35,938 nt of DNA from Gemmatimonadales bacterium (GTDB taxonomy: Bacteria; Gemmatimonadota; Gemmatimonadetes; Gemmatimonadales; GWC2-71-9). Below are positions 1-35,938 of this stretch, piece by piece. The stretch is taken from the NCBI GenBank assembly GCA_013694695.1, contig JACDBX010000128.1, forward strand, positions 1-35,938, read 5' to 3'. The notes under the pieces are model-generated. The model saw only the letters and a list, made by a program, of their open reading frames with translations. It was not told the origin of the DNA and did no database searches. A program made the translations under genes and the position numbers. Within the stretch, counting starts at the first letter, position 1. Each line of letters begins with the position of its first letter.

Positions 1-5
1 GCCCG

Positions 6-605
6 GTGCCGGCGGCGCCAGCGCGCGACAACCGCCCGGAGCCCGCGGCGATGCCCGTGACACCAGCGGCCCCGTCCGCTCAGGCTGGCGCACCAACCGC
101 GCGGCGCCAGATCGGGCCGGCGTTCGCCAGTGGCCGCCTCTGGGTGCGACCATTGCCGGTCTCGCCGCAGGAGCTCGCGGCGCGGATGGGCGTTCTCACG
201 CACGACGAGAAGGTCGACAGCGCGGTCACTGCCATCATCCAGGATTACCTCGACCGACTGGCCGCCGAGGAATCGGGAAAGGTGCAGGGCCCGCCGAGCT
301 GGACCACGTCGATCGGCGGGCAGAAGGTGGGGGTCGACTCCAAGTGGTTCTATCTCGGGCCGATCCGCGTGCCGACATTCCTGCTCGCACTGATCCCGAT
401 CAACGTGCAGGCGAACCCGACCCAGGCGGACATGAATCGCCGGCTGAACGCGATGCGCGAGGACCTCTTCGAGGCGGCGCGCCGTGCGGCCAATTATGCC
501 GACTTCAAGGATGCCGTGGGCCGGTTGCGCGACGAGACGCAACGGCAGCGCGACTTCGACAAGGCACAGCGCTCAACACCTGATGAACCGGAAGGCACGA
601 GATGA
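6..605 (+). CDS. hypothetical protein, possibly 5'-truncated by window edge
   Basis: ORF 199 aa (GTG start at 6; frame may extend left of the window); 4-bp overlap with the next ORF; no family recognised. Confidence 0.5.
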   Translation: MPAAPARDNRPEPAAMPVTPAAPSAQAGAPTARRQIGPAFASGRLWVRPLPVSPQELAARMGVLTHDEKVDSAVTAIIQDYLDRLAAEESGKVQGPPSWTTSIGGQKVGVDSKWFYLGPIRVPTFLLALIPINVQANPTQADMNRRLNAMREDLFEAARRAANYADFKDAVGRLRDETQRQRDFDKAQRSTPDEPEGTR

Positions 606-1045
606 AGCTCATAGATCGCGACGAAACGATCGTGGTGGTCACGGCGGCGGATCTTGACGTCGATGCACCAGATCGTGCATCGGCGGCTCGTCTGCTGGCG
701 GAGATCGCGGTACGCGGGGCGGGGCATCCGTATCGCCGCGGCATCGTGGTGACCGACGATGCATGGTTCGGCACGAACCAGTTCCACGGCAGCCCCACGG
801 TGACCATCGGCGGGCCTGGTGTCAATGGCGTGGCAGGTCGTTTCAGTACGGAGCTGCCCACCGTGTGGACCGAGGACGAGCGGGTGATCATTCAGGCCGA
901 CTTTTCTGACGGCGGGCGTCGGGCGGCGCTCTGGGGAATGGACCGGGCCGCCACCAGCGCCGCCGTTGATGCGTTCATCGGTCGCGGCTGGCTCGACGAG
1001 CTGCTCGATCGCTGCTGGCGCTTTCGCGCCGGGGCGTTCGCTTGA
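602..1045 (+). CDS. hypothetical protein
   Basis: ORF 147 aa, ATGA overlaps with both neighbours suggest translational coupling. Confidence 0.55.
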   Translation: MKLIDRDETIVVVTAADLDVDAPDRASAARLLAEIAVRGAGHPYRRGIVVTDDAWFGTNQFHGSPTVTIGGPGVNGVAGRFSTELPTVWTEDERVIIQADFSDGGRRAALWGMDRAATSAAVDAFIGRGWLDELLDRCWRFRAGAFA

Positions 1046-2781
1046 GGTGCACCACTCGGCTGGGATGCCTGATCGTCGTATTCATCGCGACGGTGTCGGC
1101 GGACCGCGCAGGCGCACAACAGCCTGCTGCCTTTGTCCCGATCACGCGGGGCGTCGAGCGCGAGTTGTCGGGAGCGCGTGCCCGCGCGACCACGGCATTC
1201 GTCGGGCAGTACTTCCGGCTCCCGGGCAACCGCGGCTTCGATGCATCGATCGATACCGTGGCGCGCCTCCTGGCCACCGCGGGTTTTGTCGAGGAAGCGC
1301 GGGCGCGTCCGGCCGATCGGTTCACCTTCCGGATCGAGTCGCGGCCGATGCGCACACCCGCGTGGGAGCCACTCGCGGCGTCGGTGACGCTGGAGGGTTC
1401 GACCGCGCCGCTGCAGGAATTGCGCACAAACGGCAACATGCTCGCGATCAACTCATGGCCAACGCCACCGGGTGGCGTGAGCGCGGAGGTGGTCGATGCC
1501 GGCGACGGCAGCGACGCCGCCCTCGATCGCATCGATGTCCGTGGCAAGATCGTCTTCGCCCGCAGCTCGCCGTCCCGGTTGTACACCTCGGCAGTCACCC
1601 GCCGCGGCGCTGCGGGGGTGCTGGTCGCCCAGGAACTGCCGGCCTACCTGCGCCCCGAGGTCAATCGCACGGCGATCCAGTTCGGTAGCATTTCGCTAGA
1701 CACGGTGGCGCGGGGCTGGGCGATCTTCCTGAGCCGCGCGTCGCAGCAGACTCTTCGCGACGCGCTGGTACGCGGGAGGGTGCGGGCACGGGTGACAGTA
1801 GGCGCCCGATTCGATGTTCGCCCCGAGCGCACGCTCGTGGCGGAAATCCGCGGCCGCACCGCGCCCGATCAGCGCATGGTGTACTCGGCGCACGTGCAGG
1901 AACCCGGCGCGAACGACAACGCCACCGGCGTGGGTCTGCTCGCCGAGATGGCGCGCGTCGCGGCGCGGCTGGTGCGTGCCGGCACGGCGAATCCGCAGCG
2001 GACCATGACCTTCCTGTGGGGCGATGAGATCCGCTCCACCCGGCGATTCCTCGCGGAGGACACGGCACGGCGTGACAAGGTGTTCTGGGGGATGTCGCTC
2101 GACATGGTGGGCGAGGCCACCGCGCTCACCGGCGGCACCTTTCTGATCGAGAAGATGCCCGATCCGTCGGCCGTGTGGGTTCGCGGCGATGATCAGCATA
2201 CTGACTGGGGTGGACGGCCGATTCCGATCACCCAGGTACGAGGCCACTGGCTCAACGACTTTGTGCGCCAGCGCTGCCTGGTACGCGCGGCACGCACCGG
2301 GTGGGTGGTGCGCGCAAATCCCTTCGAGGGCGGCAGCGATCACACCCCGTTTCTCGACGCGGGGATTCCCGCGGTCCTGCTGTGGCACTTCACCGACCAG
2401 TACTATCACACCGACCTCGACCGCATCGACAAGGTCAGTGCCACCACGCTGGCGAATGTCGGGAACTGCGCGCTGACGGCCGGGCTGTTGATGGTCGAGG
2501 GAACACCGGCGGTGGCTGAAGGCGTGTTGCGCGAGCTGCAAGGCGCCGGTGAACGCGAGCTGGCGACGCAGCTCCGGATGTCACGTGACACCATCAGCGT
2601 CCACGGCGCCGATCGGGCGCACGAGCAGGTCGTCCTCGAGGCGTGGGGTGATTTCTATGTCGAGGCGATCGCCCGGATACCCGACATGGTGGTCGGTCCG
2701 TCCGGCATCTCGCTCACGGTGCGGCGGGCACAGGACGCGATGAAACGGCGGACGGATTTCGTGGTGAAGGCGCTGCCCTAG
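1042..2781 (+). CDS. M28-family metallopeptidase with N-terminal signal and PA-like domain
   Basis: N-terminal hydrophobic signal; motifs VYSAHVQEPGANDNATGVGLLAEMAR, GMSLDMVGE, GGSDHTPFLDAGIPAVLLWHFTDQYYHTDLDRIDKV typical of M28 zinc peptidases. Confidence 0.85.
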   Translation: MRCTTRLGCLIVVFIATVSADRAGAQQPAAFVPITRGVERELSGARARATTAFVGQYFRLPGNRGFDASIDTVARLLATAGFVEEARARPADRFTFRIESRPMRTPAWEPLAASVTLEGSTAPLQELRTNGNMLAINSWPTPPGGVSAEVVDAGDGSDAALDRIDVRGKIVFARSSPSRLYTSAVTRRGAAGVLVAQELPAYLRPEVNRTAIQFGSISLDTVARGWAIFLSRASQQTLRDALVRGRVRARVTVGARFDVRPERTLVAEIRGRTAPDQRMVYSAHVQEPGANDNATGVGLLAEMARVAARLVRAGTANPQRTMTFLWGDEIRSTRRFLAEDTARRDKVFWGMSLDMVGEATALTGGTFLIEKMPDPSAVWVRGDDQHTDWGGRPIPITQVRGHWLNDFVRQRCLVRAARTGWVVRANPFEGGSDHTPFLDAGIPAVLLWHFTDQYYHTDLDRIDKVSATTLANVGNCALTAGLLMVEGTPAVAEGVLRELQGAGERELATQLRMSRDTISVHGADRAHEQVVLEAWGDFYVEAIARIPDMVVGPSGISLTVRRAQDAMKRRTDFVVKALP

Positions 2782-2794
2782 AGGGCGGGTAGGC

Positions 2795-4216
2795 TCAGTG
2801 GCCGGCGTGCAGCCCGAGGCGGGCGAGGCTCGACTCGCGCCCCACCACCGCAAGCAGTTCAGGCACCGGCTCGGATACCGTCCCACCAGTGAGCGCCACG
2901 CGAACCGGCTGCATCAGGTCGCCCAGCTTGAGCGCAGCCTGCTCCGCAACATCCCTCAGCACGATCTCGATACGCGGCGCGTTCCAATCGGCGTCGGCGA
3001 CACCCGAGAGCGCTGCATGGGCGAGTGCGATGCTGCTGCCGAATCGCTCGCCCATCTTGCGCTCGAGTGCCACGCCCTTGTCGTCCCGCACCACCCGCGT
3101 GCCGTCCAGTCGCACCGCCACCTGCTCGGCCACCTGACCGATGGTGCGCGAACGTGCCTTGACCGCGTCGATCAGCGGGCGAATGTCGCGCCCGGGCGCC
3201 GTGACGCCCATGCGCAGCAGTTCGCGCTCGACTGGCGGCAGCAGTTCGTCGGCGGCGAGCATCGAGAGGTACTGCCCGTTCATCCACTCGAGCTTGGTGG
3301 TGTCGAACACCGCCGGCTTGGCGTGGATCGCCTCCAGGGTGAACCGCGCGATCATCTCGGCCTCGGGCAGGACCTCGTCGTCGTTGCCCGGCGACCAGCC
3401 GAGCAGCGCAAGAAAGTTGCGCATCGCTGCCGGGAGGATCCCGAGGTCCTGGTAGTCGCCCACGGCGGTTGCACCGTGGCGCTTCGAGAGCTTCTTGCCG
3501 TCGGTGCCGAGGATCATCGGGACGTGCGCGAACACCGGTGGCGTGTGCCCCAGTGCGCGGTAGAGCGCGACCTGCTTCGGCGTGTTCGAGATGTGATCGT
3601 CGCCGCGGATCACGTGGGTGATCTCCATGGCGATGTCATCGGACACCACGGCGAGGTTGTAGATCGCCGAGCCGTCCGATCGGAGAATGATGAAGTCGTC
3701 GAGATCGCGCCCCTGCCACGAAATTGTGCCGTGGACGGCGTCCTCCCACGCGATCTCCTCGTCGGGGATCGCGAAGCGGATCGCGTGCGGCCGACCAGCT
3801 TCCTCGCGCCGCGCCTGTTCATCGGCCGGGAGTTCCATCTCGGCGCGGCGGTAGCGGAATGTTGCCCCGGTGCGCGTCACCCGCTCTCTCGCTGCGGTGA
3901 GTTCCTCGGGCGTGGTGTAGTCACGGTACGCTGCGCCACTTGCCAGCAATTGCTCTGCGTCGGCCCCGTGGCGCTCGGCGTTCTCACCCTGGAAGAACGG
4001 TCCCTCGTCCCAAGTGAGGCCGAGCCACGTCATGCCATCGAGGATCACCTGGGTGTGGGCGTCGGTGCTCCGCTCGCGATCGGTGTCCTCGATCCGGAGC
4101 ACCATCGTCCCGCCGGTGCGACGCGCGTACAACCAGTTGAAGAGGGCGGTGCGGGCGCCACCGACGTGCAGGAAGCCGGTGGGTGACGGCGCGAAACGAA
4201 CGCGTGGGGAGGACAT
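2795..4216 (-). CDS. gltX: glutamate--tRNA ligase
   Basis: RFAPSPTGFLHVGGARTALFNWLYAR (HIGH region) and DGKKLSKRHGATAV (KMSKS region). Confidence 0.97.
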   Translation of the reverse strand: MSSPRVRFAPSPTGFLHVGGARTALFNWLYARRTGGTMVLRIEDTDRERSTDAHTQVILDGMTWLGLTWDEGPFFQGENAERHGADAEQLLASGAAYRDYTTPEELTAARERVTRTGATFRYRRAEMELPADEQARREEAGRPHAIRFAIPDEEIAWEDAVHGTISWQGRDLDDFIILRSDGSAIYNLAVVSDDIAMEITHVIRGDDHISNTPKQVALYRALGHTPPVFAHVPMILGTDGKKLSKRHGATAVGDYQDLGILPAAMRNFLALLGWSPGNDDEVLPEAEMIARFTLEAIHAKPAVFDTTKLEWMNGQYLSMLAADELLPPVERELLRMGVTAPGRDIRPLIDAVKARSRTIGQVAEQVAVRLDGTRVVRDDKGVALERKMGERFGSSIALAHAALSGVADADWNAPRIEIVLRDVAEQAALKLGDLMQPVRVALTGGTVSEPVPELLAVVGRESSLARLGLHAGH

Positions 4217-4247
4217 GCAGGCAGGACTCGGCGGAAACGGTTACCAA

Positions 4248-4338
4248 CGGAGCGAGAGGGATTCGAACCCTCGTTAGGGAATTTCTCCCCTAAAACGGTT
4301 TAGCAAACCGCCGCCTTCAGCCACTCGGCCATCGCTCC
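4248..4338 (-). tRNA. tRNA-Ser(GCU)
   Basis: Minus strand GGAGCGATGGCCGAGTGGC... anticodon stem-loop GGTTTGCTAAACC, long variable arm, T-loop GGTTCGAATCC, acceptor TCGCTCC plus discriminator G. Confidence 0.95.
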
Positions 4339-4384
4339 CGGGCGGGCAAGATAACGACACGGGAGGGGAGAAGGGAGCAGGCGA

Positions 4385-5302
4385 TCAGCTGCCGCGCCCC
4401 GCCACCAGGGCCCGCAGCGTCTGGCCGAGGGTGGGTCCTGCGCGGGCGAAGAGATCGCCGGGAATCTCGATGATCCGGCCGGCACGCACCGCCTCCAGCG
4501 CGTTCCAGCCGGCCCGACTGCGGAACTCTGCGAGTCGGTCCCCGGGCCGCACGCCAGCCGAGGTGATCAGCCACCGGGGTTGGCGCACGGTCATGGCTTC
4601 CATCGAGATCGTTGACCATGGTGCCCGCACATCGGCAAAGGCGTTGCGAAGGCAGGCAGCGCCGAGGAGCTGATCGAGCCAGGTACCGGCACCCGCTGTC
4701 ATCGGCGGATCGGACCAGACCACGATCATCGCGCTCTCGGTCGCACCGCCGGCGCACGGTGCAGTTGCATCGCGGAGCTCCGACCGCAACGCGGCCGCGA
4801 GCGAATCGGCACGACCCGGGAGTCCCACGAGCAGGCCGATCCGTGCGAGGTTCAGGAAGACGTCGGCGGTGTCAGTGGTCTCCATCGAGATCACCGGGAT
4901 GTCGAACGGGGCCAGCGTCCGCTGGACATCGGCGGAACCGCGGTTGCGCCATCCGATCACCAGGTCGGGGTTCAGTGATGCGAGCAGTTCGGCGCTCGGT
5001 TCGCTGCCGCCGCCGATGGTGGGCAGGTGGGCAAGCGACGGTTGCCGGTCGTAGTCCGTTCGCGCGACGAGCAGGGATTCAGCGCCCAGCGCCACGATCC
5101 ACTCCGTGGCGCTCTGCATGGTGGAGACGATGCGCGTGGCCGGCAGGTGCGGCAATGCGACCGGCTCACCACTCGGACCATCAAAGGTGACGGCGGTGGG
5201 TGCGGCGACGGAATCGAGGGTGGTTTGCGCGCGGTCGGGCGTGGGGGCGGTGCAGCCTGCGAGCGCCGCGACGAGCGCGACGCCCGCAGTGAAACGCTTC
5301 AT
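4385..5302 (-). CDS. ABC-type periplasmic substrate-binding protein (cobalamin/iron-siderophore, BtuF-like)
   Basis: Lipoprotein signal (VALVAALAGC); RIVSTMQSATEWIVALGAESLLVARTDYD...PELLASLNPDLVIGWRN-type helical-backbone receptor pattern. Confidence 0.82.
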   Translation of the reverse strand: MKRFTAGVALVAALAGCTAPTPDRAQTTLDSVAAPTAVTFDGPSGEPVALPHLPATRIVSTMQSATEWIVALGAESLLVARTDYDRQPSLAHLPTIGGGSEPSAELLASLNPDLVIGWRNRGSADVQRTLAPFDIPVISMETTDTADVFLNLARIGLLVGLPGRADSLAAALRSELRDATAPCAGGATESAMIVVWSDPPMTAGAGTWLDQLLGAACLRNAFADVRAPWSTISMEAMTVRQPRWLITSAGVRPGDRLAEFRSRAGWNALEAVRAGRIIEIPGDLFARAGPTLGQTLRALVAGRGS

Positions 5303-6129
5303 GAGCCGTCGTTGCCGAATGGCAGGTCGTCGGCATCGATCGCGTGGTAGCCGGCGGGAATTGCAAAGAACGCGGCCGGGGGTGACGCCGCGGTGGAGCT
5401 TTCCAGCTCCATGCGGAACGAGCCATCGCCCGCCACGGCGCGGATGGGTGTCAACTTCCGGCCGCCGAACAGCCGCTTGGTCATGTCATCCGCGGCGTCC
5501 CGAGTGCCGGTGCGATTCATGAACCACTCCACCAGCGCCATCGAGGACGCCGACGATTCCACCGCGCACACCGTCATCGTGTCGCGCGGGGACGTGATCC
5601 TCCACTCCTCGCAGGCGATTCCAGCAACGGTGGACCGCGTCCCGAGTGCGACCGACGTGAAGTCGTCCGCTGCGTCGGAATCGATCTTGTGGGCCTGGTT
5701 CTTGATCGCCGACTCCAGGTCGGGAAGCTTGATCGTCATGTGGTAGCCCTCGGGCGGCGACCCGGCCTCGGCGGCAAGCATCGCCGCGAGCAGCGGGCGC
5801 ATTGATTCCGGCACGCTCATGGCGACCCCGACGCTATCCGCGTCGAATTTCCACGCGGCCATGAGCCTTGCCCCGGCCAGCGCTGCCGCCTGCGGGGAAT
5901 CAGGCTCGACATTCAGCTCTGCGTGAGCGGCCAGGCGGGTGCCGTCACTGCCGAGCGTAAACCGTAACGCGCCGGTCATACCAGCAGCCATGGGTGCCTG
6001 CTCCGCAAGCGCCGGTGGCGGCGTTCCGCCCATGGTGAGCGTGAATGTGCCCACCGGTGGCGCCTGTGCGCCGGCCGGGGCCAGCGCGGCGACGAGCATC
6101 GCCGTCGAGATGATGCCTCGGGCCGACAT
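5299..6129 (-). CDS. exported DUF4412-like hypothetical protein
   Basis: Signal peptide; layout similar to the neighbouring DUF4412-like ORF; 4-bp overlap with downstream gene. Confidence 0.5.
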   Translation of the reverse strand: MSARGIISTAMLVAALAPAGAQAPPVGTFTLTMGGTPPPALAEQAPMAAGMTGALRFTLGSDGTRLAAHAELNVEPDSPQAAALAGARLMAAWKFDADSVGVAMSVPESMRPLLAAMLAAEAGSPPEGYHMTIKLPDLESAIKNQAHKIDSDAADDFTSVALGTRSTVAGIACEEWRITSPRDTMTVCAVESSASSMALVEWFMNRTGTRDAADDMTKRLFGGRKLTPIRAVAGDGSFRMELESSTAASPPAAFFAIPAGYHAIDADDLPFGNDGS

Positions 6130-6830
6130 CAGTTTTTGCGCCCCATGCCGCCCATCATCTGCGACATATCCATGTAGTCCGATGGCACGGCGAAGATGCT
6201 GGCCGGGATTGCCTTGCGTTCGACCGACGTCACTTCGAAGGCGACATCATTCTCGCCGCTCCAGACCTTGAGCGGAAAGAGCTTGTCCTCGTAGATCCGC
6301 TTGGCCCACTTCGGCATCGATTGCGCACCGGGGCGCCCGCGACCGGTGATGTCCATCATCATGAACCGGCCCATCCCGTCGGTGAGGCACATCCGAACCG
6401 GCGCCTCGTTCTTCATCGTGAGCTCCCAGTCGGCGCATTTCATCCCCGCGACCACCTGCGAGGTACCGAGCTTCTTGAGTTCACCCTTGGTGGCGTTCGC
6501 ATCCGACACGATATCGTCGGTTGTCATCACCATCTTCATCCCCTTCGCATTGCCCATGGCGGGCATACCCGGGGGCATCGGCATCAGGACGGTGGTGGTT
6601 CCGGCGGCCGGGTCGGCGATCACCCGGACGTCGGCGCCAGCGAGCGGTCCGGCGGAGGCCGGCATGGCAAGCGTCATCACCGATCGATCGCCCTTGACGG
6701 ACATCGCGGCGTTCATGGCGGTATTCGAACCCGTGGCACCGCCGATGCGAACATGAATGACGCCCTCGAACTGCGCCGCGAGGGGTGACACCCCGACGGC
6801 CGACGCGAGCAACAGCAACTTGATTGACAT
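6129..6830 (-). CDS. exported DUF4412-like protein
   Basis: Start re-assigned to MSIKLLLLASAVG (6830), because the longer ORF (6887) runs into the tRNA-Ser gene; internal MKMVMTTDD...CADWELTMKNE...CLTDGMG. Confidence 0.6.
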   Translation of the reverse strand: MSIKLLLLASAVGVSPLAAQFEGVIHVRIGGATGSNTAMNAAMSVKGDRSVMTLAMPASAGPLAGADVRVIADPAAGTTTVLMPMPPGMPAMGNAKGMKMVMTTDDIVSDANATKGELKKLGTSQVVAGMKCADWELTMKNEAPVRMCLTDGMGRFMMMDITGRGRPGAQSMPKWAKRIYEDKLFPLKVWSGENDVAFEVTSVERKAIPASIFAVPSDYMDMSQMMGGMGRKN

Positions 6831-6862
6831 GCAATGTTCCTTTCTGTTTGGGTATTCGTGCA

Positions 6863-6949
6863 CGGCGTGGGTGAGATTCGAACTCACGAGACCCTTTCGG
6901 GCCCGCCGGTTTTCAAGACCGGTGCATTCAACCGCTCTGCCACCACGCC
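6863..6949 (-). tRNA. tRNA-Ser(UGA)
   Basis: Minus strand GGCGTGGTGGCAGAGCGGTTGAATGC, anticodon stem-loop CCGGTCTTGAAAACCGG, long variable arm, GTTCGAATCTC T-arm, acceptor CCACGCC plus G. Confidence 0.95.
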
Positions 6950-6973
6950 CTTCCCTGAAAGCTACATGCGTGC

Positions 6974-8026
6974 TCAGCGGCGGTTGGCGCCGGAGAAATC
7001 AACCCGGACAATACGGCCCGCGGGGCCGACCCCCCACACCAGGCGATCAGCGGCTCCCACGCTCCAGAACGCCCCTGATGCGACGCGGTTCCACGACCGG
7101 GCGTCGTCGCGGGTGACCCACAGCCCGCTCAGCGCGGCCGCGACCGCTGTGGAACGGCTGGCTCGCGGCACCATGGTCACCCCGAAAATCGCTCCCGCCT
7201 CGGGGGGCCGGGTCCGAAGGGCCCAGGTGTGCCCTCCATCCGATGTCACGCCAACTGTTTTCCCCGCCGTGTCGGTGGCCATCATCGAGATCCGGGCGGC
7301 GACCCCGATCCCGCGCTTCGCGTCGCGAAACGACGCCGCGGTCATGCCGGCGGCATCACCCCGAACGAACGGGGTATCGAAGGCCGCCCAGCTCTTGCCG
7401 GCATCGCGGCTCCGGAAAAGGCGCGTTCCTGCGCTGCTGGCGGTCGTGATCCAGGCGTCGCGCTTGCCGTGGCTGGTGACACATCCACCGCTCGCGGCGA
7501 ATGCTCCCTCACCCTCGAGCGGCGCGGGCACCGCGGAGGCCGGAAGCAGGGTCCACACCTTCCCGCCGTTCTCGGTGCGGAGGATCAGCGTCCGTCCTCC
7601 GGATGCGTCACTGAACGCCACGCCCCGCTGCCGGTCGAAGAAGGTGAAGCAGTCATAGAAGGCGGCGCTGTCGGCATTGGTGAACTGCAGCGCCCACGAT
7701 GCCCCGCCGTCGGTGGTGTGATAGATCCGCGACTTCGCGCCGGGGCCAGCGGCGAGCACCCACGCCGTCTTCGCGTCGAGTGCATGGACATCCCGGAACT
7801 CGAGCGTCGAGTCTGCCTCCGTGACCATCCGCCGTGTCCACGTGCTGCCGCCGTCGGTGGTGCGCAGCACGGTGGCACGGTGGCCGCTCACCCATACCGT
7901 TCGGGCGTCAACGGCACTGACCGCCTGGAGCAGGGCGGTGGTCCCGCTCTGCTGCTCCGTGGTCACCTGCGCACCAACGGCGACCGGCGCGAGCGCGAGG
8001 CACGCAGTGGCGAGGCGATGCCTCAC
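6974..8026 (-). CDS. BNR/YCF48-like beta-propeller exported protein
   Basis: Repeated RTTDGGSTWTR, HTTDGGASWALQF, RTENGGKVWTLL, RSRDAGKSWAAF, TSDGGHTWALR motifs. Confidence 0.8.
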   Translation of the reverse strand: MRHRLATACLALAPVAVGAQVTTEQQSGTTALLQAVSAVDARTVWVSGHRATVLRTTDGGSTWTRRMVTEADSTLEFRDVHALDAKTAWVLAAGPGAKSRIYHTTDGGASWALQFTNADSAAFYDCFTFFDRQRGVAFSDASGGRTLILRTENGGKVWTLLPASAVPAPLEGEGAFAASGGCVTSHGKRDAWITTASSAGTRLFRSRDAGKSWAAFDTPFVRGDAAGMTAASFRDAKRGIGVAARISMMATDTAGKTVGVTSDGGHTWALRTRPPEAGAIFGVTMVPRASRSTAVAAALSGLWVTRDDARSWNRVASGAFWSVGAADRLVWGVGPAGRIVRVDFSGANRR

Positions 8027-10188
8027 GGCCGGAGCCTCAGCGCACGTTCGACGCCCTCGGCGACCGCCTCAGCCTGAACTGCGCGCGTGGTGTCGCCCAT
8101 TTCGAGCAGCATCGGCGCGAATCCGCCGTACACGATGCCGTAGAGCGAGAGGATCGATGCCGACGGCATATCGACCCAGCCGCGGGTCCGCGGGCGGGCC
8201 GCGGCTTCGGGGTGGTAGACCCCGAACAGGAGTGCACGGGTGCGCTCGACATCCATCGGCCCGAGTGTGGGCGAGTTGACGATCGAACCCCCAAGTTGGA
8301 CGGGCGTCGGCATCAGCTTCCGCACCAGCCCGTGGGTCACGAGATACGGCCCCAATCCAAGGGTGTTGTCGGGGTACGCGCCATCGCTCCATGAGAAGAA
8401 GATCGGGCGGATCCCGAGATTGTCGCGAATCAGCAGGATGGTCGCAATGTCACTCCGCATCAGGTACTGACCGCCGAAGGTGATCTGCAGCGAGTCGGTG
8501 ACGTTCATCCCCTGGCCCGGGATGGCTGCGATCTCGGGGAGAGCGCTCAGCGAATCGGTGGAGAGCGAAAACGCGGGTGTGGTCGGCATCGTCCAGCCAC
8601 CCGGCGGTGGTGCGACCCCCAGAGGCTGGCCGGCCTGGTCGGTGCCGGGGCGCCAGATGGCCGCCGCCGTCGCCGGGTTGAATGCCTCCTGCGGGCGCCG
8701 ACGGATCTGCCGCAGGTGCCACTCGGTGTTCATCAGCGAGAGATTGGCGAGCGTCACGTCACGCCGCACGCCGAGCACCTCCTGTGCGAACCAGAGCGGG
8801 AAGGTGTCGTTGTCGCCAGCGGTGATCAGGATGCCGTACGGTTCGACCGACTCCAGGATGTCGATCGCGAAGTCCCGCGCCAGCGTCTCGTGCGCGCGGG
8901 TGGCAGTGTGCCTGTTGCCGATGATCGGAACCAGCGCCAGCAGCAGCACGGGAGTGCCGGCAAGCCAGCGATTGCGATCGGTCGCGCGGGGGCCGAGCCA
9001 GTCGCCGACGCCGCGGATGATCGCAGCGAAGGCCGCGGCGAACAGCACGCCGGCGAACGCAAACGATGCGATGAAGAAGTAGTCGCGTTCGCGCACCTCG
9101 CGCATGTCCTGCGTGATGCCGCCGTCGCCGGGCCGGTACGAGAAGCCATAGCGGAAGTTGAGGTAATAGATCAGGAGCAGCGTGAGGGTGAAGAGCAGCG
9201 CCGCGGCCGAGATGCCGGCCCGCTTGTCACGCCGGAACAGCGCCACCAGTCCGCTCAGGCCCAGGAAGGTGAACAGAGCCGTCGCGACCCGGGAGAACCC
9301 GCCGAGATCGCGACCCCATTGCCATGACCAGTACTGCCAGTACATGGCGAGCTGGGCCGGGAAGTCGGCCATGCGCTCCGTCACCGGCGGCTTGCCGTAC
9401 TGCACGCGCCCGAGCACGTCGGACAGCGCCTTGGAAAAGAACCCAGCCGGCTCGCCCTCGTTGATCGGCGGGTACTGTCCGGCCCGGATGGGGAGATACA
9501 CATAGTTGATCGAGAGGCCGACGACCACCGCCAGCGCGGCGGCGGCGATCACCCGCGGGCGCATGATCACCCGCCAATCGGTCATCATCACGTAGATGCC
9601 GATAACGGGCGCGGCCAGCACGCCCATCATGTGATTGGTCGAGGTCAGGGCGAGGAGGTAGATCGCGGCAACGAGCCACCGGTCGCGGCGCTGGCCGACA
9701 GGCTCATCGGCCCAGCGGACGACGCACCACACCGTGAGCGCGAGTGACAGCAGCGAAATCGTGTACACCTTCTCGTTGACCGTCGACTGATTCCAGACAG
9801 TCCACGCAGCCGCCGAGGCGAGGATCCCGGCGAATGCCGCCGCGATCCGCGGACCGCGGGACGGCAGGATCGCGCGTGTCCAGCGCTCGGCAACGAGAAA
9901 CCAGAAGGCCGCTCCACCGGCGCTTGTCGCGGCTGCGAAGAGGTTGATCCGCATCGCGTAGTCACTGACCATCGGGATCAGCCCCCACACGTGCGCCATC
10001 AGCGTGAACAGCGGATTGCCTGGCGGGTGCGGGATCCCCAGCACCTTTGCGGCTGCGATGTATTCGGAGGTGTCCCAGAACGCCGTCGTGGGGGCCAGCG
10101 TGATGATGTACAGGATCATCACCACGACGAAGGTCCCGAGGGCCCAGATGTAGGGCGGGCGTTCGGTGGGGGTAGCGGTGGCGGTCAC
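8023..10188 (-). CDS. DUF2723-family multi-spanning membrane protein
   Basis: Many TM segments; N-terminal YIITLAPTTAFWDTSEYIAAAKVLGIPHPPGNPLF signature of DUF2723/TMEM260-type proteins. Confidence 0.85.
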   Translation of the reverse strand: MTATATPTERPPYIWALGTFVVVMILYIITLAPTTAFWDTSEYIAAAKVLGIPHPPGNPLFTLMAHVWGLIPMVSDYAMRINLFAAATSAGGAAFWFLVAERWTRAILPSRGPRIAAAFAGILASAAAWTVWNQSTVNEKVYTISLLSLALTVWCVVRWADEPVGQRRDRWLVAAIYLLALTSTNHMMGVLAAPVIGIYVMMTDWRVIMRPRVIAAAALAVVVGLSINYVYLPIRAGQYPPINEGEPAGFFSKALSDVLGRVQYGKPPVTERMADFPAQLAMYWQYWSWQWGRDLGGFSRVATALFTFLGLSGLVALFRRDKRAGISAAALLFTLTLLLIYYLNFRYGFSYRPGDGGITQDMREVRERDYFFIASFAFAGVLFAAAFAAIIRGVGDWLGPRATDRNRWLAGTPVLLLALVPIIGNRHTATRAHETLARDFAIDILESVEPYGILITAGDNDTFPLWFAQEVLGVRRDVTLANLSLMNTEWHLRQIRRRPQEAFNPATAAAIWRPGTDQAGQPLGVAPPPGGWTMPTTPAFSLSTDSLSALPEIAAIPGQGMNVTDSLQITFGGQYLMRSDIATILLIRDNLGIRPIFFSWSDGAYPDNTLGLGPYLVTHGLVRKLMPTPVQLGGSIVNSPTLGPMDVERTRALLFGVYHPEAAARPRTRGWVDMPSASILSLYGIVYGGFAPMLLEMGDTTRAVQAEAVAEGVERALRLRP

Positions 10189-10261
10189 GTGCTTCTCCGT
10201 TTGTGCTGTGTCGAGCAGGATCGTCTTGCGTCCCGCCTGATGCGTGTTGCGCGCTGTCCGA

Positions 10262-11791
10262 TCAATGCCTGAACATCCTCACGCCGGTCATCACCATTGC
10301 CAGGTCGAGCCGGTCGGCTGCTGCGATCACCTCGGCGTCGCGCAGCGATCCACCCGGCTGGATGATCGCCCTTACCCCGGCCTTGGCCGCTTGCTCGACC
10401 CCATCGGCAAAGGGAAAGAACCCGTCGGAGGCGAGCGCGGCGCCGTCGATCGGGTGTCCGGCCTGCGCCGCCTTGTGGGCGGCCAGGAATGATGCATCGA
10501 CCCGGCTCATCTGCCCGGCCCCGATGCCGATCACCTGTTCATCGCGCACCAGCACGATCGCATTCGACTTGACCGTGGAGACAGCTGCCCACGCGAACCG
10601 CAGGTCGAACAGCTCCTCGTCGGTCGGCTGGCGCCGGGTGGCCACGGTCCACGCAGTCTCGGACGGGTCGAATCGAAACTGGTCCTGGATCAGGAAACCG
10701 CCGCGCAGGCGCTTCCAGTCGAGCTTGCCGTGTCCGGTTGCCACGGGCAGCTCGACGACCCTGAGGTTCTTCTTCTCGGCCAATCGCTCAAGGGCGTCGG
10801 CGTGGAACGCGGGCGCCACCACGACCTCGATGAACAGGTCGGCCATGGCGTCGGCCGCCGCGCTATCAACCACGGTGTTGAAGGCGATCACCGAACCGAA
10901 TGCCGACACCGGATCGGTGGCGCGCGCACGGGTAAAGGCGTCGCTGGCGCTGCGGCCTAGTGCGAGCCCGCAGGGGGTGGTGTGCTTGATGATCGCGCAC
11001 GCAACGCGATTGCCCCACGCGCTCACCGCCTGCATGGCCGCGTCGAGGTCGAGCAGGTTGTTGAAGGAGAGTTCCTTCCCCTGGCGCTGTGCCAGGTCGC
11101 CGATGCCTCGCGGCTCCTCGGTGGCGTAGAGTGCAGCGCGCTGCTGCGGATTCTCGCCGTAGCGCAGCACCATGCGGCGCTCCATGGCCAGCGTGACGCG
11201 ATCGGGGAGCGCGGTCGCCGAGGGCGTGAGGTATCCCGCCACCGCGTTGTCGTACTCGGCGGCGTGGGTGAAGACCTTGGCAGCGAAATCACGCCGGACC
11301 TCGAGCGGTATGCCGCCTGCAGCCAACAGGTCGAGGACGCGGGGATAGTCCCGCGCATCAACGACCGGCAGCACGAATTCGAAGTTCTTGGCTGCGGAAC
11401 GCAGCATCGACGGGCCGCCAATGTCGATGTTCTCGATGGCGTCCTCGAAGCGGACATTGGGGTCGGCAACCGTCGCCTGGAACGGATAGAGGTTGACCAC
11501 CACCATGTCGAACCGGGCGAGCTGATGCTGGGCGAGCTGCCGCACGTGCTCGGGGCGATCCGGGCGCGCCAGCAGGCCGGCGTGCACCGCGGGATGCAGC
11601 GTCTTTACTCGTCCATCGAGGATTTCGGGGAATCCGGTGACCTGGTCAACCGGTGTGACCGGCACCCCGGACTCGTGGAGCAGTGCCGCTGTGCCGCCGG
11701 TCGAGACAATCTCCCATCCGAGGCGGACCAGTGCCTCGGCGAACGGGGCGATTCCACGCTTGTCGCTCACCGATATCAGTGCACGGGGCAT
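10262..11791 (-). CDS. purH: bifunctional AICAR transformylase/IMP cyclohydrolase
   Basis: RALISVSDKRGI..., GRVKTLHPAVHAGLLAR, KHTTPCGLALG, QPGGSLRDAEVIAAAD. Confidence 0.97.
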   Translation of the reverse strand: MPRALISVSDKRGIAPFAEALVRLGWEIVSTGGTAALLHESGVPVTPVDQVTGFPEILDGRVKTLHPAVHAGLLARPDRPEHVRQLAQHQLARFDMVVVNLYPFQATVADPNVRFEDAIENIDIGGPSMLRSAAKNFEFVLPVVDARDYPRVLDLLAAGGIPLEVRRDFAAKVFTHAAEYDNAVAGYLTPSATALPDRVTLAMERRMVLRYGENPQQRAALYATEEPRGIGDLAQRQGKELSFNNLLDLDAAMQAVSAWGNRVACAIIKHTTPCGLALGRSASDAFTRARATDPVSAFGSVIAFNTVVDSAAADAMADLFIEVVVAPAFHADALERLAEKKNLRVVELPVATGHGKLDWKRLRGGFLIQDQFRFDPSETAWTVATRRQPTDEELFDLRFAWAAVSTVKSNAIVLVRDEQVIGIGAGQMSRVDASFLAAHKAAQAGHPIDGAALASDGFFPFADGVEQAAKAGVRAIIQPGGSLRDAEVIAAADRLDLAMVMTGVRMFRH

Positions 11792-11822
11792 CCAGCGCCC
11801 TCCCTTTGCGGCGCGACGGCCG

Positions 11823-12410
11823 TCAGGTGAATTCGAACGGGACCGGCCGCCCGGCCCCTGCGGCGGCCCTGACTGCGGCGGGAAGGAGGCGATGCTCCAC
11901 CGCCAGAACCCGCTCCGCCAGCGTTTCCGCAGTGTCGGCCGCCGTCACCGCGACACGACCCGCACCGAGCACTGCTCCGCGGTCGTAGATCTCATCCACC
12001 AGGTGTACCGTCGCCCCTGAGTGCGGATCCCCGGCCGCCAGCACGGCCGCATGAACTCGGCCGCCGTACATCCCCGAACCTCCATGAAGCGGCAACAGGG
12101 CCGGATGGATGTTGATGATCCGTCCCGCCCACGCACCTACTACTTCCGACGGCACCAGTTTCAGGTAGCCGGCCAGCACCAGCAGATTGGCGCGGGCCAG
12201 ATCAAGAAGCCGCATCCATTCCGAGGCGTCCCGATAATCGTCCAGCCGGTGTGCCGCGATGCCGCGCGCGGCCGCATGAGCGAGTGCCGGGGCCTGCCTG
12301 TCACTGATGGCGAGAACGACCCGCGCCACGTCGTCAGTGGAAAGGTCGTCAACGAGAGCCGTCAGGTTCGATCCCCGGCCCGAAACGGCCACAGCGACGC
12401 GATAAGGCAC
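11823..12410 (-). CDS. purN: phosphoribosylglycinamide formyltransferase
   Basis: VAVSGRGSNLTAL, NIHPALLPLHGG, GATVHLVDEIYDRGAVLGAGRV. Confidence 0.93.
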   Translation of the reverse strand: MPYRVAVAVSGRGSNLTALVDDLSTDDVARVVLAISDRQAPALAHAAARGIAAHRLDDYRDASEWMRLLDLARANLLVLAGYLKLVPSEVVGAWAGRIINIHPALLPLHGGSGMYGGRVHAAVLAAGDPHSGATVHLVDEIYDRGAVLGAGRVAVTAADTAETLAERVLAVEHRLLPAAVRAAAGAGRPVPFEFT

Positions 12411-12440
12411 AGCCGTGAAAGATAGTGGAAAGAGGGGATA

Positions 12441-12507
12441 GCCGAGAGCCGTTAGCCGTAAGGCGTAAGCCGTAGGCCGAAGCTCCTTACGGCTTGTGGC
12501 TATGGCC
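12441..12507. repeat. Heptamer tract: six direct 7-bp units then three inverted ones
   Basis: Direct: GCCGAGA GCCGTTA GCCGTAA GGCGTAA GCCGTAG GCCGAAG (12441-12482); minus strand GGCCATA GCCACAA GCCGTAA (12507-12487). Confidence 0.85.
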
Positions 12508-12513
12508 GAGTGG

Positions 12514-13056
12514 CTAGTTCCATGATCCTAGGATCATGGCTACGGCCGTCCCAAGATCGGCCACGACCGAAATGCCAAGCCGGCCGGCGGCCTCCTCGTG
12601 TTTCTTGCCTTCGCCGGTGAGGACCAGCACGGACCGGGCTCCGAGGCCGGCAGCCGCGGTGACGTCGCTGATCCGGTCGCCGATGCACCAACTGGCGGCG
12701 AGGTCGAGGTCGAGGCGCGCCGCAGCCTCCCGGTGGAGTCCGGTCGCTGGTTTCCGGCAGGCGCATCCCGCATCGGGGAGGTGCGGGCAGAAGAACGCGC
12801 CGTCGGTTGAAGCGCCGGCCGCGGCGAGTTGCCGAGCGAGTTCGACCTGCACCGCGTCGTAGTCGCTCACGGCGAACTTCCCGCGACCGATTCCCGACTG
12901 ATTGGTGATGATGACGCGAGCAAATCCAGCGGCATCGAGCTCCACCAACGCTGCGGCCACACCGTCGATCAATCGCACATGGTGGGGCGAGGCCAGATAG
13001 CCGGGGTCGTGCACCAGCGTGCCGTCGCGGTCGAGAAAGATGGCGGGACGGGTCAC
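12514..13056 (-). CDS. gmhB: HAD-family D-glycero-D-manno-heptose 1,7-bisphosphate phosphatase-like
   Basis: AIFLDRDGTLVHDPGYL, VIITNQSGIGRG, CPHLPDAGCACRKPATGL (Zn-binding), WCIGDRISDVTAA; start placed at GTG 13056 just after the upstream gene's stop. Confidence 0.85.
   Translation of the reverse strand: MTRPAIFLDRDGTLVHDPGYLASPHHVRLIDGVAAALVELDAAGFARVIITNQSGIGRGKFAVSDYDAVQVELARQLAAAGASTDGAFFCPHLPDAGCACRKPATGLHREAAARLDLDLAASWCIGDRISDVTAAAGLGARSVLVLTGEGKKHEEAAGRLGISVVADLGTAVAMILGSWN
12520..12539. repeat. 20-bp perfect palindrome CCATGATCCTAGGATCATGG
   Basis: Exact self-reverse-complement; overlaps the last codons (M-I-L-G-S-W) of the gmhB-like ORF. Confidence 0.95.
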
Positions 13057-13060
13057 CCGC

Positions 13061-14419
13061 TCAGCGCCGGGGCCGTCCGACCACGGTGTCGCGTGGTGGC
13101 GGAGTGGGAAGCGGCGCGGGCGGAATGACGCCGCCGGCTGCGCGTACGGAGTCGGCGCGGATCGAGTCGGCGCGCACCTTTGCCGAATCGGCTTTCGCGG
13201 AATCGGTACGTGCCTTGAGTGTGTCGACGGGCGGCGGCTTCGGCACATCGAGCGTGCCACGCACCGAATCGGCGACCGCGCCGCCGAGTGCGCGGACACT
13301 GCGCACGATCACTGCGTAGCGAGTGCCGGCGACGAGCGGATTGCGGACGCGGACCACCAGCTGGGTTGAGATTTTCGGGCGTTTCTGTTCCAGCGTGTCG
13401 GGCGCCGCAGCCCGCGCTGCCGGGGCGCGCACTGGAGCGGCGCGCGCCGGTACGCGCGGAACGGCAGTGGTGTCCGCGCGTCTGGTCGTATCGGCTGCGG
13501 GAATCGGTGCAATCGCCCGCTTGTACAGCGAGTCGTGCATCGCGCGCGGCAGTGCGGTGATCGGACCGGCACTCGCGGAGTCGTCGAGCGCACGCACGAC
13601 GATGCCATCTGCTTCGATGCGCAGTGCAGGATCGACCGGCTGGGTGAGCGTTATGCTGATCGACAGCGAGTCCAGCCGGGTAACATCGGTCGCCCGCGGC
13701 GGCAGGGTGTCACGCTGGAATGCCCAAACTTCGCCGACGTTGCCGTTGCCGGCGGCGGTGCGCACGGTGTCCCACGCCTCGCGCCCGCCGCGGCGACGAT
13801 TGCGGTCCTGGTCGACGGTGATACCAACCAGATACTCGCCGTCCGGGAGCGGTCCGAACCGAAACCGCCCGGTTGAATCCGCCACGGTGCGGTAGACGAG
13901 TGAATCGGGAAGGAGTGTCGCTTCCACCAGTGCAAGCGCCGCGGGGCGGCTCGCTCCCCAGTCAACGGCGCGGCCGACCAACACATGGGTCGGCAACGGC
14001 CCACCGGTGGCAAAGGTGACGGCAGTGGCGGTGTCGGTCCGGTTGTCCCGCAGGTCGCGGACGCCCGGCGCAAGCTCCACCCGGTACACGGTGTTCGGCC
14101 GCCACCCGCCTTGGGGCCGCACCGAGATCCGATTGCGATGCCAGGTAACGCGGGGCACATCGTCGCCGGGCGACAGCGTGACCAGGCGCTCGAGGTCGCC
14201 GGTGCCCAATCCGAAGTTGGGCTGGCCGCCCTCCGAGATGACCTCGTCGAACTGAAACTCGACCCAGCCATCGAATCCCTCGATGACGGCGATCGATTCC
14301 GGAGTGGTCGCGATCAGCAGTGGCGCCCGCGCGTCGGGCGGGCCACCTGGCGGCGGCGCCATGCGTGCGCATGCGACGGCAACTGCCGCCGCAAGGACGA
14401 GCGGGAGCTGCTTCTTCAT
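13061..14419 (-). CDS. Ig-like (Big_5-type) domain exported lipoprotein
   Basis: Start re-assigned to MKKQLPLVLAAAVAVACARMAPPPGGPPD (lipobox) from the 688-aa ORF; ATGA overlap with valS stop. Confidence 0.7.
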   Translation of the reverse strand: MKKQLPLVLAAAVAVACARMAPPPGGPPDARAPLLIATTPESIAVIEGFDGWVEFQFDEVISEGGQPNFGLGTGDLERLVTLSPGDDVPRVTWHRNRISVRPQGGWRPNTVYRVELAPGVRDLRDNRTDTATAVTFATGGPLPTHVLVGRAVDWGASRPAALALVEATLLPDSLVYRTVADSTGRFRFGPLPDGEYLVGITVDQDRNRRRGGREAWDTVRTAAGNGNVGEVWAFQRDTLPPRATDVTRLDSLSISITLTQPVDPALRIEADGIVVRALDDSASAGPITALPRAMHDSLYKRAIAPIPAADTTRRADTTAVPRVPARAAPVRAPAARAAAPDTLEQKRPKISTQLVVRVRNPLVAGTRYAVIVRSVRALGGAVADSVRGTLDVPKPPPVDTLKARTDSAKADSAKVRADSIRADSVRAAGGVIPPAPLPTPPPRDTVVGRPRR

Positions 14420-17085
14420 GTGTCGCATCCCATCGCGCGTCGCTTCTCGCGCAGCACCGTGGCCTGGCCGCGCCACGCCGCGAGCTTCTCGCGCTCCTTG
14501 TCGACGATCGCAGTGGGCGCTCGCTCCACGAACGAGGCATTGCCCAGTTTCGATTCCTGCGCAGCCACCAACTGTTCCAGCTTGTCTGCCTCGCCGCCAA
14601 GTCGCGCGCACTCGCGCTCGAGGTCGACCAGGTCGCCGAGCGGCACGGTCACCGTGGTGCCGTCGTCGAGAACGGCGGTGCCACCGACTTCGGTGGGTGC
14701 GGCACCGACCGTGAGGTGCTCCACCTTCGCAAGGCGCTGGATCGTTCCGGCTTCGGCGGCGATGGCACGCTGTGCGGCGTCGCTCGCATCCGATATGGTC
14801 ACATGAACGAGCTTCCCGGGCGCCACGTCGTATTCCGCGCGCAGCACCCGCACCGCGGTGACGATCTCCTGCACCGCGCCGAACTCGCGCAGTGCAGCGG
14901 GATCGGCTCGGGTGCCCCCAGCGATGGGCCATGAAGCGATGCTGATCGACGCGGCGTCGCGCGTCGGGCTCGGCGGCAGGCGCTGCCACAATGTCTCGGT
15001 GATGAACGGCATCACCGGGTGCAGCAGGCGCAGCGCGATGTCGAACACATGTGCAGCCACTGCGCGAGCTGTGTCGCCGCCGCCCTGGGTGCCGTAGAGA
15101 CGCGGCTTGACCTGCTCGAGGTACCAATCGGCAAGGTCAGTCCAGAGGAAGTGGTACACCACCGCGGTGGCTTCGTTGAGCCGGAAGCGTTCATACTCTG
15201 CGGTCGCGTCGGCCACCGTCGCCGCTGCGCGCGCAAGGATCCATCGATCGGCGAGGGCGAGATCGGCATCGGGAATGTCGGAAAGCGGGGGCGCACCCTG
15301 CTCGAGGTGTCCGAGGAGGAAGCGACCGATGTTCCACAGCTTGTTCGCGAAGTTGCGGCCGGGCGCGAACGACACCTCGAGGTCGGCGGGATCGAGGATC
15401 ACGTCGGTGCCGACCGCCATGCCGTTCACCATCGTGTAGCGCAGCGCATCGGCACCGTAACGTTCGATCACCTCGAGAGGATCGATCCCGTTGCCCAGCG
15501 ACTTCGACATCTTGCGATGCAGGGTGTCGCGCACCGTGCCATGCAGGTACACGGTACGGAATGGCACCTCGCCCCGGAACTCGATCCCGGCCATGATCAT
15601 CCGGGCGACCCAGAAGAAGAGGATCTCGGGAGCGGTGACCAGCACCGCGCCGGGGTAGAAGGCGCGCAGATCGGGAGTGTCGTCGGGCCAGCCGAGTGAC
15701 GAGAAGGGTACGAGCCAGCTCGAGAACCAGGTGTCGAGCACGTCCTCGTCCTGTCGCACCGCGCCGCCGCAGTCGGGACACGCGGTCACGTCGGTGCGGC
15801 TGACGATCGTCTCGGTGCAAGCGTCGCAGTACCACACGGGAATGCGGTGGCCCCACCAGAGCTGCCTCGAGATGCACCAATCGCGGATGTTCTCCATCCA
15901 CATCGCGTAGTTGTCGCCCTGACGCTCGGGGAGGAACGACACCTGTCCGTCGCGGTATGCCTGCAGCGCGGGTGCTGCGAGCGGGAGCATCTTCACGAAC
16001 CATTGATCCGAGAGGCGCGGCTCGATCACAGTCCGGCAGCGGTAGCAATGCCCGACCGCGTGATGATGCGGCTCGACCTTTTCGAGCAGGCCCAGGGCCT
16101 CGAACTCCGCCACCACCTGCTTGCGGGCGACGAACCGGTCGAGCCCGCGGAACCGCTCGGGCACGACATCGCTGAGGTGCGCATCGTCGGTCATGATGTC
16201 GATCGACTCGAGCCCATGCCGCCGCCCGATCTCGAAGTCGGTGGGGTCGTGCGCCGGGGTGACCTTGACGGCGCCCGATCCGAACGCGGGGTCGACGGCT
16301 TCGTCGGCCACGACCGGGATCCGCCGGTCGGTGAGCGGCAGCATCAGGTGTGCGCCGATCAGGTCGCGGTAGCGCGGGTCTTCGGGGTGGACCGCGACGC
16401 CGGTGTCGCCGAGCATCGTCTCGGGGCGGGTGGTCGCGACCGTGACGAAGCCGTGACCATCGTCGCGCGGATACCGGAGATGCCAGATGCGGCCCTCCAC
16501 TTCTTCCTTTTCCGCCTCCTCATTGGAGAGCGCGGTGAGGCAGCGCGGGCACCAGTTGATGATGTACTTCCCGCGGTACACCAGCCCCTTCTCGTGGAGT
16601 GCGACGAATACCTCGCGCACCGCAGCGGAGAGGTCGGGGTCGAGCGTGAAGTACGTGCGTGACCAATCGGCGCTCGCGCCGAGTGCATGCAACTGCTGCA
16701 GGATCACGCCGCCGGTTTCCTCGACGAATGCCTTGACGCGGGTGACGAATGCCTCGCGACCGATGTCGAATCGGGTCAGGCCTTCCTTCGCGAGCAGCTT
16801 CTCCACCACGTTCTGGGTCGCGATGCCGGCGTGGTCGGTGCCCGGTACCCAGAGCACGTTGCGACCGCGCATCCGCTCGAAGCGGATCAGCACATCCTGG
16901 ATGGTGTTGTTGAGCCCGTGGCCGGCGTGCAGAACGGCGGTGACGTTCGGAGGAGGGATCTGGATGACGTACGGTTCGCCGGGCGCATCAGCGCTGGCGC
17001 GGTAGAACCCCTGCTCCTGCCACCATTGATAGAGCGGACCCTCGATGGCGCGAGGATCGTACTGGGGGGCAAGCGGCTCGGTCAT
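14416..17085 (-). CDS. valS: valine--tRNA ligase
   Basis: PPPNVTAVLHAGHGLNNTIQDVLIRFERMRG (HIGH region), HRKMSKSLGNGIDPLEVIERYGADALR (KMSKS). Confidence 0.97.
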   Translation of the reverse strand: MTEPLAPQYDPRAIEGPLYQWWQEQGFYRASADAPGEPYVIQIPPPNVTAVLHAGHGLNNTIQDVLIRFERMRGRNVLWVPGTDHAGIATQNVVEKLLAKEGLTRFDIGREAFVTRVKAFVEETGGVILQQLHALGASADWSRTYFTLDPDLSAAVREVFVALHEKGLVYRGKYIINWCPRCLTALSNEEAEKEEVEGRIWHLRYPRDDGHGFVTVATTRPETMLGDTGVAVHPEDPRYRDLIGAHLMLPLTDRRIPVVADEAVDPAFGSGAVKVTPAHDPTDFEIGRRHGLESIDIMTDDAHLSDVVPERFRGLDRFVARKQVVAEFEALGLLEKVEPHHHAVGHCYRCRTVIEPRLSDQWFVKMLPLAAPALQAYRDGQVSFLPERQGDNYAMWMENIRDWCISRQLWWGHRIPVWYCDACTETIVSRTDVTACPDCGGAVRQDEDVLDTWFSSWLVPFSSLGWPDDTPDLRAFYPGAVLVTAPEILFFWVARMIMAGIEFRGEVPFRTVYLHGTVRDTLHRKMSKSLGNGIDPLEVIERYGADALRYTMVNGMAVGTDVILDPADLEVSFAPGRNFANKLWNIGRFLLGHLEQGAPPLSDIPDADLALADRWILARAAATVADATAEYERFRLNEATAVVYHFLWTDLADWYLEQVKPRLYGTQGGGDTARAVAAHVFDIALRLLHPVMPFITETLWQRLPPSPTRDAASISIASWPIAGGTRADPAALREFGAVQEIVTAVRVLRAEYDVAPGKLVHVTISDASDAAQRAIAAEAGTIQRLAKVEHLTVGAAPTEVGGTAVLDDGTTVTVPLGDLVDLERECARLGGEADKLEQLVAAQESKLGNASFVERAPTAIVDKEREKLAAWRGQATVLREKRRAMGCDT

Positions 17086-17540
17086 GCCTCGAGCGCGTCG
17101 TCGTCGTCGCCGTCGCCGTTCGGCGGCGTCACCACATCGTCCTCACCGCGCACCAGGATGCAGTTGATCACCGAGGCTGCGTTGACGCCCTGTGACACCA
17201 ACGTGGCGGCGCGAGTGCGGGACCGCCGGTCGGCCACCCAGCCGTGCAGCTCGATCGACCCTCGTCCGACGGGAATCACTTCAAGCCCGCACTCGCGCAG
17301 CGGGAGATCGGCGTCGAGGACGGCCTGGGCGTCGTGCACCAGCTCGGCCACCGATGGCGTGCCTGGCTTGCCGATCCGGCGGGTGGCGCGCTGGGCAAGG
17401 GGCGCCAGGAGTTCGGCGAGCAGCGTGCCGAGGACCGCGCCCAGGGCGAGCCCTGCCGTGATGACGCCCGCACGGCGCCACGGATGCTTGCGCGGAGCAA
17501 GGAGGGGGAGCTTTCTGGTGCGGACGATGATGCGAGCCAT
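17082..17540 (-). CDS. BON-domain-like membrane-anchored protein
   Basis: One N-terminal TM (VITAGLALGAVLGTLLAELL) followed by IELHGWVADRRSRTRAATLVSQGVNAASVINCI, BON-like; ATGA overlap with valS. Confidence 0.55.
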   Translation of the reverse strand: MARIIVRTRKLPLLAPRKHPWRRAGVITAGLALGAVLGTLLAELLAPLAQRATRRIGKPGTPSVAELVHDAQAVLDADLPLRECGLEVIPVGRGSIELHGWVADRRSRTRAATLVSQGVNAASVINCILVRGEDDVVTPPNGDGDDDDALEA

Positions 17541-17612
17541 GGTGGTTAAACTACATGACTTCTTCACCCGGTCCTATGGCCGGAACACCCGTTGCCGAGG
17601 CGCCGCCCGACG

Positions 17613-19553
17613 ATGACGACGACCACCGATGACGTGATCCGCGTGACACTCCCCGATGGCTCGGTCCGGGAACTCGGCGCCGGTGCCACCGGGAGCGCAC
17701 TGGCGGCCTCGATCGGACCCGGGCTGGCGCGCGCTGCCGTGGCGATTTCGGTCGATGGTGCCGTCCAGGACCTTGGGCGGCCGCTGCCCGACGGCGCGAC
17801 CGTCTCGATCATCACCGAACGCGATCCCGACGCGCTGGCACTGCTGCGGCATTCGGCGGCGCACATCATGGCGACGGCCGTTCGCGACCTCTTCCCGGGG
17901 GCGGGGATCGGTTTCGGCCCGGCGATCGACGAGGGGTTCTACTACGACTTCGCCGTCGATCGCCCGTTCACGCCGGAGGACCTCGAGGCGATCGAGCGGA
18001 GGATGGACGAGGTGATCACGTCCGACTTTCCGTTCACGCGGGAGGTGGTCGATCGCTCCGAGGCGAAACGGCGCTTTGCCGACGACCCGCTCAAGCTCGA
18101 GCGGATCTCGGAGCTGGGCGACGACGAGACGATCACGGTGTACACCGACGGGCCGTTCGTCGATCTCTGTCGCGGGCCGCACGTGCCGAGCACCGGCAAG
18201 CTCAAGCACTTCAAGCTGCTCAGCGGGGCGGGGGCGTACTGGCGTGGCGATTCAAGCCGCCAGATGCTGCAGCGGATCTACGGCACGGCGTTCTTCCGCA
18301 AGGACGAGCTGGCGCAACACCTGATGCGGCTCGACGAAGCGAAGAAGCGCGACCACCGAGTTCTGGGCAAGCAGCTGGACCTTTTCTTTTTCCACCAGTT
18401 CGCGCCGGGCGCTGCGTTCTGGACCGATCGCGGGACAGCGGTGGTCAACGAGCTTCAGCGCTACATGCAGCAGCTCCAGCGCGACGGCTATCACGAGGTA
18501 CGGACCCCGCTGATGTACAACAAGGGGCTGTGGGAGATCTCGGGGCACTGGGGGAAGTACAAGGAGAACATGTTCCTGGTGCACGACAACGAGACCGGCG
18601 AGCACGATTTCTCACTCAAGCCAATGAACTGCCCATCGCACTACCTGATGTACCAGCAGAAGAAGCACTCGTATCGCGAACTGCCGCTCCGCTACGCGAC
18701 CTACGACGTGCTGCACCGCAACGAGGTGAGTGGTGCGCTCTCGGGGCTCACCCGGGTGCGGCAGTTTTCGCAGGACGATTGCCACATCTTCCTGATGGAC
18801 CGGCAGATCCAGGCAGAGGTGCACCGGCTCACGAATTTCATCCTGAAGTACTACGAGACCTTCGGCCTCAAGGCGACGCTGAAGTTCGCGACCCGGCCCG
18901 AGGAGCGGATCGGCACCGATCAGATGTGGGACGAGGCCGAGCGTGCGCTGCGTCATGCGCTGGAGGCGACGGGGCTGCCGTATGAGTTGAAACCGGGCGA
19001 TGGCGCGTTCTACGGCCCGAAGATTGATTTCGACGTGGAGGATGCGATCGGACGCCGGTGGCAGCTTGGCACAATCCAGCTCGATTACGCCGCGCCGGAA
19101 CGGTTCGATCTGAGCTATGTCGGTGAGGACAACACCACGCATCGTCCGGTGGTGATCCACCGCGCGGTGAATGGTTCGTTCGAGCGCTTCCTGGCGATCC
19201 TGATCGAGCACTTCGCCGGTGCGTTCCCGCTCTGGCTGGCGCCGGAGCAGGTGCGGATCGTCCCGATCAGCGATGCCCAGACCGAGGCAGCAGCCGCGGT
19301 CACGGCACGGATGCGCGACGCAGGAATTCGCGCGCATCTCGATGATCGTCACGAGACGCTCAACTACCGGATCCGCGAGGGCGAGATCGCCAAGGTCCCG
19401 TACATGGCGGTGGTGGGGCAGCGAGAGGCGGAGGGCAATACGCTCGCGGTGCGCACCCGCGGCGCGGGGACGAAGCAGGACGTGGTGGCGGTGGACGAGT
19501 TCGTCGAACGGTTGGTGGGGGATATCAGGGAGAGGCGGTTGGGGCCGGGCTGA
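17613..19553 (+). CDS. thrS: threonine--tRNA ligase
   Basis: TGS-like N-terminus, HSAAHIMATAVRDLFPGAGIGFGPAIDEGFYYDF, MNCPSHYLMYQ, FYGPKIDFDVEDAIGRRWQLGTIQLDY. Confidence 0.97.
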   Translation: MTTTTDDVIRVTLPDGSVRELGAGATGSALAASIGPGLARAAVAISVDGAVQDLGRPLPDGATVSIITERDPDALALLRHSAAHIMATAVRDLFPGAGIGFGPAIDEGFYYDFAVDRPFTPEDLEAIERRMDEVITSDFPFTREVVDRSEAKRRFADDPLKLERISELGDDETITVYTDGPFVDLCRGPHVPSTGKLKHFKLLSGAGAYWRGDSSRQMLQRIYGTAFFRKDELAQHLMRLDEAKKRDHRVLGKQLDLFFFHQFAPGAAFWTDRGTAVVNELQRYMQQLQRDGYHEVRTPLMYNKGLWEISGHWGKYKENMFLVHDNETGEHDFSLKPMNCPSHYLMYQQKKHSYRELPLRYATYDVLHRNEVSGALSGLTRVRQFSQDDCHIFLMDRQIQAEVHRLTNFILKYYETFGLKATLKFATRPEERIGTDQMWDEAERALRHALEATGLPYELKPGDGAFYGPKIDFDVEDAIGRRWQLGTIQLDYAAPERFDLSYVGEDNTTHRPVVIHRAVNGSFERFLAILIEHFAGAFPLWLAPEQVRIVPISDAQTEAAAAVTARMRDAGIRAHLDDRHETLNYRIREGEIAKVPYMAVVGQREAEGNTLAVRTRGAGTKQDVVAVDEFVERLVGDIRERRLGPG

Positions 19554-19556
19554 GGG

Positions 19557-19686
19557 GGTCGTTGGTCGTTGGCTGCGTCAATGGAAGTCGTAAGTCGAGA
19601 GTCGTCAGCTGTGTTCCTGTCGGAGTTGGGCTTCGCCACAGATCACGCCGATTGGATGACGCAGCTGACGACCAACGACCAACGAC
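19557..19686. repeat. Inverted repeat built of 7-bp units
   Basis: Left GTCGTTGGTCGTTGG (19558-19572) and right CCAACGACCAACGAC (19672-19686) are perfect reverse complements; CTGCGTCA (19573-19580)/TGACGCAG (19657-19664) extend the arms, the right arm having one extra 7-nt unit CTGACGA. Confidence 0.85.
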
Positions 19687-19690
19687 TTTC

Positions 19691-19765
19691 CGTCACGCGG
19701 CTCGGTCGTGGGATTCGTCACGCGGGTCGGTCGGGGTCCATCCCGCGGCTCGGTCGGTGCGCCGT
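19691..19765. repeat. Degenerate ~25-bp direct repeat, about 3 copies
   Basis: cgtcacgcggctcggtcgtgggatt / cgtcacgcgggtcggtcggggtcc / atcccgcggctcggtcggtgcgcc. Confidence 0.55.
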
Positions 19766-20150
19766 CCAACGGCGCCCTGCCAATTCGTAGAGCCAGTAGG
19801 TGCCGCGCCGTCGCGCTTTTCGCGCACACCGTCGGACCGGAAACTCGCTCGCATTGCTCGCTCAGACATCCGGTCCTCCTCTGGCCGACGCGCCCGTACC
19901 TCGCCGCCCTGACGGTCACAGCTAACGACTGACCGGGCCCTCGCCGACGAGCACCCTCTCCGCGCGAGGGCGTTGGCGGAGTCCCCTCCGTTCGGGGGCT
20001 ATTCGGGCACGGCGCAGCTAAATGCATACTGTCACGCACCTTGGGGCATTTCAGGGGCCACCCGCCTTCGAACTCGATTCATCGAAATAGATGATAACGC
20101 CCATTTAATGAGTACCATGGTCTAGATTTGGGCATGGTCCGAGCCCGCTG

Positions 20151-21299
20151 ATGTTACTCCACGAATTCATTGTCGCCAACCGCGCCGATATCATCCGGCG
20201 CACATCCGACAAGGCCGCCCAACGCACGAGCCCCCCGGCAACAGAGGGCGACGCGACGAGCGAAGGCGTGCCCTTCGTGGTCGACCAGCTGGTCGCCACC
20301 CTGCGGGGCGCGGTCCTCAACGACGAGATCGTCGACGCCGCCACCCGGCGGGGCGTCCACATGCACCGCAGCGGGTACACCGTCGCCCAGGTGGTGCGGG
20401 GCTACGGCGACGTCTGTCAGGCCGTGACCGAGATCGCGATGGAATCCGGCGCGCCGATCACGGTGAACGAGTTCCACACCCTCAACCTGTACCTCGACGA
20501 GGTGATCGCCGACGCGGTCACCGAGTACCAGCGGACGCGGGACGTTGCGGTCGCGGCGCGCGACAATGCACATCTGGGCGACTTCGCGCACGAGCTCAGG
20601 AATCGGATCAATACCGCCACGCTGTCGTTCAGCATCCTGCGCGCTGGCACGGTGCCGATCGGCGGCAGCACCGGTGGCGTGCTCGAGCGGAGCCTTATCG
20701 GCCTCACCGAGCTGATCGACCGGGCCCTTTCAGAAGTGCGCCTCGCCACCACGCCGACCGAGGGCGACCACATCCTTCTCGCCCAGTTCATCGAGGAGGT
20801 CGAGGTCGCCGCGTTGCTCGAGGCACAGGCGTCCACCCATCGGATGCGCTTCAGCAAGGTCGCACCCGAGGTGACGATCCAGGGCGACCGCCACCTCCTC
20901 GCCGCCGCCGTCGGCAACCTGCTGCAGAACGCGTTCAAGTTCACCCCCGCGGACGGCCTGGTGACGCTCCGCGCGCGGGTGACTCACGACGCCGTGTGGA
21001 TCGACGTCGAGGATGAATGTGGTGGGCTCCCACCGGGCAAGTCGGAGGAACTGTTCCGCCCGTTCGTCCAGCGCGGTTCCGACCGCTCCGGGCTCGGGCT
21101 CGGGCTCTCGATCACCAAGAAAGCGGTGGAACTGTACGGCGGGGAGCTGAGCGTCCGCGACATCCCGGGGGTCGGTTGCGTCTTCACGGTCAAGCTGCCC
21201 CGGATGGCCGACGTCGCGACTGAATCGTCCGCGCTCGCCGCCGACGGCGGTTTGCTGGCCGAGCCAATCGCTTCGCTGATCGTCCCGGCGCCAGAGTAG
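20151..21299 (+). CDS. sensor histidine kinase with RsbRD-like N-terminal domain
   Basis: H-box LGDFAHELRNRINTATLSFSIL; NLLQNAFKFTPADG, GLGLGLSITKKAVELYGGEL. Confidence 0.85.
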   Translation: MLLHEFIVANRADIIRRTSDKAAQRTSPPATEGDATSEGVPFVVDQLVATLRGAVLNDEIVDAATRRGVHMHRSGYTVAQVVRGYGDVCQAVTEIAMESGAPITVNEFHTLNLYLDEVIADAVTEYQRTRDVAVAARDNAHLGDFAHELRNRINTATLSFSILRAGTVPIGGSTGGVLERSLIGLTELIDRALSEVRLATTPTEGDHILLAQFIEEVEVAALLEAQASTHRMRFSKVAPEVTIQGDRHLLAAAVGNLLQNAFKFTPADGLVTLRARVTHDAVWIDVEDECGGLPPGKSEELFRPFVQRGSDRSGLGLGLSITKKAVELYGGELSVRDIPGVGCVFTVKLPRMADVATESSALAADGGLLAEPIASLIVPAPE

Positions 21300-21329
21300 T
21301 GGTGCCGCCAATCGCGCCCCGAGGAAACG

Positions 21330-21482
21330 ATGTCGAAGCGACCCAACACTGAACGGGTGGACCGCGCGAGCAAGCCGGCCGGATGGAAGCGCGGGAACGA
21401 GAGCCTTATCCCGGCGAAGGGAACGGCGTCGGGGATGAAGGCACCGCCCAAGGCCGCGAAGGCGCCAGCGAAGAAGAAGTAG
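21330..21482 (+). CDS. small basic protein (50 aa) MSKRPNTERVDRASKPAGWKRGNESLIPAKGTASGMKAPPKAAKAPAKKK
   Basis: ATG preceded by GAGGAA; fills the gap between two co-directional kinases; below the size cut-off of the supplied ORF track. Confidence 0.5.
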   Translation: MSKRPNTERVDRASKPAGWKRGNESLIPAKGTASGMKAPPKAAKAPAKKK

Positions 21483-21501
21483 CCGCAAATACATTGCGTC
21501 G

Positions 21502-22755
21502 ATGACGGACAACACGCCCACCGCATCCCCCCTCGACTTGACGCCGTTCGAGCACCGCCTGGAACGGCTGCTGCAGATATCGGTCGGCCTCACCTCCGAG
21601 GTCTCGCTTGATCGCGTGCTGCAGCAGGTGACCGACACCGCGCTTGAACTGATTGGAGCAAAGTACGCGGCCATCGGCGTGGTGAGCGCCGACGGACGGA
21701 CGCTCGAGAGCTTCATCACCAGCGGGTTGACCGATGAGCAGCGGGCCCGCATCGGCAGTCCGCCCAAGGGGCACGGCATTCTCGGGCTGGTGGTGCGGGA
21801 AGCCAGGGTGGTGCGCCTCCCCGATCTCGGGGCGCATCCGGATTCCTTTGGTTTCCCTCCCAACCACCCGCCGATGCGCTCGTTCCTCGGTGTGCCAATC
21901 GCCGGGCGGCGCGGCGTGTTCGGCAACCTCTACCTGACCGAGAAACTCGGCGCAGATCACTTCACCGACGACGACGAGCGGATCGCCCTGCTGCTCGCGG
22001 CGCAGACGGCCGCAGCAGTGGAGAACGCGCGATTGCACGCCGAAAGTGCACGACTGCTGGAGGAGGTCCAGCGGCTGCACCGGTCGCGGGAACGATTCTT
22101 CGCGATGGTCAACCATGAACTCCGCAATGCGCTGGCCGCGACCTTCGGGTGGGCCGAGCTGCTGGTGCGGCGCAAGGACCCGGCAACAGTACCGCGTGCC
22201 GCGTTCGAGGTGATGGATTCGGCCGAGCAGGCGGTCGCGCTGATCAATGACCTGCTCGACCTGAGCCGTCTTGACGAAGATCGGCTTCGGCCGAATATCC
22301 AGCCGGTTGATGCGGTGGGTACGGCGAAGCGCGCCATCGGACGGGTCACACCCGCAGCCGGTGCGAAGCACGTCCAGTTTGACCTCGTGGTGCACCCCGA
22401 GGTGCGCTCATGCCGCACCGACCAGCACCGGGTCGAACAGATCCTGGTCAACCTGCTCAACAATGCGGTGCGTCACTCCCCGACAGGTGGCAGCATCGGC
22501 GTGGAGGTCGCGCCTCGCGGGGAGTTCGTGGCATTCACCGTGTCTGACGCAGGCCCGGGGATTCCCGAGGGGGATCTCGAGGGCATTTTCGACGTGTATT
22601 TCACCAAGGCCGATGAGGAAAGCCGAGGCGCCGGCCTCGGACTTCCGCTCTCGCGTCGCCTCGCCCAGTTGCTCCACGGTTCGCTCTGGGCTGGTAATCG
22701 CACTGGCGGTGGTGCCCAGTTCGTCCTTGAGATCCCGGCGATACCTGCTGCATGA
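21502..22755 (+). CDS. GAF-domain sensor histidine kinase (DevS/DosS-like GAF)
   Basis: GHGILGLVVREARVVRLPDLGAHPDSFGFPPNHPPMRSFLGVPIAGRRGVFGNLYLTEKLG; H-box FFAMVNHELRNALAA; NLLNNAVRHSP; GLGLPLSRRLA. Confidence 0.88.
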   Translation: MTDNTPTASPLDLTPFEHRLERLLQISVGLTSEVSLDRVLQQVTDTALELIGAKYAAIGVVSADGRTLESFITSGLTDEQRARIGSPPKGHGILGLVVREARVVRLPDLGAHPDSFGFPPNHPPMRSFLGVPIAGRRGVFGNLYLTEKLGADHFTDDDERIALLLAAQTAAAVENARLHAESARLLEEVQRLHRSRERFFAMVNHELRNALAATFGWAELLVRRKDPATVPRAAFEVMDSAEQAVALINDLLDLSRLDEDRLRPNIQPVDAVGTAKRAIGRVTPAAGAKHVQFDLVVHPEVRSCRTDQHRVEQILVNLLNNAVRHSPTGGSIGVEVAPRGEFVAFTVSDAGPGIPEGDLEGIFDVYFTKADEESRGAGLGLPLSRRLAQLLHGSLWAGNRTGGGAQFVLEIPAIPAA

Positions 22756-22811
22756 AGAACCCTTCACCCGATCCTGCCCCGCGGTTCACGGACACCCGAT
22801 AGGTTGGTGCG

Positions 22812-23489
22812 ATGCGGATACTCGTGGTGGAGGACGACCGGAAGGTCGCAGGGTTCATCGAGCAGGGGTTGCGGGAGGAAGGGTACGCCGTGGACGTGGC
22901 CGTTGATGGTGAGGCCGCGACCCTGTCGGCGCACGTCCACGACTACGACATCATCCTGCTCGATGTCGTCCTGCCGAAGAAGAACGGGTTCCAGGTGGCG
23001 ACCGAACTCCGTCGCGAGGGTCGCACGACACCCATCCTCATGCTGACGTCGCGCGACGCCGTGGAGGACGTGGTGCGTGGCCTCGATGCGGGCGCCGACG
23101 ATTACCTCGCCAAGCCGTTCCGTTTCGACGAACTGCTGGCACGCATTCGTGCGCTGGTGCGCCGCGGGGGCCCCGAGCGGATCGACATGCTCGCGTTCGG
23201 TCCGGTGGCTCTTGATCGCCTCAAGCATGTCGTGACCATCGACGCCCGCCCGATCGACCTCACGCAGAAGGAATTCCAGCTCCTGGAGCATTTCCTGATG
23301 CATCCCGAGGAGGTCGTCCGCCGCACGACCCTGCTGGAGAAGGTCTGGGACATGCATTTCGACCCCGAGAGCAACGTCGTGGACGTGCATGTCGGCAACC
23401 TCCGACGCAAGCTCGAGGGCGCCACCGGCCGTCAGTTGCTGCACACCGTGCGCGGCGTGGGGTTCGTGCTCCGCAACCCGGAAAGCTGA
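22812..23489 (+). CDS. OmpR-family response regulator
   Basis: MRILVVEDDRKVAGFIEQGLREEGYAVDVA, LLDVVLPKKNG, LTSRDAVEDVVRGLDAGADDYLAKPF, C-terminal winged helix VVDVHVGNLRRKLEG. Confidence 0.93.
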   Translation: MRILVVEDDRKVAGFIEQGLREEGYAVDVAVDGEAATLSAHVHDYDIILLDVVLPKKNGFQVATELRREGRTTPILMLTSRDAVEDVVRGLDAGADDYLAKPFRFDELLARIRALVRRGGPERIDMLAFGPVALDRLKHVVTIDARPIDLTQKEFQLLEHFLMHPEEVVRRTTLLEKVWDMHFDPESNVVDVHVGNLRRKLEGATGRQLLHTVRGVGFVLRNPES

Positions 23490-23603
23490 AGAAATCTTCA
23501 CACTTCGCTCCATGATTTCTTCACGGAGCGTTGGCGATCATTGTGGCACGGTCGGGGAGTGACTGGCGTCTGCCGGCACCACGACCGCAACCACGAGGAT
23601 CGC

Positions 23604-24677
23604 ATGTCCGACGCTCCGCTCAGCCTCACCACTTCCCGCCGCGCCTTCCTCCGCCACGGTGCGACTGCCGCGGTGGCCATCCCCGCAGTCGGGTTTCTTG
23701 CCAGCTGCGACGTTGCTCGCTCCGACGCGCCTGCCGCACCGCCCCACGACCCCGCGAAACAAGCCGTGCCGGCCACACCGGCCGCGACCGCGCCGACCCT
23801 GACGGCTCGCGAGAAGGCCGAGCGGATGGACGCGATGCACGAGGCAGGGATCAAGGCATTTCCGGCGAAGACGGAGGGGAAGGGCAACGTGGTGATGCAG
23901 CCGCGGCTCGAGAAGGGCGTGAAGGTGTACGACCTCACCTGCGCCGAGATCGAATGGGAAATCGCGCCGGGAAAGAAGAAGACCGCGTGGGCTTACAACA
24001 ATCAGGTACCTGGCCCCCAGATCCGCGTACGCGAAGGAGACAGGGTGCGCGTGAACCTGATCAACAACCTCCAGGAATCCACCGCGATCCATTTCCACGG
24101 TCTCGAGCTGCCGGTGGCGATGGACGGAGTGCCATACATAACCCAGCCTCCGGTCAAGCCGGGCGAGACGTTCGTCTACGAGTTAACGGTGCCGAACGCT
24201 GGCTCACACATGTACCACTCGCACCACAATGCCACGAGGCAGGTGGCGTTGGGACTGCTCGGCGCCTTCATTGTGGAGCCGAAGAACAGGACGAGGGAGC
24301 CGAAGGTCGACGTGGACTATGTGATGGTGCTCAACGACGGCCCGCACGGCTACACCGTGAACGGAAAGGGGTTTCCGGCGACAGAGCCGATCGTCGCGAA
24401 GCTCGGGCAGACGGTGCGTATCCGTTACATGAATGAGGGGATGATGATCCACCCGATGCACCTTCATGGGATGCATATGACCGTGATTGCGAAAGACGGG
24501 TGGGATCAGCCGGCACCCTGGAAATGCGACACCCTCAACATCGCGCCGGGCGAGCGGTGGGACGTGCTGGTGAAGTGCAACAATCCAGGAACGTGGGCAT
24601 TCCATTGCCACATTCTGTCCCATGCAGAGAATGATCATGGGATGTTCGGGATGGTGACAGCGTTGATCGTGAAGTAG
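23604..24677 (+). CDS. Tat-exported two-domain multicopper oxidase
   Basis: Tat/lipobox signal SRRAFLRHGATAAVAIPAVGFLASC; copper motifs IHFHG, HMYHSHHN, HPMHLHG, HCHILSHAENDHGM. Confidence 0.9.
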   Translation: MSDAPLSLTTSRRAFLRHGATAAVAIPAVGFLASCDVARSDAPAAPPHDPAKQAVPATPAATAPTLTAREKAERMDAMHEAGIKAFPAKTEGKGNVVMQPRLEKGVKVYDLTCAEIEWEIAPGKKKTAWAYNNQVPGPQIRVREGDRVRVNLINNLQESTAIHFHGLELPVAMDGVPYITQPPVKPGETFVYELTVPNAGSHMYHSHHNATRQVALGLLGAFIVEPKNRTREPKVDVDYVMVLNDGPHGYTVNGKGFPATEPIVAKLGQTVRIRYMNEGMMIHPMHLHGMHMTVIAKDGWDQPAPWKCDTLNIAPGERWDVLVKCNNPGTWAFHCHILSHAENDHGMFGMVTALIVK

Positions 24678-24680
24678 GGC

Positions 24681-25004
24681 ATGGAGCATATCGTGAATTC
24701 AGCCATTAGACCATCAATCGGGCACCCCAAGTTCTCCGAGCGGCGTGACACCGCACTCGGGCGGTCATTTGCCATCACGTTCGGTCCGGGCCAGCAACTC
24801 CCAACGCACACCAATCCCTCGCGCATCGTGATCAGCGTCGTGCGAGGCTCCGGCAACCTGGCGCTGTCGACCGAGCAGCGGCGCCAGCTCGCAGCAGGCG
24901 ACGTCGTCCAGCTTGAACCCAGGGAACCGCACGGTATCGCTGCGGGCACCGACGGGCTGGAGTTGGAGGTGACGATGGTCCAGAACTGCTGCGGGGCGTG
25001 CTGA
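24681..25004 (+). CDS. cupin-domain protein
   Basis: FGPGQQLPTHTNPSRIVISVVRGSGNLALSTEQRRQLAAGDVVQLEPREPHGI. Confidence 0.75.
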   Translation: MEHIVNSAIRPSIGHPKFSERRDTALGRSFAITFGPGQQLPTHTNPSRIVISVVRGSGNLALSTEQRRQLAAGDVVQLEPREPHGIAAGTDGLELEVTMVQNCCGAC

Positions 25005-25474
25005 TGGCCCCGCACGTAATCTGGTTCCTCAAGGCATCGCTCGCCTGGCTCGCCCTCGGCGTGACGATGGGCCTTGCGATGGCCATCCAGCCGGCGATGG
25101 CGGTCTACCGGGCGGCGCACTTCCACATGCTCTTCCTCGGCTTCGTGACGATGATGATCGCGGGCGTTGGCTACCACATCATCCCGCGGTTCGCGGCGAC
25201 GCATCTGCACGCGCCGAAGCTCCCGCTGATCCACTTCTTCCTGGCTAACGTAGGCCTGGCGCTCCTGGTGGCCGGCTTTGTGTTGCGCGTGCACGCGCGC
25301 ACGTCGGGTGTGGCGTTGCTCGCGAGCGGGGGGACGCTCTCTGCGGCGGGTGCGTACGCGCTCGCCTGGAACCTTTGGAGGACCCTCGATCATGCGGTGG
25401 GACGACCGTCCCGGCTTCGGTCGGCCAACTCGACGGTTGTGCCACTCATGCACCGTTCGCGAGCGGCAACGTGA
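25004..25474 (+). CDS. small heme-copper-oxidase-subunit-I-like membrane protein
   Basis: Four predicted TM helices; RAAHFHMLFLGFVTMMIAGVGYHIIPRF resembles NorB/cbb3 subunit I helices; TGATG overlap with cupin ORF. Confidence 0.6.
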   Translation: MAPHVIWFLKASLAWLALGVTMGLAMAIQPAMAVYRAAHFHMLFLGFVTMMIAGVGYHIIPRFAATHLHAPKLPLIHFFLANVGLALLVAGFVLRVHARTSGVALLASGGTLSAAGAYALAWNLWRTLDHAVGRPSRLRSANSTVVPLMHRSRAAT

Positions 25475-26946
25475 GCTTCATCGAGAAGAAACTCGACGCG
25501 AACGGGAGTTGTCACACACCGCAGGCAACCGCATTGCCCCGGATCATCCAGGGTGGGATGGGCGTCGGCATCTCGAACTGGAGGCTGGCACGCGCGGTGT
25601 CCGAAGCCGGCGAGCTTGGTGTCGTGTCCGGCACCGCCATCGATTCGCTGCTGGTGCGGCGCCTTCAGGACGGCGACCCCGGCGGCCACATGCGCCGGGC
25701 GATGGCGGCGTTCCCATTCTCGGATGTGGCCGCCTTGGTCCAGGCCCGCTTCTTCATCGACGGAGGGAAGCCCGCGGATCAACCCCATGTGATGCTGTCG
25801 ATGTACCGTGTGGGTGCGAGCCCGGCACGCGAGCGGATCACCATGCTCGCCGCATTCGTCGAGGTCTGGCTGGCGAAGGAGGGACATGCCGGCGCGGTAG
25901 GCATCAACCTCCTTACCAAAGTGCAGTTCCCCAACCTCGCGGTGCTGTACGGGGCGATGCTCGCCGGTGTTGACTATGTCCTGATGGGTGCCGGCATCCC
26001 GAAGGACATCCCGGGGGTTCTCGATGCGCTCGCGACGCACTCGGTCGCCACGATGCGCCTCGATGTGGAGGGAGTGACCCCCGATGAGGCGCCGCTGCTC
26101 ACGCTTGATCCGTCGGTGCACTGGGTTGGTGTCACCGCGCCGCAACTCACCAGGCCGAAATTTATCGCAATTGTTGCCAGCAACTCTCTTGCGACGATGC
26201 TCGTCCGGAAGTCGAGCGGGCGCGTCGATGGCTTCGTGGTCGAGGGACCGACGGCCGGTGGCCACAATGCCCCGCCGCGCGGGGCGATGCAGTTGAACGC
26301 CGCGGGCGAACCGCTCTACGGCGAGCGCGATGTTGTCGATCTCGCGAAGCTGTGTGAGCTTGGGGTTTCGTTCTGGGTGGCGGGCGGCGCGGGATCGCCT
26401 GGCGCGCTCTGCGACGCACTCGATGCGGGGGCGCAAGGCATCCAGGTGGGGACGCTCTTCGCCTATTGCGAGGAATCAGGGATGGCGCCGGGGTATCGCG
26501 ACCAGATCGTGGCCGCCACCGCCGCTGGCGACGTGTCGGTGTTCACCGATCCGCTTGCGTCGCCCACCGGCTATCCGTTCAAGGTGGTGCATTGGCCCGC
26601 CGAGCCGGTGGAGGCGATGGCCTCGCGCAAGCGAGTTTGCGATCTCGGGTACCTTCGCACCGCGTTCCGGCGTGACAGCGGGCGGATCGATTACCGCTGC
26701 CCTGCGGAGCCCGTGGACACGTATGTCGCGAAGGGCGGCAAGCTCGAGGACACAGTGGGGCGCAAATGTCTCTGCAATGCCCTCATGGCCGACGTCGGCC
26801 ATGCTCAGGTGCGCGATGGAGGTGAGGTGGAGGCGCCGCTGATCACGAGTGGGGATGACCTCTCTGTGATGAGGGCCTTCCTGCAGGGACGAACGCAATA
26901 CGGGGCGCGAGACGTGATCGCGTACCTGAAGGGCGCCGCGTTGTAG
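25471..26946 (+). CDS. nitronate monooxygenase (2-nitropropane dioxygenase family)
   Basis: PRIIQGGMGVGISNWRLARAVSEAGELGVVSGTA, GPTAGGHNAPPRG, FWVAGGAGSPGALCDALDAGAQGIQVGTLFAYCEESG; GTGA overlap start. Confidence 0.85.
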   Translation: MSFIEKKLDANGSCHTPQATALPRIIQGGMGVGISNWRLARAVSEAGELGVVSGTAIDSLLVRRLQDGDPGGHMRRAMAAFPFSDVAALVQARFFIDGGKPADQPHVMLSMYRVGASPARERITMLAAFVEVWLAKEGHAGAVGINLLTKVQFPNLAVLYGAMLAGVDYVLMGAGIPKDIPGVLDALATHSVATMRLDVEGVTPDEAPLLTLDPSVHWVGVTAPQLTRPKFIAIVASNSLATMLVRKSSGRVDGFVVEGPTAGGHNAPPRGAMQLNAAGEPLYGERDVVDLAKLCELGVSFWVAGGAGSPGALCDALDAGAQGIQVGTLFAYCEESGMAPGYRDQIVAATAAGDVSVFTDPLASPTGYPFKVVHWPAEPVEAMASRKRVCDLGYLRTAFRRDSGRIDYRCPAEPVDTYVAKGGKLEDTVGRKCLCNALMADVGHAQVRDGGEVEAPLITSGDDLSVMRAFLQGRTQYGARDVIAYLKGAAL

Positions 26947-26953
26947 GCGCCCG

Positions 26954-26962
26954 TGTTATACT
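26954..26962 (+). promoter_or_regulatory. candidate extended -10 promoter of nirK-like gene
   Basis: TGTTATACT (TGnTATACT) 39 nt upstream of the ATG; no convincing -35. Confidence 0.4.
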
Positions 26963-27000
26963 GATTTCGCATCGGGACATCGTCCCCAACAGTTCCCAAC

Positions 27001-28224
27001 ATGGAGCACCTGATGCCGGACTCAGCCCCTCGCCTGTCCACGCTCCTCGCCACCGCCGCCAACACCCAGCCGCTCAACAGCGGTGACCCCGCGGTGATTG
27101 TGCTCGGCGCACCGGAATCCGCGCGCGTCGCTCTCCTCGGTTCGTCAAACAGGCGCACGTTCATCGCGCGGGCCTCCACGCTCTCGTTGGCGCTCCCAGC
27201 CATGGGTGCACTCGGCGCCTGCTCGCCGGGAAGAAAGGGCGAACTCGCCGACACGGCGAAGGCTGCATCGGGAACGGCGCCGCTCGGCACCCTCAACTCC
27301 AACAGCAAACTCGACAGCGCGGTGGTCACCGACGAGCACACCATGGCGGCCGCCACGCTCGACTCCGTCAATGCGTCACAGGTGGCATTCCACCGCTACG
27401 ATCCCGCGTTGCCGCCGCTCGCGGCGGGCGGAACGGTTCGTCTCAACTGGCGCGCGCAGGCGGCACCGGTGCGGATCTCGCCCGATGTGGTCGTCGCGGC
27501 ATGGACGTTCGAGGGCGACATCCCCGGGCCGATAGTCCACGTCCGCGAGGGGGACACCGTCGAGTTCACGCTCACCAATGAGGACGCGGTGCCGCACTCG
27601 ATGGACTTTCATGCGGCCCAGATCGACCCGAAGGTTGCCTTCCGCTCGGTGGCCAAGGGTCAGTCGGTGAGCTTCACCTTCAAGCCGCGCTTTGCCGGCG
27701 CGTTCATGTATCACTGCGGCACGGCGCCGGTGCTGATGCACATCGGTTCGGGGATGTACGGGGCGATCATCGTCTCGCCGCGCGCACCCCTCCCGGCCGC
27801 GAAGGAATTCGTGCTGGTGCAGAGCGAGTTCTACTTGGCTCCCGCCGCCGGCGGAACGCGCCAGTTCGACTACAAGAAGATGCTCGGCACGCAGCCCGAC
27901 TACATGGCGTTCAACGGGCGCCCCAACCAGTACATCGCCCAGCCGATACGCGTGAAGGTGGGCGATCGGGTGCGCTTCTGGGTGGTGAACTGCGGGCCGA
28001 CGCACCCATGCCACTTCCATGTGGTCGGCGAACAGTTCGACACCATGTATCTCGGCGCACCGCCGGGCACGCCGATCCGCGGGGTGCAGACCTGGGACGT
28101 ACCCGCCGGTGGCGGAATGGTCTTCGAGTTGCAGTGTGACGTGCCGGGAGAGTTTCCGTTCGTCAATCACGGATTTGGCCACGCCCAGAAGGGCGCGATC
28201 GGCTTTCTGGTGGTGGAGGAGTAG
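27001..28224 (+). CDS. nirK: copper-containing nitrite reductase (NirK-type)
   Basis: PHSMDFHAAQ (T1/T2 His and catalytic Asp), YHCGTAPVLMHIGSGMYG (T1 Cys/His/Met), CHFHVVGEQFD (catalytic His region), FPFVNHGFGHAQKGAIGF; Tat/lipobox RRTFIARASTLSLALPAMGALGAC. Confidence 0.85.
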   Translation: MEHLMPDSAPRLSTLLATAANTQPLNSGDPAVIVLGAPESARVALLGSSNRRTFIARASTLSLALPAMGALGACSPGRKGELADTAKAASGTAPLGTLNSNSKLDSAVVTDEHTMAAATLDSVNASQVAFHRYDPALPPLAAGGTVRLNWRAQAAPVRISPDVVVAAWTFEGDIPGPIVHVREGDTVEFTLTNEDAVPHSMDFHAAQIDPKVAFRSVAKGQSVSFTFKPRFAGAFMYHCGTAPVLMHIGSGMYGAIIVSPRAPLPAAKEFVLVQSEFYLAPAAGGTRQFDYKKMLGTQPDYMAFNGRPNQYIAQPIRVKVGDRVRFWVVNCGPTHPCHFHVVGEQFDTMYLGAPPGTPIRGVQTWDVPAGGGMVFELQCDVPGEFPFVNHGFGHAQKGAIGFLVVEE

Positions 28225-28240
28225 CCGGCGGTGGGCGCGC

Positions 28241-31200
28241 CTACCGAAAATCCCGCGATCTGTGCCCGAACCCCTCCGCCTTGACCGCGCGGTAACGCGT
28301 CGCGATCACCTGGGTGAGCCCACCGTCGCGTTCCACCCGTCCCAGTGCCAGGATGATGATCGCGTAACGCACCGCCTCGCGATCATCACCATCCACCGAC
28401 ACCGGCACAATCACGTTGACATGACCGAACTCGTCCTCCAGCAACAGGAACACCGTCCCCTTGGCGGTCTGCGGACGCTGCCGCGCAATCACCAGCCCCG
28501 ACACCAGCACGGTCTCGCCGTGCCGCACCTGCTGCAGTGACTCGCTGCTCTCGATGCCCAGTCTGGTGAACTTCCGGCGAAACGCCTCCATCGGGTGACC
28601 ATCGAGGCAGAGGCCGGTTGCGAAATAGTCGAGCAGCACACGCGCCTTGCGGCTCATCGGTCGCGGCGTGATCACGGCCTCGCGCGCCGGCGCCAGCGGC
28701 AGGGTGTCGCCCGAGGCACGCAGCGCGATCCACGACGCCCGCCGCGGGTCGGCTTCCCACGCCGCAAACGCCCCGCCGCGCGCCAGGGCGATCGCGTTGC
28801 TGCGCTCCATCCGGGTGCGACGGATGACATCCTCGATGCCGGTGAATGGTTGCTGCGCTCGCGCCACCTGGAGCGCCGTGAGGCCCGTGGTGCCCAAGCC
28901 GCGGATGAAGCGCCAACCGATGCGGAGCGCGGGGCGCGCCGGATCGTCCGCCGGCTCGGTGGTGCAATCGCTCGACCCGTCGCGCAGGCATGGCGGCTTG
29001 AGCGGCACGCCATGGCGCCGCGCATCGTGGATCAGCGTGCTGATCGGGTAGAACCCCATTGGCTGCGCGTTCATCAGGCCAAGGAAGAACTCCGTGGGGT
29101 GGTGCGTCTTGAGCCACGCCGTGACGTATGCAATCAGCGCGAAGCTCCACGCGTGCGATTCGGGGAAGCCATAGTTCGCGAACGAGTGCAGGTCGCTCTC
29201 GATCTCCTCGGCCACCGCCGGTTCGATACCCTTCGCGATCAGTCGCTCCCGAAGCTGTTCCAGCGCTGCCAGCAACTTCTCTTCCTTCCGCATGCTCCCC
29301 ATCGTCCGTCGCAACTGGTCCGCCTCGGCGGGTCGATATCCGGCGAGCTCGATCGCGATCGACATCGCCTGTTCCTGGAAGATCGGGATCCCCTGGGTGC
29401 GCGCCAGGATCGGCTCGAGCTTCGGGTGCGCGTACCGCACCACCTCGCGCCCGCGCCGCCGCTCGGTGTACGGATGAACAAAGCGCGCCATGATCGGCCC
29501 CGGACGGATGAGCGCCACCTGCACGGTGATGTCGTAGAGGCGTTCCGGCTTGGTGTGCATGATCGACGCGATCTGCGCCCGGCTCTCGATCTGGAACATC
29601 CCGATCGTGTCGCCACGCGAGATCAGGTCATACGTCGGCGTGTCGTCCTGCGGCAGTCCGTACATCAGCGGGCGCATCCCGGTGCGCTGCGCGATCGCAT
29701 CGAACGACCGTCGCACCACCGCCAGCGCGCCGAGGCCGAGGAAGTCGAACTTCGGGATCCCCACGATGTCGAGGTCGTCCTTGTCAAACTGGATGATCGA
29801 GCGACCGCGCGTGGTCCACTCGATCGGTGCCCGCTCGCCGAGTGGCTGCGAGGAGAGGACGAATCCACCGGGATGCGTCGAGCGCAACCGCGGGAGATCC
29901 TGCGCAGCGCGCATCGCGGCTAGCAGCATCTGCGCGCGCGGCGTCGTGACATCGAACCCTTGCGCTGCCCCCAGTTCCTGCTCCACCCGTTCGGCGCCGT
30001 GCATGCAATCGTCGTAACGCATCCGCTTCGACATCCGGAACGCGAGCTCGGCGGGATAGCCGAGGGCCCGCATTCCGTCCTGCAGCGCGGTCGAGCCACT
30101 GTAGACCTGGGTGACCGCGGTGATCGCCGAGCGGGTGCGATCGTAGCGGCCATAGACATAGTCGAGCACCTCCTCGCGGCGATCGTGCTCGATGTCCACG
30201 TCGATGTCGGGGGCCTCCGTGCCGCCATCGACGCGGGACTCGGAAAGAAATCGCTCGAAGAGGAGGCCATTCTTCACCGGATCGATCGCGGTGACACCAA
30301 GGCAGTAGGCCACCGCGGAATTGGCGGCGCTGCCGCGTCCCTGGCACAGGATGCCGCGCAGGTGCGCGTAGCGCACCGCGTCCCACATCACGAGGAAGAA
30401 GCCGGCAAACCCGAGCCGACTGATCACGCCGAGTTCGTGATGGAGCTGCTGCTCCTGTTTCGCGCTGAGGGTGCCCCAGCGCTCGCGCGCGCCCTCGAAC
30501 GTCACCATCCGGAGGAAGGCGTCGTCGGTGCTGCCATCGGGGACCGGAAAGGTCGGGAGCGGTGGTCGCACCCAGCGCATGTCGAAGGCACATTCGCTGG
30601 CGATGGCCGCCGCCGCGTCGAGGCCCTGGTGTCGCCCCGTCCATCGCTCCGCCAGCACCGCCGGATCGAGCAGCTCCCATCCGCCGTTGGGGTGACCGAG
30701 CCCGCGCTCGAGCAGCACGTCGACGGTGCAGCGATGGCGGAGTGCCGTCAGGATGTCGTGCATCAACCGCCCGCTCTCGGATATGTAGCGCGCGTCCTGC
30801 GTCACCACCCAGCGCACCCGTGCCCGCTCGGCGAGTTCGATCAGGGCACCGGCCAGCGCGAGTTCGTCATTGCCGGCCTGATGCCATTGCACCTCCACAG
30901 CGATGTTGCCATCGAACTGGTCACGCCACTGGTGCAGCAGGTCGAGCGCTGCCGCACTTTGTCCGTCGCGCACCATCGAGGCGAGGGTGCCCGACGGCGG
31001 ACCGGTGAGGAGTTGCAACCCCTCCGCACGTTCGGCGAGTTGCTGCCAGGTGAGGCGCGGCTGTCCGCGCGACGGGCGCGCCGCATTGGTGCTTGTGAGC
31101 GACCCGCTGCGCGACAGCGTGACCAGCGCGGCCACGTGGCAATAGCCGCTCTCGTTGCGGGCCAGCACGGCCAGCGGCTTGCCATCGACCACCAGTTCGG

Positions 31201-31405
31201 TGCCGACAATCGGCTGGACGCCCGCCGCGCGACACGCCGCACCGAAGCGCACGATCCCGCCGAGGTCGGCGGTGTCGGTGATCGCGAGGGAGCGATACCC
31301 CAGCTCGGCGGCGCGTGCCACCAGTGCTTCGTGTGTCACGGCGCCGTCGCCAAATGAGAACGCGGTGTGCGCGCGCAGCTCGGCAAATGCGATCCGGGGT
31401 GGCAT
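28241..31405 (-). CDS. dnaE2: error-prone DNA polymerase III alpha subunit
   Basis: PHP-like N-terminus ELRAHTAFSFGDGAVTHEALV, GRGSAANSAVAYCLGVTAIDP, RVDGGTEAPDIDVDIEHDRREEVLDYVYGRYDR, IFQEQAMSIAIELAGY; start set at MPPRIAFAE (31405). Confidence 0.93.
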   Translation of the reverse strand: MPPRIAFAELRAHTAFSFGDGAVTHEALVARAAELGYRSLAITDTADLGGIVRFGAACRAAGVQPIVGTELVVDGKPLAVLARNESGYCHVAALVTLSRSGSLTSTNAARPSRGQPRLTWQQLAERAEGLQLLTGPPSGTLASMVRDGQSAAALDLLHQWRDQFDGNIAVEVQWHQAGNDELALAGALIELAERARVRWVVTQDARYISESGRLMHDILTALRHRCTVDVLLERGLGHPNGGWELLDPAVLAERWTGRHQGLDAAAAIASECAFDMRWVRPPLPTFPVPDGSTDDAFLRMVTFEGARERWGTLSAKQEQQLHHELGVISRLGFAGFFLVMWDAVRYAHLRGILCQGRGSAANSAVAYCLGVTAIDPVKNGLLFERFLSESRVDGGTEAPDIDVDIEHDRREEVLDYVYGRYDRTRSAITAVTQVYSGSTALQDGMRALGYPAELAFRMSKRMRYDDCMHGAERVEQELGAAQGFDVTTPRAQMLLAAMRAAQDLPRLRSTHPGGFVLSSQPLGERAPIEWTTRGRSIIQFDKDDLDIVGIPKFDFLGLGALAVVRRSFDAIAQRTGMRPLMYGLPQDDTPTYDLISRGDTIGMFQIESRAQIASIMHTKPERLYDITVQVALIRPGPIMARFVHPYTERRRGREVVRYAHPKLEPILARTQGIPIFQEQAMSIAIELAGYRPAEADQLRRTMGSMRKEEKLLAALEQLRERLIAKGIEPAVAEEIESDLHSFANYGFPESHAWSFALIAYVTAWLKTHHPTEFFLGLMNAQPMGFYPISTLIHDARRHGVPLKPPCLRDGSSDCTTEPADDPARPALRIGWRFIRGLGTTGLTALQVARAQQPFTGIEDVIRRTRMERSNAIALARGGAFAAWEADPRRASWIALRASGDTLPLAPAREAVITPRPMSRKARVLLDYFATGLCLDGHPMEAFRRKFTRLGIESSESLQQVRHGETVLVSGLVIARQRPQTAKGTVFLLLEDEFGHVNVIVPVSVDGDDREAVRYAIIILALGRVERDGGLTQVIATRYRAVKAEGFGHRSRDFR

Positions 31406-31407
31406 GA

Positions 31408-32751
31408 TCAATCCCACACACCGGCGAGATACCAGCGCTCGGGGCGCGGTTCGCGGAACATCAACACCACTGATCCGTCGGTGCGTACGCCTTGGTAGTA
31501 CTCGCGAGCGATGGGTGCGTCGAAATCGTTGCCCGCCATGCATTGCGGGCCGAGGCTGTGGGAGAGTGGCACCGCAAGGCCGTTGTCGACGTAGCGCCGC
31601 GGGGTGGGGAAGCCGCGCTGGATCTCGGCGGAGACATCGATCTCGCGCGGCGTGGGGAGGAGGCGAAGGACGAGATGACCGTAGGCCATAAGCCGTAGGC
31701 CCGCACCGGGCGGCTGACGGCTGACGGCTGACGGCCCGTCCGTTGTCGAGCCCTTCCTCATCTCATCGAGATCTGGTGCCAGCTCTGCCTTCCACCGAGT
31801 TCTGCGTTCCGGCAGCACGTGTTGGGTGCGCGTGGCCACCGCCACTGCATCGGGTTGCATGTCGATCACGTGGGCCACGGCGGCTTCGGCGGCCTGTGCC
31901 GATGCGAAGCCGAGGTCGAAGAGGTCGCCCTGACGAATCGGTGGCGGGCCGGTAGCATCGACATCGATGGCGATGCCGGCGACGCGATCGGGGAGGGTGA
32001 TTCGTTCGAGTGCGCGGCGCACCAGTCGGAGCCAGAGCTTGCGATCGAAGGAGGGGCGCGCCGAGCCGACGTGCTGTAGCAGCGTTTTGCCGCCCTCGAG
32101 GGCGAGGGTGATGGTGATCGAGCGGGCGCCGAGTCCGTCATGCGCGAGGGCGTTACAGATGGTGCCGAGCATGGAGTGCATCACGAAGACGAGTTGTTCG
32201 ATGTCGGTGGTGGAGAACTCGGTCCAATCGATCGATGCGTTGGGGAGGGTGCGCGGCTGGGCGCGGAAGATCAGCCGCGAGTCGTCGGCGCGCGAGAGCT
32301 TCCAGCAGGTGAGGCCGTCACGTCCGAAGCGTACTTCCACCGATTCGCGGTCGAGGGCGGCGAGATCGCTGCAGTGCTCGAGGCCCACGCTGGTGAAGAG
32401 CGAGGCGAGTCGGGGTGGCGGGGCAAGCACCACGAGGGGGAGCGAGGCGAGGAAGCGACGTTCCGACCCGCGTGGGATGATGAGGGATGACGTGGCCACG
32501 TATCGGGCGGCGATGGAGGCCACTGCCGGGACGTGTGAGGCAGCGGCGTGCACCCCGGTGATGCCCAATTCGCTCGCGACCACGAGGGCACGATGTGCCA
32601 GGTCGTCCACATCCAGGCCGCGGGCATCGAGCCAGGCGAGCCCGTCGCGGGCGGCGATCGTGGCTCGCGGGGCGAGGGCGAGGAGCCGGAACGGCAGCTC
32701 GTGGGCGGCCACGCCTGTGGGCCAGTCGGGGATGGAGAGGGCGAGGAACAT
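31408..32751 (-). CDS. imuB: ImuB-like Y-family polymerase paralogue
   Basis: MFLALSIPDWPT start (32751); SLFTSVGLEHCSDLAALDRESVEVRFG, C-terminal REYYQGVRTDGSVVLMFREPRPERWYLAGVWD; directly upstream of dnaE2. Confidence 0.8.
   Translation of the reverse strand: MFLALSIPDWPTGVAAHELPFRLLALAPRATIAARDGLAWLDARGLDVDDLAHRALVVASELGITGVHAAASHVPAVASIAARYVATSSLIIPRGSERRFLASLPLVVLAPPPRLASLFTSVGLEHCSDLAALDRESVEVRFGRDGLTCWKLSRADDSRLIFRAQPRTLPNASIDWTEFSTTDIEQLVFVMHSMLGTICNALAHDGLGARSITITLALEGGKTLLQHVGSARPSFDRKLWLRLVRRALERITLPDRVAGIAIDVDATGPPPIRQGDLFDLGFASAQAAEAAVAHVIDMQPDAVAVATRTQHVLPERRTRWKAELAPDLDEMRKGSTTDGPSAVSRQPPGAGLRLMAYGHLVLRLLPTPREIDVSAEIQRGFPTPRRYVDNGLAVPLSHSLGPQCMAGNDFDAPIAREYYQGVRTDGSVVLMFREPRPERWYLAGVWD
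31679..31735. repeat. Heptamer tracts inside the imuB-like ORF
   Basis: CCGTAGG CCATAAG CCGTAGG (31679-31699) and CGGCTGA x3 then CGG (31711-31734). Confidence 0.9.
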
Positions 32752-32796
32752 GGGGCCGGGAACTGTAAACCGAATAAACGCCGAAAGCGAGGGGGA

Positions 32797-32852
32797 GAGA
32801 CTAGAGACTAGAGGAGAACGGAGAACGGAGAACGGATGACCGATGACGGGGA
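32797..32852. repeat. Drifting heptamer tract, 8 contiguous 7-bp units
   Basis: GAGACTA GAGACTA GAGGAGA ACGGAGA ACGGAGA ACGGATG ACCGATG ACGGGGA. Confidence 0.9.
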
Positions 32853-32950
32853 AGGTGTGCCGAGAACAGTGTGCCATTCCGCAGCAATGGGTACCCGCGG
32901 TCACGTCGTGCAGTGCACAGCCTTGGGAGTTCCTCCAGCCGGTTGTCCGC

Positions 32951-33955
32951 GTGCACGCTCCGCAGTCGAAAACGAAACTATTGCACCAACTGCAGTCCAA
33001 CATGCGCCTGCGGCAGATGAGTCCGCGGACCATTGCGGCGTACACCGGCTGGATACGGCGGTATGTCCGGTTCCATCGACTACGTCATCCCCGGGAACTC
33101 GGTGTTGCGGAGGTTCGCGCATTCCTGACGTGGCTGGTGGGTGAGGGGCGGGTGTCGCAATCGACGCAGGCGCAGGCCCTGGCGGCGCTCCTCTTCCTCT
33201 ACCACCATGTGCTCGATCTGCCGCTCGAGGGGCTGGGCCGACTCCCGCGTGGGCGAGCGCCGACGCGGCTGCCGGTGGTCCTCACGCGGGACGAGGTCCA
33301 GCGGGTGATAGGGCGGCTTGATGGCGTGTACCGTCTGCTGGGCTTATTGCTGTACGGCGGTGGGATGCGGTTGATGGAGGGGATCACACTGCGGGTCAAG
33401 GACCTGGATCTCGAGCGGCGCGAGATCGTGATCCGGCGGGGGAAGGGAGCGAAGGACCGGGTCACGGTGCTGCCCGCGGCGGTGGTCGATCCATTGTGGG
33501 ACCATCTGGCCCGGACGCAGGCGCGACACCGCCAAGACTTGAGTGAGCAGGCGGGATGGGTGGCGATTCCCGGGGCGCTCGATCGGAAGTATCCGAACGC
33601 GGGGCGGAGTTGGCCGTGGCAGTGGCTCTTTCCGGCGACGCGACGGCACCGAGACGCCGGGAGCGGGAAGCTGCAACGGCATCACCTGCACGAGAGTGCG
33701 ATGCAGCGGGCGATGACCGGGGCGGTGCGGGCGAGCGGGATCGGCAAACGGGCGAGCTGTCACACTCTGCGGCATTCGTTTGCGACGCACCTGCTCGAGG
33801 CGGGATACGACATCCGAACAGTGCAGGAGCTGTTGGGGCACCGTGACGTCACGACAACGATGATCTACACCCACGTGCTCAACCGCGGCGGGCTTGGGGT
33901 GCGGAGTCCAGCGGACGGACTTGACCTTTCCGACCTCGCGAGGTTCCCGGATTAG
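32951..33955 (+). CDS. intI: integron integrase (IntI-type tyrosine recombinase); ORF open from 32843
   Basis: [18 protein letters not shown] (catalytic Arg), IntI-specific insertion [99 protein letters not shown]. Confidence 0.95.
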
Positions 33956-34031
33956 GTCGCGGGCAGTACCCTTCAGGCGACGTACCCTTGCGGGGGGCAG
34001 CCGGTCCCTGCGAGTCCAATACTTGTTAGAC
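33956..34031 (+). other. putative attI recombination site
   Basis: Core GTTAGAC (GTTRRRY) at 34025-34031; direct repeat GTACCCTT (33966-33973, 33982-33989) upstream; no RYYYAAC partner seen upstream, so not an attC. Confidence 0.65.
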
Positions 34032-34063
34032 GCCTTCCGCACTCCCTGATGTCACCCCCGTAC

Positions 34064-34092
34064 TTGCCAGCCCTGATGATATCACCTATGAT
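34064..34092 (+). promoter_or_regulatory. candidate sigma70 promoter of the TA cassette
   Basis: TTGCCA - 17 bp - TATGAT; -10 ends 6 nt before the ATG at 34099, predicting a leaderless mRNA. Confidence 0.6.
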
Positions 34093-34098
34093 ACCACA

Positions 34099-34527
34099 AT
34101 GGCTCGGCGGGTGGTTCTCGACACGAACGTCCTCGTGGCTGCCCTGCGGTCTCAGCGGGGCGCTTCTGCTGCCGTCTTGCGGCGGGTAGGGACAGGGCAG
34201 TTCGAATTCTGCCTGTCCGTGGCCCTGCTACTGGAATACGAAAGCGTCTTGAAGCGCCGCAGTACTGGGATCACACTATCGCCAGCGGCCATCGCCGACA
34301 TTCTGGACTATCTGGCCAAAGTGGGGCAGGCGCAGGAGATCTTTTTTCTTTGGCGTCCGATTTTGCCGGATTCGGGCGATGATCATGTGCTTGAGGTGGC
34401 AGTGGCGGGCAGGTGTGACACGATTGTCACCTTCAACCGACGCGATTTTCGGGGTGCCGAGAAATTTGGCCTCGTCGTCGCGCCCCCAGCAGCGTTCCTG
34501 ACGGACCTGCAGAGCGAGGAATCATGA
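34099..34527 (+). CDS. PIN-domain toxin of a toxin-antitoxin pair
   Basis: RRVVLDTNVLVAALRSQRGASAAVLRR... LPDSGDDHVLEVAVAGRCDTIVTFNRRDF (PIN acidic residues). Confidence 0.9.
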   Translation: MARRVVLDTNVLVAALRSQRGASAAVLRRVGTGQFEFCLSVALLLEYESVLKRRSTGITLSPAAIADILDYLAKVGQAQEIFFLWRPILPDSGDDHVLEVAVAGRCDTIVTFNRRDFRGAEKFGLVVAPPAAFLTDLQSEES

Positions 34528-34841
34528 GTGCGATGAGTTTGCGACTCCCGAACTCTCTCCACGAGGCCGCCAAGGACCTGGCGGAGCGGGAGGGTGTTTC
34601 CGTCAACCAGTTGGTGGCCACCGCCTTGGCTGAAAAGCTCTCGGCGCTGATGACGGTCGAGCACCTGCGCGCTCGCGGGGAACGGGGAAGCCGGGCAAAG
34701 TTTCTCGCGGCGATGGCGAGGGCGCCCGATCTTGCACCGGCTCCGCAGGATCGACTGCCGGAGCAAAAGGTGTCTAACAAGCGGTTGCAGGCGACGAAGC
34801 CGCGGCCGACCGCTCGGCGTGCGCCGGCGCGGAAGAAATAG
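34524..34841 (+). CDS. ribbon-helix-helix (HicB-family-like) antitoxin
   Basis: MSLRLPNSLHEAAKDLAEREGVSVNQLVATALAEKL; ATGA overlap with PIN toxin; C-terminus runs into the attC. Confidence 0.82.
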   Translation: MSAMSLRLPNSLHEAAKDLAEREGVSVNQLVATALAEKLSALMTVEHLRARGERGSRAKFLAAMARAPDLAPAPQDRLPEQKVSNKRLQATKPRPTARRAPARKK

Positions 34842-34873
34842 CCGCGCCTTCGCGCCTGAACCGCAAGTTAGGT
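34772..34873 (+). other. attC site 1 (integron cassette recombination site)
   Basis: R'' GTCTAAC (34772-34778), L'' GCGGTTGCAG, L' CTGAACCGC, R' GTTAGGT (34867-34873); arms complementary except one extrahelical G in L''. Confidence 0.88.
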
Positions 34874-34884
34874 GGCCAACCCAC

Positions 34885-35667
34885 ATGAGGTCCAAGATGT
34901 CAGACATGCAAGGACGCGTTGCCCTGATCACCGGCGCGAGTAGTGGGATTGGGCGAGCCACCGCCCATGCCTTTGCGGCGAAGGGCGCTCGGGTCGTGGT
35001 AGCTGCCAGGCGGGAGCCGGAACTCGCGTCGCTGGTGGCCGAAATCGAGGTAGCGGGCGGCTACGCCACCGCCGTCGTGACGGATGTCTCCGACGCCCGC
35101 GATGTGGAGCGTATGGTCGCCCACGCAGTCGATACGTACAGCCGTCTCGACTACGCGGTCAACAACGCGGGCATCGAGGGGGAATTCGCGAGCATCACCA
35201 CGCTGGCCGAAGACGAGTGGGATCGGGTACTCGGAATCAACCTGAAGGGCACCTTTCTCTGCCTTCAGCACGAGGTGCGGGCGATGCTCGCCACTGGCCA
35301 CGGCGGGGCGATCGTCAACATCGGCTCCGTCAACTCGTTCCTGGGTTTCGCGACCGGGGCGGCGTACGTCACCTCGAAGCACGGCCTGATCGGCTTGACG
35401 ACATCTGTCTCCGCGGAAGTGGCCTCACAAGGCATCCGGGTCAACCTCGTCTGTCCGGGCATCATCGACACGCCAATGCACCAGCGACTGCGGGGGCTGT
35501 TCGGAGATGACATTTATGACAAGGGCGCGCTACCGCAGGTGCATCTCCAACGTGCGGGTCGACCAGAAGAGATCGCACAGGCCGTGGTCTTCCTCTGCTC
35601 CGATGAGAGCAGTTACATCACCGGGACCACGCTGACCCCGGATGGGGGGTTCACCCTGACGCTCTGA
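34885..35667 (+). CDS. SDR-family oxidoreductase (integron cassette)
   Basis: GRVALITGASSGIGRATAHAFAAKGARVVVAAR, VNNAGIEG, YVTSKHGLIGLT, SYITGTTLTPDGG; start re-assigned to after attC1. Confidence 0.92.
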   Translation: MRSKMSDMQGRVALITGASSGIGRATAHAFAAKGARVVVAARREPELASLVAEIEVAGGYATAVVTDVSDARDVERMVAHAVDTYSRLDYAVNNAGIEGEFASITTLAEDEWDRVLGINLKGTFLCLQHEVRAMLATGHGGAIVNIGSVNSFLGFATGAAYVTSKHGLIGLTTSVSAEVASQGIRVNLVCPGIIDTPMHQRLRGLFGDDIYDKGALPQVHLQRAGRPEEIAQAVVFLCSDESSYITGTTLTPDGGFTLTL

Positions 35668-35681
35668 GCTTGGGCGACGCC

Positions 35682-35795
35682 ACCTAACCCGCGCTTGCTG
35701 CGGACGGGGCCAACTGCCTTGGCCACCGCGACGTAGATTTGCTGGAAACGCGGTGGCCTCGGCGGGCCCCGCCGCAGAAGCGCAAGCCGTTATGC
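35682..35795 (+). other. attC site 2
   Basis: R'' ACCTAAC (35682-35688), L'' GCGCTTGCTGCGG, inner stem GGCCACCGCG/CGCGGTGGCC, L' CCGCAGAAGCGC, R' GTTATGC (35789-35795); one extrahelical G as in attC1. Confidence 0.88.
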
Positions 35796-35876
35796 AGCAA
35801 CAACCAGTACAAGGGTGCATGTTCCCGGCTCACATCCCCCTCTTGCACTGTAAGTACACCGTACATACATTCGTGC

Positions 35877-35938
35877 ATGAGCGACCTCCGGTTTGAGTGG
35901 GATCCCCGCAAGGCGGCGGGCAACCTCCGGAAGCACGG
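35877..35938 (+). CDS. BrnT-like toxin, truncated by window end
   Basis: ATG at 35877 gives MSDLRFEWDPRKAAGNLRKHG..., matching the N-terminal pattern of BrnT/DUF497 toxins; follows attC2. Confidence 0.7.
   Translation, partial: MSDLRFEWDPRKAAGNLRKH

Follow-up and report, generated by a model that had tools for sequence, protein, structure and literature searches.

The imuB-like gene of a Gemmatimonadales bacterium carries a 57-bp inverted repeat built of heptamers, which is very probably one copy of a dispersed, hairpin-forming and normally intergenic heptamer repeat, lying in frame in the disordered linker of ImuB. The window, that is, the whole 35,938-nucleotide stretch analysed (contig JACDBX010000128.1), contains the following features around this repeat.

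31408..32751, minus strand: imuB-like gene, 447 aa, truncated Y-family polymerase homologue
28241..31405, minus strand: dnaE2, error-prone DNA polymerase, above the cut-off of NCBIfam NF004225
31679..31735, minus strand: heptamer inverted repeat, 57 bp, in-frame insertion at imuB residues about 339–357
31679..31699: arm A, imperfect heptamers CCGTAGG CCATAAG CCGTAGG
31711..31735: arm B, CGGCTGA x3.6, perfect

Positions 31679–31699 read CCGTAGGCCATAAGCCGTAGG, three heptamers of which the middle one deviates, and positions 31711–31735 read CGGCTGACGGCTGACGGCTGACGGC, 3.6 perfect copies. The sequence-only reading had placed both heptamer blocks within the imuB ORF, and both are confirmed to be in frame in the 447-aa minus-strand ORF. 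What it did not notice is that the two arms are complementary and make up one imperfect inverted repeat of 57 bp, whose DNA fold is moderately better than those of dinucleotide shuffles (z −2.06). On the coding strand, arm B consists of GCCGTCA units without stops in any frame. The whole 57 bp aligns to a segment of the window's own genome (G000:C53:238-294, 77% identity, E 7.9e-6), where AAGCCAT/AAGCCGT units face ATGGCTT/ACGGCTT units in a long, almost perfect hairpin.

A period of 7 bp dominates the short repeats of this genome. In 764 kb, 58 period-7 arrays are found, while every other period from 4 to 12 gives at most seven; with a match run of at least 11, there are 32 arrays in 570 kb versus about 1.3 expected in order-3 Markov sequence. 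By the gene calls of a simple home-made gene finder, 55 of the 58 arrays fall outside gene interiors, even though 91% of the sequence is covered by predicted genes. A second genome of the same genus (G001) holds 25 period-7 arrays, 21 of them outside gene interiors, and no such array is found in the 120 kb scanned of G006. Blocks of different heptamers frequently abut (for example GGTCATC, TCTCTAG and TCTCTCA in L040), and an inverted arm is present in 6 of 27 heptamer clusters. The AAGCCGT/ACGGCTT family, to which the imuB unit belongs, occurs at 10 loci by one pattern, with 22 matches versus 0 for the reversed control. Outside imuB the family is seen at ten loci (nine by pattern, and window position 12465), all of them intergenic by the same gene calls and many forming strong hairpins. 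The window contains further arrays in intergenic positions.

12447..12483, intergenic: AGCCGTA-type array of the same family as the imuB repeat, followed by a complementary stretch
32796..32836, intergenic, in the gap that separates imuB from the integron integrase gene: heptamer arrays, AGAGACT x2.6 and GGAGAAC x3.4

A repeat of similar design with other units is located at window positions 19550–19700, where heptamer arms GGTCGTT / ACGACCA form a long inverted repeat with a fold of −75 kcal/mol.

The over-representation of the 7-bp period above other periods and the mainly intergenic location are those of heptameric simple sequence repeats, and the imuB repeat is a member of this known class of bacterial heptamer repeats. 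The class includes GGGAATC in Xanthomonas and GGGGATT in Nostoc (PMC4692102) and TAACTGA in Beggiatoaceae (PMC4679880). These repeats and the present ones share a strict 7-bp period, many loci, mostly intergenic positions and few units at each. Unlike them, the present arrays often join many unit sequences, some include a second arm in inverted orientation, and the genes of one protein family contain copies repeatedly. Searches of open-licence PMC papers found no report of heptamers in Gemmatimonadota or of repeats in ImuB.

An alternative is that the repeat is a mobile palindromic element, similar to REP/MITE or RPE elements, of which the whole hairpin is copied and inserted as a unit, sometimes into genes. 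Arm-loop-arm copies at several loci, the similarity to the C53 segment over the entire length of the imuB repeat, and the hairpins that G001 and G009 have in each of the two ImuB linkers are consistent with such an element. However, units vary between and within loci, many arrays are single-armed, and no fixed termini, target duplication or transposase is seen at the copies examined. The ends of the hairpin copies are also variable, and presence versus absence in imuB is judged against one 54%-identical homologue only. We consider this a serious alternative, though a less likely one.

Rickettsia palindromic elements are palindromic repeats found in frame within protein genes. By analogy, the imuB repeat may be likened to them in being palindromic and in frame in a protein gene, but its arms are heptamer arrays, it has no fixed consensus or termini, and its relatives are mostly intergenic.

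The identity of the gene and of the region that holds the repeat should be described here. The Pfam search of the product gave no family at E ≤ 0.001, so the assignment as ImuB is based on weak profile hits and on architecture. Residues 58–295 are similar to Pol IV / IMS_C, with matches that are weak and below curated cut-offs. They are accompanied by a clamp-type motif, QGDLF, at residues 274–278, by a C-terminal beta domain at residues 362–446, which we take as ImuB-C, and by linkage to dnaE2. The motif QGD.FD is invariant in relatives, and the AlphaFold model has a helix at residues 285–298 after it. The imuB gene is directly upstream of dnaE2, whose ATG at 31405 is 2 nt past the imuB stop; an in-frame GTG farther upstream, at 31417, is a possible alternative start. 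A Y-family homologue, a clamp-type motif followed by a helix-strand region and a linker, a C-terminal beta domain and an adjacent dnaE2 are all common to previously described ImuB proteins and this one. The differences are that the N-terminal part is shorter here and that heptamer inserts lengthen the linkers of several Gemmatimonadota ImuB proteins. A search of genome contigs gave no matches with the single imuB protein as the query, while an alignment query found 52 loci, almost all in Gemmatimonadota.

In mycobacterial ImuB, a linker separates RecA-NT and ImuB-C (PMC11791113). In the AlphaFold model of the imuB product, residues 322–360 have pLDDT below 50 and lie between two confident parts. 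Since QGDLF precedes this segment and the beta domain follows it, the segment is apparently, judged by architecture in a distant homologue, the corresponding linker. In this model-based assignment, the insert-bearing linker would join the clamp/RecA-NT part of ImuB to the C-terminal domain. The lengths of 31 Gemmatimonadota ImuB proteins vary mainly at residues ~85, 325–357 and 436. Aligning homologues had been proposed in the sequence-only reading as a way to see whether the segment is an insertion, and it is one, in frame: between the same anchors there are 57 residues in the window's ImuB versus 38 in the 54%-identical ImuB of G006, a member of the same genus that does not have the segment. 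Removal of the 57 bp in silico preserves the imuB frame. In the ImuB tree, G006 groups with G001 and G009, with G000 outside (support 80/86), so that one gain and one loss, or two gains, of the linker-2 hairpin are both possible.

Heptamer arrays recur in other ImuB genes. Of the 62 others compared in Gemmatimonadota, 7 contain such an array, as do 7 of 551 genes flanking ImuB genes (an odds ratio of 9.9, with p 1.5e-4 by the Fisher test and 2e-4 by a Poisson test). Other repeat periods are not comparably raised in ImuB, except 14, which is two heptamers. The homologues compared are related to each other, the gene calls come from a simple finder, and the controls were flanking genes rather than linker-rich proteins; the enrichment is therefore to be read as recurrent acceptance and not as targeting. 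The ImuB of G001 has five heptamer arrays; both of its linkers contain hairpins, as do both linkers of the G009 ImuB, where the hairpins are imperfect. In the ImuB of G049 (L010), a repeat-derived insertion, GGSQVAVGSSQFAVGSSQLTV, lies in a loop near the C-terminus at residues about 537–562; this is a third site of heptamer-like inserts in ImuB.

The inserts of the ImuB homologues are always in frame, and nearly all the homologues listed have no internal stop. Over three successive heptamers every frame is read, and a stop codon within the unit must therefore end translation sooner or later. The usual unit of the family in the imuB orientation is GCCGTAA, which holds TAA, but imuB reads GCCGTCA instead. 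In G001, TGA is present in two of three units, but GAA stands in the one unit where TGA would fall in frame. Linker-2 heptamers are present or absent between relatives at about 80% DNA identity, and the indels of heptamer material among near relatives add up to a length divisible by three, as with the 38+4 bp by which L185 and L205 differ. The altered stop units and the frame-preserving indels look like signs that selection keeps the linker open.

The enrichment of heptamers in ImuB over other genes might reflect more than tolerance. A stronger proposal is that heptamer hairpins insert or expand preferentially in the linkers of Gemmatimonadota ImuB. The 7-nt slippage that shapes intergenic DNA would then let a mutasome gene change the length of its own tether, or give rise to rare fusions of ImuB and DnaE2 by frameshift. 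We regard this proposal as improbable.

The sequence-only reading had seen in the tract the architecture of a contingency locus and a possible phase-variable mutasome switch. At such a locus, 7-bp slippage would toggle full-length and C-terminally altered ImuB and hence turn mutagenesis on and off. The part of it that stands is the frame effect: gain or loss of one 7-bp unit was said to shift the frame and remove the ImuB C-terminus, and in silico such a change shifts the frame before the conserved C-terminal domain and would destroy or remove ImuB-C. Loss of one unit gives a 427-aa ImuB with a scrambled C-terminus, and gain of one unit leaves the frame open into dnaE2, with a predicted product of 1252 aa. 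The variable presence of linker heptamers among the relatives of about 80% identity would also fit a switch. The rest of the claim is not supported, given the genome-wide, mostly intergenic distribution of kindred repeats, the shortness of the tract and the homologues that all remain in frame. Perfect units number only 3.6 in arm B and none in arm A, a copy number ordinary for the genome, whereas the proven phase-variable heptamer tract of Haemophilus influenzae hmw1A has 11–24 units (PMC8262952); by this measure the imuB tract is not long and pure enough to be hypermutable. Both tracts consist of 7-bp tandem units, but that of hmw1A is in a promoter with measured variation, and that of imuB is in coding sequence and known from one genome. 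The frame opened by +7 bp is not conserved in relatives and is probably open into dnaE2 by chance at high G+C; a conserved programmed ImuB-DnaE2 frameshift fusion is rejected on the same observation. Even the off state of a switch is uncertain, since Mycobacterium smegmatis ImuB without ImuB-C retains ImuA' binding in vitro (PMC11791113). A phase-variable mutasome switch at the imuB heptamers is thus unsupported, and we find it barely credible. One perfect heptamer array of ~18 units in G001 (L089-L092, L114-L133), far above all others in length, would be a more promising place than the imuB tract to look for length polymorphism.

The repeat could also act at the RNA or DNA level, with a hairpin in the imuB message tuning expression or translation of imuB-dnaE2. 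Linker 1 folds better than shuffles in G009 (z −5.3) and G001 (z −7.4), as does linker 2 (z −2.8 and −4.1, respectively), and the spacing of only 2 nt between the two genes would suit such a role. However, the whole linker-2 region of the window's imuB barely exceeds shuffles (z −1.1), and G006 and most homologues have no hairpin at the linker site. Such a role seems very improbable.

A dispersed intergenic repeat tolerated in the linker could have arisen as follows. Arrays would grow in 7-nt steps by replication slippage, and the inverted arm would arise through hairpin-templated synthesis or template switching; we infer this to be the most economical account of the origin. Inserts that leave the frame intact and contain no in-frame stop would be retained, since the linker places few demands on sequence, and repeats would persist where the sequence is not needed, namely in intergenic DNA and a few disordered linkers. 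In imuB, the insert most likely does no more than extend a flexible tether, with little predicted effect on mutasome function, and is very probably not a switch. Polymerase slippage for bacterial heptamers is a suggestion of an earlier survey, reported in PMC4692102 and PMC4679880, and is so far only a proposed mechanism for the bacterial bias to 7-nt units. The genome-wide pattern takes the place of the switch story: the short repeats typical of this lineage are heptamers, and where a linker tolerates them they are sometimes translated. The recurrence in ImuB, mildly surprising in itself, offers a modest and testable example of how noncoding repeats can supply sequence to disordered linkers of proteins.

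The surroundings of the imuB-dnaE2 pair should also be noted. An integron integrase gene (32951–33955, plus strand; TIGR02249, 428.9 bits versus a cut-off of 265) adjoins the pair and points away from it. Just downstream of it, at 34111–34841 on the plus strand, a PIN-domain toxin-like gene is followed by a small YlcI/YnfO-type gene; the two possibly form a toxin-antitoxin pair, and their place next to the integrase gene makes them a candidate integron cassette.
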